In this document: one piece after another, positions 1-64,000 of the stretch
Layout of the letters: every line of letters starts with the position of its first letter
How positions within the stretch are numbered: the first letter of the stretch is position 1
Origin: an uncultured bacterium
Lineage (GTDB): Bacteria > Elusimicrobiota > Elusimicrobia > Elusimicrobiales > Elusimicrobiaceae
Assembly (NCBI GenBank): GCA_949294085.1
Contig: CASFFX010000011.1
Span: forward strand, 1 to 64,000
Direction: 5' to 3'
DNA length: 64,000 nt
Position numbers and translations under genes: made by a program
The notes under the pieces: generated by a model
What the model was told of the DNA's origin: nothing
Seen by the model: only the letters and a program-made list of their open reading frames with translations
Database searches by the model: none

Positions 1-157
1 ACACAGCATGCAATTAAATCAAGGGATAGAAATTGCGTGTTTGGAAGAAATCGCGCTGCAAAAAGGGTTTATCAGCCGGGAGGATTTGCAGAAGTATTTA
101 GCAGGAAAACCGAAAAATTCGTACTATCAATACGTTGCCCGATTATTCAATGATTAA
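1..157 (+). CDS. rfbA: Glucose-1-phosphate thymidylyltransferase, C-terminal end (partial)
   Basis: Only the last 51 codons are inside the window; the gene begins to the left. The frame (codons starting at position 2) ends in TAA at 155-157. The visible peptide contains GIEIACLEEIALQKGFIS followed by a short hydrophilic linker and YYQYVARLF. This resembles the C-terminal end of RfbA/RmlA enzymes, which have K-I-A-C-L-E-E-I-A followed by a Y-x-Q-Y-L-type tail. RfbA makes dTDP-glucose from glucose-1-phosphate and dTTP for dTDP-rhamnose and surface polysaccharide synthesis. The catalytic domain is out of view, so the call rests on the tail alone. Another sugar nucleotidyltransferase of the same family is possible. 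Confidence 0.72.
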   Translation, partial: HSMQLNQGIEIACLEEIALQKGFISREDLQKYLAGKPKNSYYQYVARLFND

Positions 158-177
158 TGAATAGTTGGTTATTTGAG

Positions 178-213
178 AGGCCACCTAGATACAAGTTGGT
201 GGCCTTTTGCTTT
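178..213 (+). terminator. Rho-independent terminator after rfbA
   Basis: An 8-bp stem (AGGCCACC at 178-185 with GGTGGCCT at 198-205) is followed by a T-rich stretch, 20 bases after the rfbA stop codon. Confidence 0.8.
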
Positions 214-365
214 GTATGTTTTTTGTAAAAAGCAGTCAATACAAAGCGGCAGGGGCCGCCCCCAAAACGGAGGGAATTTCCTGAATCACTAAAGTAAGGG
301 CGGATTTTTTAATTCAATGCCCACCTTTCATGAGTGCGGAGTCCCCCACCCCAACGGCTGGGCAA
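214..365. other. Intergenic stretch without a recognisable gene
   Basis: Between the rfbA terminator and the tRNA-Ala terminator I see no open frame with a ribosome binding site and no recognisable RNA gene. There is a small GC-rich inverted repeat near 248-263 (GGGGCCGCCCC), without a T-run. Confidence 0.5.
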
Positions 366-390
366 TAAAAAACCCGCCTGGCGGCGGGTA
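366..390 (-). terminator. Terminator of tRNA-Ala
   Basis: Read on the minus strand, a 7-bp stem (ACCCGCC/GGCGGGT) is followed directly by six T residues, just downstream of the tRNA 3' end. Confidence 0.8.
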
Positions 391-402
391 ATAAGTAAAA
401 AA

Positions 403-478
403 TGGTGGACCTGACAAGGATCGAACTTGCGACCTCCTGCATGCCATGCAGGCGCTCTCCCAGCTGAGCTACAGGCCC
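403..478 (-). tRNA. tRNA-Ala, anticodon GGC
   Basis: On the minus strand this folds as a complete cloverleaf with an encoded CCA end. The acceptor stem is GGGCCTG/CAGGTCC and contains the G3-U70 wobble pair that identifies alanine tRNAs. The anticodon stem CCTGC/GCAGG encloses the loop ATGGCAT, giving anticodon GGC, and the T-loop is TTCGATC. The length is 76 nt. Confidence 0.95.
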
Positions 479-495
479 TTATTGACTACTTATTT

Positions 496-524
496 ATTAT
501 AACAGTTTTTTTGCAAAAGTGCAA
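496..524 (-). promoter_or_regulatory. Promoter of tRNA-Ala
   Basis: On the minus strand there is a perfect -10 box TATAAT (501-496) with TTGCAC 17 bp upstream (524-519) as a partial -35 box. The -10 box lies 18 bases from the tRNA 5' end. Confidence 0.6.
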
Positions 525-532
525 CCAAAAGA

Positions 533-556
533 AAAGGCCCTTGCGGGCCTTTTCTT
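533..556 (-). terminator. Terminator of the autotransporter gene
   Basis: A symmetrical hairpin (AAAAGGCCC / GGGCCTTTT) follows the stop codon of the autotransporter on the minus strand and ends in a T-run. It could also work on the plus strand. Confidence 0.75.
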
Positions 557-562
557 ATCGGA

Positions 563-3500
563 TTAGAATTCAAACGAAATGTTCACTTCGCCGCCTACGC
601 CTTCGCGTTTGCCTACTTGGCCAAACACGGTCAGCACCGTATGCAGCGGCAGGAACAGGTCCTGGTTGTGATAGACCAGCGAGAATTCCCCGCGTCCGCT
701 TAATCCTTTCAGCGACGCTTCGTCGTTCTTCATCCCTTCCACGATGACGGTGGAATCCCCGTCCATTTCGTAAATACCGCTTACGCCCAAAGCCGGGGTC
801 AGCCCGCCCAAATTCAGCGAGTTGAAGGTATAGTCCGCGCCAAAGCGCAGGGCCAGGCTTTCCATGGCATCAAACTGAATTTTTTGATTCAGGTTGTCGG
901 TGATGTCGTCTTTTTCTTTATGCAGCCATTGGATATTGGCAAACAAATCCAAATCCTGCATCAGGTTTTCCACGAATCCCGCCGTGGCACCGTAGTAAAG
1001 CCCGTTGCTGGTAAAGGAAGAGAGCAGCTCGTCGGAATCAAAATCCATGTCCAAGTAGCCCACTTCCGCGCTCACTTCCAAGCGGCCGGTTTCGCTGTAG
1101 CGCAGCGAGGTCATCAGCCCGCCCGCAAAGGCGTTGGCCGTACCGGACACTTTAATCGGGAACGTATCGTAGGAACCGTTGGCGTATTTGGCAAAGAAAC
1201 CCAATACCCAGTCGTCCGTAAATTTCTTCCACGCCCCAGCCTGCACCAGCGAAGAGTCCAAATCAAAGCCGCTGCCGGTTTCGTAGCGGGTGTGGTGGTA
1301 ACCGCCGTTTAAGAACGTATTTTGGTCGGTATCGCTTTGCCAAATATCGTTCATCGTTTGGTTCAGCATTTCCGGCCCGTCGCTTACCAACGCTAAACCC
1401 ACCAGCGGCAGCTGGCCGTACATTTCCACGTTGGCCTGGTCTTTATGGTTGGCCAGCGTCCAGCCCAGCACGTTGCCCTGTAGTTCCGGCGTGAGGGTAA
1501 ACGTATAAGCACCCAAGCGGTTGTTGGCCAGGGTTACATCGGAGGTGTATTTAATGCAGTTGGGGTCCCCATTGCATTCCACGGGGCCGTATCCGTCCAG
1601 AATTTCGCCGGGCGTGCGGATGATTTCCGTCGCGTCATGCTGCTGCATGGCGGAGGAGTCCAGCGTCAGGGTGGCGTGGACGTCTTCCCCCGTGAACTGC
1701 AGGCGGGTGTCAAAATCGCCTACGATAGAGACTTGTTTGTTAAAGTTGCGGAAGTTGGCCATATCGTAGGAGATGAAATTGCCCTCATCGGCAATATGGC
1801 TGAAAATCAGGTGGTTCGTGTCGGCATAATACGGGTTGGTCCCGCCGTACATCGTGCCGTTCACTTTCGTATTGCCGGCCAGCATGACGGTGTTGTTTTG
1901 CGCCAGCATGTTTTCCGGTTTTAATTCCGCGCCGTCCACATAGCCGCCAAATACGTTGCCGTTGAGGGTAACGTCTTGCAAAATGACGGTGTTGTTAGAC
2001 GCGCTGAGCTGCGTGTCCACTAAGTCCGCCGTCGTGGTAGAGCTGGACGTGGTAGGCGTGGGCGTGCCGGCGTCGTCATACGTATAGGAGGTCGTTTCCG
2101 TTGTGGTGGTTAAGCCGTTTTTGTGGACGCTTTCCGTCTGGGTAACGCGGCCTTGGTCGTCGGTGGTTTGGGTCGTGTAGTCCACTTCGCGCACATACGC
2201 GGCCAAGCCGCCGATGACGTTGGCATTAAACGTGCCGTTTTGCAGAAGCACCGTGTTGTTATTAGCCGACGTACCAAACCCTTTAATGACTTCTTCCGGC
2301 GCTTCTTCGGACGGAGCATCATTGACTTGGCTGGTGTAATCCGCCGTCAAACCGCCCAAGATGTAACCGGCATTGCCTTCCAGCGCGGGCAAGGTAATGC
2401 CCGTGTTCGTTTCGGTACCCAACAGACCTTTTGCCGTCAGGCTGGCCGGGTCCATCACGCCGCCGAAAGCGGTGGAGGCATTGTAATTTAAGGTAACGTC
2501 AGAATTGGTAATTTGAACCGTGTTGTAGCTCGGGTTGCCGGTAAAGTTGATCGCACCGCCGATTTCATACGCCGTAAGGGGCGTATCGGTCAACGTAAGG
2601 GTGTTGTAATCGGTCGTGCCGGAAACGGTGTTGGAATTGTCTTCCAGACTGTGCAACATCCGAACCGTGTACAAAGTGCCGTTGCCCACCGTGGAATTTT
2701 GAATATTCATCGTGTTGTGGCTGGCGTTGTTGTTGTTGGCGTCCACCACCGCGGCAGACAATACGCTGGAACCGTTCAGCAAATCCAAGCGGTTGTAGTT
2801 AAACGTCCCCATCGCTGCGTCCGCATTGTACAAAGTAAAACCGCTTTGGGCTCCAATCACGCCGCCGGTTACGGTAGCATGGTTGAGTACCACGGTGTTA
2901 TAATCGCCCGATACGCCGCCGTAGGAACCAAATACGTTCCCGGTAACAGTGGAATCGGTCAGGTACACGCTGTTATGGCTGTTGGTGCGGTCGGCCGTGA
3001 GATCCGGGTGAGCGTCCACTTCTTCCTGGGTGGTTTGCACGTAAGACAATCCGCCCACGACGGAGCCCGTAATTTGGGAACCCGTTACGTTGACGGTGTT
3101 GCCGGCGGCATTGCTTACAAAATATTGACTGGCGCCGCCCGCTACGGCCACGGGGGAAGATCCCATGGCAAATATGCTGGTGGACGTTTGCGGATTGTAG
3201 TCAATGGTGGCATTGGTAATGTTTACCGTGTTATTGGTGGCGTTACCGGTGTTCCATTTGTCAAAATCGGCCGTTTCCGGCGATTGTACGCGGGACAAAC
3301 CCCCCGCTACGGCACGGCCGGATATGGTGGCGCCGTTAATATTGACGGTGTTGCCGTCTGCCGTATTGGCATACACGGCACCGCCCGCAATGTAGTGGTT
3401 GCGCTGCCCTTTCGGCTCCGTCGTGTCTGTTTCCGTAATATCGGTGGAAATATTGACCGTATTGTTGGTAGCAGTACCATTGAGCGAGGCGCCGCCCGCA

Positions 3501-3658
3501 ATCATCAGGTCGGTGGCGTCTTGAGTCAAGGGAGCGTTAATGGTAAGCGTGTTTCCGTTTACTGTGCCCGTCGTTTCAATTGGAATATACGAAGTTTGGG
3601 CATAGGCCGCGGAAGAAAGACAAAAAGCAAGAACAAGCCCTGCAGTCAAGTGCTTCAT
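563..3658 (-). CDS. Autotransporter adhesin with N-T-V repeat beta-helix passenger
   Basis: This 1031-residue protein is predicted to sit on the outer membrane with its passenger outside. The start at 3658 is chosen because GGAGGA lies just upstream and the protein then opens with a signal peptide (MKHLTAGLVLAFCLSSAAYA, cleavage after AYA). An open frame continues further upstream but has neither of these. The passenger, roughly residues 25-700, carries about fourteen copies of a short motif of the form N-N-T-V-x-I, often followed by a turn and G-x-V-x-G-G. This suggests a right-handed beta-helix. About the last 250 residues look like an autotransporter barrel: alternating aromatic strands ending in Phe (NISFEF). 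The substrate or receptor is unknown. It is a single-gene unit with its own terminator. Confidence 0.85.
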   Translation of the reverse strand: MKHLTAGLVLAFCLSSAAYAQTSYIPIETTGTVNGNTLTINAPLTQDATDLMIAGGASLNGTATNNTVNISTDITETDTTEPKGQRNHYIAGGAVYANTADGNTVNINGATISGRAVAGGLSRVQSPETADFDKWNTGNATNNTVNITNATIDYNPQTSTSIFAMGSSPVAVAGGASQYFVSNAAGNTVNVTGSQITGSVVGGLSYVQTTQEEVDAHPDLTADRTNSHNSVYLTDSTVTGNVFGSYGGVSGDYNTVVLNHATVTGGVIGAQSGFTLYNADAAMGTFNYNRLDLLNGSSVLSAAVVDANNNNASHNTMNIQNSTVGNGTLYTVRMLHSLEDNSNTVSGTTDYNTLTLTDTPLTAYEIGGAINFTGNPSYNTVQITNSDVTLNYNASTAFGGVMDPASLTAKGLLGTETNTGITLPALEGNAGYILGGLTADYTSQVNDAPSEEAPEEVIKGFGTSANNNTVLLQNGTFNANVIGGLAAYVREVDYTTQTTDDQGRVTQTESVHKNGLTTTTETTSYTYDDAGTPTPTTSSSTTTADLVDTQLSASNNTVILQDVTLNGNVFGGYVDGAELKPENMLAQNNTVMLAGNTKVNGTMYGGTNPYYADTNHLIFSHIADEGNFISYDMANFRNFNKQVSIVGDFDTRLQFTGEDVHATLTLDSSAMQQHDATEIIRTPGEILDGYGPVECNGDPNCIKYTSDVTLANNRLGAYTFTLTPELQGNVLGWTLANHKDQANVEMYGQLPLVGLALVSDGPEMLNQTMNDIWQSDTDQNTFLNGGYHHTRYETGSGFDLDSSLVQAGAWKKFTDDWVLGFFAKYANGSYDTFPIKVSGTANAFAGGLMTSLRYSETGRLEVSAEVGYLDMDFDSDELLSSFTSNGLYYGATAGFVENLMQDLDLFANIQWLHKEKDDITDNLNQKIQFDAMESLALRFGADYTFNSLNLGGLTPALGVSGIYEMDGDSTVIVEGMKNDEASLKGLSGRGEFSLVYHNQDLFLPLHTVLTVFGQVGKREGVGGEVNISFEF

Positions 3659-3695
3659 GGGTCCTCCGGTGTGAATTAAAAAAGCAATATATCCT

Positions 3696-3701
3696 ATTAT
3701 A
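3696..3701 (-). promoter_or_regulatory. -10 box of the autotransporter gene
   Basis: A perfect TATAAT on the minus strand lies about 38 bases before the start codon. The -35 region is only T-rich. Confidence 0.45.
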
Positions 3702-3821
3702 CAGAATTTACGGCAAAAAAAAAGGATTTTTGGGCCTAGCTTACAGAGGGAGGAAAAGCCCGTTTGACTAGTGCCTTTGCGGGCAAAAGCCAGAAACGGG
3801 GTTCCGCCGCGTTGGGCGGCT

Positions 3822-4655
3822 TTATTTTCCGTGGTACAAACTGCGCAGCAAGGCAATTTCCCGCGCGTAGCCGGGCAAATCGTTGGGGGTTTCCAGGCAG
3901 AAGGGAAGGCCCTGTAAGGCCGGATGATTGATGACGCGGGCCAGCGTATCGGTGCCGATGTGCCCTTGGCCGATAGGGGCGTGGCGGTCTTTATGCGCGC
4001 CGCGGGGGTTTAGGCTGTCGTTTAAGTGTACGGCCCGCAGCTTTTTTAAGCCGATTTGTTTGTCAAATTCGTTGAGGGTTTGGTCCAGCGCTTCCAGCGA
4101 GTAGCCGGCATCGTGCACGTGGCAGGTGTCCAGGCATACGCCCAGCTGCGCGTTTAACCTTACTCCGTCCAAAATTTGTTTCAATTCGTCAAAGCTGCGT
4201 CCGATTTCGCTCCCTTTCCCGGCCATGGTTTCCAACAGAACGGTCGTGTGAAGCCCCGGAGTCAATATTTCATTAAGCGCTTGGATAATCAGGCGGATAC
4301 CGGTTGGAGCCCCTTGGCCGACATGGCTGCCCGGATGAAAGTTGTACAGGTTGCCGGGCAAGTGTTCCAGGCGTTGTAAGTCGTCCGCCAGGGTTTGAAG
4401 CGCAAAGTCCCGCGTTTTGGGGTCGGCCGAGGCGGGATTTAGCGTGTAGGGGGCGTGGGCAATCAGCGGGCCGAAATGATGTTCCTTCAGCAATGTGCGC
4501 AGGGCCTGGACGTCTTGCAAATCCAGGGATTTGGCTTGGCTGCCGCGGGGGTTGCGGGTGAAAAACTGGAACGTGTTGGCCCCAATTTCCAGCGCCGTGC
4601 GGCCCATGGCCGCAAACCCTTTGGAAGAAGATAAATGGCAGCCGATAAAAAACAT
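3822..4655 (-). CDS. nfo: Deoxyribonuclease IV (endonuclease IV)
   Basis: This 277-residue protein matches the length of the AP-endonuclease family 2 TIM-barrel enzymes. They cut DNA 5' of abasic sites in base-excision repair using three zinc ions. Family motifs are visible in order: [14 protein letters not shown] near the N-terminus, the histidines of [10 protein letters not shown] and [11 protein letters not shown], the glutamate of [45 protein letters not shown], and the terminal CLETPND. The start (ATG at 4655) follows the stop of the aldolase gene by one base, so the two are probably co-transcribed and coupled. The frame stays open further upstream, but only in the shadow of the aldolase gene. 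Confidence 0.95.
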
Positions 4656-4656
4656 A

Positions 4657-5700
4657 TTACAGCTCCGCGTATTTGCGGATGTCGTTTGCCAGCTGGCGGG
4701 CGTCCTGCTCGCGGGTGGCCCAGCTGGTGCAAATGCGGATAGCCACTTGCCCCCGGTCCAGCCGTTGGGTGTGGGCAAAGGTGTAAAATTCTTCCAGGCG
4801 TTTGACGGTTTTCTCGGGCATAATGGGAAATTGCTGGTTGGTGGGCGAATCGTATAAGAACGAGTAACCCGCGTCCTGGCAGGCCTGGCGGATGATTTGG
4901 GCCATATCGTTGGCGTGTTTGGAAATTTTGAAGTACAGCCCGCTTTCAAACAGCGCCAAAAATTGCAGCCCCAACACGCGGCCTTTGGCCAACATGGCGC
5001 CTTTTTGCTTCATAAAATAACGGAAATCTTTTTGCAATTTGGGGTTGACGATGACCACCGCTTCTCCCAACAGCGCGCCGATTTTCGTCCCGCCGATGTA
5101 GAATACGTCGCAGCAAGCGGCGATGTCCGGCAGGGTTAAGTCGTTTCCGGGGGCTTCCAGCCCGTAGCCCAGGCGGGCGCCGTCCATAAACAAATAGAGG
5201 TTATTCTCGTCGCATACGCGGCGGATTGCCTGCAGTTCGGCTTTGGAGTACAGCGTGCCGTATTCCGTAGGGAAGGAAAGATAGACCAGCTTGGGCTGGG
5301 GGGCAAATTCGGGGTTGTCGTCCTGCCAATGCTGGGCGCAATAGCGGGAGATTTGTTCCGGCGTGATTTTGCCGTTTTGCTCGCCCACGGCAATCACGCG
5401 GTGGCCCGTGGCTTCAATGGCGCCGGTTTCGTGTACGTTGATGTGGCCCGAAGAGGCCGAAATGACCCCTTGATAAGGCCGCAGGCAGGCCGCAATAACG
5501 GTTAAATTGGTTTGCGTGCCTCCGGTTAAAAAATGCACCTCGGCTTGCGGGGTCTGACAGAGCGATTTAATCATTTCGGCCGCGCGGCGGCAGTAAATAT
5601 CTTGCCCGTAGCCGGGCGTTTGTTCCAAGTTAGTCAGCGCCAGTTTTTCCAAAACGGCTGGATGGGCGCCTTCGCTGTAATCACAGTTAAATCTAATCAT
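4657..5700 (-). CDS. ltaE: Low-specificity L-threonine aldolase (PLP enzyme)
   Basis: This 347-residue fold-type I PLP enzyme probably cleaves L-threonine or allo-threonine to glycine and acetaldehyde. Visible family features are the N-terminal [15 protein letters not shown] with the TPGYG loop, [10 protein letters not shown] (cofactor-binding), [24 protein letters not shown] (the aspartate that contacts the PLP nitrogen), and [14 protein letters not shown] with the PLP-binding lysine in GGTK. The start ATG at 5700 has AAGAGG upstream. It is the first gene of a two-gene unit with endonuclease IV, with no obvious functional link. A related beta-eliminating lyase activity cannot be excluded. 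Confidence 0.88.
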
Positions 5701-5754
5701 AAAGCCTCTTCTAAAATGCCGAAAACGGCAGCGGCTATATCCTTTGTATAAATT

Positions 5755-6093
5755 TTAGGGTTGCCCCGCAAGGGGGGGGTACGCACGGTGCGCGGCGCGT
5801 CTCCTTTCCGCACGCAGTTTGGCGTGGCGCTGGCGAAATACGTCCAGCTTGGTGTAGCGGATCATCAAAATCAGGTCAATCAGCACCATCACAAAGTTCA
5901 GCACGTAAAGCCAGAACACCAAATCGTAATTGTACAAGATTTTATGAATCATCCCACAGATGTAGGCAAATTCAATGGTAATCATAAATAGAAAACTTTT
6001 TCCGGCGGCGGTTTTCGTGCGCAGCGAACGGCTGATGTTAAACGGCCACGCCAGCCCAAAACCCAGCATCATCAGCGCTTCAAAAATACTCAT
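5755..6093 (-). CDS. Small PQ-loop-like membrane protein (paralogue A)
   Basis: This 112-residue protein has about three hydrophobic segments: around residues 1-20, 35-55 and 62-82. The first contains the motif GFGLAWPFNISRS followed by the strongly conserved RTKTAAGKSFLFM. This recalls the P-x-x-x-x-S-x-x-x-K loop of PQ-loop/SemiSWEET-type half-transporters, but the canonical PQ dipeptide is absent (P-F-N/P-C-N), so the assignment is tentative. The start at 6093 is preceded by AAGGAG, which favours it over the ATG five codons upstream. A close paralogue lies at 12849-13145. The C-terminus is basic and probably cytoplasmic. Confidence 0.6.
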   Translation of the reverse strand: MSIFEALMMLGFGLAWPFNISRSLRTKTAAGKSFLFMITIEFAYICGMIHKILYNYDLVFWLYVLNFVMVLIDLILMIRYTKLDVFRQRHAKLRAERRRAAHRAYPPLAGQP

Positions 6094-6220
6094 ACAGACT
6101 CCTTGCAACGGACCGTTCCGTTTGTTTCTTATTATATTTTACTTCTTTTGGAGCGGGCGGAAAACCGTTTCTTGCCGGCAGAAACGGGATAAAAAACTCT
6201 TTGGCTGGGGCAAAATTTGT

Positions 6221-6226
6221 TATACT
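6221..6226 (+). promoter_or_regulatory. -10 box of the pilin gene
   Basis: TATACT lies 28 bases before the pilin start codon in an AT-rich stretch. No convincing -35 box is seen. Confidence 0.35.
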
Positions 6227-6254
6227 TAAGTATCCGTTTTTTAGCGAGGTGTGT

Positions 6255-6761
6255 ATGAAAAGAGGTTTTACGCTGATTGAATTATTGGTAGTCGTATTGA
6301 TTATTGGTATATTGTCGTCTATTGCGTTGCCGCAATATACCCGCGCGGTGGAAAAAAGCCGTGTTTCCGAAGCCAAAATTACGATGAAAGCCATTTGGGA
6401 CGGCAAAGAAGTGTACCGCGTAGCCAACCGCAGATCGCCTTCCTCATTTAAGGATTTGGACGTGCAGTTTGCAAATCAGGACGGTTCTACGGCCACGGGG
6501 GCTTCGTTCAGCACGAAAAACTGGACATATTATTTGAACGATTATTTATGCGATTTGAACGGCAAGTACCCGTCTGTGCGTGCGGTGCGCATCAACTCCG
6601 GCGCTCCGTATGAAATCCAGTATTGCGGGGTACAGGGTTTCCGCTGCTATGATGGCCGCGTAGGGACTGCCGGTAACTGCAAGGATGCCGGTTTTGCCAA
6701 AACGGCATCCGGCACAAGCGGAGTGAACGGTTGTATTTCGTCTGCGTGCGCGATGGAATAA
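6255..6761 (+). CDS. Type IV pilin-like protein
   Basis: This 168-residue protein begins [20 protein letters not shown], a textbook type IV prepilin leader. PilD-type peptidase cleavage is expected between Gly and Phe, with the +5 glutamate present and a hydrophobic alpha-helix following. The rest is a small globular domain with cysteines grouped in the last third (YLCDL, QYCGVQGFRC, GNCKD, GCISSACAME), consistent with disulfide bonds after export. The start at 6255 has GAGGT upstream. No pilus assembly gene (pilB, pilC, pilD or pilQ) is near, so it is an orphan pilin gene. A second one is at 62380. It could be a minor pilin or a pseudopilin. Confidence 0.88.
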   Translation: MKRGFTLIELLVVVLIIGILSSIALPQYTRAVEKSRVSEAKITMKAIWDGKEVYRVANRRSPSSFKDLDVQFANQDGSTATGASFSTKNWTYYLNDYLCDLNGKYPSVRAVRINSGAPYEIQYCGVQGFRCYDGRVGTAGNCKDAGFAKTASGTSGVNGCISSACAME

Positions 6762-6780
6762 AAAAACGTATTTTCTTGTT

Positions 6781-6812
6781 AAAAACGCCCCGGTTTCCCG
6801 GGGCGTTTTTTT
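6781..6812 (+). terminator. Bidirectional terminator
   Basis: A 9-10 bp GC-rich stem (ACGCCCCGG / CCGGGGCGT) has A-runs on the left and T-runs on the right. It lies between the converging pilin and membrane-protein genes, so it can serve both. Confidence 0.88.
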
Positions 6813-6830
6813 GTGGAGTTTCCTTTCAAA

Positions 6831-8453
6831 TCAGGAAGCGGAGGCCGGGGCGATTTTCTTTACTTTACACAAAGCCCACCCGGCGGAATACAAGTTAATG
6901 CTGGCGTTAAACTCCTGGCAGGGTTCATCCGTTTTTTCCAGGCCGTAGGGGGCCAGGGTAATCGGGTCCAGCATCATGGGCCACGGAACGGCCACAATGT
7001 AAATGGGCCCGTCGTGCTCGGCAATCGCTTGGCGGATGCGTCCGTCAAAGCGGTAGGCATAATACTGCGGCGGGAGCGAATTGCGGCTTTTGGCCCGTTT
7101 TTGATAGGCCTTTGGATATTTTTCTACCGGGAACGTAATCCCTCCCACAAAGCGCGTGCCCGGTTCAAAAAATGGGGACAAAAAGCCCATCGGCGCTCCA
7201 AAATAAACGACTAAGGTATTTTTTTCTACTTTGGGAAAATTAGTAAACACAATGGCTTGTTTGGAAAATCCGTCCGTTCCCCAGTTGGGGATTTCCGTCG
7301 TTTGCCATAAAAACAACGCCAAAAGCGTGCCCAGCACCGCCGTTGTTTTGTAGGACGTCAGCGCGCGTATAGCTGCAAAAACGAAAATCATACTAAACAG
7401 CTCCAGCACGATGGCGTAGCGCAGCGTGGAGTAAAAGTGCAGCCAAAAAACGTACGACACCGCCGCAAACACCCAGGCGGCCGCCAAGAGGCGTTTGCGG
7501 GGCTGGGTAAATTTGCCGGCCAGCAGGAGCGCCCCCGTAACAAAAAAGCCCACATATCCCAGCGCCAGGCGGGCGTCGGCCACGGGCATTTCCGTTACGA
7601 CGCCATAATGCTCCTGCACCCAATAAAACGGATACGCCAGCCATTGCCCAATAGAGCGCGGATAAAAACGGACTTCGTCAAAATTAACGGGGTCAAAATA
7701 CGGGGATTGAAAAATTTGGTTAAAAAACGGGAACACCGGGTTTTTGTATTCCACCCACAGCCGCGCCATAAAATAGCCGTTTACCAGCAGAAATCCGGCC
7801 AGCCCGCCCGTGGCAAACCACAGCGCGTTTCGGAGGGGTTTGTCCGTTTGGCGCACGAACAGGAAAAACGCCGCGCTTAAGCCCAGCACAAAAGGCGCCG
7901 CCGTGTATTTGAGCCCTACGGCCGCCCCGGCCATTAGAGCGGAGGCCGCCGTCCAGGCGGCCGCATGCCGGGTGCCGGCAATCACGCGGAACACGCCATA
8001 AATCGCCGCGCACATCAGCGCCGCCAGCGGCACCTCGTTGGTGGACAGCCCAATTTGCGAAAGCACCATGCTGCCGCTTAAGCCCGTTACGGCCGCGGCC
8101 ACTACGGTAAACACGTCGTCTTTTCCGCCCAAAAACAAGCGGCAGATTTTATACCCCACAAACCAAAACACGCCTGCCGGTATCCCCTGCAAAAAGGCAA
8201 TCAGTTTGGGCCAGTCGTTCAAATGGCGCACCAGCAGATAGTAGGGAATATCCAACAGCGGGTTGAGAAACGTGTGTATGCCCGCGGGCATCACGTCCGT
8301 ATAAAACCGCCCGTGCAAAAAAGCAAACGGGTTGTAGAAGTGGTAATTGAGCAAATCCCAATTCACATCCTGTCCGTTGGACAGGCCGTACAATCCGCCC
8401 AACAAGCATAATGCCAGCAGGCAGAGCAAATCTTTTTTATGTGTTTTTAGCAT
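6831..8453 (-). CDS. Multi-spanning membrane protein, glycosyltransferase (GT-C) type
   Basis: This 540-residue protein has about ten hydrophobic segments spread over the first two thirds and a soluble C-terminal part of about 150 residues. After the first membrane segment there is a loop with acidic residues, GQDVNWDLLNYHFYNP. GT-C enzymes such as ArnT/PMT and GT87 types carry their catalytic Asp in the same place. Those enzymes transfer sugars from lipid carriers on the outer face of the inner membrane. No specific family signature was recognised, so donor and acceptor are unknown. The start at 8453 (MLKTHKKDLLCLLAL) gives a typical N-in first helix. An ATG 13 codons upstream is possible but has no Shine-Dalgarno. 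Confidence 0.6.
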   Translation of the reverse strand: MLKTHKKDLLCLLALCLLGGLYGLSNGQDVNWDLLNYHFYNPFAFLHGRFYTDVMPAGIHTFLNPLLDIPYYLLVRHLNDWPKLIAFLQGIPAGVFWFVGYKICRLFLGGKDDVFTVVAAAVTGLSGSMVLSQIGLSTNEVPLAALMCAAIYGVFRVIAGTRHAAAWTAASALMAGAAVGLKYTAAPFVLGLSAAFFLFVRQTDKPLRNALWFATGGLAGFLLVNGYFMARLWVEYKNPVFPFFNQIFQSPYFDPVNFDEVRFYPRSIGQWLAYPFYWVQEHYGVVTEMPVADARLALGYVGFFVTGALLLAGKFTQPRKRLLAAAWVFAAVSYVFWLHFYSTLRYAIVLELFSMIFVFAAIRALTSYKTTAVLGTLLALFLWQTTEIPNWGTDGFSKQAIVFTNFPKVEKNTLVVYFGAPMGFLSPFFEPGTRFVGGITFPVEKYPKAYQKRAKSRNSLPPQYYAYRFDGRIRQAIAEHDGPIYIVAVPWPMMLDPITLAPYGLEKTDEPCQEFNASINLYSAGWALCKVKKIAPASAS

Positions 8454-8543
8454 AAATTTCCGTTCCCGGGCCCAGCGGCCCGCCGGGGACATGACCGTAT
8501 AAACGACTTTATCATTGTATGAAATTATGGACCCTTTTCGGAC

Positions 8544-8572
8544 ACAAAAAAGCCCGCACCAAAGGGCGGGCC
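8544..8572 (-). terminator. Terminator of the Nudix gene
   Basis: On the minus strand a 6-bp stem (GCCCGC/GCGGGC) is followed by a run of T residues, directly after the Nudix stop codon. Confidence 0.8.
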
Positions 8573-8576
8573 GTTC

Positions 8577-9116
8577 TTAATCGCGATGAATCCGATACCA
8601 TTGCAGGGTAATGATGGTTTTGGCGTCGGTAATTTCGCCTTTTTCTATCATCCGGTACGCCTGGGAGAGATGAATTTTTTTCAAATTCAAAAATTCATCT
8701 TCATCCGGGGCGTCTTTGCCGCGGGTAAGCCCGGTGGCCAAATACAGGTGCTGTTCTTCGTTGGAGAACGCATTGCAGGGATGAAATACCATAATTTCTT
8801 TTAAGGATTTGGCCGTCAGGCCGGTTTCTTGTTTCAGCTCCGCTTTGGCGCAGGTTAAAAAGGTTTGTCCCTTTTCGCGTTTGCCGGCCGGGATTTCCCA
8901 CGTGGCTTGGCGAATTGGGTAGCGGTACTGCTGCACCAGGTACACGTAACCGTTTTCCACGGGCAAAATGCCGCTGGCGCCGCGGTGGTCAAAATACAGG
9001 CGGGTAGAGGTGTGCCCGTTAAGAAGTTTTACTTCGTCTAACTTCACCCCCAATACGCCGCGGTAGAGCGTTTTGGAAGAAATTTTTGTTTCTTTTAATT
9101 TACTATAATGTTTCAT
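8577..9116 (-). CDS. Nudix hydrolase with degenerate Nudix box (ADP-ribose pyrophosphatase-like)
   Basis: This 179-residue protein has the layout of the ADP-ribose pyrophosphatase group. There is an N-terminal strand region (RLYFDHRGASGILPV), VQQYRYPIRQATWEIPAGK, and a Nudix helix at residues 78-100. The box departs from the consensus: the first Glu is Gln84, the Arg before the catalytic Glu is Ala92, and one Glu of the E-E pair is Gln96. Glu93 and Glu97 remain. These enzymes hydrolyse nucleoside diphosphates linked to another group. Here activity may be weak or the substrate unusual. It is transcribed divergently from dnaE; the start ATG at 9116 lacks a strong Shine-Dalgarno. Confidence 0.82.
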   Translation of the reverse strand: MKHYSKLKETKISSKTLYRGVLGVKLDEVKLLNGHTSTRLYFDHRGASGILPVENGYVYLVQQYRYPIRQATWEIPAGKREKGQTFLTCAKAELKQETGLTAKSLKEIMVFHPCNAFSNEEQHLYLATGLTRGKDAPDEDEFLNLKKIHLSQAYRMIEKGEITDAKTIITLQWYRIHRD

Positions 9117-9136
9117 ATCAACATCTTATAACATTT

Positions 9137-9151
9137 GGACCGTCCCGGTCC
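9137..9151. promoter_or_regulatory. Short palindrome in the divergent Nudix/dnaE region
   Basis: GGACCG-TCC-CGGTCC is a perfect 6-bp inverted repeat. It lies in the 87-bp gap between the divergent starts, about 55 bases before dnaE. It could be an operator or a leader hairpin; no regulator is recognised. Confidence 0.3.
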
Positions 9152-9203
9152 TGCGCGCACGCTGAATCAAGCCGCCCGCCTGTTGAAAAGGATTTTCAGT
9201 TTT

Positions 9204-12200
9204 ATGGCTCAGTTTGTACAACTTCACAATCACACGGAATATTCCCTCTTGGACGGGATGCTCCGCGTGTCCGAAAATCACAAGCCTTCCCGCTTTTTGC
9301 AGGGGTTGGCCCAGCAGGGCATTCCCGCCATGGCCATGACCGATCACGGCAATATGTACGGCGCGTTGGATTTTTACGATTCGGCCCGCGCCGCCGGGAT
9401 TAAGCCCATCGTCGGCTGTGAATTTTACATTACCGAAGGCAAATATACCGAAAAAGACAAATCCCGCACGGGCCATTTGACCATTTTGGTCCGCAATCAC
9501 GAAGGGTATTTGAACTTGATGAAGCTGAACTCGTTGGCGTGGGTGGACGGATTTTATCGTCATCCGCGCATTGACAAAGAACTGCTGGCCCAGCACAGCG
9601 GGGGGCTGTTGTGCCTGTCGGGCTGTTTGAAAGGTTTTTTGTCCCAATACGTGCGGGAAGAAGGCGGGTTTGAAAAAGCTTGCCAGCTGGCCAAAGAATA
9701 CGAGGACATTTTTGGCAAGGGCAATTATTATATTGAGCTGATGGACCACGGCATCCGCGAAGAGGTGGAAGCGCTGCCGCTTTTGAAGGACGTGGCCAAA
9801 CGGACGGGAATTGGCGTGGTGGCCACCAACGACTGCCACTATGAAAAAAAGGAAGATTGGGAAGCCCACGACGTGCACGTGTGTATTGCCACCGGCAAGA
9901 CGCTCAACGATCCGCGCCGGATGCAGATGTCGCACGAGCTGTATTTCAAATCGCCCGAAGAAATGTGCGCCTTGTTTTCCCACACGCCCGAGGCGTGCGC
10001 CAACACCCTGGTCATTGCCGAAAAATGCAATTTGGAATTCCCCAAACACGGGTTTATTTTGCCGAAGTTTGACATCCCGCCCGAGTTTCCCAATTCGGCG
10101 GAATATTTTAAGGATTTGTGCCGCAAGGGCCTTTTGAAAAAAATGAACGGCCACGTGCCGGACAATTATTGGAAGCAGCTGGAATACGAATTTAACGTCA
10201 TTATTACCATGGGGTTTGACTGCTACTTCCTCATCGTACAGGATTTTATCAATTGGGCCCGCGCCAACGGAATCCCGATAGGGCCCGGCCGCGGGTCGGG
10301 CGCCGGCTCGCTGGTGGCCTACAGCATGGATATTACGCGGTTGGACCCGATTCAAAACAAATTGCTGTTTGAACGCTTTTTGAACCCGGACCGCGTGAGC
10401 ATGCCCGATTTGGATATTGATATGTCCGACGCGGGGCGCGAACGCGTGATTGACTATGTGCGCAGCAAGTACGGGCATGACAAAGTATCGCAAATCATCA
10501 CGTTTGGCACGATGAAAGCCAAGCTGGCCTTAAAAGACGTGGCCCGCGCGATGGACATCCCGGTGGCGGAGGCAAACCGTATCGCCAAAATGATTCCCAA
10601 CGACCCCAAAATGACGCTGGAAAAAGCGTTGGAAATCAACGAACTGAAAAACGAGGTGGAAAAGAACCCGCAAAGCAAACGTTTGTTTGAAATGGCGCGC
10701 AAGATTGAAGGGTTAAAACGCCACACGGGTATTCACGCGGCAGGCGTACTGATCACCAAGGAAGCCGTGTCGGAATACGTGCCGCTGGCCCGCGGCGCGC
10801 GGGACGTGATTACCACCCAGTTTGAAGGGGAACCCTGCTCCAACTTGGGGTTGCTGAAAATGGACTTCTTGGGCCTGCGCACTTTGACGGTCATTGACAA
10901 CGCCGAAAAAATGATTCGAGCCCGCCACGACCCGAATTTTGACATCAACAAAATCCCGCTGGACGACAAAAAAACCTATGACTTGTTATGCGCCTGCAAA
11001 ACGCTGGGGATTTTCCAGTTGGAAAGCGGCGGCATGCGGGATTTGATTAAAAAACTGCAGCCTACGCAGTTTAGCGACGTGTCCGCCTTGGTGGCGCTGT
11101 ACCGCCCGGGACCAATGGAATCGGGCATGATGGACATGTTCGTCCGCCGCAAAAACGGGCAGGAAAAAATCGTTTATGAAACCCCCATGCTGGAAGAAGT
11201 GCTCAAAGACACCTACGGCTGTATGGTGTATCAGGAGCAAATTATGGAAATTTCCAAACGGCTGGGCGGTTTTACCCCCGGCGAGGCCGATACCCTGCGC
11301 AAGGCCATGGGGAAAAAGAAGCTGGACGTGATGGAAAAGTTCGGCAAAAAATTTGTGGAAGGCTGCTTGAAAAATCACATTTCCGAAAAGACGGCCACCC
11401 ATATTTACGAACAGATGAAGGCCTTTGCCGGATACGGGTTTAACAAATCCCACTCGTTTGCGTATGGGCTGGTGTCGTATCAAACGGCCTATTTGAAGGC
11501 CAATTATCCCATTGAATTTATGTGCGCGGCGCTGACCAACGAAATCGGCCACAACGCCATCGGGGCGGACGACAAAGAAAATAAAATCGTTACGTACCTG
11601 GAAGAAGCGCGCAGCATGGGGTTTGAGGTGCTGCCGCCGGACGTGAATAAATCCCAGCCGGAGTTTGCGGTGGAGAAAATTGGCGATAAAGAGTACATCC
11701 GCTACGCGCTGGAAGCTATTAAAAACGCCGGGGAAGAAGGCTGCCTTTCCATTGTGCACGAACGCGAAAAAGGCGGCCCGTACAAATCGCTGGAGGACCT
11801 GTGCAACCGGATAGATTTGTTCCAGGCCAACAAAAAAACCATTGAAAGCCTGACCAAAGCCGGCGCGCTGGACAGCACGGCCCCCGGCCAGGACCCCAAA
11901 ATTACGCGGGCCAACATTTTGGCCAATATTGACAATGCCGTAGATACGGCCCACTTGGTGGCCAAAGAGAAGGAAAAGAGCACCGGCAATTTGTTCGGGG
12001 ACGATTTTTCCTCCGTGCTCAGCATCAAGCAAAAGGCTCCCGTAGCGGTACGTCCGCTTACCCAAAGTGAATTGCTTAACTACGAAAAAGAAGTGCTGGG
12101 CCTATTTTTCAGCGGGCACCCCATGTCCAAGTACCAGCCGCATTTGCAGCAGCTGCATTGCACGCCGATTATTGATATTTTGGAAGGACGCGCCAGCGGG

Positions 12201-12695
12201 CGGCTCAACGTGTTGGGCATTGTTACCTTGTTTAAGAAACGCCAAAATAAAAAGAAGGAAGAGTGGGCGCAAATGGTCATAGAAGACTGCACCGGCTCCA
12301 TTATGGTCAATGCATTTGCGGGGGCGTATCGGAATTTGTCCCACAAATTGGGGCCCAACGCCATTTTGGATTTTGTGGGGGACATCCGCGTGGACGACGA
12401 AAGCGCGCGGATGGAACTGAACTTGAAGGAAGCTCACGGCGTAACGGATTTAATTTCCAACGTCGCCAAAGAATTTACTATCCGCATCCCGACGGATTAC
12501 CCCAAAAACGCTTTGCAAAAACTCAAAAGCTATCTGGATATGACCCGCGGCACCACAACGGTGGTGCTGGAAGTGCCTTCCAAAGAAAATCCGGGCAAAA
12601 TACACCGCATCCGCACGAACAAACGGATTTTGCTGCACAAAGGCCTCTTGGAATACATTGAAAACACCATGGGCAACGCCTGGAGCTTTCAATAA
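9204..12695 (+). CDS. dnaE: DNA polymerase III subunit alpha
   Basis: This 1163-residue protein is full length for DnaE, the replicative polymerase catalytic subunit. The start at 9204 is chosen because AAGGA precedes it and the protein then begins directly with the PHP domain (FVQLHNHTEYSLLDG, AMTDHGNM). The palm carries GPGRGSGAGSLVAYSM and the catalytic aspartates in MPDLDIDMSD at about residue 400. Further on are the thumb/fingers motifs (HTGIHAAGVLIT, YRPGPMESGM, GYGFNKSHSFAYGLVSYQTAYLKA). After these come the helix-hairpin-helix region and an OB-fold (INVLGIV-like segment near residue 1000). It is a single-gene unit. Confidence 0.98.
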   Translation: MAQFVQLHNHTEYSLLDGMLRVSENHKPSRFLQGLAQQGIPAMAMTDHGNMYGALDFYDSARAAGIKPIVGCEFYITEGKYTEKDKSRTGHLTILVRNHEGYLNLMKLNSLAWVDGFYRHPRIDKELLAQHSGGLLCLSGCLKGFLSQYVREEGGFEKACQLAKEYEDIFGKGNYYIELMDHGIREEVEALPLLKDVAKRTGIGVVATNDCHYEKKEDWEAHDVHVCIATGKTLNDPRRMQMSHELYFKSPEEMCALFSHTPEACANTLVIAEKCNLEFPKHGFILPKFDIPPEFPNSAEYFKDLCRKGLLKKMNGHVPDNYWKQLEYEFNVIITMGFDCYFLIVQDFINWARANGIPIGPGRGSGAGSLVAYSMDITRLDPIQNKLLFERFLNPDRVSMPDLDIDMSDAGRERVIDYVRSKYGHDKVSQIITFGTMKAKLALKDVARAMDIPVAEANRIAKMIPNDPKMTLEKALEINELKNEVEKNPQSKRLFEMARKIEGLKRHTGIHAAGVLITKEAVSEYVPLARGARDVITTQFEGEPCSNLGLLKMDFLGLRTLTVIDNAEKMIRARHDPNFDINKIPLDDKKTYDLLCACKTLGIFQLESGGMRDLIKKLQPTQFSDVSALVALYRPGPMESGMMDMFVRRKNGQEKIVYETPMLEEVLKDTYGCMVYQEQIMEISKRLGGFTPGEADTLRKAMGKKKLDVMEKFGKKFVEGCLKNHISEKTATHIYEQMKAFAGYGFNKSHSFAYGLVSYQTAYLKANYPIEFMCAALTNEIGHNAIGADDKENKIVTYLEEARSMGFEVLPPDVNKSQPEFAVEKIGDKEYIRYALEAIKNAGEEGCLSIVHEREKGGPYKSLEDLCNRIDLFQANKKTIESLTKAGALDSTAPGQDPKITRANILANIDNAVDTAHLVAKEKEKSTGNLFGDDFSSVLSIKQKAPVAVRPLTQSELLNYEKEVLGLFFSGHPMSKYQPHLQQLHCTPIIDILEGRASGRLNVLGIVTLFKKRQNKKKEEWAQMVIEDCTGSIMVNAFAGAYRNLSHKLGPNAILDFVGDIRVDDESARMELNLKEAHGVTDLISNVAKEFTIRIPTDYPKNALQKLKSYLDMTRGTTTVVLEVPSKENPGKIHRIRTNKRILLHKGLLEYIENTMGNAWSFQ

Positions 12696-12809
12696 TGGAG
12701 CGCAAAAGGCACTTGATAAGTTGCCGATATGTGCGCCTTGGGGGAAAATTTTGGCTCTGTTGAGGCATTCCCCGGGTTCCCAGGAAAGAGGTATAATATA
12801 CTTATTAGC

Positions 12810-12838
12810 CCCGCACCGATTCTACGGAGCGGGTTTTT
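12810..12838 (+). terminator. Hairpin with T-run between dnaE and the PQ-loop-like gene
   Basis: CCCGC and GCGGG pair around a 13-base loop and are followed by six T residues. This sits just before the Shine-Dalgarno of the next gene and downstream of a TATAAT-like box (12793-12800 region). It may end dnaE transcription, or attenuate the small gene. Confidence 0.5.
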
Positions 12839-12848
12839 TGGAGAAAAA

Positions 12849-13145
12849 ATGAGTATTTTTGAAGCGTTGATGATGTTGGGCTTTGGTTTGGCGTGGCCCT
12901 GCAATATTTATAAATCCGTCAAAACCAAAACGGCCGCGGGCAAAAGTTTTGCCTTCATGATTACGATTGAATTAGCCTATTTGTGCGGTGTGATTCATAA
13001 GGTGTTTTACAATTATGACGTCGTGATTTGGCTGTACGTGGCCAACTTCGTTATGGTGTTTATTGACTTAATGCTGATGATCCGCAACCACAAGCTGGAC
13101 TTGGCCCGCGCCAAGCAGAAACAACCGCTTACGCAAGAAGCATAA
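12849..13145 (+). CDS. Small PQ-loop-like membrane protein (paralogue B)
   Basis: This 98-residue protein is a close paralogue of the one at 5755-6093. Both start MSIFEALMMLGFGLAWP and share the K-T-K-T-A-A-G-K-S-F block, the ITIE-A-Y-CG-IHK segment and the final hydrophobic stretch (NFVMVFIDLMLMIR). About three membrane segments are expected. The start at 12849 is preceded by TTGGAG and matches the paralogue's start; the frame upstream of it is not conserved. The PQ dipeptide of SemiSWEET-type transporters is replaced by P-C-N. A role as a small half-transporter is only a suggestion. Confidence 0.62.
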   Translation: MSIFEALMMLGFGLAWPCNIYKSVKTKTAAGKSFAFMITIELAYLCGVIHKVFYNYDVVIWLYVANFVMVFIDLMLMIRNHKLDLARAKQKQPLTQEA

Positions 13146-13180
13146 CGGACGGGCGGTTTTCAAAGGGGCGGAATATTTGT

Positions 13181-13186
13181 TATAAT
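13181..13186 (+). promoter_or_regulatory. -10 box of tRNA-Val
   Basis: A perfect TATAAT lies 23 bases before the tRNA 5' end. The -35 region is weak. Confidence 0.5.
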
Positions 13187-13208
13187 AAAAAAGAAGTAAC
13201 CCCTTTAC

Positions 13209-13283
13209 GCCCAGTTGGCGCAGCGGTAGCGCGTTCCCTTGACATGGGAAAGGCCACAGGTTCGATCCCTGTACTGGGCACCA
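13209..13283 (+). tRNA. tRNA-Val, anticodon GAC
   Basis: A complete cloverleaf with encoded CCA. The acceptor stem is GCCCAGT/ACTGGGC, the anticodon stem TTCCC/GGGAA with loop TTGACAT gives anticodon GAC, and the T-loop is TTCGATC. The length is 75 nt. Confidence 0.95.
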
Positions 13284-13290
13284 TTTAGAG

Positions 13291-13320
13291 TCCTCGTTCT
13301 CCGACGAGGATTTTTTTGTT
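13291..13320 (+). terminator. Terminator of tRNA-Val
   Basis: A 7-bp stem TCCTCGT/ACGAGGA with a 6-base loop is followed by seven T residues, right after the tRNA. Confidence 0.9.
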
Positions 13321-13511
13321 TTATCCACCACCCGTTTTCAGCTTCCCGCGGTGCCAGGGCTTTGGCCTGATAAAGGGCGTTGGAACCTTTGCCAAACGCG
13401 TTAGTGCGGGATGCCCGCCGCCTTATTCTTCGCAAGGCCTGCAGCCCTTGCCACCCCATGTTTCCCAAGTACAAATTCACGCGGCGGCCCGCAATATGTG
13501 CCGCTGGAGGG
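13321..13511. other. Intergenic stretch, no supported gene
   Basis: This lies between the tRNA-Val terminator and the 3' end of the WYL regulator gene. A minus-strand frame from 13480 encodes a basic, Arg-rich stretch of about 55 codons before running antisense into the tRNA. It lacks a Shine-Dalgarno and a recognisable family, so it is not called as a gene. Confidence 0.4.
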
Positions 13512-14516
13512 CTATTTGTTTTGCGCCAGATATTGCTGCAGTTGCGCTCTAAAATCGGCGGCCAATTTCTTTGGGGAAAAAATTATAATATTCGGCAGCC
13601 ATTTTTGGACGGTGGGGAAAATGCTGTTTTTGATTTCCGCCTCATCGCTGCTGACGCACGTGAGGATTAAGCCGTCCGCCGTTTCTTGGAGAATTTGCTG
13701 CTGGGGGAAATAAATTTTCTTTTTGAAATACGACGCAATCGGTTTTTTTACAAACAGTTTAATCGTTTGGGTGGTATGGTCCGAATTAAACCACATGCCT
13801 ACGGCGTGGCGCAGGATGTATTCAATGGCTTGTTTGGGGTCGTGCTCCGGGTTGTAGGCAAAGTGGCGGCATTTTTTATCCGGCTGCACGTTGGCAATGC
13901 TTTCCAAACGGTATTTGATGATTTGGCGGTCAAAATAACCGATGACATACCAAAACCCCTCACTAAAACAAATTTTTAAGGGCTTAAATCCTTTCCAGGC
14001 AATCTTTTTGCCGCTGGCGTCCTTGCGTGTAATCGTTACGGTGTATTTCTTTTGAATGGCTTCCAACAAGGTTTCAAACCCGCTGATTAGTTTCAGCGGT
14101 TCTGCTTGCTGCGGAAACTTGATAAACAGCGGATTGTCCTGGGGGCTTAAGCGCCAATAGGCGCGAAAGACCGCGGGCGACATCCCCAAACTTTCCGCCA
14201 GCGGCTCTATGGTATCGTGGAAAATTTTTTCCTGCTGGGCGTTGGCCAAGCTGTAGCCTTCCTTAAACCCGTAGTTGCCGTGCCCTTTGCGCTCAATGTA
14301 GCACAGGGCCTTTTTCCCTTTGGTTTTCTGCTTCTCTTCAGTCAGGTTCAGGCACTCGTTAAGCAATTTGATGTCCCGCTGCAGGGTGCGGATGTTCACA
14401 TTGGCCATCGCCGCAAAGTGCTGCAAATTAATGCCGCCTGCCGGGGCCGCATCCAACCGGAGCAACAGGATAATTAGCCGTTTTATTTTTTTAATGTCTG
14501 CTTGACGATAGCTCAT
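13512..14516 (-). CDS. WYL-domain transcriptional regulator
   Basis: This 334-residue protein has an N-terminal DNA-binding winged helix of the DeoR/WYL type. It includes a helix-turn-helix near residues 30-60 (LQHFAAMANVNIRTLQRDIKLLNE). A WYL domain follows at about residues 150-230 with the diagnostic segment FWYVIGYFDRQIIKYRLESI. WYL proteins sense a ligand, often nucleic-acid derived, and act as repressors or activators. The C-terminal part resembles the WCX extension. It is divergent from the TPR/autotransporter operon across a 95-bp gap that holds an inverted repeat, so it may control that operon. The target and ligand are not shown by the sequence. Confidence 0.85.
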   Translation of the reverse strand: MSYRQADIKKIKRLIILLLRLDAAPAGGINLQHFAAMANVNIRTLQRDIKLLNECLNLTEEKQKTKGKKALCYIERKGHGNYGFKEGYSLANAQQEKIFHDTIEPLAESLGMSPAVFRAYWRLSPQDNPLFIKFPQQAEPLKLISGFETLLEAIQKKYTVTITRKDASGKKIAWKGFKPLKICFSEGFWYVIGYFDRQIIKYRLESIANVQPDKKCRHFAYNPEHDPKQAIEYILRHAVGMWFNSDHTTQTIKLFVKKPIASYFKKKIYFPQQQILQETADGLILTCVSSDEAEIKNSIFPTVQKWLPNIIIFSPKKLAADFRAQLQQYLAQNK

Positions 14517-14524
14517 ATATATTG

Positions 14525-14540
14525 CGACACGTAGTTGTCG
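14525..14540. promoter_or_regulatory. Inverted repeat, possible operator for the WYL regulator
   Basis: CGACA-N6-TGTCG is a perfect 5-bp dyad. It lies 9 bases from the WYL start codon and about 30 bp upstream of the putative -10 box of the divergent operon. Confidence 0.4.
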
Positions 14541-14570
14541 TGAAAATCCTTAGTCCAATTTTGTTTTTAT

Positions 14571-14576
14571 TATACT
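14571..14576 (+). promoter_or_regulatory. -10 box of the TPR/envelope operon
   Basis: TATACT lies 36 bases before the first TPR start codon in an AT-rich stretch. The -35 region is not consensus. Confidence 0.4.
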
Positions 14577-14611
14577 AATTTTACACCGAATACAGACAAA
14601 GGGGAAACAAA

Positions 14612-15829
14612 ATGAAAAACACGCGGAATTTGAATCACGAACAAGCAGCCACTTATAAAGAAATGGGCGATCAATATCAGACCTGGTCGGATTATGAACA
14701 AGCCGTGGAATATTATGATGCGGCCCTGCAGCTGGACCCGGCCTACGCTGCCGCCTATGACATGCGCGGCGTTGCCAAAGCCATGGACGGTAGTGCCCAA
14801 GAAGCCTTGGCGGATTTTGACCAAGCCATCGCCCTGGCGCCGGAAAATGCGGATTTTTACAACAACCGCGTCAACGCCCATACGGAATTGCAGCAGTATG
14901 ATTTGGCCTTGGCGGATTTTTCCAAGGCTCTCGCGCTGCAGCCTAAACATGCCATGGCTTTCTACAGCCGCGGCCGGATGTATGCCGATTTGGGACAGTA
15001 TCAACAGGCTTTGGAGGATTTTGACCAGGCCATTCGGCTGAATCCGACACACGCCGCCACGTATTATCACCGGGAAGTAATGAAACAGAAACTGGAAGCC
15101 CAAGGCCTTTCTGTCCCGGATACGGACGAACGGTTCAAAGAAGTTTCTTTTAGTGATTGTTTTTTTGCCAATCGCGGGATTGCGCGGGATTACTTGGGCC
15201 ATTATGAAGCGGCGATTTCCGATTTCAGCCAGGCCATCGCACTGAACCCGTCTTGCGGGGGGCACTATTACAACCGGGGGCAGTCCTGCTTGGCCGCCAA
15301 GCGTTACAAGCAGGCCGTTGCCGATTACACCCAAGGCCTTCGCCTGCACCCGGCGGCCAGCGGATATCTGGGCCGCGGACAGGCTAATTTTCACCTCAAG
15401 CGTTATGCGGACGCGTTGGCCGATGTCCAGCACGCTCTTGCGTTGGAGCCGCAGGCGGCAGAAGCGTATGCCTCGCAGGGGCAAATTCACTTGATGACGA
15501 ACCAGCTTCCACAGGCCGTTTCCGATTTGGATAAAGCGTTGGAAATCAACCCTTTTGATGCGGACGCCTTAGCCAACCGCGGCCACGCCAACTACCAGTT
15601 GGACAAGTACGAAGAAGCCTTGGCGGATTTGAAGAAGTCGCTTTTAATTAAACCGCAGCAGCCCAACGTAAGTTTGCTGTGCGCCGCCTGTCATAGCGAG
15701 CTTAAGGCGTATGACCAAGCCGCCGCGGACTGCCGGGACGTCTTGCAAATAGAGCCGGGCAATCCCCTGGCCAAACGCTGGCTGCAGCACCTGCGGCAAG
15801 ATCACGCCCGGGAACGCCGCCACCCCTAA
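14612..15829 (+). CDS. TPR-repeat protein (first gene of envelope operon)
   Basis: This 405-residue protein is made almost wholly of tetratricopeptide repeats, about ten. Units follow the pattern Y-x-x-A-L-x-D-F-x-x-A-I-x-L-x-P (for example DLALADFSKALALQP and QQALEDFDQAIRLNP). One non-canonical stretch at about residues 155-185 interrupts the array. There is no signal peptide, so it is probably cytoplasmic and acts as a binding scaffold. The start at 14612 has AAAGGGG upstream. A second TPR gene follows after 34 bp. Position ahead of the exported genes suggests a chaperone or assembly role, but this is inference. Confidence 0.85.
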   Translation: MKNTRNLNHEQAATYKEMGDQYQTWSDYEQAVEYYDAALQLDPAYAAAYDMRGVAKAMDGSAQEALADFDQAIALAPENADFYNNRVNAHTELQQYDLALADFSKALALQPKHAMAFYSRGRMYADLGQYQQALEDFDQAIRLNPTHAATYYHREVMKQKLEAQGLSVPDTDERFKEVSFSDCFFANRGIARDYLGHYEAAISDFSQAIALNPSCGGHYYNRGQSCLAAKRYKQAVADYTQGLRLHPAASGYLGRGQANFHLKRYADALADVQHALALEPQAAEAYASQGQIHLMTNQLPQAVSDLDKALEINPFDADALANRGHANYQLDKYEEALADLKKSLLIKPQQPNVSLLCAACHSELKAYDQAAADCRDVLQIEPGNPLAKRWLQHLRQDHARERRHP

Positions 15830-15863
15830 GCGGGCCGCCCGTTGAAAAAGGAGGGAAGAATTT

Positions 15864-16919
15864 ATGAAAAAGAACGAGGTAACTTTTGACCCGATGGCCG
15901 CAGAAGCGTTGGCGGCCCGTGCCGAGCGCGCCCTGAACGAAGGAAATTTTGCGCAAGCACTGGCGGAGCTGAACCAAGCTATTCAATTCTGCCCGGCCCA
16001 TGCGGATTTGTATTTTTTGCGCGGGCAAGCGTACCAAGCCATGGGCAAGTGGGCTCCCGCGCTGGAAAATTATCAGGCCGCTATAGAGCGCAATCCCCAG
16101 TGCCCCCGCTATTATTACAATGGCGGCTGTGTGCTGTATTTCCAACAGCAATGGCAGGAAAGTTGGACGTATTTGAAAAAATTTCTCAGCTTGGAGCCCG
16201 AAGTTCCCGGGCCGGCCCGGAGTGCGCACTTTTTCTGCGCCCGGTGCGGCATTGCCTTGGGGCGGCTGCCCGAAGCCTTGGCACACATAGACGCGTCCCT
16301 GCGGCTGGCGGCTTCAGCGGATAAACAAGTGCGGTCGGAAATGTATTTAACCCGAGGCAGTATTTTAGCGGGATTGGAAAAGCAGGAAGAATCCCTTCGC
16401 GATTTGCAACAAGCCTTGGCCCTTACCGTGCTTCCTCTTCAGCAGGCGGAAATACACTATCTGATGGGATATGTGGGGGAGGAGCAGAAGCGTTACCGGT
16501 TTGCGCTGGCGGAGTACAACCAAGCCCTTGCGTTAGACCCAGCCCATTGGCGGGCTTATTTTAACCGCGGCATGCTCCGGCGGGATTATCAGGAGGACGT
16601 TCCCGGCGCCCTGGCCGATTTGGAGCAAGCGGCCCGGCTGCAACCCGATGTAGCCGTTGTTTATTACAACCGGGCGGGGTTGTATGCCCGGCTTAAAAAA
16701 AACGCGCAGGCCCTGGCGGATTACACCCGAGCCATTGACCTGGACCCCCATAACGGCGCGTACTATTATGGGCGGGCGCGGGTATATTGGATGCTGGGAC
16801 AATGGACCCAGGCAGAGCAAGACGTGCGGCGGGCACACGAATACGGACACCCGACGGGGCAGACACGAATAGATCCTGTCCGCCAGAACGGACCAAAGGA
16901 CAACGCAACACCCAGGTAG
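15864..16919 (+). CDS. TPR-repeat protein (second gene of envelope operon)
   Basis: This 351-residue protein has about eight tetratricopeptide repeats, including ALAELNQAIQFCP, ALENYQAAIERNP, ALAEYNQALALDP, ALADLEQAARLQP and ALADYTRAIDLDP. There is no signal peptide and no membrane segment. A strong Shine-Dalgarno (AAGGAGG) precedes the start at 15864. It resembles its upstream neighbour in type but not closely in sequence. It ends in a proline- and charge-rich tail after the last repeat. Two strong hairpins begin at its stop codon. Confidence 0.85.
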   Translation: MKKNEVTFDPMAAEALAARAERALNEGNFAQALAELNQAIQFCPAHADLYFLRGQAYQAMGKWAPALENYQAAIERNPQCPRYYYNGGCVLYFQQQWQESWTYLKKFLSLEPEVPGPARSAHFFCARCGIALGRLPEALAHIDASLRLAASADKQVRSEMYLTRGSILAGLEKQEESLRDLQQALALTVLPLQQAEIHYLMGYVGEEQKRYRFALAEYNQALALDPAHWRAYFNRGMLRRDYQEDVPGALADLEQAARLQPDVAVVYYNRAGLYARLKKNAQALADYTRAIDLDPHNGAYYYGRARVYWMLGQWTQAEQDVRRAHEYGHPTGQTRIDPVRQNGPKDNATPR

Positions 16920-16978
16920 GGCCCGCGTGAGGGCGGGCCCCCAAGGGGGCAGGTCAAAACCTCATCCTGCCCCTTTGG
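16919..16978 (+). promoter_or_regulatory. Two tandem hairpins inside the envelope operon
   Basis: The first is a perfect 8-bp stem GGGCCCGC/GCGGGCCC with a 6-base loop. The second is a 13-bp stem (16941-16953 with 16966-16978, one G-U pair) with a 12-base loop. Neither is followed by a T-run, so a simple terminator is unlikely. They separate the TPR pair from the four exported genes and could affect mRNA processing or stability. Confidence 0.55.
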
Positions 16979-17068
16979 AAAACCCGCGCGACAAGAGGCT
17001 GTCGCAGAGGAGTTGTATCGTATGGAAAAACAGGGGCCGAGGGCTCCTGCACCAAACGGGGGAAAACT

Positions 17069-17590
17069 ATGAAAAAACGTGGTTTACTGTTTATTTGTCT
17101 GCTGCTCTTGTTGTCTTTCGCACCGACGGCGCAGGCCGCCAAGCACTTTACGTTGGATGAAGGGCTGACGGAAGCGGCGGAAAAAATCGGCGGCAGCGCC
17201 CGCATCGCGCCCCAAGCCAATTTGGCGGTGGTGGGGTTTGTGGAAAGCACCCGCCGCACGCGCCTGCCGCTTAGCAGTGTATTGGAGGACGATTTAACCT
17301 CGTTCTTAACGGAAAAGCGGCCCGGGCACGTGGTCGCCAAAAACAATATTGATACGGTGTTGCGCGAGCTGCGCATTACGCGGGACGATTTGTTTGACAG
17401 CCGCCACCGCAAACAATTTGGCAAATTGGCTTCGGCGGATTTGCTGGTCAGCGGCAATTATTGGATTAATCGGCGGGATGTGGTCATTAATATCACGGTC
17501 ATAGACATAGAAAGCGGATTGGCGCTTCTGTCGCACCGCGTGAAAATCCGCAAGTCGCAGTTTGCAAAATATTTATTAGGTATGGATTAA
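17069..17590 (+). CDS. FlgO-like exported protein
   Basis: This 173-residue protein starts with a clear signal peptide (LLFICLLLLLSFAPTAQA, cleavage after AQA) and has no lipobox cysteine. The mature part has LAVVGFVES, a region LSSVLEDDLTSFL, then KLASADLLVSGNYW and VVINITVIDIESGLALL. This order recalls the FlgO domain and, more distantly, CsgG-type outer-membrane assembly proteins: a V-x-F opening strand, a gene-product-defining 'ADLLVSGNY' strand and an 'IDIESG' strand. FlgO helps build an outer-membrane ring around flagella in vibrios. No flagellar gene is nearby here, so a different envelope role is likely. The start at 17069 has GGGGG upstream. The next gene starts 10 bp after the stop. 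Confidence 0.6.
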   Translation: MKKRGLLFICLLLLLSFAPTAQAAKHFTLDEGLTEAAEKIGGSARIAPQANLAVVGFVESTRRTRLPLSSVLEDDLTSFLTEKRPGHVVAKNNIDTVLRELRITRDDLFDSRHRKQFGKLASADLLVSGNYWINRRDVVINITVIDIESGLALLSHRVKIRKSQFAKYLLGMD

Positions 17591-17600
17591 AGGAGAGACT

Positions 17601-18236
17601 ATGAAAAAAGAACTGATGTTGGGCCTGCTGGCAGCAGGCGTTGGACTGCTGAGTGCGTGCGGCTCTAAAAATGTGCTGCAAGCGCCGCAGCTGCAGGTAA
17701 AAGTAGTGGAGACAATCCCCGCTACTTCCGCTCCCGATTGGGTAAACAGCACCCGGGAGTTTTGGGAACAAGGCGGCCAGTATTTTTACCGCGGAACGGC
17801 CGAAGGATTTGCCAACCTGGAAGCCGCCAAACGCGCGGCGGCAGCCGGGGCGCGGGTCAGTTTGGCCGAGCAGGTAAAAAATGTGGTGCGAAATGAATTC
17901 TCGCGGGCGTTGGAAGCGGGCACTTATGATGAAACGACCGGCGGATACCTGAAAGACGTGTTTTTCTCCGCGGTGGATAACATCACCTTAAGTGGCGTGC
18001 AGATTCGCGAGTCTTATCTGCAGCACCTGCTGGAAACGGGAGACCGGGCCGAACGCCTGTATTACCGCGCTTATGTTTTGGCGTCTATCAGCCAGAGCGA
18101 TTACAACAAGCTCGTCCGTGCGGCTTTTAGCGATACCCAAGCGCAAGTAGCCGCCAACAAGAGCGCCAAACAGCTGGCGGCGGAAACGGAAGCCCGTTTT
18201 TGGGCGCAGCAGGAAAAGGACGAGGTCCCGCAATGA
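17601..18236 (+). CDS. LPP20-type lipoprotein (first of two)
   Basis: This 211-residue lipoprotein has a signal sequence ending in the lipobox L-L-S-A-C at residue 20, so it is expected to be lipidated and outer-membrane directed. The mature part opens with APDWVN and continues with a strand (YFYRGTAEGFANLEAAKRAAAAGARVSLAEQV). This is the layout of the LPP20/FlgP family: P-x-W, a G-x-A strand, and an Ala-rich helix. The C-terminal half has a second strand pair (RLYYRAYVLASIS) and a helical tail. AGGAGA precedes the start. The last four bases overlap the start of the next gene (ATGA), indicating translational coupling. Confidence 0.7.
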   Translation: MKKELMLGLLAAGVGLLSACGSKNVLQAPQLQVKVVETIPATSAPDWVNSTREFWEQGGQYFYRGTAEGFANLEAAKRAAAAGARVSLAEQVKNVVRNEFSRALEAGTYDETTGGYLKDVFFSAVDNITLSGVQIRESYLQHLLETGDRAERLYYRAYVLASISQSDYNKLVRAAFSDTQAQVAANKSAKQLAAETEARFWAQQEKDEVPQ

Positions 18237-19006
18237 AACACCTGGTCCTTTTTCTTCTCTTGGGGATATGGGGGGGCGGATGTGTTTCCGCCCCTCAGAT
18301 GCCGCCCTGGGCCGGAAGAAATTGGCAGGAAAAACAGGTTTTTTATTTTAGCGGAATTTCTTCCGGCTGTACCAACGTGGCCTGCGCCCAGGCCGAAGCT
18401 TACCACAATGCTTCCGCCAGTATCGCCGCCTTTTTGGGAACTACCGTATCGTTGGAGACGGAAGGCATGCTGGACAATAACGGGCAGTATTTGCAGGTCC
18501 ATTTTTATTCCGCCACGCGGGAAGTGCCGCTTAGGCATATTCAAGTGGAACAATTTACCGTGTCCCGCGCGCGGCAACAGGTAACGGGGTATGTGTTGGT
18601 GTCCGTGCGGCAAAGCGAAATCCAGGCGGCGTTGGCCCAAATCCAGCAGGAAGCGGAACAGCAAAAAAAGCAGCGGCAGCAGCGGCGCCGGCTGGGGGTT
18701 ATTTCCGTGCATGCCCCGCGGCATTGGAACGATTTTGCCGGGCAAATGAATCAATTTTTAAGCCAAGCCGGATACGTTACCGGCACAAACGGCCGCGGTT
18801 TATTTGTGCAAGTGGAGGCATTTGCCTGCGATTCCAGCCGGTTGCAAGACATCCAAATTTGCGCCTTGCAGGCAAAAGTGCGCTTTGGCCCGCGCGAGTT
18901 TGTTTATAGCGCCAAAGGGTACGGCCGCACGTTGGCCCAGGCGCGGCAAGAGGCCATCCGGGCGTTGGTCGGGCAAATTCCGCAGGATATTTTGGAGGGA
19001 AAATGA
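18233..19006 (+). CDS. LPP20-like lipoprotein (second of two)
   Basis: This 257-residue protein has a short signal sequence with lipobox G-G-G-C at about residue 17. Its N-terminal half repeats the LPP20-like layout (PPWAGRNW, FYFSGISSG, an Ala-rich helix AEAYHNASASIAAFLG, then GYVLVSVRQSE). A Gln/Lys-rich helix of about 30 residues follows. A second domain of about 100 residues contains paired cysteines (FACDSSR and IQICAL) and an Ala-rich helix at the end. The start at 18233 overlaps the upstream stop by 4 bp, and its own stop overlaps the autotransporter start by 4 bp. It is probably an outer-membrane partner of the neighbours. Confidence 0.65.
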   Translation: MKHLVLFLLLGIWGGGCVSAPQMPPWAGRNWQEKQVFYFSGISSGCTNVACAQAEAYHNASASIAAFLGTTVSLETEGMLDNNGQYLQVHFYSATREVPLRHIQVEQFTVSRARQQVTGYVLVSVRQSEIQAALAQIQQEAEQQKKQRQQRRRLGVISVHAPRHWNDFAGQMNQFLSQAGYVTGTNGRGLFVQVEAFACDSSRLQDIQICALQAKVRFGPREFVYSAKGYGRTLAQARQEAIRALVGQIPQDILEGK

Positions 19007-21081
19007 AGAAAATTTTATGCTTGTTATGCGTGTTTTTGGGCTCGGTTTTCCCTGCCCGGGCGGATAAGACCGTGATGAATAATCCCTGGGGGTACAGCTA
19101 TTACACGCCGGCCCATTTAAGCAATTTGTCTTTTCAAGACATTTCCTCGGCCCAGGCCGCCAATGCGGTATTTGTGTATGGAACGACGGTCAATTTTGAT
19201 GAGGTGGATTTCAAAAACAACACCAGCCACGGCCTTTACCTGCACGCCGTCAACGGCCCCATTACGCTGAACCATATGTATTTTTATAATAACACGGGGG
19301 GCGCGGCGTCCTTTTGGCAGAGCCAGCAAACCATCCGCAATTCGGTGTTTAGGCACAATTCCCACGCTTCCGGCTTTGGCGGCGCTTTGTATATCCCCAA
19401 TCCGCATACGTTAACCGCCAGTCAGCTTTCCTTTTTGGACAACAGCGCCGAAAAAGGCGGCGCCCTCTACGCCGGGGATCAGCTTACTCTGCAGGGCGGC
19501 GGCATTACTTTTGCCCATAACACCGCGTTGCAGGGCGGCGGCATTTACGCCAGCCGGGATTTAACCTTAGCGGCCACCGGCGGGGACATCCTTTTTTCCG
19601 GCAATGAAGGCGGGGCGGTGTACATGGCCAACGGCACGCTTACCCTGCGGCCGGCCGGCGGGAACATTATTTTTAAGGATGACATTTTGGGGCCTGCCCG
19701 GGTGAATATTGTGGTGGCGGGGAACGGAAGCGGCCAAGCCCAATTTTATCAGGCCCTTTCCAATGCCTCTGTTTCCTTGCAATCCGGGTTGGCCTATTTT
19801 AACCCGCAGGCACGTTGGACGGCGCTGGTCTTGCAGGCGGACGGCGGAAGTTTGTATTTATCGGACGGCCAGACCGCCGGGTTAAATTTGGGCGAAGTGC
19901 GTTTGAACCGCGATTTGCATCTCGTCCCGGAGGTCAATTTGCAAACGGACACGATGGACAGCCTGGATTTGGATCGGGTGTCCGGTACGGGGGCCGTGGT
20001 GGTGGACCGTTTTGATTTGCTGCGAGAGGACACCCAACAGCCTTCTGCAGTGGATTTTATGACGGGCGCAAAACCCGAGGTCCGCCTGCCGCGCACGGTA
20101 AACGGCAGTATCTACGCCTACGATGTTTCTTACAATCCGGCCACCGGGCAGATTGTCTTTGTTCCGCGGGCTCCGGGCGTGGCCGGGGCCGACCCTTCCG
20201 ACAGCGCCAGTTTTAATCCGTCCGTACTGGTGCAGCCCCTGCGTTCTTATTTGGCGCTTCATATGCTGCAGGAGTCTATGTCGCCCCTGCAGCACCGCCG
20301 CCAGAGCCGTTTCCTGCATTACGACGATGCCGCCGCTTCTTTTTACGTAACCCCGTACTTAACGGGCGGGCGTGTGAAATTTACCAATCATTTGCAGACG
20401 GATACGTCCCTTTCCGGAGTTCAAGCCGGGTGGACGAGTGCGGATTGGGGCCTGGCCGAGCGTTTTGCAATTACGGGCGGTTTTAACGTGGGCTTTGTGG
20501 GGAGCAAAAACAAATATCAAAACAGGCAGTTGGATATGAGCGGCTATCAAGCGGGGGCTGAATTAAATATTTACAGCGGGAACTGGTGGCTGGGATTGAC
20601 GGGGCAGGCGGCCGCGGTGTCCTCGGAAGCATTAAACGAAAAACAAACCCAGCCCGCCTTATGGGGGGCGGCGGCGGTCAAATGGCACCTTCCTTTGAAC
20701 GACAACGGCTGGATTTTGGCCCCTTATGCGCAGGCCGGGTATGGATGGGTCCGCCGCGGCGAGGATCAGCGGCAGGGAAACGCTACATTAACGGGCGGCG
20801 TGTTTTCGTTGATACAGCTGCAAGGAGGGGCGGAAATCATCAAATCGTATAATGACCTGTGGCATTGGTATATAGGGGGCAGTATGGTTCGGCAAATTAC
20901 TCGGGCCGATGTGTTTTATGCAAACGACGCCCGTTTGCCGGAGTTTGAAACGGCCCCTTTTGTACAGGTGCAGGCGGGATTTCAAACCGAAACGGACGGC
21001 CGCTGGATGTGGGGCGGTGCTTTGACGGGGAGTTTGGGCGCGGTGCAGCAATTTGGCGTTCAACTTATCGTGCAGTTTTAA
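19003..21081 (+). CDS. Pmp-type autotransporter
   Basis: This 692-residue exported protein has a signal peptide (ILCLLCVFLGSVFPARA). The passenger, residues 30-400, has repeats like those of chlamydial polymorphic membrane proteins: F-x-x-N (FKNNTS, FYNNTG, FRHNSH, FLDNSA, FAHNTA, FSGNEG), each followed by G-G-A or G-G-G-I-Y. This predicts a beta-helix. The last 270 residues form an autotransporter barrel with alternating strands and a final Phe (QLIVQF). Its start overlaps the preceding lipoprotein stop by 4 bp, so it is made from the same mRNA. A likely view is that the two lipoproteins and the FlgO-like protein help its surface assembly. Confidence 0.85.
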   Translation: MKKILCLLCVFLGSVFPARADKTVMNNPWGYSYYTPAHLSNLSFQDISSAQAANAVFVYGTTVNFDEVDFKNNTSHGLYLHAVNGPITLNHMYFYNNTGGAASFWQSQQTIRNSVFRHNSHASGFGGALYIPNPHTLTASQLSFLDNSAEKGGALYAGDQLTLQGGGITFAHNTALQGGGIYASRDLTLAATGGDILFSGNEGGAVYMANGTLTLRPAGGNIIFKDDILGPARVNIVVAGNGSGQAQFYQALSNASVSLQSGLAYFNPQARWTALVLQADGGSLYLSDGQTAGLNLGEVRLNRDLHLVPEVNLQTDTMDSLDLDRVSGTGAVVVDRFDLLREDTQQPSAVDFMTGAKPEVRLPRTVNGSIYAYDVSYNPATGQIVFVPRAPGVAGADPSDSASFNPSVLVQPLRSYLALHMLQESMSPLQHRRQSRFLHYDDAAASFYVTPYLTGGRVKFTNHLQTDTSLSGVQAGWTSADWGLAERFAITGGFNVGFVGSKNKYQNRQLDMSGYQAGAELNIYSGNWWLGLTGQAAAVSSEALNEKQTQPALWGAAAVKWHLPLNDNGWILAPYAQAGYGWVRRGEDQRQGNATLTGGVFSLIQLQGGAEIIKSYNDLWHWYIGGSMVRQITRADVFYANDARLPEFETAPFVQVQAGFQTETDGRWMWGGALTGSLGAVQQFGVQLIVQF

Positions 21082-21104
21082 GGGAATCCAAACTGAAAAA
21101 ACAC

Positions 21105-21137
21105 GCAAAAAACCCGGCCTAAGGCCGGGTTTTATTT
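21105..21137. terminator. Bidirectional terminator
   Basis: An 8-bp stem ACCCGGCC/GGCCGGGT with a 3-base loop has A-runs on the left and T-runs on the right. It lies between the converging autotransporter and ChaN-like genes. Confidence 0.88.
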
Positions 21138-21143
21138 GCAAAC

Positions 21144-22406
21144 TTAGTGCCGCCCGCGCTTGTTTTTTATATAAGAAGGCTTTTTGGGTTTGGACAAGAG
21201 GGGGAAGTCTTTCGGGTCGATCAAAATGCGCATATCAAACCCGGCTGCGCGGCGCAGAACGGGGTCGTCCCACGTCAGCACTTTTTGCTCCAAAAACGGA
21301 TAGCGGAATGAGTCCAGCAAGTCCAGCGCGTGGAACGGCGTTTCTTCGTCTGCTTCGCGGGTCAACAGACTGATGACAAACGTCTTTTCCTTCGGCAGTC
21401 GCGAGCCGACGGACTGGGAAGATTGATAATTTACGTGCATTTCCCCGGCATAAATAATAAACAGCGCGTCCGGATAGCGTTTGCGCAGGGTTTGGATTTC
21501 CTGCAGCCACGCTTGGTTGCGCAGGCGTACGCCTTCCGGCATGGCAAAAGTGGCTACCAAGGTGGCGTCTTCTTCATGTTCCAGCAGGGTGGATTCCACG
21601 ACGGTTCCGCTTTCCGAATAAAAGACAAAGCGCGGTTCCAGCCCGCGTACGTTAATGCCCAATTTTTGGGCGGCCAGCAACAGGTGGGCATAGTCCGGGT
21701 CGGCCGTTTGCATTTTTTGAAGCGGTAATTTTTTGGCGGCCCCCGCGGGCAAAAATTCCGTCAGCAGAAAAATTTTCCGTTCGGGGTTTTGGGCCTTGTA
21801 TTGCCGCAAAAAGCGAATCAACAACGCTTGAATAACCGGTTGATTGTGCTCTTCCCCCAACAGCAAATAATCGGCGTCCGGGGGCACGCGCTGCAGCATG
21901 GCTTGGCTCAGGGAATCTATATCCCAAGTTTGATGGGGAAATTGAACCCGCTTTTTCCATAAAGCAGGCGCCCAGCGGCGGGCGGTGGCCAGGGCTTGTT
22001 CGCGGTCGCGGATTAAAGCTTTTAAGGCGCGGTTATTGGCCGCCAAAAAATAGTTTTGCTTGGCCTCGGCAGAAAGCCGTTTCCAAAAGGGCACTTCGTC
22101 ATAGGGGCCCGTCAAGGGGCGCCGTGCCTTCCAAAAAAAGGGATTGTCTGCGGGCAGTTCTTCGGCAGACCAGAGGTTCAGTTGCTCCCGCGGAATAGGC
22201 GGCAGCTGTTTGCGCGTCCGCGGGACGCGGTTCTTCAAAATCCGCTCCACCTTGGAAGGCGTGAGCTTGGTCTTGGTAAACGCTCGTTTGAAGGGGGAGA
22301 CTGCGTTTGTCAACCCTTGCGCCGCCGCTTGCTGCCCCGGCCAAACGCACAGGGTAAGCAAGGCACCCAAGAAAAGCGTACACAAAAGGCGGCTTCGTTT
22401 TTGCAT
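21144..22406 (-). CDS. Exported ChaN/TIKI-like protein (tandem copy 1)
   Basis: This 420-residue exported protein has a signal peptide ending QQAAAQ. The start at 22406 has AGGAG seven bases upstream, which favours it over a longer reading from 22442. The core at about residues 180-340 has DYLLLGEEHNQPVIQALLI, IFLLTEFLPAG, GLEPRFVF and ALFIIYAGEMHVNY. This matches the pattern of the ChaN-like/TIKI superfamily: a G-E-x-H at the start and a G-x-x-H later. ChaN in Campylobacter binds haem, and TIKI/TraB relatives are metal-dependent peptidases. A family-specific N-terminal region (PPIPREQL) and C-terminal tail (LTWDDPVLRRAAGFDMRIL) are shared with the next two genes. The substrate is unknown. 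Confidence 0.72.
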   Translation of the reverse strand: MQKRSRLLCTLFLGALLTLCVWPGQQAAAQGLTNAVSPFKRAFTKTKLTPSKVERILKNRVPRTRKQLPPIPREQLNLWSAEELPADNPFFWKARRPLTGPYDEVPFWKRLSAEAKQNYFLAANNRALKALIRDREQALATARRWAPALWKKRVQFPHQTWDIDSLSQAMLQRVPPDADYLLLGEEHNQPVIQALLIRFLRQYKAQNPERKIFLLTEFLPAGAAKKLPLQKMQTADPDYAHLLLAAQKLGINVRGLEPRFVFYSESGTVVESTLLEHEEDATLVATFAMPEGVRLRNQAWLQEIQTLRKRYPDALFIIYAGEMHVNYQSSQSVGSRLPKEKTFVISLLTREADEETPFHALDLLDSFRYPFLEQKVLTWDDPVLRRAAGFDMRILIDPKDFPLLSKPKKPSYIKNKRGRH

Positions 22407-22438
22407 AAAGAGGCTCCTAAAAAGGGAAAAATAATCCT

Positions 22439-22559
22439 GCATTTTACGTCTGATAATATCTTAACCGTTTCGTCGGGCCGCGGCCAGGGCCCTTGGACCT
22501 ACTTGGGGTTGGGCCAAAAGACCTGCAAATAAAAAGCCCCGTCGGCAGACGGGGCTTGG
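22439..22559 (-). repeat. ~120-bp direct repeat, copy A (upstream region of ChaN-like copy 1)
   Basis: This block is highly similar base for base to 23852-23973. On the minus strand it holds the terminator of copy 2, a conserved middle (CCCAAGTAGGTCCAAGGGCC at its core) and an AT-rich TATTAT region that may be the promoter of copy 1. It probably arose with the tandem gene duplication. Confidence 0.8.
22529..22558 (-). terminator. Terminator of ChaN-like copy 2
   Basis: A 9-bp stem AGCCCCGTC/GACGGGGCT is followed by a T-run on the minus strand, just after the stop of copy 2. Confidence 0.88.
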
Positions 22560-22568
22560 AAACTTCGT

Positions 22569-23822
22569 TTAATCTAGCGGTTGATATAACGCTTTTAAGA
22601 ATTTTCCGACTCTCCCTTTTGGAAAATCGTTTTGATTGAGCACAATGCGCATGTCAAATCCGGCGGCGCGGCGCAGGGCGGGGTTATCCCACGTCAGCAA
22701 GCGTTGTGCAAAAAAAGGATATTTGGCCTGACCGACAAAATCCAAAAGGTCGTGTATCTTTGGATCGTTTGACTTTTGATAAAAGAAGGTAATCAGGAAG
22801 GTCTTGTCGGCCGGCAGTTGGCTGCCGATGGAGAAGGGCACGAGATAATTTACGTGTTCCGTCCCGGCCCAAATAATAAACAATGCATCCGGGTTGTGTT
22901 TGCGCAGGTTTTGAATATTGGCTATCCATTGGCGGTTGCGCAGGCGCATGCCTTCTGCCGTAGCCGCTGCGGGCACGACGTTTGTGCCCTCTTCCAAAGC
23001 GAAGGCTTCGTGGGCTACTTCCACTTTTGTATCGGAAAAACACACAAAGCGCGGTTCCAACCCGCGGACCAACATCCCCATTTTTTGGGCCGTGTCCAGC
23101 ACATGGGCATAGCTGGGGTCCGCTTCCTTCATGGTTTGCAGGAGTAAGGGTTTTATGCCGCCGCTGGGTAAAAATTCCGTCAGCAGAAAAATCTTCCGGT
23201 CCGGGTTCTGCGCGCGCACCTGGCGCAAAAAGCGCGCCATTACCGTATGCATGGCCGGGAATTCGTGTCTTTCACCAAGCAACAGGTAATCTGTATTTTT
23301 TGGGATGCGCTCCAGCATAATTTTAGTCAGGTCGGCGGTTTCCAAGGGCTGATCCCCTGTTTTTACGCGGTTTTTCCACAAAATGGGCGCCATCCGTTTG
23401 GTATTGTTAAATACTCGGGATCGGCGTTTGAGGAACGTTTTTAAGGCACGGTTGTTGGCCGCAATGAAATAGTTGCGCTTGGCTTCGGAGGAAAGCTGGT
23501 CCCAAAACGGGATGTTTTCATACGGGCTGGAAAGCGGACGGCGGGTTTCCCATTTGGAAAAACGGACAATGGGCAGCTTTTCCACGGGCCAGTATCCAAG
23601 TTGTTTTTTGGGAATAGGCGGCAGTTGTTTGCGCGTCCGCGAAACGCGTTCCTTCAAAATCCGCTCCACTTTGGGAGGGGTGAGCTTGGTCGTGGTAAAC
23701 GCTCGTTTGAAGTGGGAGGCTGCGTTTTTCACTCCTTGTGCCTCCGCTTGCTGCCCCGGCCAAACGCACAGGGCAAACAAGGTAAAGGGAAGACAAAATA
23801 AAAGGCGGCTTCGTTTTTGCAT
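22569..23822 (-). CDS. Exported ChaN/TIKI-like protein (tandem copy 2)
   Basis: This 417-residue protein is a close paralogue of the genes on either side. It has a signal peptide ending QQAEAQ, with the start at 23822 supported by AGGAG, as in copy 1. The core motifs are DYLLLGERHEFPAMH (G-E-R-H instead of G-E-E-H), IFLLTEFLPSGG, GLEPRFVCF and ALFIIWAGTEHVNY. The shared tail LTWDNPALRRAAGFDMRIVL is present. In the extended frame upstream of the signal peptide nothing is conserved. A role in haem or metal handling, or periplasmic proteolysis, is possible from the superfamily. The sequence does not decide. Confidence 0.72.
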   Translation of the reverse strand: MQKRSRLLFCLPFTLFALCVWPGQQAEAQGVKNAASHFKRAFTTTKLTPPKVERILKERVSRTRKQLPPIPKKQLGYWPVEKLPIVRFSKWETRRPLSSPYENIPFWDQLSSEAKRNYFIAANNRALKTFLKRRSRVFNNTKRMAPILWKNRVKTGDQPLETADLTKIMLERIPKNTDYLLLGERHEFPAMHTVMARFLRQVRAQNPDRKIFLLTEFLPSGGIKPLLLQTMKEADPSYAHVLDTAQKMGMLVRGLEPRFVCFSDTKVEVAHEAFALEEGTNVVPAAATAEGMRLRNRQWIANIQNLRKHNPDALFIIWAGTEHVNYLVPFSIGSQLPADKTFLITFFYQKSNDPKIHDLLDFVGQAKYPFFAQRLLTWDNPALRRAAGFDMRIVLNQNDFPKGRVGKFLKALYQPLD

Positions 23823-23851
23823 AAGGCGGCTCCTAAAAGGGGAATCATCGC

Positions 23852-23973
23852 GCATTTTACGTTTGATAATATCTTAACCGTTTCGGCGTGCCGCAGCCAG
23901 GGCCCTTGGACCTACTTGGGGTTGGGCCAAAAGGCCTGCAAACAAAAAGCCCCCGTCGGAAGGCGGGGGCTTG
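23852..23973 (-). repeat. ~120-bp direct repeat, copy B (upstream region of ChaN-like copy 2)
   Basis: This matches 22439-22559 with few differences. It contains the terminator of copy 3 and the likely promoter region of copy 2. A third, much diverged version appears around 25330-25412, upstream of copy 3. Confidence 0.8.
23944..23972 (-). terminator. Terminator of ChaN-like copy 3
   Basis: A GC-rich stem (AAGCCCCCG / CGGGGGCTT region) is followed by T residues on the minus strand, right after the stop of copy 3. Confidence 0.85.
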
Positions 23974-23983
23974 AAAACAGGGT

Positions 23984-25243
23984 TTAATCTTGCGGGGGAT
24001 AGAGCTCTTTTAAGAGCTTGCCGACTTTCCCTTTCGGAAAATCTTTTTGATTGAGCAAAATGCGCATGTCAAATCCGGCGGCGCGGCGCAAAGCCGGGTC
24101 ATCCCACGTCAGCAAGCGCTGCGTAAAGAAAGGATATTTCCCCTGGCCGGCAAAATCCAACACATCGCAGGGTTCCGGATTGTTCAAATCCTGAGAATAT
24201 ATGTCAATCAGAAAGGTCTTTTCGGCCGGGAGGTGATTGCTGATGGATAATGGCGTAAGATAGCCCAAGTGTTCCGCACCGGCCCAAATAATAAACAGTG
24301 CGTCCGGGTTGTGCTTGCGCAGGGCTTGGATATCGGCTATCCATTGGCGGTTGCGCAGGCGGATGGCTTCCGGCGTAGCCGCCGCGGGTACGATGTTTTC
24401 GTCCACTTCCAAAACAATGTCTTTGTGGGCTACTTCCACTTCTGCATCGGCGAAAAACACAAAGCGCGGTTCCAGCCCACGGACCAACATCCCCATTTTC
24501 TGAGCCGTATTCAGCACATGGGCATAGCTGGGGTCCAGCTCCTTCATTTCCTGCAGTTTTAAGCGTTTCATGGCCCCTCTGGGCAAAAATTCCGTCAGCA
24601 GAAAAATTTTCCGGTCCGGGTTCTGCGCACGCACCTGGCGCAAAAAGCGCACCAACACCGAATGCACGGCCGGGCTTTCGTGTTCTTCGCCAAGCAGCAG
24701 GTAATCCGTATTTTTGGGCATACGGTCCAGCATGATTTTAGTCAGGTCAGCGATTGCCAAGGGCTGGTCCCCGGTTTTTACGCGGTTTCTCCACAGCACA
24801 GCCGCCATCCGTTTGGTATTGGTAAACGCTTGGTCGCGGAGTTTGATGAACGTTTTTAAGGTGCGGTTGTTGGCCGCAATGAAATAGTTGCGTTTGGCTT
24901 CGGAGGACAGCTGATCCCAAAACGGTATATTCTCATACGGGTTGAAAAGTGTGCGGTGGGTTTTCCATTTTGTAAAACTGACAATGGGTAGCTCTTCCGC
25001 GGGCCAGAACTCCAATTGTTTGTTGGGAATAGGCGGCAGTTGTTTGCGCGTCCGCAGAACGCGTTTCTCCAAAATCCGCTCCACTTTGGTAGGGGTGAGC
25101 TCGGGGGAGGAAAACGCCCACTTTAAGCTGCGGACCATGCGCCGTGAAAAACTTCGTGCGGCTAAATCCGGCGCGGGAAATCCTGCCGAAATCAACAACA
25201 TCCCTGCTAAAACAAGTGTCAGCCGTCCCCGATTTGGTTTCAT
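23984..25243 (-). CDS. Exported ChaN/TIKI-like protein (tandem copy 3)
   Basis: This 419-residue protein shares its body with copies 1 and 2 but has a different signal peptide (LTLVLAGMLLISAGFPAPDLAA). Motifs are DYLLLGEEHESPAVH, IFLLTEFLPRGA, GLEPRFVFF, ALFIIWAGAEHLGY (G-Y replaces N-Y) and LTWDDPALRRAAGFDMRILL. The start at 25243 is supported by GGAGGAG. Copies 2 and 3 look closer to each other than either is to copy 1, judged by eye from shared stretches such as RNRQWI and VLRKH-type segments. The 5' region is only weakly similar to the duplicated promoter blocks of copies 1 and 2. Confidence 0.72.
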   Translation of the reverse strand: MKPNRGRLTLVLAGMLLISAGFPAPDLAARSFSRRMVRSLKWAFSSPELTPTKVERILEKRVLRTRKQLPPIPNKQLEFWPAEELPIVSFTKWKTHRTLFNPYENIPFWDQLSSEAKRNYFIAANNRTLKTFIKLRDQAFTNTKRMAAVLWRNRVKTGDQPLAIADLTKIMLDRMPKNTDYLLLGEEHESPAVHSVLVRFLRQVRAQNPDRKIFLLTEFLPRGAMKRLKLQEMKELDPSYAHVLNTAQKMGMLVRGLEPRFVFFADAEVEVAHKDIVLEVDENIVPAAATPEAIRLRNRQWIADIQALRKHNPDALFIIWAGAEHLGYLTPLSISNHLPAEKTFLIDIYSQDLNNPEPCDVLDFAGQGKYPFFTQRLLTWDDPALRRAAGFDMRILLNQKDFPKGKVGKLLKELYPPQD

Positions 25244-25382
25244 AAGCGTACTCCTCCCGTTTTTGTTGGGCTTTAGGCCCTTGGCTGGGCGGCTTTCTAA
25301 AAAACCCGCATGCCGTACAAAGAGTCTATTGTATTATCCTAACCAATCTGCCCGCTTCGGACCAGGGTCCTTGGACCCATAT

Positions 25383-25413
25383 GCCCCTGGGCCTTAGGGC
25401 CTGGGGCAGTTAG
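25383..25413 (-). promoter_or_regulatory. GC-rich inverted repeat downstream of the thermonuclease gene
   Basis: TGCCCC...GGGGCA flank an internal GGCC-TTA-GGGCC, giving an imperfect hairpin after the thermonuclease stop codon. There is no T-run, so terminator function is uncertain. Confidence 0.35.
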
Positions 25414-25425
25414 AACGCGCGGCGG

Positions 25426-25926
25426 TTAATACGGCCAGGAACGTTTTTTGCCACCGTCATACGGGTAGCCCAATCCGCGGCGGATCAGTTCTTCGCCTAG
25501 GTCCTGCCCGGCGCCATTGGTTACGCCGCAGAGCAGACGAAAATATTTATCCCGTCCGCAGTCGGTCAGCGTAATGGGCTTTTGAGCCAGGAAGGCTTTG
25601 GTAAACGCTTTGGCCTGTTGGGCCAAGGCTTTTTCTTTTTCGGACTTTCCTTTGATTTCCGGGCAGTCCACCCCGCGCACGCGCACGGGGACTTTTTCGC
25701 AATAGACCGCCAGCGAACAGTTGAGGTTTATTTTGAAGGTATCGCCGTCATAAACGGAAGCGACGGACACATTTCGCATTAAATCGCCGTCCTCCACCGA
25801 GCCCGTGCGGGACAGGGGTTTGCCTTGCTGCTGCAAAATCAGCAGTACGGCGGCCGCCAGCACGGAGGCCCAAAATTTGACTTTGCGGGGAACGCGCACC
25901 ATGGCGCGGCGTTTGCGTCTGGGCAT
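25426..25926 (-). CDS. Thermonuclease-family (SNase) protein, membrane-anchored
   Basis: This 166-residue protein has a basic N-terminus (MPRRKRRAMVRVPRK) and a hydrophobic segment at about residues 18-34, probably a signal anchor. A staphylococcal-nuclease domain follows: VASVYDGDTFKI, VRVRGVDCPEIKGKSEKE and GRDKYFRLLCGV, then LGEELIRRGLGYPY. These match the catalytic Asp/Arg/Glu regions of Ca-dependent thermonucleases that degrade DNA and RNA. Two cysteine pairs may form disulfides outside. The start at 25926 is one base after the lipid kinase stop, so it is the last gene of a three-gene unit. The frame is open further upstream only in the shadow of that gene. Confidence 0.87.
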   Translation of the reverse strand: MPRRKRRAMVRVPRKVKFWASVLAAAVLLILQQQGKPLSRTGSVEDGDLMRNVSVASVYDGDTFKINLNCSLAVYCEKVPVRVRGVDCPEIKGKSEKEKALAQQAKAFTKAFLAQKPITLTDCGRDKYFRLLCGVTNGAGQDLGEELIRRGLGYPYDGGKKRSWPY

Positions 25927-25927
25927 A

Positions 25928-26815
25928 TTATAAAGAAGGTTTCCACACTTGGAGTGCGCCCGGCTGGACGGTAATTTCCAATCGGTCTTGGGTTTTGCGC
26001 GGTTCACCGTCCACGTGGTAAATAATTTCCCCGGGGCAGGAAATGACCGCCTGTTTGACGTGGTCCGTGTGCGTAATGCCGAAAGGGCGCCAATGGTCCG
26101 TAAAAAAGGACGGCGCCGCCAAAGCCAGTTTCCATTTGGGCGCGTCCGCCACGGTTACCATATCCAATTCGCCGTCCGTCAGGCTGGCTTCGGGAGCAAT
26201 TTTGAAATTACTGCCGTATTGGCGCCCGTTGGCAAATACCAGCGTCAGCGGGGAGAGCATTTGCGTTTTTCCATCCGCTTGCACTTCCAGCGTTTTGGGG
26301 CGGTACGTGAACGCGGTTTTGGCGCCGATTTTGAAATACGGCCACATGCCGCGGGCGCCGTTTTTGCCGTGTTCCATAAATTTCCAGGCGATGTCGGCCT
26401 CTATGCCCACGCCGGCCAAATTCAAAAAAACTTCGCCGTTGGCGCGGCCCACGTCGCAGCGCATGGGGCGTGCTTTTTGCAGGCGTACCAAGGCTTCTGC
26501 AAACTGCAGGGGCATGCCCAATTCGCGTGCGAACCCGTTGCCCGAACCGTTGGGAATCACGCCCAGGGCCGTGTCGGAACCGACGAGCCCGCGGGCGGTT
26601 TCGTTGATGGTACCGTCCCCGCCGATGGCGATGGAGGCGTCGTAGCCGGCCAAAACCGAAGCGCGGGCCAGCTGGGTGGCGTGGCCGGGGGCTTGGGTCA
26701 GGCGCATGTCGGCGCCTGGAAAATTGAGTTGTATCGCGTCGGCCATCGCGGCAATTTTGTCGCGGTCGCCGTTTAATTTACCGCAATGCGGGTTGAGCAC
26801 AAAAAGAATTTTCAT
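25928..26815 (-). CDS. YegS/diacylglycerol-kinase-type lipid kinase
   Basis: This 295-residue protein has the diacylglycerol kinase catalytic fold. NPHCGK stands at the start (N-P-x-x-G-K). The nucleotide-binding IAIGGDGTINETARGL is at about residues 62-77, and GVIPNGSGNGFARELG (P-x-G-T/S-x-N-D/G-F) follows. The C-terminal half has LTLVFANGRQYGSNFKIAPEASLTDGELDM, the usual second-domain signature. Such enzymes phosphorylate diacylglycerol or related lipids at the inner membrane. The 4-bp overlap with the small membrane protein upstream and 1-bp gap to the nuclease downstream indicate one operon. The precise lipid substrate cannot be told. Confidence 0.92.
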   Translation of the reverse strand: MKILFVLNPHCGKLNGDRDKIAAMADAIQLNFPGADMRLTQAPGHATQLARASVLAGYDASIAIGGDGTINETARGLVGSDTALGVIPNGSGNGFARELGMPLQFAEALVRLQKARPMRCDVGRANGEVFLNLAGVGIEADIAWKFMEHGKNGARGMWPYFKIGAKTAFTYRPKTLEVQADGKTQMLSPLTLVFANGRQYGSNFKIAPEASLTDGELDMVTVADAPKWKLALAAPSFFTDHWRPFGITHTDHVKQAVISCPGEIIYHVDGEPRKTQDRLEITVQPGALQVWKPSL

Positions 26816-27159
26816 AATTTTTTAAGCGTGTCTGCCTGTTCGGCGGCGTGGGCGTTGGCCGTCAGAGCTTCGTAAATCCGTTCGTTTTTTACGAGTCCAT
26901 TTCCGACGGAGGACACTTTCGCCCCGGCCAGCAGCACAAAAAACATAAATAAAGCAAAGAAAACCAAATTTACGGCCGCCGAAATGCTTTTCATCGGCAC
27001 CACCACCGGCCCGTAAGAAGTAACCAGTTGGGCGTCGGCCATTTGCACCACCGGCACGACCGGGTTGGCATTCACAAACACTTTGTACATTCCCATCAGC
27101 GAAAACAAAATGAGCAGCAGCCCGGCACAAATCAGCAGATATCCCAAAATTTTATTCAT
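26812..27159 (-). CDS. Small two-span membrane protein of unknown function
   Basis: This 115-residue protein has hydrophobic segments at about residues 4-28 and 62-82. Between them is a periplasmic loop of about 35 residues; a short cytoplasmic tail (KNERIYEALTANAHAAEQ) follows. AAGGAG precedes the ATG. Its last four bases overlap the lipid kinase start, so it is the first gene of that operon. No family was recognised. Confidence 0.75.
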   Translation of the reverse strand: MNKILGYLLICAGLLLILFSLMGMYKVFVNANPVVPVVQMADAQLVTSYGPVVVPMKSISAAVNLVFFALFMFFVLLAGAKVSSVGNGLVKNERIYEALTANAHAAEQADTLKKL

Positions 27160-27177
27160 AAAAAACTCCTTCTCAAA

Positions 27178-27876
27178 TTATAACAAAACGGCCGCCAAAT
27201 CGGGCAGGGACGCAATTTTTAGATAAGGCGGGTTTTCCGGTTCCGGAAGGGCTTCGTGGCGCCAGTTGAAGGGGCTGGGCAAATAGGCCGCCTGGGCGCC
27301 GGTTTCCAGCGCGGGGAAAATGTCGGACTTGAGGGAATTGCCCACCATCAGGGCTTCTTCGGGGCGGGCGCCCAGCCGCACAAAAAGGGCCCGGTAAGCG
27401 GCGGGATTTTTGTCGCTGACGATTTGCGTCTGTTCAAAAAGCGGAAGCAGGCCCGAGTTTTTCAGTTTGCGTTCCTGGTCTAGCAAGTCCCCTTTGGTAA
27501 TGACGGCCAGCCGATATTTGCCGGCCAGCTGTTCCAGCGTTTGCTTGACGCCGGGCAGCAGCTCCACCGGGCGCAGGATGAGCTCTTTGCCCAAGGCCAA
27601 AATGGTCCGCGCGGCGGCGTCCATCCGTTCGGGCGGCAAAAAATTCAGCGCGGTTTGCAGCATGCTGAGGGTGAAACTTTTGGCGCCATAGCCAAAGACG
27701 GACAAATTGTCCATTTCCGCTTGGAAGAGGGCATCTATGGCTTGGTCGGGCGGGAGGATTCCGTCCAGCAGCTGGGCAAAACGTGCCTCGGCCTGGCGGT
27801 AAAATTCTTCGTTTTTCCAAAGGGTGTCGTCCGCGTCAAAACACACGACGCTCACCTGGCTGGCGCATAAAGGCAT
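27178..27876 (-). CDS. HAD-superfamily hydrolase
   Basis: This 232-residue protein is a class I HAD phosphatase. Motif I is VVCFDADDTLW (D-x-D-x-T), then a helical cap domain. Motif II is LAVITKGD, with a lysine region (SDKNPAAY) and motif III ALMVGNSLKSDI. These enzymes dephosphorylate small phosphate esters; the substrate is unknown. The start at 27876 has GGAG upstream. The frame continues upstream for over 100 codons, but that part overlaps alaS in antisense and is not protein-like. It is divergent from alaS. Confidence 0.88.
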   Translation of the reverse strand: MPLCASQVSVVCFDADDTLWKNEEFYRQAEARFAQLLDGILPPDQAIDALFQAEMDNLSVFGYGAKSFTLSMLQTALNFLPPERMDAAARTILALGKELILRPVELLPGVKQTLEQLAGKYRLAVITKGDLLDQERKLKNSGLLPLFEQTQIVSDKNPAAYRALFVRLGARPEEALMVGNSLKSDIFPALETGAQAAYLPSPFNWRHEALPEPENPPYLKIASLPDLAAVLL

Positions 27877-27919
27877 TTTTTCTCCGGCGGGCGGCGCGCG
27901 GAGCGTCCCCCGTATTTGA

Positions 27920-27925
27920 TATACT
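27920..27925 (+). promoter_or_regulatory. -10 box of alaS
   Basis: TATACT lies 34 bases before the alaS start codon; no consensus -35 is seen. Confidence 0.4.
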
Positions 27926-27958
27926 TTAATTATATATGTTTTAGAACAAGAAGGTTTT

Positions 27959-30571
27959 ATGAAAACAAGCACAGAAATCAGAAACGGATATTTGCAATTT
28001 TTCCACTCCAAAGGGCTGCCGATTATTCCTTCCAGCTCGCTTATTCCGCACTCGGATCCCACCCTGCTGTTTACGTCGGCGGGCATGGTGCAGTTTAAGG
28101 CCAATTTTTTGGGGATTGATAATTCCCTCAAAAACGCCACCACCTGCCAAAAATGCGTGCGCACCACGGATATTGACAGCGTCGGATTTACCGAACGCCA
28201 TTTAACGTTTTTTGAAATGTTGGGCAATTTTTCGTTTGGCGATTATTTTAAGAAGGAAGCCATTGACTGGGCCTGGGAATACCTAACCCAGGTGCTTCAC
28301 ATCCCGGCGGATAAGCTGTACGTCAGCATTTACAAAGGCGGCGTGGCGCCGCGCGACGCCGAGGCCTATGAAGCGTGGCTTAAATATGTGCCGGCGGACC
28401 GGATTTTTGAATTGGGTGAAGCCGATAACTTTTGGACCATGGGCCCCACCGGCCCCTGCGGCCCGTGCACGGAAATTTATTACGATTTTGGCCCCAAAGG
28501 CTGCAAAAACCCGCATTGCGACATTACGTGCGACTGCGGCCGCTTTGTAGAAATTTGGAACATCGTGTTTGAAAGCTACAACCGCCAGGAAGACGGCACG
28601 TTCAAACCCTTGCCGCACAACAACATTGATACGGGCATGGGGCTGGAACGGCTGTGCATGGCCATGCAAGGCGCCAAAAACGTGTTTGAAACGGACCTTT
28701 TTACCCCGTTAATTCATCAGGCGCAGCAAGATTTGAACATCCAGGGCAAAACGGCGGAAGAAATCTCCGCCCTGCGCATCATTGCCGACCACGTCCGCAG
28801 CTCCAGCTTTTTGATTGCGGAAGGAATTTTGCCCTCCAACGAAGGACGCGGCTACATTTTGCGCCGCTTAATCCGCCGGGCCGCACGGTATGCCAAACTG
28901 ATGGGCAACGACCGGCCGTACCTCTATACGCTGGTGCCGGTGGTCCAGCGCATTTTTGCGGGGCTGTACCCGGAAATTGACAAAAACCTTTCGCACATCC
29001 AGGACGTGCTGAAGCAGGAAGAAGCCACCTTCTTAAAAACGCTGGTAACCGGCGAAGAAAAGTTGGCCGCGCTGCTGGCCGAGTGCGGCAAAACCCTGCC
29101 GGGGGAAGAAGCCTTCCACCTGCACGAAACGTTTGGGTTCCCGTTGGAACTGACCAAAGAAATTGCCGCCGCCAAAGGCGTAACGGTGGAAGAAGCCGGC
29201 TACGAAAAAGCCAAAGAATCCGCCCAGGCCAAAAGCCGCTCGTATGCGGACGAATTTACCAAAGGCAAAGCCGTGATGATGCAAAAATTGGAAAACGGCT
29301 ATCCCGCCACGCAGTTTACCGGATATGAAACCTTGCAGGACCACGCGTCCGTGCTGGCGTTGCTGAACGACAAATTTGAACTGACCGACCGCGTGGCCGG
29401 CGACGGATACGCCGTGTTTGACCGCACGCCTTTTTATGCCGAATCCGGCGGGCAGGTGGGAGACCGCGGGGTTGTTTTGTCGGACGGGAAGGAAGTTGCC
29501 CGCGTGCTGGACGTGCAAAAGCCGCTGGGCAAAGTGTATGTGCATAAAGTCAGCGGTACGCTGCAAAAAGGCCAAGCCGTTACCTTGCAGGTGGACGCGG
29601 CCTTGCGCAAACGCTGTATGGCCAACCACAGCGCGATTCACTTGGTCAACGCGGCTTTGCGCCAGGTGTTTGGTACGTCCGTGCACCAGAGCGGGTCGTA
29701 CGTATCGCCCGACCGCTTCCGCTTTGACTATACGCTTTCCAAAACGCCTACGGCCGAAGAATTAAACCGCGCTTGGGCGATTGCCAACCAAGCGGCCGAA
29801 GCGGCCCTGCCCGTTACGTGCCAGGTGCGCCCGCTGAAAGACGCCGAAAAACTGGGGGCGGTTACCTTGTTGGGCGAAACGTATGCGGATCCGGCCCGCT
29901 TTGTGCTGATGGGGGGCGATTTTGACCACCCGGAACAAAAGTACAGCCTGGAGCTGTGCGCGGGCACGCACGTGAAGAACACGGCGGAAGTCATTACCGT
30001 GCTGGTGCTGAAGGAAGGTTCCGTTTCCGCGGGGGTGCGCCGTATTGAAGGCGTGGCCGGTTATGCGGCGCTGGACTATTTGAAAGACGTGAACCGCCAG
30101 GCCGAAGAATTGGCCGGACGGCTGGAAGTGCCGGCCAAAGACGTGTTCACCCGCGTAGGCGCGATTATGGACGAACTGAAAGAAGTCAAAAAGCGCTATA
30201 CCCAATTCCGCGAGAAAACGCTGGCGGCCGGCGGTATGGACGAAATGTCTTTTACCATGAAGAACGGCTCGGTGCTGGTGATCCGCCAAGCGGACGGGGC
30301 CGAACCTAAAGAATTGCGCTCCATTGCCGATACGATTGCCCAAAAGCAAAAACAGGCGCTGGTCATCGTAACGTGCGACCGCGACGGTAGACGTTCGTTT
30401 GTGGTCAAAATGGCGGGCAAACTGCCCCATGTGGACGCGCTGACTGTGGCCAAACAAATCGCCAAAGATTTGAACGGCCGCGCCGGCGGACGGCCCGATT
30501 TTGCCCAAGGCGGCGGAGACGCCAAACGCCCTTGGCAGGAATTAGTGGGCCAGCTGAAAGACTCGCTGTAA
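27959..30571 (+). CDS. alaS: Alanyl-tRNA synthetase
   Basis: This 870-residue protein is complete for bacterial AlaRS. Class II motif 2/3 regions are in the N-terminal 450 residues (FTSAGMVQFKANFLG, GPTGPCGPCTEIYYDFG, NNIDTGMGLERL). The editing domain has the zinc motifs HSAIHLVNAAL and CAGTHVKNT, which remove Ser and Gly from mischarged tRNA-Ala. The C-terminal DHHA1 domain ends with the glycine-rich segment NGRAGGRPDFAQGGG. The start at 27959 has AAGAAGG upstream. It is monocistronic with a strong terminator. Confidence 0.98.
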   Translation: MKTSTEIRNGYLQFFHSKGLPIIPSSSLIPHSDPTLLFTSAGMVQFKANFLGIDNSLKNATTCQKCVRTTDIDSVGFTERHLTFFEMLGNFSFGDYFKKEAIDWAWEYLTQVLHIPADKLYVSIYKGGVAPRDAEAYEAWLKYVPADRIFELGEADNFWTMGPTGPCGPCTEIYYDFGPKGCKNPHCDITCDCGRFVEIWNIVFESYNRQEDGTFKPLPHNNIDTGMGLERLCMAMQGAKNVFETDLFTPLIHQAQQDLNIQGKTAEEISALRIIADHVRSSSFLIAEGILPSNEGRGYILRRLIRRAARYAKLMGNDRPYLYTLVPVVQRIFAGLYPEIDKNLSHIQDVLKQEEATFLKTLVTGEEKLAALLAECGKTLPGEEAFHLHETFGFPLELTKEIAAAKGVTVEEAGYEKAKESAQAKSRSYADEFTKGKAVMMQKLENGYPATQFTGYETLQDHASVLALLNDKFELTDRVAGDGYAVFDRTPFYAESGGQVGDRGVVLSDGKEVARVLDVQKPLGKVYVHKVSGTLQKGQAVTLQVDAALRKRCMANHSAIHLVNAALRQVFGTSVHQSGSYVSPDRFRFDYTLSKTPTAEELNRAWAIANQAAEAALPVTCQVRPLKDAEKLGAVTLLGETYADPARFVLMGGDFDHPEQKYSLELCAGTHVKNTAEVITVLVLKEGSVSAGVRRIEGVAGYAALDYLKDVNRQAEELAGRLEVPAKDVFTRVGAIMDELKEVKKRYTQFREKTLAAGGMDEMSFTMKNGSVLVIRQADGAEPKELRSIADTIAQKQKQALVIVTCDRDGRRSFVVKMAGKLPHVDALTVAKQIAKDLNGRAGGRPDFAQGGGDAKRPWQELVGQLKDSL

Positions 30572-30591
30572 TTTAAGTGCCGTAACATGAA

Positions 30592-30624
30592 AAACGCCCC
30601 AGGGAAAGCCCCGGGGCGTTTTGG
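30592..30624. terminator. Bidirectional terminator
   Basis: ACGCCCC and GGGGCGT pair around a GGGAAAGCC-type internal region, flanked by A-run and T-run. It lies between converging alaS and the lipoprotein gene. Confidence 0.82.
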
Positions 30625-30633
30625 TTACGCCAA

Positions 30634-31278
30634 TTAGGGTTCCTGCGGGGTGGACGCGCCCGGCGAGGTTTGCTGCAGTTCGTGTGTCAAAAGAAGGTAA
30701 TTTTGGCGTGCCTGTTGCATTGCTTTTTGCCCTCGGGATCCGTCCAGCTGATTGGCCGGCACGGCTTGAAAAGGATCAAAGGGGTGTGCCTGCTCAAAAG
30801 CATGGGCTTTTTCCAGCTGAGCTCTTAGCAGTTTGGGCCGGCCGCTTGCGTACGGGTGAAGGACGGCCCCCATCCCTTCCTGTAACAAATCGTACAAATG
30901 CTTGCGGTTTAGCCCGCGGCCCAGCACTTCCATCCGGCCCAGCAGCGGGGTGTCAATTTCGGCCGCCAAATGTTGGTAAAGCGCCGCAGGCAGCCTGCCT
31001 TTTTTGTTTTCCAGCGCGCTGACCACCTGCCCGCGGTATTGGGCGACCAAAAACCAAAAAAGGGCTTCGTCTTTTTGCCCGTTTAGGAATAGATCGTTGG
31101 CGTAAATAAACAGATAGGCCGGATCCACTTGATTGACGTTGGTCAGGTGCATATCGTATTTGGCGTTTACAAAATTGACCGGCTGTTTTTCGGGCGGAAT
31201 TTCAGCCGCGCGATGACTGCATCCCCCCAGCAGCCACATTCCCAGCACCAAACAAAAAAGCCCGTATTTGGCCCGCAT
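30634..31278 (-). CDS. Lipoprotein of unknown function
   Basis: This 214-residue protein has a lipoprotein signal (LVLGMWLLGGC, lipobox L-G-G-C at residue 20). The mature part has a helical region VDPAYLFIYANDLFLNGQKDEALFWFLVAQYR that reads like a single TPR/Sel1-type hairpin. More helices and a Gln/Pro-rich end follow. No family was recognised. The start ATG at 31278 has GGGAG upstream. Downstream is the shared alaS terminator. It is a single-gene unit. Confidence 0.72.
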   Translation of the reverse strand: MRAKYGLFCLVLGMWLLGGCSHRAAEIPPEKQPVNFVNAKYDMHLTNVNQVDPAYLFIYANDLFLNGQKDEALFWFLVAQYRGQVVSALENKKGRLPAALYQHLAAEIDTPLLGRMEVLGRGLNRKHLYDLLQEGMGAVLHPYASGRPKLLRAQLEKAHAFEQAHPFDPFQAVPANQLDGSRGQKAMQQARQNYLLLTHELQQTSPGASTPQEP

Positions 31279-31417
31279 AAATCACTCCCGATAAAAATAG
31301 ACGAATCAGACGTCTTTTTATTGTAACTTAAGTGAGGACGGCGTGTCCACGCGGGGCCGCAGGTCTGCTTTCCTGCTGGGCAGTAAACCTGCCTTTGGCT
31401 GTGAGCCCAAAGCACAA

Positions 31418-31445
31418 CAAAAAACCCCTGCCAAAGCAGGGGTTA
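31418..31445 (-). terminator. Terminator of tRNA-Tyr
   Basis: On the minus strand an 8-bp stem AACCCCTG/CAGGGGTT is followed by a run of T residues. Confidence 0.85.
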
Positions 31446-31447
31446 AA

Positions 31448-31534
31448 TGGTGGTAGGAATAGGATTCGAACCTATGTAGGGCGTAGCCCGACGGTTTTAC
31501 AGACCGTTGCTTTTGACCGCTCAGCCATCCTACC
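31448..31534 (-). tRNA. tRNA-Tyr, anticodon GTA
   Basis: A complete class II tRNA of 87 nt with encoded CCA. The acceptor stem is GGTAGGA/TCCTACC, the anticodon stem ACGGT/ACCGT with loop CTGTAAA gives anticodon GTA. The long variable arm is typical of tyrosine tRNA, and the T-loop is TTCGAAT. Confidence 0.95.
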
Positions 31535-31591
31535 AAACAAATGTTTGCCGAGGCGTCCGCCCCGGCTTTACTTAAACAACTAGGTACAAAT

Positions 31592-31620
31592 ATTATAACA
31601 AAAAAAACATTTCGTGTCAT
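31592..31620 (-). promoter_or_regulatory. Promoter of tRNA-Tyr
   Basis: On the minus strand ATGACA (31620-31615; 5 of 6 consensus) and TATAAT (31597-31592; perfect) are exactly 17 bp apart. This is the best sigma-70-type promoter in the window. Confidence 0.75.
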
Positions 31621-31689
31621 CCGCTTTGTCCCGTCCCGAAGCCGTTTCCCCGTCGGGCAATAATGGCGGAAAATTGCTAAAATATCACT

Positions 31690-34254
31690 ATGCCAAAGAC
31701 TACCACCACCCCTTTGATGAAGCAGTACTACGAAATCCGGGACCAGTATCCCGGCATTGTGCTGTTTTTTCGGTTGGGCGATTTTTATGAAATGTTTGAT
31801 GACCAGGCGCGGGAAGTTAGCGCGCTGTTGGGCCTTACGCTTACCGCCCGCAACGGGATTCCCATGTGCGGGATTCCCTATCACGCGGCCAATAACTATA
31901 TTGTGCGGCTGTTAAACGCCGGCAAAAAAATTGGCATTTGCGAGCAGACCAGCTCCGTGATGGACAAAGCCACCAAGCTGTTTTCCCGCAAAGTAATTCG
32001 CGTCATCACGCCCGGAACCTTGATGGAGGATACGCTGCTGCAGGCCAATCAGGCCAACTATTTGGTGGCGGTGAGCGTGGGAAGCCGCGGGTGGGCGCTG
32101 TCCTGCGTGGAGGTTTCCACCGGTGAATTTTGGGTAAATCAGAACGACAAAGATTCCACCCTTACCAACCTGGCCGCCGCCCTGGCCACGATTAACCCGT
32201 CGGAAATTATTGGCGACAAAGAGTCCTTGGCACAACTGAAAAATAAAATCGTACTGCCCGGCAATTTAACGTTGACCGAACAACCCCCCTTTGACGGAGA
32301 TTATACCCTCCCGTCCAATTGGCCCGCGCTGGGGGCCTGGGGCAACAAACGCCAAGCACTGGCCTGCGCGTTGCAGACGATGAAATACCTCAGCGTTACG
32401 GAGCCCAGCTTCAGAACCGTTTTAATTCCTTCGTACCGCGAACTGAAAGACTGCCTGCAGATAGACGAAAACGCCGTGGAAGCGCTGGAGCTGGTGCAAA
32501 GCCAGGAAGGCGGGCGCAAGGGCAGCCTGTGGGCCCTATTGGATAAAACCCAAACCGCCTTGGGCAGCCGCAAACTGAAGGAGTGTCTGCTGCACCCGCT
32601 GATGGATCCCGGCGAAATTGCCCAGCGGCAGGATTGCGTGGAAGGCTTTGTGAAAGATCAAGCCGCCCTGGCCGATTTGACGGCGCTGCTGGAGAACATT
32701 TCGGACATTGAACGCATTATGACGCGCACCGCCACGGGGACGGCCTCCCCGCGGGATTTGGCGGGGTTGAGACAGTCTTTGTTAAACGTGGATCCGATTT
32801 CCCACTGGTTTGAAACCTACGGAGCCCGCATTGTGCCGCACCTGCAAACGCAGCTGACGGCCATTTTGCCGGTGCTGCAGCAAATGGCGCGCATTTTGTA
32901 CGACGCGGTGGAAGAAAATCCGCCGCTGCGCCTTTCGGACGGGCACGTCATCCGCACCGGATACAATGCCGAGCTGGACGAGCTCCGCTCGCTCAAGGCC
33001 AACGGCAGCAAATGTATGGAAGAAATCTGCGTGCGCGAACGCGAAAAAACGGGAATCCCTTCCATGAAAGTGGGGTACAATTCCGTATTCGGCTATTATT
33101 TTGAAGTTACCAAAACGCATATTGATAAAGTGCCTTTTTCGTACGTGCGCAAGCAGACGCTCGTCAATGCCGAGCGGTTTATTACCGAAGAGCTCAAAGA
33201 GCTGGAAGACAAAATTTTGAACGCGGAGCAAAAAATCCTCCGCTTGGAAAGCGCCCTGTTTGACGAGGTGCGCAAAACGCTGGCCGCCCAAATCAATCAG
33301 CTTAAAACCTTTGCCCAGCTGGTGGCGGAGCTGGATGTGTATGCCTCGCTGGCGATGTGCGCCATGAAGGGAAATTGGGTCAAACCGCAGGTGGACAACG
33401 GTACCGAAATCCATTACGAAAACGGCCGCCACCCGCTGGTGGAAGCGGCCCTGCCCGCCGGGAGTTTTGTGCCCAACGGGTTGGACATCGGCACCCCGCA
33501 AACCCAAATTATGTTAATCACGGGCCCCAATATGGGCGGCAAAAGCGTGTTCTTAAAACAAACGGCGCTGTTGGTTATTTTGGCGCAGATGGGCAGCTTT
33601 GTGCCGGCTTCTTCGGCGCGGATTGGCGTGGTGGACAAAATTATGACGCGCATCGGCGCGCACGATGCCCTCAGCCGCGGCGACTCTACCTTTATGGTGG
33701 AGATGAACGAAACCGCCCACATTTTGGCGTCTATGACGCCGCGCAGCTTGATTTTGCTGGACGAAGTGGGCCGCGGCACCTCTACCTTTGACGGGATTTC
33801 CATCGCGTGGGCGATTGTGGAATACCTGCACAAGCCGCACGGCGGGCCGAAAGTACTGTTTGCCACGCACTATTTTGAATTGGTGGATTTGGAAAACAAA
33901 TACGAAAGCGTGCGCAACTTTCACGTGGAAGCCAAGGAGTATAAGGACGCTTCCGGCGCCAGCCGGCTGGCTTTTTTGTATCAAATTTTGCCGGGCGCGG
34001 CGGACCGTTCCTACGGCATACACGTAGCCGAAATTGCGGGCCTGCCGGCCGCCTGCACGCTGCGGGCCAAAAAAGTGCTGAAGGATTTGGAAGCCAAAAA
34101 AGGGACCAAAATTTCCGTCAAAGAACAGGATATGGTAAAGGATTTGTTCTCTTCCCCCATTGTGGAAGAAATCAAGCTGGCCGATCCCGATAAGCTGACC
34201 CCGCTGGAAGCGCTGCAGCTAATTTGCGAATGGAAGAAACGGATTAATGAGTAA
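31690..34254 (+). CDS. mutS: DNA mismatch repair protein MutS
   Basis: This 854-residue MutS is full length. The mismatch-reading Phe-x-Glu is Phe32-Tyr33-Glu34 in LFFRLGDFYEMF. The ATPase domain has Walker A ITGPNMGGKS near residue 610, the SRGDSTFMVEMNE signature, Walker B LILLDEVGRGTSTFDG and the ATHYFEL H-loop. A helix-turn-helix dimer region ends the protein. No clear Shine-Dalgarno precedes the ATG at 31690, but it gives the expected N-terminus. The gene overlaps mutL by 8 bp, so the two repair proteins are made together. Confidence 0.98.
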   Translation: MPKTTTTPLMKQYYEIRDQYPGIVLFFRLGDFYEMFDDQAREVSALLGLTLTARNGIPMCGIPYHAANNYIVRLLNAGKKIGICEQTSSVMDKATKLFSRKVIRVITPGTLMEDTLLQANQANYLVAVSVGSRGWALSCVEVSTGEFWVNQNDKDSTLTNLAAALATINPSEIIGDKESLAQLKNKIVLPGNLTLTEQPPFDGDYTLPSNWPALGAWGNKRQALACALQTMKYLSVTEPSFRTVLIPSYRELKDCLQIDENAVEALELVQSQEGGRKGSLWALLDKTQTALGSRKLKECLLHPLMDPGEIAQRQDCVEGFVKDQAALADLTALLENISDIERIMTRTATGTASPRDLAGLRQSLLNVDPISHWFETYGARIVPHLQTQLTAILPVLQQMARILYDAVEENPPLRLSDGHVIRTGYNAELDELRSLKANGSKCMEEICVREREKTGIPSMKVGYNSVFGYYFEVTKTHIDKVPFSYVRKQTLVNAERFITEELKELEDKILNAEQKILRLESALFDEVRKTLAAQINQLKTFAQLVAELDVYASLAMCAMKGNWVKPQVDNGTEIHYENGRHPLVEAALPAGSFVPNGLDIGTPQTQIMLITGPNMGGKSVFLKQTALLVILAQMGSFVPASSARIGVVDKIMTRIGAHDALSRGDSTFMVEMNETAHILASMTPRSLILLDEVGRGTSTFDGISIAWAIVEYLHKPHGGPKVLFATHYFELVDLENKYESVRNFHVEAKEYKDASGASRLAFLYQILPGAADRSYGIHVAEIAGLPAACTLRAKKVLKDLEAKKGTKISVKEQDMVKDLFSSPIVEEIKLADPDKLTPLEALQLICEWKKRINE

Positions 34255-36100
34255 GATACACGTATTGGACGAAAAAACAGCCGGCCGCATTGCCGCGGGC
34301 GAGGTAATTGAACGCCCGGCGGGCGTACTCAAGGAGCTGTTGGAAAACGCGGTGGACGCCGGCGCCACCAGCATTAACGTGGACATTGAAGGTTCCGGGC
34401 GGGAGCTGATCCGCATTAACGACAACGGCTGCGGCATGAGCGAGGAAGATTTGGCGCTTTGCGTGCTGCGGCATGCCACCAGCAAAATTCAAACCTTTGG
34501 GGATTTGGCCACCCTGCGCACGTTTGGCTTTCGCGGGGAAGCACTATATTCCGTGGCGGCCGTTTCCCGCATGACGCTTACCAGCTGCACCGGCGACGGC
34601 AGCGGCCACCGGCTGGAATTGCACGGCGGCAAAGTGGCTGCCCAAAGCCCGGCGCCCGCCGTCAAAGGCACCACCGTAGAAATACGCGATTTGTTTTACA
34701 ATGTGCCGGCGCGGCTTAAATTTTTGAAGAGCGATTCGTATGAGCGCGCCTGCCTGCTGAAAGTGATTGAGGAGAGCGCGCTGGCCAATTTGAACGTAAG
34801 CTACCGCGTGCGGATCAACGGGCGCAGCGTGTACGATTTGCCCGCCCCTCGGGCGCCGTTTCGCGAAGCGGTGCTGGCTCGGGCACGCCAAATTTTAGGG
34901 GACGAGGTGGCCTCATCTCTATTGTTTGGACAGAAGGACGAAATGGACCTGCGGATTTTTCTCTCCCCGGCCGACAAACTCCTTACCGTGCGGGACATGC
35001 AGTATGTGTTTGTAAACCGCCGCCCGATTGATTCCAAAACGGTTCAGCAAGCCCTCTACAAAGCGTATCAAAACGTCCGCCCCAAAGACCGCCACCCCGC
35101 GTTTTTGGTGTATTTGACGCTGGACCCGGCCGATTTTGACGTCAATATCCACCCGCAGAAACGGGATATCCGCTTTGTAAACGAAAACAAAATGTTTGGC
35201 TTTTTGATGAACGCGGCCGGAGAAACCATTTTCTCCCAGGCGCGCCCGGTTGCGGCGGCGGTGCACCCGTCTATCACGCTGCCGCCGGCAGCAGCCCCTG
35301 CGGCCCAACAAATTTTCGCGCCCGCGGCCCCTACGCCTATGGAGGCTTTTGCCGCCGCCTGCACGCCCGCCGAAACCCCGCAAAAACCGCATTGCCTGAT
35401 TAAAGAAACCGAAGAACCGGTGGAGTATATTGCGCGCCCGACGGCCGAAACGGCGCTCCCGCAGGCTCTCGTTTTGCCTCCGCAGGATCACGCGTCCCTC
35501 CCCGCGGATGAGCCGGCTTGGTATCACGGGCCGTATCATTATTTGGGGCAGCTGCAGCGCAGTTATTTATTGTTTGAAAATCCGGACGGGCTGGTGGTAA
35601 TTGACCAGCACGCCGCCCAGGAACGGGTGCTTTTTGAGCACTACCTGGACGCGTTTGAACGCCGGGACGTAAAAGTGCAAAAACTGCTCTTCCCGGTGCA
35701 TGTGGACTTGCCCCCTTCCAATGCCGAGACGCTCCTTTCCTGGGCCGATTGGCTGAAAGGGGCCGGGTTTGAGTTGGAGCCTTTTTCCGCGCGGACGGTG
35801 CTGGTGCGCACCATGCCGCATATGATTCGGTTTAAGGAAGACGACATGAAGGATTTCATCGTGTCGCTGGCGCAAGTGGTGGGGGATCCCGCCAAATCCA
35901 CCGAAACCTTAAAACGAAAAATGGTGGCGATGCTGGCGTGCAAAAAAGCCATCAAAGCCCACGATGCCCTTTCCCCGGCCGAAGCCGAAGCCTTGCTGGA
36001 AAATATGAAAAAATGCAAAGACGGCATGCATTGCCCGCATGGGCGGCCCTGCGTGGCGCAGGTGGACATGCGGCAAGTGGAAAAGTTGTTCGGGAGATAA
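34247..36100 (+). CDS. mutL: DNA mismatch repair protein MutL (endonuclease type)
   Basis: This 617-residue protein has the GHKL ATPase domain (IAAGEVIERPAGVLKELLENAVDAGA, INDNGCGM, TFGFRGEAL). The C-terminal half carries the nicking-endonuclease motif D-Q-H-A-x2-E-x4-E starting at Asp453 (DQHAAQERVLFE). It also has the associated ACKKAIKAHD and CPHGRP motifs near residue 596. This is the MutL type found in bacteria without MutH, which cuts the new strand after MutS finds a mismatch. A Pro/Ala-rich linker joins the halves at about residues 330-430. It starts inside the mutS end. Confidence 0.97.
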   Translation: MSKIHVLDEKTAGRIAAGEVIERPAGVLKELLENAVDAGATSINVDIEGSGRELIRINDNGCGMSEEDLALCVLRHATSKIQTFGDLATLRTFGFRGEALYSVAAVSRMTLTSCTGDGSGHRLELHGGKVAAQSPAPAVKGTTVEIRDLFYNVPARLKFLKSDSYERACLLKVIEESALANLNVSYRVRINGRSVYDLPAPRAPFREAVLARARQILGDEVASSLLFGQKDEMDLRIFLSPADKLLTVRDMQYVFVNRRPIDSKTVQQALYKAYQNVRPKDRHPAFLVYLTLDPADFDVNIHPQKRDIRFVNENKMFGFLMNAAGETIFSQARPVAAAVHPSITLPPAAAPAAQQIFAPAAPTPMEAFAAACTPAETPQKPHCLIKETEEPVEYIARPTAETALPQALVLPPQDHASLPADEPAWYHGPYHYLGQLQRSYLLFENPDGLVVIDQHAAQERVLFEHYLDAFERRDVKVQKLLFPVHVDLPPSNAETLLSWADWLKGAGFELEPFSARTVLVRTMPHMIRFKEDDMKDFIVSLAQVVGDPAKSTETLKRKMVAMLACKKAIKAHDALSPAEAEALLENMKKCKDGMHCPHGRPCVAQVDMRQVEKLFGR

Positions 36101-36101
36101 A

Positions 36102-36890
36102 ATGCATATTTCCAAAGTAACGGCGGTGTTTTTCAGCGCAACGGGACGAACGGAAAAAACGACCGATTTGTTTTTGTCGCATTTACCGTTGCCGGCCCAC
36201 AAGGTGGACATTACGCCTTTCTCGGCCGAAGCGGTTTCGCTTTCCTTTGCGTCGGACGAACTGGTGGTGCTGGCGGCGCCCGTGTATGGCGGGCGTATCC
36301 CGGCGGCGGCTGCGGCGCGTTTTGCGCGGTTAAAAGGGGCTTCTACCCCGGCGATACTGTTGGCCGTATTCGGCAACCGCGATTACGACGACGCCCTGCT
36401 GGAAATGCAGGATCTGGCCCAAAAGGCCGGGCTGGTGCCTTTTGTCTGTGCGGCGCCGGTGGCGGAACATTCGCTGATGCCGGGCGTGGCAGTAGGGCGG
36501 CCCGATGAAGAGGACGCCCGAAAAATGGCGGCTTTTGCCCGCACCGCGTGGCAGACGCTGCAGCAAGCCCCGCAGGCACAGGCCTTGTCCGTGCCCGCGG
36601 TAAAAGGGAATCGTCCCTATAAAGCGTTGCCGTCTATCCCGTTTAAGCCGTCGGCGTCCGGGGCGTGCGTGCAATGCGGCGTTTGCGCCCGGGCGTGCCC
36701 CACGGGGGCTATCCCGGTGGAACATCCCAATCAAACGGATAAAACACGGTGTATTTCCTGCATGCGGTGTGTGGCGGTTTGTCCGCATCGGGCGCGCGGA
36801 GTCAATAAACTGTTGTTGGCCGCCGCGGGGAAAGTGTTTGCCCTTAAATTTGGTGCACGCAAAGAACCTGAATTTTTTATAGGCAAGTAA
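36102..36890 (+). CDS. Flavodoxin-like / two-[4Fe-4S] ferredoxin fusion (EFR1 type)
   Basis: This 262-residue protein joins an N-terminal flavodoxin-like domain to a C-terminal ferredoxin. The flavodoxin part has FFSATGRTEKTTDLF (the phosphate-binding loop of FMN), VLAAPVYGGRIP and LLAVFGNRDYDDAL. The ferredoxin has two cysteine sets, CVQCGVCARACP and CISCMRCVAVCP. Similar proteins in anaerobes are electron-transfer modules of unknown partner. The start at 36102, one base after the mutL stop, has GGGAG upstream, so it is probably co-transcribed with mutS-mutL. A functional link to repair is not evident. Confidence 0.85.
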   Translation: MHISKVTAVFFSATGRTEKTTDLFLSHLPLPAHKVDITPFSAEAVSLSFASDELVVLAAPVYGGRIPAAAAARFARLKGASTPAILLAVFGNRDYDDALLEMQDLAQKAGLVPFVCAAPVAEHSLMPGVAVGRPDEEDARKMAAFARTAWQTLQQAPQAQALSVPAVKGNRPYKALPSIPFKPSASGACVQCGVCARACPTGAIPVEHPNQTDKTRCISCMRCVAVCPHRARGVNKLLLAAAGKVFALKFGARKEPEFFIGK

Positions 36891-36900
36891 CTAGCCATAA

Positions 36901-36936
36901 ACAAAAACTCCGGGCCGGGGCCCGGAGTTTTTTTGT
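36901..36936. terminator. Bidirectional terminator
   Basis: An 11-bp stem AACTCCGGGCC/GGCCCGGAGTT is followed by seven T residues on the plus strand and preceded by an A-run. It separates the convergent ferredoxin gene and ChaN-like pseudogene. Confidence 0.9.
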
Positions 36937-36949
36937 TGTACACGTGTAA

Positions 36950-38284
36950 TTAAATATAGGAACTGCCGTAGCGCAGGCTGTCCTGCTTTTTTTGAGGTTG
37001 CTTCTTCGGCTGGGCTTCGTGAATCGTGGGAGCCGGCCGTTTAATCTCGGGCATTTTTACGCCGGTAATCGGCAGGAAAACGACCCCTTCTTTACTTCCC
37101 CTTTGTGCCGAATCCTGATTGGAAGGCAGGTCCTGTACGCCCCAGCACGGTTTGGAGGAATCACTGCAGTTCCCGTCCGTTTGCTGCAACTCGGACGAAA
37201 GACGCTGAATCTCTTGATTTATTTGGAAGGATTCATCCAAGAGACCCAAATTTTGCTGCTTTATGCGTTTTTCCATAGTGGTATAGTCCTGTGCTATTTC
37301 TGTTGGGGTTTTCTCCATGGGGAACAGAAACAAACTGATAAAGTGGGGCGTTTTGAGCATGTAAGGAAGATCATTGGACAGGGTGTTTACCACATGGCTT
37401 TGCCCCGCATAGACGACAATGATGTCATAAAACGGCTGAACCGCTTGAAGATAGCGCGTCCATTGGCGGTTACGCTCCAAGATGCCAAAAGGGGAAGCCC
37501 CTATGATTACGTCCATATTGAAAAATTCTTCTATTATTTTGTCTTCTTCTAAATTCTTGAGATAGTGCTTTACCAAGTACTGGCCGGCCTGTATCAGCAT
37601 GTAGATCCCTTTTTCATCTTGATACAGTTCCAGTTCTTCGGTGCCAAGGCGGCTGTCCAGCGATAATTAGTCTATATCCAGGGCGTCGGCCGCGTTTTTC
37701 ACTTCGGGATACATCTGAAATAATGATGAAGAAGTATTGGCTTGCTCTAACGGGAAATCGTCCAATTGCCCCGCAATGGAAAACTCCGACGTCAGCAAAA
37801 TGCGTTTGTCGGGGTTCGGTTGGCGCACCGCCTGCAGCAGGCGAATCATTTCGGCGGGGGTGGATTGCGTTCCGTGCATCTCCCCCACATAAATATACGT
37901 AAATCCTTTCAGCAGGGTTGCATAATCCGGCCAGCTGTTATGAAAAATCATGTTTTGTTTCTGTGTACGCTGCTGCAGCGTTTTCAAATCCATCCTTCTG
38001 GAAACGACATCGCGTTCCTTGGCCCGTTTGTTCAACTGCAGAAATTGTTGCCAAGGGATAACTTGGGGCGGATTTTTTTCGATGACGTCTTGCGAAGCTT
38101 CTTCGGGGACGAGAAAAGAAGTGTCCGGCTGGGAAGGCTGTTTCTTAAGCTGGGCTTTTACCTGTTGGGCAATGGCCTGCCCCTGCACGCGGGAAGCTTG
38201 GACAGGGAAATTCCCGGCGGGCCGGGCACTCGTGTAGGCTGGGAATAACCCCAGCAACAAAAAGAAAAGAAGGGCCTTTTTCAT
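36950..38284 (-). pseudogene. ChaN/TIKI-like gene interrupted by one in-frame TAA
   Basis: Two minus-strand frames, 37667-38284 (205 codons) and up to 36950, are in the same phase and separated only by the TAA at 37669-37667. Together they form a 444-residue protein of the same kind as the three tandem copies at 21-25 kb. It has a signal peptide (LLFFLLLGLFPAYTSA), IYVGEMHGTQSTP and ILLTSEFSIAG before the stop. After it come RNRQWTRYL and DIIVVYAGQSHVVN. The second half has an internal ATG at 37600 but no good Shine-Dalgarno there. The two linked G-x-x-H motifs fall on either side of the stop. It is probably a recent nonsense mutation; a sequencing error or read-through are alternatives. Confidence 0.8.
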
Positions 38285-38385
38285 ACATTTTCCTGGAACA
38301 GGAAATACAACTGATTATATATATTCTAGCCAAAAATAAATAAAAAAACAGGGCCAATATGCAAAAAATCCTGTCCGGCGGGTCT

Positions 38386-38434
38386 GGCCCCGGCCCCGCA
38401 GCCGACAGCCGGGCCGGGCCGCGGCTTTATTTTC
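38386..38434 (+). promoter_or_regulatory. GC-rich hairpin before hpt
   Basis: GGCCCCGGCCC and GGGCCGGGCC pair with one bulge around a 14-base loop, followed by GCGGC and a T-rich stretch. It may be a terminator-like leader element ahead of hpt. Confidence 0.35.
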
Positions 38435-38481
38435 GGGCGAAAAAAAGGTATCCTTTATGTATATTCTCTATTGGAGGGCTT

Positions 38482-39009
38482 ATGCCTGAAAATCCCGTTT
38501 TGGAACGTGTTTTGTTTTCTGAACAACAATTAGCTGACCGTGTGGCCGAACTGGGCCGCCAAATTTCTGCCGATTACCGCGGCAAACAGCCGCTTTTCGT
38601 CGGTATTTTGCGCGGATGTATTTTGTTTTATGCCGATTTGATGAAGCACATCAGCGTGGATTGCAATATGGATTTTATGTGTCTTTCTTCGTATGCGGGC
38701 ACTTCCAGCACGGGGCAGGTGCGCACGATGCTGGACCTGCGCGAAAGCATTAAGGGCCGCCATGTAGTGGTGGTGGAGGACATTGTGGACACGGGGCTGA
38801 CGCTCAATTATTTGATGGGCAACCTGCAAAACCGCGGGGCGGCCAGCATTGAAATTTGCTGCCTGCTGGACAAACCTTGCAACCGCAAGGCGGACATCCA
38901 CCCCAAATACGTCGGTTTTACCGTGGGGGACGAGTTTGTCATCGGGTACGGGCTGGATTACAACGAGCTGTACCGTAATTTGCCGTATATAGGGGTATTT
39001 AGAAAATAA
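38482..39009 (+). CDS. hpt: Hypoxanthine phosphoribosyltransferase
   Basis: This 175-residue protein fits the family length. The PRPP-binding signature VVVVEDIVDTGLTLNYL is at about residues 94-110, with SSYAGTSSTG as the flexible loop and FVIGYGLDYNELYRNLPYIG at the end. It salvages hypoxanthine and guanine to IMP and GMP. The start at 38482 has TTGGAGGG upstream; the frame extends further upstream without conservation. The stop codon overlaps the ftsH start by one base, as hpt-ftsH pairs do in many bacteria. Confidence 0.96.
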   Translation: MPENPVLERVLFSEQQLADRVAELGRQISADYRGKQPLFVGILRGCILFYADLMKHISVDCNMDFMCLSSYAGTSSTGQVRTMLDLRESIKGRHVVVVEDIVDTGLTLNYLMGNLQNRGAASIEICCLLDKPCNRKADIHPKYVGFTVGDEFVIGYGLDYNELYRNLPYIGVFRK

Positions 39010-40940
39010 TGAAGAATAACAAAAACCAGAACAACCGCAGAATCATTTCTGTAGGCCAAATTGTGGGGTGGCTGGCCATTTTTGTATTGGCCGTGCTGAT
39101 TTTTAATAAACCCAGCGCCAAACAGGCGGAGCTGGACTACTCCGAATTTAAGAGCAAGGTGGCTGCGGCCGAAGTGTCGGACTTGACGATTGCGCCCGGC
39201 GTAATCAGCGGGATGTATAAAAATGAAAAGGGGGAATTCTCCCCGTTCAAAACCGTCCGCATGGAGGACCCCGATCTGGTAAATGAGCTGTCTTCCGCCA
39301 ACATTAAATACAAGGCGGAATTGGATAACAGCTGGGTAAGCAATATTTTGTTTAACGTGCTGTGGATTGTATTGCTGATTGGCTTGTGGTGGTTTATTTT
39401 TCTGCGCCCGCAAAGAAACGACGGCCGCAGTGCGATGAATTTTGCCCGTTCCAAAGCCAAAATGCAGGATCCGTCCCAACAGACGGTTACGTTCAAAGAC
39501 GTGGCCGGCTGCGACGAAGCCAAAGAAGAATTGCAGGACGTGATTAAATTTTTGAAAAATCCCAAAAAATTCCAACGCTTGGGCGGCAAACTGCCCAAGG
39601 GCGTTTTGCTTTACGGCGCCCCCGGCACGGGCAAAACCCTGCTGGCCAAAGCCGTAGCGGGCGAAGCGGGCGTGGCGTTCTTTTCGGCGTCGGCTTCGGA
39701 ATTTGTGGAAATGTTTGTCGGCGTGGGTGCGGCACGCGTGCGCGATTTGTTTGATCAGGCCAAACGCAATTCGCCCGCCATTATTTTTATTGACGAGCTG
39801 GACGCCGTAGGCCGGCGTCGTTTTGCCGGGATTGGCGGCGGGCACGATGAACGCGAACAAACGCTCAACCAGCTGCTGATTGAACTGGACGGCTTTGAAA
39901 GCAAACAAGGCATTATTTTGATGGCTTCCACCAACCGCCCCGACGTGCTGGACCCGGCTTTAATCCGCCCCGGCCGTTTTGACCGGCATATTTCGGTGCC
40001 GGCGCCGGACCTCAAAGGCCGCGAAGAAATTTTGAAAGTGCACGCCAAAAAAGTGAAACTGGGGCCGGATGTGGATTTGAAAGTCGTAGCCAAAGGAACC
40101 CCCGGTTTTGTGGGGGCGGATTTGGCCAACGTCGTCAACGAAGCGGCTATTTTGGCCGCCCGCGCCGATAAGGACGCCGTAACCAAAAGCGATATGGACG
40201 AAGCGGTGGAACGCGTGATTGCGGGCCCGCAGAAGAAGAGCCGTATTATCTCCAAAAAAGAACAGCGCATTATTGCCGCGCACGAAGTGGGGCATACGGT
40301 GGTGGCGCGCCTGACCAATCACTCCGATCCGGTGCACAAAGTAACCATTATCCCCCGCGGGCAGGCCTTGGGATACACGCTGCAGCTGCCGCTGGAGGAC
40401 AAGTTTTTAACCAGCAAGTCCGAATTGTTGGACAAGCTGTGCATTTTGCTGGCGGGCCGCGCGGCCGAAGAAATTGTATTCGGCGAAATTACGTCCGGCG
40501 CCAGCGACGATTTGAACAAAACGATGGCGTATGCCCGCAAAATGGTGATGGAGCTGGGCATGAGCGACAAACTGGGGCCGATTGCGCTCCCCACCGGGGA
40601 CGACGGCGAAGTGTTTTTGGGGCGGGATCTTTCGCGCCACAACACTTATTCGCAGGAATTGGCCCGCGCCATTGACGAAGAAATTATGGATTTGATTAAG
40701 TCGTCTTACGCCCGCGCGAAAGACATTATTACCCAAAACCGCGCAGCGTTTGACAAATTGGTGGAACGCCTGCTTGAAAAAGAAGTGGTGGAATCCGCCG
40801 AGATTGACGAAATCCTGGGCTTGAAACCCGCGGCGGAAGATGCTGTTCCGTCCGAGCCCGCAGCGCAAGAACCCGCAAAAGAGGAACCGAAGGCGCCGAA
40901 AGCCGAAAAGCCGGAGGCTAAACAAGCGGAGCTCTTTTAG
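39009..40940 (+). CDS. ftsH: ATP-dependent zinc metalloprotease FtsH
   Basis: This 643-residue inner-membrane protease has two membrane segments (residues 13-33 and 112-132) enclosing the extracytoplasmic domain. The AAA+ module has Walker A GAPGTGKT near residue 203, [10 protein letters not shown] and the second-region-of-homology arginines (RPGRFDRHI). The zinc site is HEVGH near residue 425. The tail is Lys/Glu/Ala-rich. It degrades misassembled membrane proteins and some regulators. It starts inside the hpt stop codon (TAATG), so translation is coupled. Confidence 0.98.
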
Positions 40941-40969
40941 GCGTTTGGGCCGCTGTCTGCGGAATTTAT

Positions 40970-40997
40970 CCGCACCGCGGGGCGTTGCCCGTGCGGT
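40970..40997 (+). promoter_or_regulatory. Hairpin between ftsH and glmM
   Basis: GCACCGC and GCGGTGC pair around a GC-rich 14-base loop within the 72-bp gap. There is no T-run, so it is more likely an mRNA structure than a terminator. Confidence 0.4.
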
Positions 40998-41012
40998 GCA
41001 AAAGGAAGTTGT

Positions 41013-42365
41013 ATGGGAAAATATTTTGGAACCGACGGGGTCCGCGCGGTAGCAGGCGAGTTCCCGTTGGTGGATGATTTCATCCAAAAATTGGGCTATG
41101 CCGCCCTGCGCGAACTGCAGGAATACGCGCAAAGCGAACATCTGAAACCCCAAGTGATCATCGCGCAGGACTCGCGCGCTTCCGGCCCGGCCATTTTGGC
41201 CGCGCTGGAAAAAGGAATCCGTGCCAGCGGCGCGGACGTTATCAGCATCGGCATCGCTCCCACGCCGGCCGTTGCGTATTTGGTCAAACACACTGGCAGT
41301 TTATGCGGGGTGGTCATTTCCGCCAGCCACAACCCGGCGGAATTTAACGGGATCAAATTTTTTACCAATCACGGCACCAAACTCCCCGAAGAATTGGAAA
41401 ATTCCATTGAGGCGGAAATTGAATCGCTGCGCGAAATTCCGGCACCCAAAGGCACGTTTAAGCAAGACGAATCTTTGGTCAAAGAATACGAGCGGTTTTT
41501 AATGTCCACCGTGGACTCCCGTTTGCTTAAAGGCACCAAGGTCGTGCTGGACTGCGCCAACGGCGCCAGCTCGCGCGTGGCGGTAAACGTATTTGCCGGA
41601 TTGGGGATGGAGGTGGTGGTTACGGCCGCCAAGCCGGACGGCACCAACATCAACAAAAACGTAGGCGCCCTGCATACGGAATTTATGCAGCAGCTGACCA
41701 AAAAGAAAGGCGCCTTTGTGGGCTTTAGTTTTGACGGCGATGCAGACCGCGTAATCGCTTCCGATGAAAAAGGCCGCCAGCTGGACGGGGACAACATCAT
41801 CGCGTCCTCGGCGCTGTGTATGAAAAAAGACGGCCAGCTGCACGCCAATAAAGCCGTGCTGACCATTATGGCCAACCTGGGCTGCATTAATTACTTAAAA
41901 GAACACGGCGTGGAAGTGGAACTGACCACCGTAGGGGATAAATATGTGTCCGAAGCGTTGGAAAAAGGCGATTTGTCCATTGGGGGCGAAACGTCGGGGC
42001 ACATCATTTTCCGCCGGTTTGCCAATACGGGGGACGGCATTTTGTCCGCCCTGCAGTTTTTGCAATTTGTCAAAAAATCCGGGCACCCGGTCAGCTGGTT
42101 TGCCGACCGCTGGAAAAAATATCCCAGCAAATTAAAGGCAATTACGGTGCAGCAAAAGCCGCCGCTGGACAGCCTGGACGGATTTTTGCCGGGCGTGGCC
42201 GAAATTGAAAAGACCATGCAAGGCCGCGGCCGCGTGGTGGTGCGTTACAGCGGCACGGAGCCGAAGCTGCGCATTTTGGTAGAAGGGGAAGAGGAAGCCC
42301 TGGTGGACCGCGTGATGAACGAAGTGGAAACGCTGTACCGCCAAAAAACGGAGGTGTGCAAATGA
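41013..42365 (+). CDS. glmM: Phosphoglucosamine mutase
   Basis: This 450-residue enzyme converts glucosamine-6-phosphate to glucosamine-1-phosphate for peptidoglycan and lipopolysaccharide precursors. It opens with KYFGTDGVRAVAG. The phospho-serine is Ser105 in VVISASHNP. The metal loop is FSFDGDADRVI, the sugar loop GGETSGHI, and the phosphate-binding end RYSGTEPKLRILVEG. AAGGAAG precedes the start. The stop overlaps pdxJ by 4 bp, and glmS follows, so both hexosamine genes are in one operon. Confidence 0.97.
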   Translation: MGKYFGTDGVRAVAGEFPLVDDFIQKLGYAALRELQEYAQSEHLKPQVIIAQDSRASGPAILAALEKGIRASGADVISIGIAPTPAVAYLVKHTGSLCGVVISASHNPAEFNGIKFFTNHGTKLPEELENSIEAEIESLREIPAPKGTFKQDESLVKEYERFLMSTVDSRLLKGTKVVLDCANGASSRVAVNVFAGLGMEVVVTAAKPDGTNINKNVGALHTEFMQQLTKKKGAFVGFSFDGDADRVIASDEKGRQLDGDNIIASSALCMKKDGQLHANKAVLTIMANLGCINYLKEHGVEVELTTVGDKYVSEALEKGDLSIGGETSGHIIFRRFANTGDGILSALQFLQFVKKSGHPVSWFADRWKKYPSKLKAITVQQKPPLDSLDGFLPGVAEIEKTMQGRGRVVVRYSGTEPKLRILVEGEEEALVDRVMNEVETLYRQKTEVCK

Positions 42366-43078
42366 GTTTGAAGTTGGGAGTCAACATAGACCATATCGCC
42401 ACGCTGCGCCAAGCGCGCCGCGCTCCGTATCCGGACCCGGTGGACGCCGCGGCCGTGTGTTTAGCCACCGGCGCGGACTACATTGTGGTACACCTGCGCA
42501 AGGACGAACGCCACATCAACGAAAAAGACGTGGCCCTTTTGTGCAAAACGTTCCCGGGCAAAATCCATTTGGAATGTTCCTACACGCCGCAGCTGGAAAA
42601 AGCTGCGCTGAAATACAAGCCCTTTTCCGTGTGTATTGTGCCGGAAGAACCGGGTGAAGTAACCACGACGGGCGGGCTTAAATTTACGCCCAAGGTAACC
42701 AAGCGCCTGTTGGAAATGATTGAACATCTGCACAAGAAACACATTTTAGTCAGCCTGTTCATCAGCCCGGACGCCGCTTCCGTGCGCACCGCCGCCAAAT
42801 TGGGGGCGGATATTGTGGAATTGTGCACCCGCGACTACAGCGAAGCCACCACCGCCAAGCAAACGCGCAAATTGCTGCAGGATTTGGCGCTGTCGGCTTT
42901 GCTGGCCAAAGAGTTGGGGCTGGAAGTCCACGCCGGGCACGGGTTGGATTACCACAACGTGCTGGCCGTGGCGGATATCGGCGGGATGGCGTGCATGAAT
43001 ATCGGATTTTCCATTATTACCCGTTCCATGTTTGCGGGGCTGCCCGCTGCCGTAAGCGAAATGAAAGAATTGTTATAA
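42362..43078 (+). CDS. pdxJ: Pyridoxine 5'-phosphate synthase
   Basis: This 238-residue TIM-barrel enzyme makes pyridoxine phosphate from 1-deoxyxylulose-5-phosphate and 3-amino-2-oxopropyl phosphate. Motifs are LGVNIDHIATLRQARR, HLRKDERHI, CIVPEEPGEVTTTGGL and VHAGHGLDYHN. The ATG at 42362 has GGAGGTG upstream and overlaps the glmM stop. It belongs to the DXP-dependent vitamin B6 route. pdxJ next to acpS is common in bacteria; here glmS lies between them. Confidence 0.97.
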   Translation: MSLKLGVNIDHIATLRQARRAPYPDPVDAAAVCLATGADYIVVHLRKDERHINEKDVALLCKTFPGKIHLECSYTPQLEKAALKYKPFSVCIVPEEPGEVTTTGGLKFTPKVTKRLLEMIEHLHKKHILVSLFISPDAASVRTAAKLGADIVELCTRDYSEATTAKQTRKLLQDLALSALLAKELGLEVHAGHGLDYHNVLAVADIGGMACMNIGFSIITRSMFAGLPAAVSEMKELL

Positions 43079-43087
43079 GGAGCAACT

Positions 43088-44929
43088 ATGTGTGGAATCA
43101 TCGGTTATGTAGGCAACAACAACAGCGTTCCTTATATTATTGACGGGTTGAAAAGACTGGAATACCGCGGGTACGATTCGGCGGGTATTTCCATTTTGCA
43201 AGGGGGAGAATTGGTAACCGTGCGTGCCGTGGGAAAAGTGGCCGAGCTGGAAAAAGCCACCCTGCTGGTAAACCCCAAAGGCAACACGGGCATCGGCCAT
43301 ACGCGCTGGGCCACCCACGGCAAACCCAGCGAAGAAAATTCCCACCCGCATACGGACTGCACCGGCGACATTGTGGTGGTGCATAACGGCATTATTGAAA
43401 ACTACCTTACGCTGCGCGGCAAGCTGGAATCGCGCGGACACCGCTTCAAAAGCGAAACGGACACGGAAGTGATTGCTCACCTGATTGAGGAAAACTTGCT
43501 GCACGTCCGCGCCGCCAACGACCAGGACCGCCTGCTCAAAGCCGTGCAGAAAACCAACAAAGAAATTTCCGGGGCGTATGCCTATGGCGTTTTGTGGGCG
43601 CGCACGCCGGGGTTGCTGATTGGCGTAAAGAACCAAAGCCCTATGGTGGTGGGCCTGGGGCAAAACGAAAACTTTTTAGCGTCGGACGTTCCCGCCTTTT
43701 TGAAGCACACCAACAAAGTGCTGTTTTTGGAAGACGGCGAAATCGCCCTGCTGCATGTGGACGGCGTAACCGTGCTGGATAAAGACGGGCACGAAAAAGC
43801 CGTCAAACCCGTAAAAATTTCCTGGGACCAGCAAACCGCCGAAAAGGGCGGCTACCCGCACTTTATGCTCAAGGAAATTTACGACCAGCCCCAAGCCATT
43901 GAGGACACCCTGCGCACCGTGCGTACGGACTTTGGCAAAATTTTAGGGCTGGATACCGACGGCATCCGCCAGCTGCGCAATATTCACATCATTGCCTGCG
44001 GTACGGCCTATCACGCCGCCCTGGTGGGGAAATATTACATTGAACAATTAGCCGGCATCCCGGTCAGCGTGGATTTGGCCAGTGAATACAAATACCGCGC
44101 CGTTCCCCAGTTGCCGCACACGCTGGCCATAGCCATCAGCCAATCCGGCGAAACGGCCGACACGATTGGCGCCATTAAAAAAGCCAAAGAGCTGGGCTTC
44201 CGCACGCTGGCCATTTGCAACGTGCTGGGCTCTACGCTCACCCGCACGTGCGACAGCACTTTCTTCACGCATTGCGGGCCGGAAATCAGCGTGGCTTCCA
44301 CCAAAGCCTTTACCAGCCAAATTACCTCTATGTACGCGCTGGCGGCCTTTTTGGGCCTGGCCAACGGCAATTTAAGCCAAGCCGCTTTTGACAAAAACTA
44401 CAAAGAACTGCTTGCGCTTTCCAAAGCCATGAGCGAAGTGGTGAAGCTGGAGTACGAAGTGCGCCACTTGACGCGCAAAATTTATAAAGCGGACCGCTTT
44501 ATCTTTTTGGGGAGAAACGTCAATTTCCCGATTGCCTTGGAAGGGGCGCTGAAGCTGAAGGAAGTTTCGTACCGCAGCGCGGAAGGTTTTGCCGCGGGCG
44601 AAATTAAGCACGGGCCGATTTCCATTATTGATAAAGGTACGCCGGTGTTTATGCTGATGCCGCATGACAGCTTGTTTGAAAAAATGCTGTCGGCCTGTCA
44701 GGAGTGCCGTGCCCGCGGAGCGTTTGTGGTGGCCATTACCACCAAACACGGCGCCAAACAGGCGCAGGAAGTGGCCGATCAAGTGATTATCGTACCGCAG
44801 ACGGATGATTTGCTCCAGCCGATTATTGATGTAGTGCCGCTGCAGTTTTTGGCCTACTGGATTGCCAAACGGCTGGGCTGCGATATTGACCAACCGCGCA
44901 ACTTGGCCAAAAGCGTTACGGTGGAATAA
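43088..44929 (+). CDS. glmS: Glutamine--fructose-6-phosphate aminotransferase
   Basis: This 613-residue enzyme makes glucosamine-6-phosphate from fructose-6-phosphate and glutamine. The catalytic N-terminal Cys2 is in MCGIIGYVG. The glutaminase domain continues with RLEYRGYDSAGI and GHTRWATHG. Two SIS domains follow (IACGTAYHAALVGKYY, SQSGETADTIGA, and later GALKLKEVSY). The end DQPRNLAKSVTVE is typical. AAGGAG precedes the start. The stop overlaps acpS by one base. No glmS ribozyme is expected or seen in the 9-bp gap before it. Confidence 0.98.
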   Translation: MCGIIGYVGNNNSVPYIIDGLKRLEYRGYDSAGISILQGGELVTVRAVGKVAELEKATLLVNPKGNTGIGHTRWATHGKPSEENSHPHTDCTGDIVVVHNGIIENYLTLRGKLESRGHRFKSETDTEVIAHLIEENLLHVRAANDQDRLLKAVQKTNKEISGAYAYGVLWARTPGLLIGVKNQSPMVVGLGQNENFLASDVPAFLKHTNKVLFLEDGEIALLHVDGVTVLDKDGHEKAVKPVKISWDQQTAEKGGYPHFMLKEIYDQPQAIEDTLRTVRTDFGKILGLDTDGIRQLRNIHIIACGTAYHAALVGKYYIEQLAGIPVSVDLASEYKYRAVPQLPHTLAIAISQSGETADTIGAIKKAKELGFRTLAICNVLGSTLTRTCDSTFFTHCGPEISVASTKAFTSQITSMYALAAFLGLANGNLSQAAFDKNYKELLALSKAMSEVVKLEYEVRHLTRKIYKADRFIFLGRNVNFPIALEGALKLKEVSYRSAEGFAAGEIKHGPISIIDKGTPVFMLMPHDSLFEKMLSACQECRARGAFVVAITTKHGAKQAQEVADQVIIVPQTDDLLQPIIDVVPLQFLAYWIAKRLGCDIDQPRNLAKSVTVE

Positions 44930-45276
44930 TGGCGATTGTGGGCATAGGGACGGATATCGTGGAAGTGGAACGGATCGCCCGTTTTGCCCAAAAGCCGGGC
45001 GCGCTGGAACGCATTTTTACGCCGGAAGAGATTGCCTATTGCCGGGCCCGCAAAAATCAATATCAGCACCTGGCGGTGCGTTTTGCGGCGAAGGAAGCCG
45101 TGTACAAGGCGTTGCCGTTTGCGCAAGTGCCGTTTCGCAAAATTGGTATTTTCAATTTGCCCAGCGGCCGGCCCGAAGTGCAGGTGGACGACCCGCGGAT
45201 GAAAGGCTTGCGGGTGTTTATTACGCTGTCGCACACGGAAGCATATGCAACGGCTACGGCGGTGATTGAACAATGA
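44929..45276 (+). CDS. acpS: Holo-[acyl-carrier-protein] synthase
   Basis: This 115-residue protein transfers 4'-phosphopantetheine from coenzyme A to acyl carrier protein. The Mg-binding Asp8 is in GIGTDIVEVERI and the second acidic site is in RFAAKEAVYKAL. The C-terminal strand is FITLSHTEAYATATAVI. It starts within the glmS stop (TAATG) and its stop overlaps nnrD by 4 bp. Confidence 0.96.
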   Translation: MAIVGIGTDIVEVERIARFAQKPGALERIFTPEEIAYCRARKNQYQHLAVRFAAKEAVYKALPFAQVPFRKIGIFNLPSGRPEVQVDDPRMKGLRVFITLSHTEAYATATAVIEQ

Positions 45277-46202
45277 AAGAGATAACACGCAGTCTGCTTC
45301 GGTCTTGTTTGCCGTCCCGCCCGCGGGACGCGCACAAAGGCTCCTTTGGCCGGGTGCTGGTAGTGGCCGGTTCCCGCACGATGAGCGGCGCGGGCTTTTT
45401 GTGTGCCAAAAGTGCGTTGTTGGCCGGGGCCGGGCTGGTGTTTTGGGCGCTTCCGCAAAGCATGCAGAGCGCGTTTGCCGCCGCCTTGCCGGAGGTCATC
45501 ACGCTGCCGCTGCCAGAAACGCCGCAAGGCGAGTTAAGCCTGGAGGGCTTGCCCCAGCTGGAAGCTTTTATCCGCCTTCGGAACCCTTCGCTGGCGGTGG
45601 TTGGGCCGGGCATGGGGGATAGCCCCCTGCTGCCGGTTCTCCTGCAGCAGCTTTCTCTTCCGCTCGTGGCCGATGCCGATGCGTTAAACGCGTTGGCCCT
45701 CCAACCGAATTGGGCGCAAACGTGGAATCGCGCCAGGGCCTGTGTGTTTACGCCGCACCCGGGAGAAATGGCCCGCTTGCTAAAAGAAAAGGCCGACCCT
45801 TCGGACGAAGCACGCCTCCGCCAAGTGCAAACGCTGTATCGTTTGACGGGGGGCGTGAGCCTGCTGAAAGGCGCGGGCACGCTGGTGTGTGCGCAGACGG
45901 ATGGGGAAATGCAAGTTTGGCGCAACACGACGGGCGGGCCGGCGTTGGCCAAGGCCGGGTCCGGCGATGTATTGTCCGGCGTGATTGCGGGGCTGTGGGC
46001 CCAGTTGGGCACGGCGGAAGGTTTTGACGAAAAAAGCGCGCTTAAAGCGGCGCTGTGCGGGGTGTATCTGCACGGTTTGGCCGGCGATTTAGCCGCCCGC
46101 CAGCGGACCGATTACGGTGTGCTGGCCCGCGACACGGCCACAAGCGTGCCGCTGGCTTTGAAAGAAGTGCTGCAAGAAACTCAAGAAAAGGAGTCGCTAT
46201 GA
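45273..46202 (+). CDS. nnrD: ADP-dependent NAD(P)H-hydrate dehydratase
   Basis: This 309-residue ribokinase-like protein repairs damaged NAD(P)H by dehydrating the S-hydrate. It has KGSFGRVLVVAGS, GAGLVFWAL, the NTTGGPALAKAGSGDVLSG signature near the C-terminus (G-x-G-D catalytic Asp), and GVYLHGLAGDLAA. The N-terminal epimerase domain (NnrE) found in fused NnrDE proteins is absent. acpS-nnrD is a familiar pair. The next gene starts in its stop codon. Confidence 0.94.
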   Translation: MKEITRSLLRSCLPSRPRDAHKGSFGRVLVVAGSRTMSGAGFLCAKSALLAGAGLVFWALPQSMQSAFAAALPEVITLPLPETPQGELSLEGLPQLEAFIRLRNPSLAVVGPGMGDSPLLPVLLQQLSLPLVADADALNALALQPNWAQTWNRARACVFTPHPGEMARLLKEKADPSDEARLRQVQTLYRLTGGVSLLKGAGTLVCAQTDGEMQVWRNTTGGPALAKAGSGDVLSGVIAGLWAQLGTAEGFDEKSALKAALCGVYLHGLAGDLAARQRTDYGVLARDTATSVPLALKEVLQETQEKESL

Positions 46203-47098
46203 CGTCCCTCTTATACGTCGTTTTGACGGTGCTGTGCGTGCTGGCGCTGTTGGTGCTGGGCACGGTGTATTTTTGCATGCGGGCGGCCAAGCGGGTGCTG
46301 CACCCGGCTTCCAAACGCAAACCGCTGGACGCCTGGCCCGATCAATTTGGGCTGCCGTATGAAAACGTCTATTTCAAGACGGAAGACAAAGTGCAAATAA
46401 AAGGGTGGTTTATCCCCTGTGAAAAGTATTCCGACAAAACGATTATTCTGATGCACGGCTGGGGGATGAACCGGTCCGACATCTTGAAAAACACGTATTT
46501 TCTGCACGATTTGGGGTTTAACCTGCTGTATTTTGATTTCCGGGCATTGGGCGAAAGCGGGGGGAAAACCAGCTCTATCGGGTATTTGGAATTAAAAGAC
46601 GTGGCCGCCGCGGTGCGCTTTCTAAAGGAAACGCGCCCGCAGTTTTGCGCCAAGATTGGGCTGTACGGCCTTTCCATGGGCGGTATGGTGGCCATTTGCG
46701 AGGCCGCCCGCAACCCCGAGATTGCCTGCGTGGTGGCGGAAGCTTCGTATTATTCGTTCCGCCGGGTAGTTTCCCGCTGGGCGTGGGTGCACCACCGGGT
46801 GCCGTATTTCCCGCTGATTCCCATTATCCTGCACTATATTCGTAAGTATTTGGGGGTCAATCCGGAGCGGTACAGCCCCAAGTACAATATCCCTAAAATT
46901 GCCCCTCGCCCGGTATTGATTATCCACGGGCGGTATGACAATTTAGTGCCGGCGGCGCAGGCCAAAATGCTTTTTAAGAAAGCGGGCGAACCCAAAGAAA
47001 TTTGGCTGGTGCCCGGGGCCAAGCATAACAAATGTGCCGAAGTGGGCGGATTTGAATACAAACAGCGGTTGGCTGATTTTTTCCGCCAGCATTTATAA
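46199..47098 (+). CDS. Alpha/beta hydrolase with N-terminal membrane segment
   Basis: This 299-residue protein has an N-terminal hydrophobic segment (SLLYVVLTVLCVLALLVLGTVY) and then an alpha/beta-hydrolase domain. The oxyanion strand is IILMHGWGMNR, the nucleophile elbow GLSMGG, the acid HGRYDN and the histidine GAKHNK. It resembles the family of esterase/acyl-hydrolase proteins of the BAAT-like/YqkD type. Active site position is probably cytoplasmic or periplasmic depending on topology; not decided. Starts with AAGGAG and a 4-bp overlap with nnrD. Confidence 0.86.
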   Translation: MTSLLYVVLTVLCVLALLVLGTVYFCMRAAKRVLHPASKRKPLDAWPDQFGLPYENVYFKTEDKVQIKGWFIPCEKYSDKTIILMHGWGMNRSDILKNTYFLHDLGFNLLYFDFRALGESGGKTSSIGYLELKDVAAAVRFLKETRPQFCAKIGLYGLSMGGMVAICEAARNPEIACVVAEASYYSFRRVVSRWAWVHHRVPYFPLIPIILHYIRKYLGVNPERYSPKYNIPKIAPRPVLIIHGRYDNLVPAAQAKMLFKKAGEPKEIWLVPGAKHNKCAEVGGFEYKQRLADFFRQHL

Positions 47099-47100
47099 TC

Positions 47101-47132
47101 TCCCGCCCGCCGCCAACCAGGCGGGTATTTTA
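47101..47132 (+). terminator. Possible terminator after the alpha/beta hydrolase gene
   Basis: CCCGCC and GGCGGG pair around an 11-base loop, followed by TATTTTAT. The T-run is imperfect, so read-through to the next gene is possible. Confidence 0.5.
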
Positions 47133-47153
47133 TGAAAGGGGAAGGAGTTTTAG

Positions 47154-47810
47154 ATGAAGGAAGAAAGGGTAGTTATTTTTGATTTGGACGGGACCCTGCT
47201 GGACACGATTGCCGATTTGGCCGCCGCCGCCAATGCGGCGCTGCGGGCGCTGCGCTTTCCCGCGCGCAGTCAGGCGGAGTGCCAAAGCTTTGTGGGCAAC
47301 GGCGTAAACAAATTGCTGGAGCGCGCGCTGCCGCCGGAACACAAAACGGCTTCGGATTTGGAAAAAATCCGCCCGGCTTTTTTTGACTATTACGACCACC
47401 ACTTAACCGATTTTACCAAGCCCTATCCCGGTATGCCCGAATTGCTGCAAACGCTGCAGAACCGCGGGATTCAGCTGGCGGTAGCTTCCAACAAATACCA
47501 AAGCGCCACGGAGCGGCTGGTAAAGCATTTCTTTCCGCAAATTTCGTTTGTGGCGGTGTTGGGCCAACGGGAAGGAATTCCCGTCAAACCGGATCCGGCC
47601 ATCGTCAACGAAATTTTGCTCCTGTCCGGCGCCGGGCGGGAATTTACCTTGTACGTGGGAGATTCGGACGTGGATATGCAAACGGCTAAAAATGCCGGCG
47701 TGCGCGTGTGCGGCGTAACGTGGGGGTTCCGCACGAGGGACGTATTGGCCGCGTACCGGCCGGACTTTTTGGCCGATTCTCCGGAGCAGATTCCCAATAT
47801 GATTTTGTAA
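47154..47810 (+). CDS. gph: HAD phosphatase, phosphoglycolate-phosphatase-like
   Basis: This 218-residue protein has the HAD motifs VVIFDLDGTLLDT, LAVASNKYQS, the lysine in PVKPDPAIV and LYVGDSDVDMQTA. The cap domain has SFVGNGVNKLLERAL, typical for the Gph group that hydrolyses 2-phosphoglycolate. GGAAGGAG precedes the start at 47154. Substrate in this group varies; pyrophosphatase activity (PpaX-like) is an alternative. Confidence 0.87.
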   Translation: MKEERVVIFDLDGTLLDTIADLAAAANAALRALRFPARSQAECQSFVGNGVNKLLERALPPEHKTASDLEKIRPAFFDYYDHHLTDFTKPYPGMPELLQTLQNRGIQLAVASNKYQSATERLVKHFFPQISFVAVLGQREGIPVKPDPAIVNEILLLSGAGREFTLYVGDSDVDMQTAKNAGVRVCGVTWGFRTRDVLAAYRPDFLADSPEQIPNMIL

Positions 47811-47833
47811 TCGGCACTCCGCAAAAATAACAT

Positions 47834-47866
47834 AAAAAAGGGAACCGCAACGGGTTCCCTTTTTGG
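47834..47866. terminator. Bidirectional terminator
   Basis: AAGGGAACC/GGTTCCCTT-like stem with a 5-base loop has flanking A- and T-runs, between convergent gph and glycerate kinase. Confidence 0.88.
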
Positions 47867-47878
47867 TTGAAAGCAATT

Positions 47879-48982
47879 TTATATGTTTTTGCACGCCAGG
47901 CGCAGAAAGCGGGCGGTATGGCGCATGCATGTGGCGCTGTCGGGGGCAAAGTCCGTCAGTACGGCAATTTGCGCTGGGGCAAACGGTTGGCGGCGAAGCG
48001 CATTTTCTTCCAGCTGGCCGCAGATAAACAAAACCGGCTTGTGATGTTTTTTGGCCAGTTTCAACACGGCCAGCGGCGCTTTTCCGTAAAAAGTTTGGCG
48101 GTCCAATTTGCCTTCAGTCGTGAGAATCAAATCGGCCCAATCAAACTGTTTTTCCAAATGGGCTTTTTGAAATAAAAAGTCCGCCCCCAAAATAAGCTTG
48201 GCGCCCAAACAGCCATACAGCCCGGCGGCAATGGCGCCGGCGGCCGCGGTGCTGGGCGTGTGTGCAATATCCCGCCCCGAAGCGGCCTGCACGGCTTTGG
48301 CCCAGCAGGCCATGGCGCGGTCCAGGCGTTTGACTTGTGCGGCGGAAGCTCCTTTCTGCGGGCCGAAAACCTTGGCCGAACTTTTGGGCCCCAACAGGGG
48401 GTTGGTAACGTCCGCCACGGCGAACAAACGCACCGATTTGAAGCGGGTTTTTACGGCGCTTAAATCCACGCGTTTTAGGTGCAGCAGCGGTTCGGCTCCC
48501 AAAGCAATTTCGTGGCCGTCTTTGTCCAGCAACCGCGCACCGCACGCGGCCGCCATGCCGGCACCGCCGTCGTTGCAGGCCACGCCGCCCAAGCCTACGT
48601 AAATGGTCTTGGCTCCGGCTTGTACGGCTTTCAAAATCACCTGCCCCACCCCATAGGAGGACGCGCCCATCGGGTCCAGCTCTTCTTTTTTGGCACTTCC
48701 TAACCCGCAGATGCGGGCGGTTTCCACCACGGCGGTTTCCCCGTCGTGCAATAATAAAAAGGAAGTTTGCTTCGTTTTCAGAAAAGCGTTTTTGGCCCGC
48801 ACCGTTATTTTTTTGGCTTGCGGATCCAGCGCCGCAAAAAAATCCATAAACCCGTCTCCCCCGTCCGACAGCGGAAACGCCCGCACCGTATGTTTGCGCG
48901 CCAGCGCGCGCTGCAGCGTGCGTGCGGTTTGAACCGCGCTCAAAGCACCCTTAAACGCGTTAGGCAACACAAGAATATGCAT
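47879..48982 (-). CDS. Glycerate kinase
   Basis: This 367-residue protein is of the bacterial GarK/GlxK family that phosphorylates D-glycerate to 2-phosphoglycerate. Features are PNAFKGALSA at the start (P-x-x-F-K-G), FPLSDGGDGFMD, GLGGVACNDGGAGMAAA, ADVTNPLLG, and the C-terminal ADLILTTEGKLDRQT. It starts within the stop codon of the upstream outer-membrane protein gene (TAATG), so its translation depends on that gene. A metabolic link between the two is not known. Together with the phosphoglycolate phosphatase-like gene across the terminator, a glycolate/glycerate salvage step is possible. Confidence 0.92.
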   Translation of the reverse strand: MHILVLPNAFKGALSAVQTARTLQRALARKHTVRAFPLSDGGDGFMDFFAALDPQAKKITVRAKNAFLKTKQTSFLLLHDGETAVVETARICGLGSAKKEELDPMGASSYGVGQVILKAVQAGAKTIYVGLGGVACNDGGAGMAAACGARLLDKDGHEIALGAEPLLHLKRVDLSAVKTRFKSVRLFAVADVTNPLLGPKSSAKVFGPQKGASAAQVKRLDRAMACWAKAVQAASGRDIAHTPSTAAAGAIAAGLYGCLGAKLILGADFLFQKAHLEKQFDWADLILTTEGKLDRQTFYGKAPLAVLKLAKKHHKPVLFICGQLEENALRRQPFAPAQIAVLTDFAPDSATCMRHTARFLRLACKNI

Positions 48983-50322
48983 TAGAATTTCCAGCTAAGT
49001 TTGGCTTGCAGTACGGTGTTGGAGGAGGCGGACTCTTGTAATTCGTCGCTGCGCGGGGCGAACACTTGGCGGGCTTCCAGCCCGAGCATCACGTCGTCCA
49101 CCCACGTTTCCACGCCTACGCCCACCGCCCCGGAAAACCCGTTGGAGGAAAGCGTATCGCGAAACGGTAATTCCTGCGGCGTGCCCGACGACGAAGTGGT
49201 GGATACGTTACCGCGGTAATTCAGCGTGAGCATTTCATAGGAGGCATTGGCCGTCAGGTAAAACGTAAAGCGGTTGGCCGGATTGAGGTAATAGTTGGCG
49301 CCCAATCCCACCGTAATAATGTTGCCGCTGCTGCTGGCCGATACGGCTTCGCCCGTCGGCAACGCAAACGAATAGCTGTTATTGGCAATGCTGGAGAAGG
49401 TGAGCATGGGCCCCAGCCACAGATTCGTTTCTTTTAGGCGCCACAGAAATTTAGACGAAATTACCGCGCTGGTTCCGCCCATGTCTTCGGTTTGGGTGCC
49501 CAGGTCCAGCGTATAGATGTCTCCCAGGTTGATTCTTCCGCTGGCTTTCAAATCCAGCGCCATGGCGCCGGCTTCCACGGCAAAATACTTGTTAAAATCT
49601 TTTTCTTTGTAGGAGGCCTTTTTCGGGGTTTCTTTGGGAGCGGCTTGCTTTTTTTGGGAGGCCAATTCTTCTTTGGCGGCGGCATATTCCTGCTGGCTGA
49701 TGGCCCCCGTTTTTACGCCTTTTACAAAAGCTTCTTCGTCCGTCAAGGGGCGCGGGGCCGGGGTTTGCACTTGGGCGGAAGGGGTAACAACCGAACCGTT
49801 GACCACGGTGGCTTTTTGCGCGTCAAACACTTGGTCAATGTCGGAGTCAAACGTCAGCCCGCCGGCGACTTGTACGCCGGTATCGGTGCCGGCTTGGGCA
49901 GCCGCTTGAGCGGCGGCCTGCCGGGCGGCCGTTTGCTGTTGGGTCTGCTGGACGAATTCCTGCTGGGCTTTTTCGCCCTGGTCGTAATCATATACGTCAA
50001 TAGAAACGATTTGCGGCATATCCACGTTGACGATGGACCCGTCGTCCGTTTGCAGTTTGAGGTTGAATTCGTCCATGTCCAAAATGACGCCCACCAACTG
50101 GGTGCCGCCTTTTAGCACAAGGCGGTGTTTGTCGGGCAGGATTTGTTCAATTTCGCGTTGGTTGAGCGTGATGTTGCCGTATGAAGTGGCCAGGTTCAGC
50201 GTGTATTCCGTTTGGGATAAAATGGACCCGCTGATCAGCTCCCCGGTTTTCATTTTGATGGTTTCCGCTTGGGCCAGCGCGGCCGCCAGCAAGAAACATA
50301 CGGCAAAAACACTTTTTTTCAT
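48982..50322 (-). CDS. Outer-membrane beta-barrel protein with N-terminal Sm-like repeats
   Basis: This 446-residue exported protein has a signal peptide (FAVCFLLAAALAQA). Two similar strand-rich repeats follow: residues 22-65 (TIKMKTGELISGSIL, TLNLATSYGNITL) and 66-110 (RLVLKGGTQLVGVIL, LKLQTDDGSIVNV). Next are a Gln/Ala-rich helix and a SHOCT-like segment (FVKGVKTGAISQQEYAAAKEEL). About the last 200 residues form a barrel ending in Phe (QAKLSWKF). The mix suggests a periplasmic binding part joined to an outer-membrane pore. CGAGGTTGT before the ATG gives a fair Shine-Dalgarno. It is first in a two-gene unit with glycerate kinase. Confidence 0.75.
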   Translation of the reverse strand: MKKSVFAVCFLLAAALAQAETIKMKTGELISGSILSQTEYTLNLATSYGNITLNQREIEQILPDKHRLVLKGGTQLVGVILDMDEFNLKLQTDDGSIVNVDMPQIVSIDVYDYDQGEKAQQEFVQQTQQQTAARQAAAQAAAQAGTDTGVQVAGGLTFDSDIDQVFDAQKATVVNGSVVTPSAQVQTPAPRPLTDEEAFVKGVKTGAISQQEYAAAKEELASQKKQAAPKETPKKASYKEKDFNKYFAVEAGAMALDLKASGRINLGDIYTLDLGTQTEDMGGTSAVISSKFLWRLKETNLWLGPMLTFSSIANNSYSFALPTGEAVSASSSGNIITVGLGANYYLNPANRFTFYLTANASYEMLTLNYRGNVSTTSSSGTPQELPFRDTLSSNGFSGAVGVGVETWVDDVMLGLEARQVFAPRSDELQESASSNTVLQAKLSWKF

Positions 50323-50342
50323 ACAACCTCGCTTGGAAATAA

Positions 50343-50376
50343 AAGGAAAAGACGGCGCGGCAGGGCCGCGCCGTTT
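50343..50376 (-). terminator. Terminator of the small membrane protein gene
   Basis: A 10-bp stem ACGGCGCGGC/GCCGCGCCGT with a short loop is followed by CTTTT on the minus strand. Confidence 0.82.
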
Positions 50377-50379
50377 GAA

Positions 50380-50733
50380 TTATTTGGATTCTTGTTCCAC
50401 TACTTTTTCGGTTTCGGATTCGGCAGGTTTTTCTTCCGTTTCGGCCACGGCGCAAGCGCACGGAGCAACCGCTTTTTTGATTTTGCGAATTGCTTTAAGC
50501 ACTTTGGCCACGGTCAGAAAACCAATGGCAGCAGCCAGGTCGCTCAGCACGTAGAAAGCGGCCGCCATCCACATTTCCGCACCGGAAAGTTGCGGATGCG
50601 TAAAAATGGCATACGCTTGGAACACCGCATACACCAACGCCAGATAAAAAAGCACCAAGAAAATGACGGACAACCCTTTCAGGCACAGCCAGTTGTGGGG
50701 CCACCATTTGGCGCATTTGCAGCATTTAGACAT
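50380..50733 (-). CDS. Small membrane protein with PHNWL motif (A)
   Basis: This 117-residue protein begins with a Cys-rich patch (MSKCCKCAKWWPHNWL), then has hydrophobic segments at about residues 22-43 and 54-76. After them come the basic stretch AIRKIKK and a cytoplasmic Glu-rich tail with CAC. The PHNWL-x-L-x-G-L motif and two-span layout are shared with the neighbour at 50822-51121. AAGGAG lies before the ATG. The function is unknown. The N-terminal Cys pairs could bind a metal. Confidence 0.7.
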   Translation of the reverse strand: MSKCCKCAKWWPHNWLCLKGLSVIFLVLFYLALVYAVFQAYAIFTHPQLSGAEMWMAAAFYVLSDLAAAIGFLTVAKVLKAIRKIKKAVAPCACAVAETEEKPAESETEKVVEQESK

Positions 50734-50821
50734 AGTTCACTCCTTTTTCACGGGGAAAAACGTCTTACCCCCTATGTTCATATTGTATCAAAAGAATAGG
50801 AGTTGTGCGCTAGTCCCGCGT

Positions 50822-51121
50822 TTAGCGCGAAACGGCGCGCAGAATATCGGAAAGAGCTTTCAAACCGCAAACCGGCAGGCTAAACCCCACACAGGCCAGC
50901 GCGGCCTGCAGCGTGGCCAGCCCATACAGCCGCCGCAGTGGGGCGGAGTTCAGAGCCAGTTGTTCCGGAGGGGTAAAAAACGTAAGCCCCCATTGAACGG
51001 CGGCATACAGTCCCACCGCCAGCGTGGCGTAAAACAACGCGATAAACACCCGCCGCAGGCCGGGCAAATCCAGCCAGTTGTGGGGCAGAAAAGGTTCTAT
51101 TTTAAGGTAAGCGGTGCGCAT
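50822..51121 (-). CDS. Small membrane protein with PHNWL motif (B)
   Basis: This 99-residue protein has FLPHNWLDLPGLRRV at the start and hydrophobic segments at about residues 26-46 and 65-90. It resembles the protein at 50380-50733 but lacks the Cys-rich start and acidic tail. The start at 51121 is inside the end of recN (20-bp overlap) with GGAGG about 12 bases upstream. An ATG 7 codons earlier is an alternative. It is probably the last gene of the nadK-recN unit. No function is recognised. Confidence 0.62.
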   Translation of the reverse strand: MRTAYLKIEPFLPHNWLDLPGLRRVFIALFYATLAVGLYAAVQWGLTFFTPPEQLALNSAPLRRLYGLATLQAALACVGFSLPVCGLKALSDILRAVSR

Positions 51122-52763
51122 CTTTAAGCAGTTCCTCCGCATGGGCCAACGCAGCCGATTGCTTGCCCGCGTGGCCGCCCAGCATACGGGCGATTTCGGC
51201 CGTCAGCGCGGGGCCGCTTAGCGGGACAATGGTTACATCGGTGGAGTTTTGGGTAGATTTTTTAGATACGTGAAAATTCTGGTCCGCCTGCGCCGCCACC
51301 TGCGCCAAATGCGTTACGCACAGCACCTGGCGGCCTTGGGCGGCCGCGTGCAGCTTTTGGCCTACCAAATGGCCCGTTTCTCCGCCAATGCCGGCGTCCA
51401 CTTCGTCAAACACCATCACGGGCACGGTGGGGGCCAGCACGGTTTTGAGGCCCAGCATCACGCGGGAAATTTCCCCGCCCGAAGCGATGTTTTTAAGCGG
51501 GCGCAGCGCTTGTCCCGGGTTGGGGGAAAACAAAAATTCTACTTTATCCCCACCCGTGGGGCCGAGATTTTCTTCGTCCATTTCTACCGCCACGGAAAAC
51601 CGTACCGACGCAAATCCCAACGGGCGGATTTCTTCGCTGATGCGGGCGGAAAGCTTTTGGGCCGCCGCCATGCGTTTGTCGTGCAGTTGGCGGGACAGCG
51701 CCAGCAGTTCCTGGCGGGCTTTGGCCAAATCTTCCTGCAGTTCCTGTTCGTGTGCCTCGCTGTTTTGCAGCTGCGAAATTTTCTCGTGCAAGTCGCGGGC
51801 GGTGTTTAATACGTCCGCAATCTCGGGGCCGAATTTGGCTTTGAGCCGTTTGATTTTTTCATGCCGCTCCAGCATCCGGTCCAGCGCGTCCGGCTCCAGG
51901 TTGATGTCGTCTTTATAAGCGCCCAGGGTGTTGGCGGCTTCTTCCAGCGTAAGCAAGGCGGAATTTAAGTCCTCCGACAACGGGGTCAAATTTTCGTCCA
52001 GCTCCGCCATATTTTGCAAATCGCGCAGGGCTTTGCCGGCGCGTGCGGTGGCGGAATCTTCCGCTTCGTACAATTCGTAATAAGCTTCCTGCGCCATTTC
52101 CAGCAGGCGCCCGGCGTGTTTCATTTTGGGCAAGGTTTGTTCTAACTGCAAATCTTCGTCGGCCGTGGGGTTTACGTCCTCTATTTCTTTTAATTGATAT
52201 TGGTACATGTCCAGCAGGCGTTCTTTTTCCTGCTCGCTTAAGCGGGCGGCGTCCAGCTGGGCTTGCAAGGCTTGGCTTTTGCGCCAGGCTGCTTCGGTTT
52301 TTTGCACCCAGGCGTCGTGCTTGGCAAATTTGTCCAGCAACGCCAAATGAACGGACGCATGCAGCAAACTTTGGTGTTCGTGCTGACCGTGAAAATCCAC
52401 CAGCGCGCGGCCCAGCCGCCCCAGCGCGGCCACGGTTACGGCGCGGCCGTCCACGGAGGCTTTGCCTTTTCCTTTTTTGTCCAATTCGCGCTTGAGGGTA
52501 AACACGTCCCCGGCAATGTGATATTCTTCGCGCAAGTCCTGCGGCAGGTCCGCCGCGGAAAATACGGCGGAAACGGTCATTTTGTCGGCCCCGTCTTTGA
52601 TGACGGACACGTCGCCCCGCGCACCCAGCACAAAGCCCAGCGCTTCAATGACGATGGATTTCCCGGCGCCCGTTTCGCCCGAAAAGACATTTAATCCCGG
52701 GGCAAATTCCAGCGATAAGTCCGAAATAATGGCAAAGTTTTGCACGCGCATGCGCAGCAGCAT
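51102..52763 (-). CDS. recN: DNA repair protein RecN
   Basis: This 553-residue SMC-like ATPase has Walker A FSGETGAGKS near residue 35, the VDFHGQHEHQSLLH signature, and long coiled coils in the middle (roughly residues 150-360). LFSPNPGQALRPLKNIASGGEISRVML and Walker B VMVFDEVDAGIGG lie near the C-terminus. It holds broken ends together in recombinational repair. It starts one base after the nadK stop, a pairing seen in many bacteria. Confidence 0.97.
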   Translation of the reverse strand: MLLRMRVQNFAIISDLSLEFAPGLNVFSGETGAGKSIVIEALGFVLGARGDVSVIKDGADKMTVSAVFSAADLPQDLREEYHIAGDVFTLKRELDKKGKGKASVDGRAVTVAALGRLGRALVDFHGQHEHQSLLHASVHLALLDKFAKHDAWVQKTEAAWRKSQALQAQLDAARLSEQEKERLLDMYQYQLKEIEDVNPTADEDLQLEQTLPKMKHAGRLLEMAQEAYYELYEAEDSATARAGKALRDLQNMAELDENLTPLSEDLNSALLTLEEAANTLGAYKDDINLEPDALDRMLERHEKIKRLKAKFGPEIADVLNTARDLHEKISQLQNSEAHEQELQEDLAKARQELLALSRQLHDKRMAAAQKLSARISEEIRPLGFASVRFSVAVEMDEENLGPTGGDKVEFLFSPNPGQALRPLKNIASGGEISRVMLGLKTVLAPTVPVMVFDEVDAGIGGETGHLVGQKLHAAAQGRQVLCVTHLAQVAAQADQNFHVSKKSTQNSTDVTIVPLSGPALTAEIARMLGGHAGKQSAALAHAEELLKDAHRLP

Positions 52764-52764
52764 A

Positions 52765-53592
52765 TCAGCGGTTCCCCCAGTTTAGTTTGCGTTTTAAGAT
52801 GGTAAAAAAGCTTCGCTGCGGCGGGCAGAGCAATTTGGCTTTCATCGCGCTGCGGGAAATTTGCACGCAGGCGCCCGGCGGCAGGATAAAGTTAATTTGG
52901 CCGTCAATGCTGCAGGCGGCCCGGTCGGACTCGTTTTTGAAAACGGGCGTCAGGGCCAGCGTTCCGTCGGCCGATAAAATCAGCGGCCGCTGGTGCAGCG
53001 TGTGCGGGCAAATGGGCGTTACGGCCAGCACCTCTACGCCCGGTTCCACAATCGGGCCGCCCGCCGCCAGCGAATAGGCGGTGGACCCGGTGGGCGTGGA
53101 AACGATTACGCCGTCGCCAAAATAGGAAGGAATTTCTTTTCCGTTCCATTGGGCTTCTACCAAAAAAGCCCGCGGCGCCGCCGCCCGCAGCACACAGTCG
53201 TTAAAAGCCACAAATTCCCGCGGGTGCGCCCCCGGGGCCGCCAGCCGGGTGTGCAGCATAAACCGCTCGTGCACGGCGCATTGGCCGTTTAACAGCACTT
53301 GCAATGCGGGCAGGGCGTCCTCGCGTTCGCACGCGGCCAGAAAGCCCAGCGTGCCGCAGTTAATGCCAAAAATAGGAATCCCCAGCGGGGCGGCGGCACG
53401 CGCACAGCGCAGCATGGTGCCGTCTCCGCCCATACTGACGAGGAGTTCCGTCTCCGCCGTCAGCCGGCTTAAATCGGTAATCAGTTCGGTTTGCACGCCG
53501 TGCTGGCGCAAGAACGCGCACACCTCTTCGGACAACGGAACGGTATGATTTTTTTGCGTATTGTAAAAAACGGCGGCTGTTTTGAAAGTCAT
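52765..53592 (-). CDS. nadK: NAD kinase
   Basis: This 275-residue enzyme phosphorylates NAD to NADP. Motifs are LLVSMGGDGTMLRCAR (G-G-D-G-T with catalytic Asp), FGINCGTLGFLA, FNDCVLRAAAPRAF and TPTGSTAYSLAAGGPIVEPGV. The first gene of the nadK-recN-membrane protein unit, it is divergent from nifU across about 107 bp. Confidence 0.96.
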   Translation of the reverse strand: MTFKTAAVFYNTQKNHTVPLSEEVCAFLRQHGVQTELITDLSRLTAETELLVSMGGDGTMLRCARAAAPLGIPIFGINCGTLGFLAACEREDALPALQVLLNGQCAVHERFMLHTRLAAPGAHPREFVAFNDCVLRAAAPRAFLVEAQWNGKEIPSYFGDGVIVSTPTGSTAYSLAAGGPIVEPGVEVLAVTPICPHTLHQRPLILSADGTLALTPVFKNESDRAACSIDGQINFILPPGACVQISRSAMKAKLLCPPQRSFFTILKRKLNWGNR

Positions 53593-53665
53593 TGTTCTTT
53601 TATTTTAGCAAAAAGCGCTGGCGGCGGGGTATGAAAGGGGAAAAGTGGCAAAGAAAGCAAAATGA

Positions 53666-53671
53666 TATAAT
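53666..53671 (+). promoter_or_regulatory. -10 box of nifU-nifS
   Basis: A perfect TATAAT lies 29 bases before the nifU start codon. No good -35 box is visible, as expected if another factor assists. Confidence 0.5.
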
Positions 53672-53699
53672 GAATATATATAGGAAAGGGGGTCTTGCT

Positions 53700-54548
53700 A
53701 TGTGGGACTATACGGATAAAGTAATGGATCATTTTAGAAACCCGCGCAACGTGGGAGCCATTCCCAATGCCGACGGAACGGGCCAAGTCGGCAGCCTGGT
53801 GTGCGGCGACGCCCTGAAGCTGACCATCAAAGTAAACAAAGAAACCGACGTAATTGAAGACGCCAAGTTTGAGACGTTTGGCTGTGCCAGCGCCATTGCC
53901 TCTTCGTCCATTTTGACGGAAATGATTAAAGGCAAAACCATTGCCGAAGCTTCCAAAATTACCAACCAGGATATTGCCGACGCTTTAGGTACGCTGCCGG
54001 CTGAAAAGATGCATTGTTCCGTGATGGGCATGGAAGCGCTGGAAGCCGCGGTGAAAAGCTACCGCCAGGGCGGCCAGCCGGTGGTGTTTGAACAACAGGA
54101 AGAAAAAATCGTTTGCCATTGTTTTAACGTGTCGGAAGAAACCATTATCAAAGCGATTCGCGCCAACCACTTAAAAACGGTGGAAGACGTAACCCACTTT
54201 ACCAAAGCGGGCGGCGGCTGCGGCCGGTGCAAGGGCGAAATCCAAAAGATTTTGGATAAAGTGAACGGGGCCAACCCGGTGCCGCAAACGCACCAAAAGC
54301 TTTTTGCACAGATGACGGTGGTGGAAAAAATTAAAACCATTGAACAAGTGCTGGAAGAGGACGTGCGCCCCAAACTGAATATGGACGGCGGCTCGGCGGA
54401 ACTGACGGACTTGGCGGGATCGGTAGTCAAAATCCGCCTGACCGGCATGTGCAGCGGCTGCGCGGGGGCGGCCGGTACGCTGAAAAATTTTATTGAAAAA
54501 ACGCTGAAGGAAAAAGTGGATCCTTCCCTGACGGTGGAGCAAGCGTAA
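53700..54548 (+). CDS. nifU: Three-domain NifU Fe-S scaffold
   Basis: This 282-residue protein has all three NifU parts. The IscU-like N-terminal domain has cysteines in SLVCGDAL, FGCASAIASS and MHCSVMG. The central [2Fe-2S] domain has IVCHCFNVSEETI and GGGCGRCKGEI. The C-terminal Nfu domain has MDGGSAEL and MCSGCAGA (C-x-x-C). It builds Fe-S clusters with sulfur from NifS and passes them to target proteins. The start at 53700 has AAAGGGGG upstream; more of the frame upstream is not protein-like. No nitrogenase gene is in the window, so this is probably the general Fe-S system. Confidence 0.97.
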   Translation: MWDYTDKVMDHFRNPRNVGAIPNADGTGQVGSLVCGDALKLTIKVNKETDVIEDAKFETFGCASAIASSSILTEMIKGKTIAEASKITNQDIADALGTLPAEKMHCSVMGMEALEAAVKSYRQGGQPVVFEQQEEKIVCHCFNVSEETIIKAIRANHLKTVEDVTHFTKAGGGCGRCKGEIQKILDKVNGANPVPQTHQKLFAQMTVVEKIKTIEQVLEEDVRPKLNMDGGSAELTDLAGSVVKIRLTGMCSGCAGAAGTLKNFIEKTLKEKVDPSLTVEQA

Positions 54549-54549
54549 T

Positions 54550-55719
54550 ATGAAAGTGATTTATTTGGACAACAACGCAACTACCCAATGCGCTCCGGCG
54601 GTGGTGGAAGCCATGCTTCCGTATTTTTCCGAAAAATACGGCAACGCCTCCAGCATGCACACGTTTGGCGGCAACAACCGCCACGTTATTGACGAGGCCC
54701 GCCGCAAAGTGGCGGCTTTCATTGGGGCGGCCCACGAGGACGAAATTATTTTCACCTCCTGCGCTACCGAAAGCGACAACACGGCCATTTTTTCCGCCGT
54801 GCGCACCCAGCCCCGCAAAAAACACATCATCACTTCCGCGGTGGAACACCCCGCCATTATGGAGCCGTACAAATACCTGGAAACGAAAGGCTATCGGGTG
54901 GATTTTATCGGGGTGGACGAATACGGCCGCTTTGATATGGCCCGCTTCCAAAACGTGCTGGACGAAGATACGGCGCTGGTGTCGGTAATGTGGGCCAACA
55001 GCGAAACGGGAACGATTTTTCCGATTGCAGAAATCGCCCGCCTGACGCACGAAAAAGGCGCCCTTTTTCATACCGACGCGGTACAGGCGGTTGGAAAAAT
55101 CCCGGTGGACGTGCAGCAAGCGGGGGTGGATATGCTTTCGCTTTCCGGGCACAAATTTCACGGGCCCAAAGGCGTAGGCGCTTTGTATGTGCGCCGCGGC
55201 GTGCTGTTTATGCCGTACCTGATGGGCGGCCACCAGGAAAGACACCGTCGGGCCGGCACGGAAAACGTGCCGTATATTGTAGGCCTGGGCAAAGCGTGTG
55301 AACTGGCCCAGCAGCGCCTGAACGACGGAACGTCGGCCCGTATTGCCGCCTTGCGCGATAAATTGGAAAAAGGCATTTTGGCGTCGGTTCCCGATGTGAA
55401 AGTGAACGGGGATCCGCAGCACCGCGTGCCCAACACCACCAACATCAGCTTTGGGTACATTGAAGGGGAATCCATTTTGATGTATCTGAACGATTTGGGG
55501 GTTTGTGCTTCGTCCGGTTCGGCGTGCACGTCCGGCTCGCTGGAGCCTTCCCACGTATTGCGGGCGATGGGAGTGCCGTTTCAATTTGCCCACGGGTCTA
55601 TCCGGTTTTCGCTTTCGGACCAGACCACCGAGGCGGATATAGACTTGGTGCTCAAAGAACTGCCGCCTATTATTGAACGGCTGCGTAAAATTTCGCCGTT
55701 TTCGCGCTTAGCCGCTTAA
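54550..55719 (+). CDS. nifS: Cysteine desulfurase
   Basis: This 389-residue PLP enzyme takes sulfur from cysteine for NifU. It opens YLDNNATTQCAP. The conserved H-P-A of SAVEHPAIM and the HTDAVQAVG aspartate region bind PLP. Lys202 in LSGHKFHGPKG carries the cofactor, and Cys326 in SSGSACTSGSLEPSHVL is the catalytic persulfide. GGTGGAG lies upstream and the start is one base after the nifU stop. A terminator follows. Confidence 0.97.
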   Translation: MKVIYLDNNATTQCAPAVVEAMLPYFSEKYGNASSMHTFGGNNRHVIDEARRKVAAFIGAAHEDEIIFTSCATESDNTAIFSAVRTQPRKKHIITSAVEHPAIMEPYKYLETKGYRVDFIGVDEYGRFDMARFQNVLDEDTALVSVMWANSETGTIFPIAEIARLTHEKGALFHTDAVQAVGKIPVDVQQAGVDMLSLSGHKFHGPKGVGALYVRRGVLFMPYLMGGHQERHRRAGTENVPYIVGLGKACELAQQRLNDGTSARIAALRDKLEKGILASVPDVKVNGDPQHRVPNTTNISFGYIEGESILMYLNDLGVCASSGSACTSGSLEPSHVLRAMGVPFQFAHGSIRFSLSDQTTEADIDLVLKELPPIIERLRKISPFSRLAA

Positions 55720-55723
55720 TTTT

Positions 55724-55759
55724 CGCGCCCGTGCCTCTTTGGCCGGGCGCGTATTTTTT
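55724..55759 (+). terminator. Terminator of nifU-nifS
   Basis: CGCGCCCG and CGGGCGCG pair as an 8-bp stem around 12 bases, followed by TATTTTTT. The next Shine-Dalgarno (GGGAG) is right behind it. Confidence 0.8.
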
Positions 55760-55769
55760 GGGAGCGTAC

Positions 55770-57233
55770 ATGAAGAAATGGATTTGGCTGGCCGTATGTT
55801 TATTTGCGTTTGGCCCGGGCTGGGCCAAAACGGTTACGCTGTACCACGCCAGCGACACGCACGGATTTTTTTACCCTCAAAAAGGGCAGGGCGGCGCCGC
55901 GGCGTTGGCCGCCGTATTAAAAAACGGTCCCAAACCCTATTTATTGTTGGACAGCGGGGACTTTGCCGAAGGCACGGTGGAAACCCAGCGCTCCCGCGGG
56001 CTGAAAGCCGTGCAGCTGATGAACCGCTTGGGCTATACGGCCGCCACCGTGGGAAACCACGAGTTTGCCTTTCAAGAAGAAGGATTTGCGGACTTGTTGG
56101 CCGCGGCCCGCTTTGACGTTTTGGCCGCCAATTTGCAAACCGCTCCCGATGGGAAACAGCCCCCGCACATCAAACCGTATCAATTTTATCAGGTAAACGG
56201 CGTGAAGGTGGCCGTGATAGGATTGGCCAATCGCAACCCGACCAAAAAGACGCCCCACTACCAATTTACCGCCCCGCTCAAAGCGTTGGAAACCGCGCTG
56301 GACGAGGTGGAAAAACAAAACCCGGCTGCGGTGATTGTGTTGGTGCACGACTCGCTGGCGGACGACCGGCCCGGTTCTCCCAATTACATAGGCGACATGG
56401 GCCGCCGCTTGGGCGGACGGGTGCAGGTGGTGTTGGGTGGGCATGCCCATAAAATTTTTCAAAACGAAAAACGCGGCGGCATTTTATTTGCCGAAAGCGG
56501 AAGTAATTTTCAAAACGTAACCCGGGTTACGTTGGAAACGGACGACAAGACGGGGAAATTGGTGTCGGCCCGGTCGGAATTGATTCCGCTGGTTGTGGCC
56601 GAAACCGGTGAGGACGCCGCAACGAAGGCGTACGCCGATTCCCTGCGGGAACCGGGGGTGGACGAGCCGATTGGGCAGGTTCAGCAAGCCCTTTACAAAC
56701 AAGCATTTCGCCCCGGGCATATGGATTCGTCTGTGGATAATTGGGTGGCCGATGCCACTTGCCGCTATGCGCAGGCCGATGTTTGCATCCATAATACGGG
56801 CGGGGCGCGTACGGGGCTCGCGCGCGGAGCGGTAAGCCGCCGGGATATCATCAATTTGTACCCGTTTGACAATACCGTGGTAAAGGCATCGGTCAGCGGG
56901 GCGTTTTTGAAGAAACTGGTGGCCGGCGGGCTGGTGCCGTGGAACCGGCTGGCTTATTCGGGCTTAACGGCTTCGTACAAAAAAACCAAAAAAGGCAAAA
57001 TAAAAAAATTAAAAATTTGGGTGCGCGGCAAACGCCTGCAGGAGGATGAGCAGTACACGCTGGCGGTCAATTCGTACGTGGCGGGCGGCGGCAGCGAAGG
57101 CAAACTGTTTAAGACGCTTCCGCCCGGCACGCTGCAGCCGGTGGGAGACAAAACCATGCGGCAAATTTTGGAAGCGGATTTGCAACGCGGGCCGTTAAGC
57201 GCTCCCGATACGGGCCGCATCCTCCAGCGCTAG
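55770..57233 (+). CDS. Exported 5'-nucleotidase-family metallophosphatase (copy 1)
   Basis: This 487-residue periplasmic protein has a signal peptide (WLAVCLFAFGPGWA) and the UshA-type two-domain layout. Metal ligands of the calcineurin-like domain are all present: ASDTHG (D-x-H), LDSGDF, VGNHEF, VLVHDS and LGGHAH. The C-terminal substrate domain has NTGGARTG and YPFDNTVV, with AVNSYVAGGGSEG near the end. It probably releases phosphate from nucleotides or related compounds. The start at 55770 (GGGAG upstream) gives the signal peptide. It is the first of three tandem homologues. Confidence 0.9.
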   Translation: MKKWIWLAVCLFAFGPGWAKTVTLYHASDTHGFFYPQKGQGGAAALAAVLKNGPKPYLLLDSGDFAEGTVETQRSRGLKAVQLMNRLGYTAATVGNHEFAFQEEGFADLLAAARFDVLAANLQTAPDGKQPPHIKPYQFYQVNGVKVAVIGLANRNPTKKTPHYQFTAPLKALETALDEVEKQNPAAVIVLVHDSLADDRPGSPNYIGDMGRRLGGRVQVVLGGHAHKIFQNEKRGGILFAESGSNFQNVTRVTLETDDKTGKLVSARSELIPLVVAETGEDAATKAYADSLREPGVDEPIGQVQQALYKQAFRPGHMDSSVDNWVADATCRYAQADVCIHNTGGARTGLARGAVSRRDIINLYPFDNTVVKASVSGAFLKKLVAGGLVPWNRLAYSGLTASYKKTKKGKIKKLKIWVRGKRLQEDEQYTLAVNSYVAGGGSEGKLFKTLPPGTLQPVGDKTMRQILEADLQRGPLSAPDTGRILQR

Positions 57234-57308
57234 CTTGCGGCGGCTTGAACGAACGCGGTGTTTTTGTTACCATAAATTATCCCCCTCAGTCGGACAGGAG
57301 AACACGGT

Positions 57309-58772
57309 ATGAAAAAAACTTGGTTGCTGGCGGCATTTTTGCTGCTTCCGTTGGCTTTGCTGGCCAAAACGACGACGATTTACCACACAAGCGATGTGCA
57401 CGGATTTTTTTATCCCAAAAACGGGCAGGGCGGGTTTGCCGCGTTGGCGGCGGTGCTGAAAGACGGCCCCCAGAATTACCTGTTGCTCGACAGCGGCGAT
57501 TTTTCCAACGGCACCGTGGAAACCCGCAATTCCCAAGGCTTAAAAGGCGTGCAGATGATGAACCGCCTGAGTTACGATGCGGCCACCATCGGCAATCACG
57601 AGTTTGATTTTAAGGGCGAAGGATTGGCCCCATTGCTGGCCAACGCCCAGTTTGCCGTATTGGCGGCGAACTTTTTTGAAACGGCTACCGGCAAATATCC
57701 GCCGTCGGTACTGCCGTATAAAATTTTTGATGAAGACGGCGTAAAAATAGCCGTCATCGGTTTGGCCAACCGAGAGCCGACGAACCCTTCCAAACTGTAT
57801 TCTTTTGGCAAACCGATGGCCGCGCTGGAAAAAGCGCTGACGGAAGTGGAAACCAAGGAACCCAATATCGTGGTGGTATTGGTGCATGATTCGCTGAAGG
57901 ACGAAAAACACGGCACACAGTCTTACGTGGCGGACATCGGACGCAGATTCGGCGGGCGTGTGCATGTGGTGCTGGGGGGACATGCGCACAATATTTTTCA
58001 AAACGAATACCGGGGAGGCACGCTGTTTGTGGAAAGCGGATGCTATCTGCAGAACGTCAGCCGCATTAGCGTGGAAACGGACGATAAGACGGGGAAATTT
58101 GTGTCGGCCCGGTCGGAATTGATCCCGCTGCTCGTTGCTAAAACCGGCGAGGACGCCGACGTAAAGGCGTATGCCGATTCCTTGCGGGAACCGGGGGTGG
58201 ACGAAGAATTGGGTTCTGCGCCGCAAGGCCTGAGCCGTGCCCCGCTGTCGGACGACCGCCAGGACGGGCCGCTTAATGACTGGATTGCCGATTTAATCCG
58301 GAACTATTCGGGGGCGCAAATTGCTATTCACAACAACGGCGGAACCCGCGTGGACATGCAAAAAGGCCCGGTTACCAAACGGGATTTGATAGACATCCAC
58401 CCGTTTGATAACACCATTACGTTGGTAACGGTGGACGGCAAATTCTTAAAGAAATTTGTTAAAAAGGGGTTTGCCCCCAACAGTTTGTTTACGTATTCCG
58501 GCCTGCAAATTACGTACAAACAAAATAAAAAAGGCAAAATTAAAGATTTGGAACTGACGGTGGACGGAAAGCCCGTGGAAAACCGCAAAAAATACGTCGT
58601 GGCAACCAATTCGTACATTGCGGGCGGCGGAAGCGAAGGAAGAATGTTTAAGCGGATTGCGCAGAAAGACAAAAAACTGGCGGGCGACAAAACGATTCGC
58701 GACTTGATGGAAGAGGCCTTGCGCAAAGGGCCGGCCGTTCCGCCCGAAACGGGGAGAATTATTCGGCGTTAA
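57309..58772 (+). CDS. Exported 5'-nucleotidase-family metallophosphatase (copy 2)
   Basis: This 487-residue paralogue of the previous gene is similar along its whole length. It has a signal peptide (WLLAAFLLLPLALLA), TSDVHGFFYPKNGQGG, LDSGDF, IGNHEF, VLVHDS and LGGHAH, so all metal ligands are kept. The substrate domain has HNNGGTRVD, HPFDNTIT and ATNSYIAGGGSEG. Only the second domain's specificity loops differ clearly from copy 1. AGGAG precedes the start at 57309. The next gene starts two bases after its stop. Confidence 0.9.
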   Translation: MKKTWLLAAFLLLPLALLAKTTTIYHTSDVHGFFYPKNGQGGFAALAAVLKDGPQNYLLLDSGDFSNGTVETRNSQGLKGVQMMNRLSYDAATIGNHEFDFKGEGLAPLLANAQFAVLAANFFETATGKYPPSVLPYKIFDEDGVKIAVIGLANREPTNPSKLYSFGKPMAALEKALTEVETKEPNIVVVLVHDSLKDEKHGTQSYVADIGRRFGGRVHVVLGGHAHNIFQNEYRGGTLFVESGCYLQNVSRISVETDDKTGKFVSARSELIPLLVAKTGEDADVKAYADSLREPGVDEELGSAPQGLSRAPLSDDRQDGPLNDWIADLIRNYSGAQIAIHNNGGTRVDMQKGPVTKRDLIDIHPFDNTITLVTVDGKFLKKFVKKGFAPNSLFTYSGLQITYKQNKKGKIKDLELTVDGKPVENRKKYVVATNSYIAGGGSEGRMFKRIAQKDKKLAGDKTIRDLMEEALRKGPAVPPETGRIIRR

Positions 58773-58774
58773 TT

Positions 58775-60265
58775 ATGTGGGGAAAAAGACTGTTTTTGGC
58801 GGTGGCCGTAGCGGCCGCGCTGTGCGGCTGCGGCCGGAAAGATTTAACGGAACTGGACGTATATTATACGGCGGACGTACAGGGGTTTTACTGGTCCCGC
58901 CCCGAACCGCGGTGGGACAACCGCGAAGCCGGCGGGTATGCCATCTTCAAAAAATTTCTGCAAAGCCGCGAAGGCAAATACCTGCTTTTTGACGGCGGCA
59001 ACTGGTTCGGCTCGGCCCCGGAAGGCACCATGACCAAGGGCGCCTACGTGGCGGAGCTGGCCCGCACACTGCCTTACACCGCCGGGACGATCAGCGATAA
59101 AGATTTGGTGTACGGCTGGCCGTCGCTGCGCGAAATTGTGCGCGAACTGCCGTATCCGTTTGTGGCGTCCAACCTGCGGTTGGAAAATCAAATCCCCTGG
59201 CCGATGCACGACTATCAAATCCGCACCGTGCAAGGCATCAAAATAGGCATTTTCGGGTTAATAGACACGCAGACGATTAATAAGAACAAAGCACGTTTGC
59301 TGGGCCTGCAGGCGCTGGACCCGCTGCAAGTGGCCGGCGAGATGACGGCGTTGCTCAAAGAAAAAGGCGTGGACTATATTATCGTGCTCAGCTCCCTGGG
59401 CGCCAGCCAGGACAACCGCGTCAGCGAAACGACGATTGCCGAAGAAAACCCCAACATCAATTTGATTTTAAGCTCCAATAAAGACCGGGAAAACGCCGAA
59501 ACGGACCAAATCAACAAAACGCTGATTGTGTACCCCGGCTCCAAGCTGGACAGCGTGGGCCATATTCGCTTGTCCTTTGACAAGAACAAACAACTGCGCG
59601 ATGCGTCGTTTGAGGACATCGCTTTGCTTAAAGAAACTTTTGGCGAAGACGCGGAAATCGCCTCCCAGGCGGCTGCGCTGCGGAGCGCCACCCGCAAAAA
59701 AATGAACGCCCGCGTGGCCGAATTGCCGGAGGCCATTTCCACCTCGCTTACGCAGGAGTCTGCCCTGGGGGATTTGCTGGCGCAATGCCTGTATAAATGG
59801 TCCCGCCTGGACGGTGCGGTAATTAATTCGGATTCTATTCGCAGTTCGCTGCCGGCCGGCCGCTTGACCGAATACGACCTGTATAAAGCGTATCCCTACG
59901 GCGACAATATTACCTTCATCACCATTAAAGGAGAAGCGTTCTTAAAAGCGATGGAAGCTTCCTTAAACGCCAAAGACAATTTCCCGCAGATTGCCGGTTT
60001 TTCCGTGTTGTACGCCCAAACGCCCCAGGGCAAAAAAATCCGCCAAATCGTGCTGGACAACGGCCGCACGATCCGCCCGCAGGAAACCTATCGTTTTGCG
60101 GTAACGGATCACGTACTGGCAGGCGGGTTTGGGCACGACGGATTTATTGATTCGCTGGAATTCAAAAACACTTTTGTAGAAGCCCGCCAGATTATGCGTT
60201 CCTGCCTGGCTCGCCAAAAAACGGTGCAGGCGCCAGCGTTGGGACGGTGGAAAAAAGCCTTATGA
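58775..60265 (+). CDS. Lipoprotein, metallophosphatase-like pseudoenzyme (copy 3)
   Basis: This 496-residue protein has a lipoprotein signal (AVAVAAALCGC, cysteine at about residue 18) and the same two-domain fold as the two upstream genes. Its metal ligands are mostly gone: D-x-H is TADVQG, GD is FDGGNW, GNHE is ISDKDL, the single H (VHDS) is VLSSLG and GHAH is SSNKD. The substrate motif N-x-G-G-x-R is NSDSIRSS. It is therefore unlikely to act as a phosphatase and may bind a ligand or partner at the membrane. The frame is intact and full length, which argues against a decaying gene. It overlaps dusB by 4 bp. Confidence 0.85.
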   Translation: MWGKRLFLAVAVAAALCGCGRKDLTELDVYYTADVQGFYWSRPEPRWDNREAGGYAIFKKFLQSREGKYLLFDGGNWFGSAPEGTMTKGAYVAELARTLPYTAGTISDKDLVYGWPSLREIVRELPYPFVASNLRLENQIPWPMHDYQIRTVQGIKIGIFGLIDTQTINKNKARLLGLQALDPLQVAGEMTALLKEKGVDYIIVLSSLGASQDNRVSETTIAEENPNINLILSSNKDRENAETDQINKTLIVYPGSKLDSVGHIRLSFDKNKQLRDASFEDIALLKETFGEDAEIASQAAALRSATRKKMNARVAELPEAISTSLTQESALGDLLAQCLYKWSRLDGAVINSDSIRSSLPAGRLTEYDLYKAYPYGDNITFITIKGEAFLKAMEASLNAKDNFPQIAGFSVLYAQTPQGKKIRQIVLDNGRTIRPQETYRFAVTDHVLAGGFGHDGFIDSLEFKNTFVEARQIMRSCLARQKTVQAPALGRWKKAL

Positions 60266-61236
60266 AGTGGATTCATCCGCTGAAAATCGGCTCGTTTACG
60301 GCGGCCAACAATTTGCTGTTGGCCCCGATGGCAGGCATTACTGATTCGCCCTTTCGCGTGCTGTGCCTAAAAGGCGGCGCCGGGATTGTGTGTGCGGAAA
60401 TGGTGTCGGCCCATGCGCTGCACTACGGCAACGAAAAAAGCGGGCGGATGCTGCGGGTGAACCCCAAAGAGCACCCCGTTTCCATGCAGATTTTCGGTTC
60501 GGACGAGGCCACCATTGCCGAAGCGGCCAAAAATGCCGAAGCCCAAGGGGCGGATTTAGTGGATTTGAACGCGGGCTGCCCGGTAAAAAAAATCAACAAA
60601 GCGGGGGCCGGCTGCGTGCTGATGAAGGACGAAGCCAAGCTGGGCCGCCTGATAGAAGCGGCCGTAAAAAGTGTAAAAATCCCCGTTACGCTAAAAACCC
60701 GCGTGGCGCTGACGCACCGCGAGTGGCTGGGGGCCCGCCTGGCCAAACTGGCGCAAAGTGCGGGAGCGGCGGCCGTTACGCTGCACGCCCGCGCAGCGGT
60801 GGACGTTCACTCCGGCCCGCCGAACATCCCGGCCTTGGCCGAAGCGTGCGCGGCGGTTACAATCCCTGTGATTGGCAACGGCGGCGTGCAGGATGCTTCC
60901 CTGGCAAAGCAGTTTTTGCAGGCGGGGTGCGCCGGCGTGATGATTGGGCGGGGAGCGATTGGCAATCCGTTTATCTTTCGCGACATTATAGAAGAATTTG
61001 ACGGCAAAACGCCTTCTTCGCACACCGCCAAAAACCGCTTGGCCATTTATCTGGATTTAATCCGCGAAAATGTGGCCTACTATGGGGAACGCATTGGCGT
61101 AAACCGCAGCCGCAAGACGGCCGGCTATTGGATTAAAGATTTCCCCAACGCGGCCGAAGTGCGCGGCGCCTTTGTGCGGCTGGACACGCTGGCCGAGATA
61201 GAAGCCTTGTTTTCCGCCACGCTGGCCCGCCTGTAA
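60262..61236 (+). CDS. dusB: tRNA-dihydrouridine synthase
   Basis: This 324-residue flavoenzyme reduces uridines in the tRNA D-loop. Motifs are LLLAPMAGITDSPFRVLC, EMVSAHAL, VSMQIFGSD, DLNAGCPVKKINKAGAG (with the catalytic Cys), LKTRVAL, VTLHARA, VIGNGGVQD and VMIGRGAIGNPF. The start at 60262 overlaps the lipoprotein stop by 4 bp, which favours it over a start 5 codons earlier. It is the last gene of the unit. Confidence 0.96.
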   Translation: MKWIHPLKIGSFTAANNLLLAPMAGITDSPFRVLCLKGGAGIVCAEMVSAHALHYGNEKSGRMLRVNPKEHPVSMQIFGSDEATIAEAAKNAEAQGADLVDLNAGCPVKKINKAGAGCVLMKDEAKLGRLIEAAVKSVKIPVTLKTRVALTHREWLGARLAKLAQSAGAAAVTLHARAAVDVHSGPPNIPALAEACAAVTIPVIGNGGVQDASLAKQFLQAGCAGVMIGRGAIGNPFIFRDIIEEFDGKTPSSHTAKNRLAIYLDLIRENVAYYGERIGVNRSRKTAGYWIKDFPNAAEVRGAFVRLDTLAEIEALFSATLARL

Positions 61237-61266
61237 AAAGAGGCATAAAAAATCCGTAAATTTTGA

Positions 61267-61272
61267 TATAAT
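61267..61272 (+). promoter_or_regulatory. -10 box of rplM-rpsI
   Basis: A perfect TATAAT lies about 80 bases before rplM. The -35 region is weak. It implies a leader of roughly 70 bases. Confidence 0.45.
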
Positions 61273-61298
61273 ATATAGGAAACCACGAGTCATTAAGA

Positions 61299-61318
61299 CA
61301 GCGGCCACCACTCCGCTG
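61299..61318 (+). promoter_or_regulatory. Leader hairpin before rplM
   Basis: CAGCGG and CCGCTG form a 6-bp stem with an 8-base loop inside the rplM 5' leader. Ribosomal-protein leaders often bind one of their products; whether this one does is unknown. Confidence 0.35.
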
Positions 61319-61350
61319 CGCATTAATTACACAAGGTAGAAACAAAAATT

Positions 61351-61776
61351 ATGACAAAAACTTTTTTGCCTTCCGTCAAGGAAGTTGAAACCACCCGCAA
61401 ATGGCATCATATTGACGCCACGGGCCAAACCCTGGGCAGATTGGCTTCTCAAATTGCCGTCTTGCTGATGGGCAAACATAAAAGAACCTATACGCCTCAT
61501 ATGGACTGCGGCGACTTTGTCGTCGTTACCAACGCCGGCAAAATCAAACTGACCGGCAAAAAGATGGAACAGAAGGTTTACTTCTCTCACTCCGGTTATG
61601 CCAAAGGCGCCAAAGAAACGCCGGTAAAAAGAGTGTTGGAAAAGAACCCCACCAGAGTGTTGGAATTGGCGGTAAAGAGAATGTTGGACGAAAACAAACT
61701 CCGCGCGCCCAGAATGAAACGCTTGAGACTGTTCGCCGGCGAAGAACACGCCTTCACCGAACGCTTTGGTAAATAA
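61351..61776 (+). CDS. rplM: 50S ribosomal protein L13
   Basis: This 141-residue protein matches L13 length and layout. It has WHHIDATGQTLGRLASQIAVLL, HMDCGDFVVVTNAGKIKLTG, FSHSGYAKGAKETPV and RMLDENKLRAPRMKRLRLFAGEEH near the end. It is an early-assembly protein of the large ribosomal subunit. AAGG precedes the start; rpsI follows after 15 bp, the usual pair. Confidence 0.98.
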   Translation: MTKTFLPSVKEVETTRKWHHIDATGQTLGRLASQIAVLLMGKHKRTYTPHMDCGDFVVVTNAGKIKLTGKKMEQKVYFSHSGYAKGAKETPVKRVLEKNPTRVLELAVKRMLDENKLRAPRMKRLRLFAGEEHAFTERFGK

Positions 61777-61791
61777 GAGGGATAGAATTTT

Positions 61792-62187
61792 ATGAACAAT
61801 ACGAAAGAACTCAAAACCGGAAGAAGAAAAACCTCCGTCGCCCAGGTGGAACTGTTGAAAGGTAAAGGCGTCATTACCGTGAACGCCAAATCCCTGGACG
61901 AATATTTTGGCAACCACGCCCGCTGCAAAGCCGCCGTTAAGGCGCCGCTGGTGGTAACCAACCTGGAAAAAGAATACGATGTAAACGCCAAAGTCATTGG
62001 CGGCGGTGTTTCTTCCCAGGCCGGTGCGTTGCGCCACGCGATTGCGCGCTCTTTGGCCGCGATCAGCGAAGATCTGAAAAAAGCCGTGAAGAAGGCCGGT
62101 TATCTTACCCGCGATCCTCGTATGGTGGAAAGAAAGAAACCCGGTCAGCCCGGTGCCCGCAAACGCTTCCAGTTCTCCAAACGTTAA
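61792..62187 (+). CDS. rpsI: 30S ribosomal protein S9
   Basis: This 131-residue protein has TGRRKTSVAQVELLKGKGVITVN, the GGGVSSQAGALRHAIARSL signature and the basic C-terminal tail ending G-A-R-K-R-F-Q-F-S-K-R that reaches the P-site tRNA. GAGGGA precedes the start. It is co-transcribed with rplM. Confidence 0.98.
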   Translation: MNNTKELKTGRRKTSVAQVELLKGKGVITVNAKSLDEYFGNHARCKAAVKAPLVVTNLEKEYDVNAKVIGGGVSSQAGALRHAIARSLAAISEDLKKAVKKAGYLTRDPRMVERKKPGQPGARKRFQFSKR

Positions 62188-62220
62188 TCGTTGGCTGGAA
62201 AGTTGCAGGAGATGTTTTAC

Positions 62221-62252
62221 AAACCCTCGCTCCTTGGAGCGGGGGTTTTTTA
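62221..62252 (+). terminator. Terminator of rplM-rpsI
   Basis: ACCCTCGCTCC pairs with GGAGCGGGGGT (one mismatch or wobble) and is followed by six T residues. Confidence 0.88.
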
Positions 62253-62379
62253 TGGTAAGGCGAAAGGGCGCTTGGCCCCAAACCGCCAATTTGTGGCGGG
62301 GAACGGGAAAATATTGCTTAGCAGCTCTTGTATTGTTAAACTATCTGTAAGGAACAGGCCTTTTGGTTAGGAGGTATTT

Positions 62380-62865
62380 ATGCAAAAGGGTTTTACGTTA
62401 ATAGAGCTGTTAGTGGTGGTGTTAATCATTGGTATTTTGGCGGCGGTGGCGTTGCCGCAGTATCAAAAGGCGGTATTAAAGAGCCGCTACACGCAAGCCA
62501 TTACCGTCGGCGAAGCTCTTTACCGGGCGGCGGAAGTATATCGGATGGCCAACGGAACTTGGCCGACACAGTTGGACGAGCTGGACATCAGCCTGCCGGG
62601 AGAGGTGGTGAGCAACGATGTAGTAACCGGGAGCCAGTTCCGCTGTATGTTGGCGAACAAACAGGCCAATTTGTCATCGGTATCGCCGTCCGTTATTTGT
62701 GATGTGCAAAACAATACGCTGGGTTACCGGCGATATTTTGGCGCATATGAAGGACAACGCTTTTGTTATGCGTTAGCGTCGGATTCGTTGGCCAACGAAG
62801 TATGTAAAAGTTTGGGGACGTATTTCAGCAACAACACTTCCCATAATTTGTATCTTTTGCGCTAA
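62380..62865 (+). CDS. Type IV pilin-like protein
   Basis: This 161-residue protein starts [20 protein letters not shown], a type IV prepilin leader with G/F cleavage site and +5 glutamate. The helix continues [21 protein letters not shown]. The globular part has four cysteines (FRCML, VICDV, RFCYAL and EVCKS), probably two disulfides. AGGAGG precedes the start. It shares only the N-terminal helix with the pilin at 6255. No pilus machinery gene is close. Confidence 0.88.
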
Positions 62866-62888
62866 GAGCAATGAACCGTTTTCAGCCA

Positions 62889-62922
62889 ACAAAAAACCCC
62901 GCTCTTTGGAGCGGGGTTTTGG
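62889..62922. terminator. Bidirectional terminator
   Basis: AACCCCGCTC/GAGCGGGGTT stem with a 4-base loop and flanking A- and T-runs, between the pilin and the converging hydrogenase gene. Confidence 0.9.
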
Positions 62923-62935
62923 TTAAAAAGAAAGT

Positions 62936-64000
62936 CTATTTTTCTTCCTTTTGGTCCAGCGCGCAGGGCACTTTGGGGCTTTGGGCCACCAAATCCTTAA
63001 TGGGTTTGATAACCGCCGCCTGTTTTTTAAGCGTGCACGGCCCGCCAATGCAGCCGCCCTTGCAGCTCATCACTTCCAGCAGTTGGAAATCCCCCGCGCC
63101 CTTGGCATACGCGTTCAAGAGCATCATGGTCTTTTTATCCAAGCCGTTGATGGCCATTTTTTTGAAGGGCCGCTTGCCGGCGATGGCATTTTCCACCGCT
63201 TGGGCCACCCCACCGGTAACACCGTAGTAGCGGGCTTCACCGGAGATTTTGGGATCCAGCGGCGTTTCCTCGCACTCGGCGGGATTAATTCCTTTGGCAT
63301 CCAGCATGGCACCCAATTCTTCGTACGTCATCACGAAGTCAATATTCGGGTCCTCCATGCCTTCCACCCGTTTGGAAACGCACGGCCCCACAAACACGGT
63401 GATAAAGCCATTTTTCTTTTCAATTTCGGCCGTATAGCCGGCAGGCGTTTTGGTGTTGGAGACAAATTCCTTCAGCGCCGGCAAGTGTTTTTTGACGGCC
63501 TGTATCCACGCCGCACAGCACGAAGTGGTCATAAAGCGGGCGCCTTTTTCCAGGCGTTCCACCAGTTCGCGCGCTTCGTTGGCGGTGGTAATATCGGCCC
63601 CTTCGGCCACTTCGGTTACTTTGTCAAACCCGGCCTTTTTAATGGCGGTAATCAACTGCGGCAGCGTGCAGTCAAACTGGCCCACAATGGAGGGGGCAAT
63701 CATCGCGCAGACTTTGTTGGAACTTTTCATCTGGCTCAAAATGTCAATCAGCTGGCTGCGCTCCATAATGGCGCCAAAGGGGCAGGCGTCCATACAATGC
63801 CCGCAGGAAATACATTTTTCAAAATCAATTTCCGCAAACCCGTTTTCGCCTTTGTGAATGGCGTTTACCGGGCAGGATTGCTCGCACGGAACCGGCACAT
63901 AGGTAATGGCGTTATAGGGGCAGACGGCCTTGCATTGCCCGCAGTTTTTGCATTTGTCGGGGTCAATGTGAGAGCGGCCGTTGGAAAACGAAATGGCGCC
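62936..64000 (-). CDS. [FeFe]-hydrogenase, group B-like (5' end outside window)
   Basis: The gene runs off the right edge; 354 codons and the stop are visible. Two [4Fe-4S] ferredoxin motifs come first (CKNCGQCKAVCP and CISCGHCMDACP), with another cysteine pair CEQSCP between. The H-cluster motifs follow: L1 TSCCAAW (TSCCP-x-W is usual), L2 VGPCVSKRVE and L3 EVMSCKGGCIGGPC. This pattern fits the monomeric group B type, known from anaerobes. The enzyme makes or uses H2 with ferredoxin; the in vivo direction is not known. A C-terminal tail of about 30 residues ends in QKEEK. The start codon is not visible. Confidence 0.88.
   Translation of the reverse strand, partial: GAISFSNGRSHIDPDKCKNCGQCKAVCPYNAITYVPVPCEQSCPVNAIHKGENGFAEIDFEKCISCGHCMDACPFGAIMERSQLIDILSQMKSSNKVCAMIAPSIVGQFDCTLPQLITAIKKAGFDKVTEVAEGADITTANEARELVERLEKGARFMTTSCCAAWIQAVKKHLPALKEFVSNTKTPAGYTAEIEKKNGFITVFVGPCVSKRVEGMEDPNIDFVMTYEELGAMLDAKGINPAECEETPLDPKISGEARYYGVTGGVAQAVENAIAGKRPFKKMAINGLDKKTMMLLNAYAKGAGDFQLLEVMSCKGGCIGGPCTLKKQAAVIKPIKDLVAQSPKVPCALDQKEEK

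Follow-up and report, generated by a model that had tools for sequence, protein, structure and literature searches.

The locus described here ends in the gene of a Pmp-repeat autotransporter (AT), which is coupled to the genes of a periplasmic FlgO-like protein and two lipoproteins (LPA and LPB) and connected by a palindrome to a neighbouring WYL-domain regulator gene. This arrangement is unusual. We tentatively read it as a WYL-regulated operon of an accessory island in which periplasmic and outer-membrane proteins help the assembly or anchoring of AT, an explanation that we consider plausible though short of probable. The window, that is the whole stretch of 64,000 nucleotides of Elusimicrobiaceae DNA that was analysed, contains the following features in this region.

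13209..13283, + strand: tRNA-Val(GAC) (ARAGORN; Rfam)
13512..14516, - strand: transcriptional regulator with a WYL domain, transcribed divergently from TPR1 (WYL 30.6 bits in Pfam, cut-off 21.8)
14525..14540, no strand: palindrome CGACACGTAGTTGTCG in the promoter region between the divergent WYL and TPR1 genes, candidate WYL operator (exact-site search)
14612..15829, + strand: TPR1, without signal peptide (Pfam TPR families)
15864..16919, + strand: TPR2, without signal peptide (Pfam TPR families)
16989..17004, no strand: palindrome CGACAAGAGGCTGTCG, 65 bp upstream of the FlgO-like start codon, likewise a candidate WYL operator
17069..17590, + strand: FlgO-like / CsgG-fold periplasmic protein with signal peptide, without lipobox (Pfam, alignment)
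17601..18236, + strand: LPA, LPP20-like lipoprotein (lipobox LSAC; sub-cut-off LPP20 match; profile match to LPB)
18233..19006, + strand: LPB, two-unit LPP20/LptE-like probable lipoprotein (AlphaFold2 model, structure matches, alignments)
19003..21081, + strand: AT, Pmp-repeat autotransporter with signal peptide, beta-helix passenger and predicted C-terminal barrel ending in F (Pfam, profile)
21109..21133, + strand: terminator-like hairpin AAAACCCGGCC-TAA-GGCCGGGTTTT, 3' of AT (sequence reading)

The genes of this locus are confirmed as real. As the initial annotation stated, the last four follow each other almost without gaps (10 bp, then two 4-bp overlaps), all four carry signal sequences as read from the sequence, and the final one encodes a Pmp autotransporter. 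AT has Pmp repeats, a beta-helix and a C-terminal F. The WYL gene lies on the minus strand (13512-14516), just outside the range 14517-21081 of the initial annotation. An Rfam search of the window for RNA families returned the tRNA alone, and a promoter and terminator scan gave no excess over chance.

Among about 65 genomes of the same genus, six gut-type Elusimicrobiota carry the complete FlgO-like-LPA-LPB-AT unit, at several loci, and copies of the module sit at different genomic places. Since gene order and coupling recur in all six, where the gaps range from -17 to +12 bp, the arrangement is not a product of chance. In 6/6 genomes in which its upstream side is visible, AT is accompanied by the FlgO/LPP20-like genes, and the comparison of gene order across Elusimicrobiota genomes, which the initial annotation had proposed, did not find this AT apart from them. 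Within the genus, close relatives of AT and LPB always come with the other genes, except for one AT that is interrupted by the start of its contig; LPA was found once within the genus without the rest of the unit. Two outcomes that would have spoken against the proposed association, profile matches to unrelated families and an AT regularly standing apart, were not observed for this AT.

The palindrome CGACA-N6-TGTCG has exactly two exact sites in the 64 kb, against 0.03 expected, one in the WYL/TPR1 promoter region and the other 65 bp ahead of the FlgO-like gene. The latter lies in the 149-bp spacer between TPR2 and the FlgO-like gene. A single operon of all six genes, as originally proposed, was dropped because of this spacer and the palindrome copy in it. 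In the seven genomes searched, 20/26 palindrome sites fall in the 120 bp preceding an ORF start, compared with 9% of random positions, and six are located at WYL genes. This promoter bias makes two units under common control, plus a divergent regulator, likelier than one six-gene operon. Raw counts per genome showed no excess over a reversed-pattern control, G044 excepted, so that position alone is informative. The copy before the FlgO-like gene is exact in G050 and G044, has one mismatch in G046 and G010, and is lost in G016. The WYL gene adjoins the module in G000, G050, G046 and G010, and its product carries the WYL domain behind a helix-turn-helix region that scores 17.1 bits, below the Pfam cut-off of 25. 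The palindromes are candidate WYL operators. The suggestion that the WYL protein is the regulator thus keeps its basis in a palindrome common to the WYL promoter and both halves of the locus, but not in the form of one operon. A TPR1 orthologue adjoins the module in G050, G046 and G010, and TPR2 is missing in G050. The TPR proteins had also been cast as cytoplasmic helpers; adjacency and the common palindrome are the sole basis for this.

A comparable layout is found for BrxR, where the inverted repeats R-BOX1 and R-BOX2 lie at its own and at a second promoter (PMC9122601, PMC9122588). The present locus shares with BrxR and CapW the WYL-domain protein and an inverted repeat at its own and a second promoter, but the arms are shorter (5 bp, with a 6-bp spacer) and the predicted target is an envelope operon.

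AT scores above the Pfam cut-offs for Chlam_PMP (29 bits, cut-off 20.6), POMP_repeat (34.9, cut-off 15) and Beta_helix (30.1, cut-off 25.9). Its relatives retain Chlam_PMP (7/7), Beta_helix (5/7) and the terminal F (7/7). Direct matches to PF03797 were absent in the seven AT members; the barrel profile matches a barrel that itself scores 54 bits for PF03797 (227 columns, E 1e-8, uncalibrated). The signal peptide, beta-helix passenger and terminal aromatic residue are as in type Va autotransporters. With the Chlamydia Pmp family AT shares the Pmp repeats but not the Pmp middle domain, of which a Pfam scan at E up to 0.1 found none in the seven members. Searched by sequence against solved structures, the AT profile gave one weak match. 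Other Pmp-repeat autotransporters of the genus have no such genes alongside.

The identity of the FlgO-like protein is less sharply defined. Its Pfam score is just above the cut-off for CsgG PF03783 (23.1 bits, cut-off 20.8), in a match covering about 61 of 210 model positions (37-96), and below it for FlgO PF17680 (20.1 bits, cut-off 22.6), while a weak LpoB match also remains below the cut-off. FlgO matches at E up to 0.1 occur in 7/8 of its relatives, yet firm membership of the FlgO family is not supported. A lipobox cysteine at the signal cleavage region is absent in the aligned sequences.

Of the two lipoproteins that had been assigned to the LPP20 type, LPA has a clear lipobox, LSAC, with a cysteine that is invariant in 23 relatives, and LPB has its cysteine in the weaker lipobox GGGC. 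Likeness to Pfam LPP20 PF02169 is below the cut-off of 25.9 bits for both (LPA 14.4, LPB 13.7), with weak matches in 11/23 LPA and 4/6 LPB relatives; a firm assignment to the LPP20 family is likewise not supported. LPA and LPB also match each other by profile. Sequence searches against solved structures, run with the profiles of the FlgO-like protein, LPA and LPB, returned no usable match. The predicted-fold comparison rests on LPB (AlphaFold2 pLDDT 82.7), the LPA model being too poor. The best solved-structure matches of the LPB model belong to the LptE family (E 5e-6, probability 1.00, TM to target 0.41-0.52), with low TM-scores to the query and no indication of which LPB half aligns. PqiC and GNA1162 match the model as well, the LptE-like fold being common among outer-membrane lipoproteins; Lpp20 was absent among the 50 structural matches listed. 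LptE is a lipoprotein that partners the barrel LptD.

Nine genomes from another class also have LPA-LPB pairs, and AT was found 3' of the pair in 0/6 of those with a visible downstream side; LPA-LPB is an older pair. Relatives of LPA adjoin OMP_b-brl genes in G306, G307, G318 and G320 and a PF03797 autotransporter in G322. In G302 the pair has LpoB and a COG3014-like gene upstream, and G070 contains an LPP20/LpoB cluster. These clusters resemble the window module in that LPP20-like lipoproteins stand beside a CsgG/LpoB-fold protein. The module differs from them in having no COG3014-like gene, a CsgG-fold protein below the LpoB cut-off and AT as the last gene. The similar divergence of LPB and AT was rejected as a sign of co-evolution because LPB diverges fast also where AT is absent. 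The LPA tree had too few supported branches to separate transfer from inheritance.

In the proposed scheme, the WYL regulator would bind the observed common site in its own divergent promoter and in that of the four-gene operon, and the regulator, the cytoplasmic TPR pair and the operon would hence respond together. The operon would yield a Pmp-repeat autotransporter of type Va, in translationally coupled amounts with a periplasmic CsgG/FlgO-fold protein and two lipoproteins, which their signal sequences predict to be at the inner face of the outer membrane. The FlgO-like protein, LPA and LPB might then aid assembly of the AT barrel or tether AT to the outer membrane or wall, the older LPA-LPB pair having presumably been recruited in this genus. 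AT itself is probably an adhesin or a surface shield. Such a trio would work like SadB and TpgA, though from other families. In SadB-SadA of Salmonella and TpgA-AtaA of Acinetobacter a helper gene is co-transcribed with a trimeric autotransporter (PMC8151025, PMC3953254). Common to both is the gene of a lipoprotein or periplasmic protein with a proposed role in biogenesis or anchoring, and the -4 bp gaps and the coupling in six genomes suggest similar co-transcription here. The present unit differs by a classical Pmp-repeat AT and three partners of CsgG/FlgO and LPP20/LptE appearance, for which Pfam scans gave no kinship to SadB or TpgA.

This helper role is favoured by the intact unit with kept overlaps in 6/6 genomes, where AT and LPB have no lone close relatives, by the likeness of LPB to a barrel partner, by the barrels next to LPA relatives, and by a palindrome that is common, conserved and promoter-biased in a module found at different genomic places. 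Moreover, co-transcribed helpers are a known theme among autotransporters (PMC8151025). Against it count the LPA-LPB pairs without AT in the other class, the lone LPA in the genus, the other Pmp-repeat autotransporters that lack these genes, and the common LptE-like fold with low query TM-scores. A stronger version, close to the device of the initial annotation, would have the CsgG/FlgO-fold protein and the two LPP20/LptE-like lipoproteins form a dedicated outer-membrane apparatus for assembly or anchoring, island-borne and under a defence-type WYL switch, with LPA-type proteins more broadly acting as barrel partners throughout the phylum. The consistent linkage of AT to its partners agrees with this, but LPA-LPB without AT in the other class and the partnerless Pmp-repeat autotransporters argue against dedication, and we regard this version as possible but doubtful.

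The same pairs without AT are also what would be expected if the FlgO-like protein, LPA and LPB served envelope maintenance of the LpoB/LPP20 sort, at the wall or outer membrane, with AT as physically unlinked, co-transcribed cargo. The G302 and G070 clusters and the weak LpoB match of the FlgO-like protein point in this direction. However, within the genus AT and LPB are always coupled by few bases, AT was not seen without the unit in any genome that shows its upstream flank, and LPA relatives repeatedly adjoin barrels, so that maintenance is an explanation to be taken seriously without being probable. The module could instead be the surface arm of a phage-defence programme under a defence-type WYL switch, altering the surface and for example blocking phage adsorption, which would be compatible with either reading of the lipoproteins. 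The WYL regulators BrxR and CapW control defence operons (PMC9122601, PMC9122588), the palindrome precedes genes named as defence-like from sequence reading in G044, G050 and G000, and the G050 island encodes RecD-like, BrxL-like and ankyrin proteins. Yet 0/4 exported proteins matched a defence family, WYL regulators also have other functions, and the other palindrome-bearing genes were identified by a skim alone; we consider this role unlikely.

Two further possibilities concern the FlgO-like protein more directly. Its above-cut-off CsgG match might suggest that it forms a pore of CsgG type through which the AT passenger is secreted. This was rejected: the match is partial, the protein has no lipobox and at 173 residues is, judged from length, too short for the CsgG membrane hairpins, and AT has a predicted barrel of its own; the pore can practically be discounted. 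The weak FlgO and LPP20 similarities could also indicate a relic of a flagellar-type outer-membrane ring. FlgO, FlgP and FlgT of vibrios and Campylobacterota and H. pylori Lpp20 (PMC12222027, PMC11756786) are the systems to compare, and they share with the present proteins these similarities and the outer-membrane lipoproteins. FlgP, Lpp20 and FlgT have a common SHS2-like fold, and FlgP and FlgT make rings (PMC12222027). However, the FlgO and LPP20 scores are below cut-off, the FlgO-like protein is not a lipoprotein, the neighbours are non-flagellar and the partner is an autotransporter. The initial annotation had noted no flagellar gene at the locus; in the 95%-complete genome, a search for a homologue of the flagellum/injectisome protein FlhA (PF00771) found none, with control genomes positive, and a flagellum is therefore not involved. 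A ring relic is accordingly disfavoured as very improbable.

A literature search returned no paper on autotransporter operons of Elusimicrobiota or on LPP20-autotransporter operons. Dedicated helpers are known for a few trimeric autotransporters. If the helper reading is true, LPP20/CsgG-type helpers would for a classical autotransporter be new, and the non-flagellar proteins of these families, which are poorly understood, would gain a testable job. From the common palindrome a WYL regulon that includes both envelope and defence-like genes can be predicted for an uncultured lineage.

With regard to the genomic setting, the module starts directly after tRNA-Val in the window and in G050, and another conserved gene follows this tRNA in six genomes where the module is not at this place. 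A tRNA-Val island with a target-site repeat was considered but not retained: a 14-bp repeat of the tRNA end is present in G050, where it is merely suggestive because 9/200 random 72-mers show one, and none is present in the window. The G050 island encodes RecD-like, BrxL-like and ankyrin proteins. The palindrome described above also stands before a DUF262-like gene close to a Cas9-like one in G050, before an HsdM-like gene in G044 and before a dynamin-like GTPase gene in G000, all named from sequence reading.

Contig 11 of the 1.51 Mb, 95%-complete source genome, the contig studied here, holds four coupled genes encoding a FlgO-like protein, two LPP20-like lipoproteins (LPA and LPB) and a Pmp-repeat autotransporter (AT). 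They are adjoined by genes for a WYL-domain regulator and two TPR proteins.

13512-14516, minus strand: WYL-domain regulator (WYL 30.6 bits, cut-off 21.8)
14525-14540: palindrome CGACA-N6-TGTCG, copy 1, in the WYL/TPR1 promoter region
14612-15829, divergent from the WYL gene: TPR protein 1 (TPR1), without signal peptide
15864-16919, divergent from the WYL gene: TPR protein 2 (TPR2), without signal peptide
16989-17004: palindrome, copy 2
17069-17590: FlgO-like protein, first gene of the tightly coupled unit
17601-18236: LPA, second gene of the unit
18233-19006: LPB, third gene of the unit
19003-21081: AT, last gene of the unit
21109-21133: terminator-like hairpin, read from sequence

Spacings within the unit are +10, -4 and -4 bp, and 149 bp lie between TPR2 and the FlgO-like gene. 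Close orthologues of the FlgO-like protein (84-57% identity) occur in five more genomes of the genus, and the records of the module-bearing close relatives describe them as metagenome-assembled genomes of uncultured Elusimicrobiales or Elusimicrobia. The coupled gene set is real, since order and coupling are conserved in all six genomes, with gaps of -17 to +12 bp. The only other AT orthologue, in G041, is incomplete because its 3.2-kb contig begins within it, and no close LPB relative was found in the genus outside the six. In one further genome (G040) LPA occurs without the other unit genes, next to 267-aa and 510-aa proteins and a second LPA-like gene.

Alignment of the DNA upstream of the FlgO-like gene from the six genomes revealed the conserved palindrome, of which the 64-kb window has two exact copies (0.03 expected). 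At the copy preceding the FlgO-like gene, G050 and G044 match exactly and G046 and G010 differ at one position; G016, whose unit has no adjoining WYL gene, has lost this copy. The G044 contig begins inside the TPR gene, leaving its WYL side outside the view. The copy in the WYL/TPR1 region is weaker elsewhere (one mismatch in G050, more in G046 and G010). Across seven genomes (G044, G000, G050, G046, G010, G016 and G040; loci L192-L204) 26 exact sites were counted; G044 is the one genome in which the count is above that of the reversed pattern used as control (13 vs 2). For 20 of the 26 an ORF starts within the next 120 bp downstream, compared to 9% of random positions from these loci; six sites are at a WYL-family gene. 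Many other sites lie just upstream of accessory, defence-like genes. The palindrome thus looks like a candidate genus-wide WYL operator. Palindromes are the binding sites of the WYL regulators BrxR and CapW, both in the promoters of their own genes and in those of defence operons (PMC9122601, PMC9122588). The single six-gene operon of the initial annotation is therefore replaced, the second palindrome copy lying 65 bp before the FlgO-like start: most likely, two transcription units are regulated together and the divergent WYL gene controls itself, with predicted binding at the palindromes.

The module directly follows tRNA-Val in G000 (the window genome) and G050 and occupies other places in G010, G046, G016 and G044. 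In G008, G020, G001, G033, G016 and G010 a conserved gene comes next after this tRNA; in G050 that gene starts 14.7 kb past the tRNA, beyond the module. These different places and the displaced gene show that the module is accessory. The G050 insert has at its far side a 14-bp repeat of the tRNA end, a feature that is no more than suggestive.

The FlgO-like protein has a signal peptide and no lipobox. It passed the Pfam cut-off for CsgG (23.1 vs 20.8) and missed those for FlgO (20.1 vs 22.6) and LpoB (17.8 vs 22.3); a FlgO match is present in seven of eight relatives. LPA has a clear lipobox with a cysteine invariant across 23 aligned relatives, and the LPB cysteine sits in a less typical one. 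Neither reached the Pfam LPP20 cut-off, weak LPP20 matches recur among their relatives, and profile comparison relates the two (probability 96.9); LPP20-like is a fair description short of established membership. The LPA model is poor (pLDDT 47). For LPB a usable model (mean pLDDT 82.7) was obtained, with two alpha/beta units. Among solved structures it resembles LptE-family lipoproteins most (E 5e-6, probability 1.00, TM to target 0.41-0.52), followed by PqiC and GNA1162. Because LptE is a lipoprotein that partners the LptD barrel, this modelled likeness, in which the aligned half of LPB is unspecified, is suggestive, but the LptE-type fold is common to several outer-membrane lipoproteins.

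Pmp repeats occur in all seven AT relatives and a beta-helix in five. AT ends in F and has no direct match to the Pfam autotransporter barrel PF03797; by profile its last 290 residues match the barrel of a G322 autotransporter scoring 54 bits for PF03797, the E-values of these pairwise comparisons being uncalibrated. Autotransporter passengers usually diverge faster than barrels; in AT both are equally diverged (e.g. 66% and 66%, 53% and 54% identity).

A phylum-wide LPA profile search found strong relatives (E down to 1e-79) in family f21 of another class. There LPA precedes an LPB relative in G246, G304, G305, G302 (twice), G306, G307, G318, G320 and G321, and AT is downstream in none of the six f21 cases with a visible downstream side (G304, G305, G306, G318, G320, G321). 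On this distribution LPA-LPB looks like the older core, to which AT and the FlgO-like gene seem to have been added in the genus. Directly upstream of LPA in G306, G307, G318 and G320 is a small barrel protein, matching OMP_b-brl over the cut-off in G306 and G318, weakly in G320 and by likeness in G307. In G322 LPA comes after genes for an autotransporter and a 540-aa protein. This set (L161:2920-9312; a 1383-aa autotransporter, the 540-aa coiled-coil-rich exported protein and LPA) is an apparent further autotransporter-lipoprotein operon; a 38% relative of the 540-aa protein adjoins LPA in G040.

Gene content, coupling, conservation and the shared palindrome are established directly, and no FlhA was detectable in the 95%-complete genome. 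AT would cross the inner membrane via Sec and be inserted by BAM like classical autotransporters. LPA and LPB, predicted to sit on the periplasmic side of the outer membrane, may together with the periplasmic FlgO-like protein assist assembly of the AT barrel or anchor it. We put this helper role forward tentatively, at somewhat less than even chance. The best hint that LPA serves outer-membrane barrels is its recurrent nearness to different barrels, most cases coming from one family. The closest parallels in function are SadB and TpgA, which are co-transcribed as helpers with trimeric autotransporters (PMC8151025), although the proteins themselves differ from FlgO-like, LPA and LPB. Autotransporters with co-encoded helpers are an already known kind of arrangement of which the module would be a variant, and its interest lies chiefly in being sharply testable.

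The main rival, a maintenance unit of LpoB/LPP20 type with AT merely co-transcribed, is rather doubtful and a little less probable than helpers for the barrel. In its favour is the G302 locus, where genes for LpoB and a COG3014-like protein are found upstream of LPA-LPB; against it are the nearness of LPA to barrels and the conserved coupling to AT. A dedicated AT device is made less likely by the other Pmp-repeat autotransporters of the genus, which have no FlgO-like, LPA- or LPB-type neighbours. Quite unlikely, and compatible with either reading, is that the module is the part of a phage-defence programme that acts at the cell surface. The initial interpretation, FlgO/LPP20-like partners assembling or anchoring an autotransporter under WYL control, is supported in part, losing the single operon and gaining a shared switch site.

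Downstream of AT on the opposite strand (21144-25243, minus) are three tandem similar exported proteins of ~420-430 residues; the first, the one checked, has a weak ChaN/Tiki match just below the cut-off. In another family of the order (L037:8737-10244, L038:9691-11114) a ~35-37% identical FlgO-like protein precedes a 290-319-aa exported protein with no Pfam match, with LPA, LPB and AT absent nearby. In G003 (L102:4463-10439) two LPP20-like genes cluster with exported 236-, 503- and 659-aa proteins, the 503-aa protein having, as judged by eye, a FlgT-like layout.
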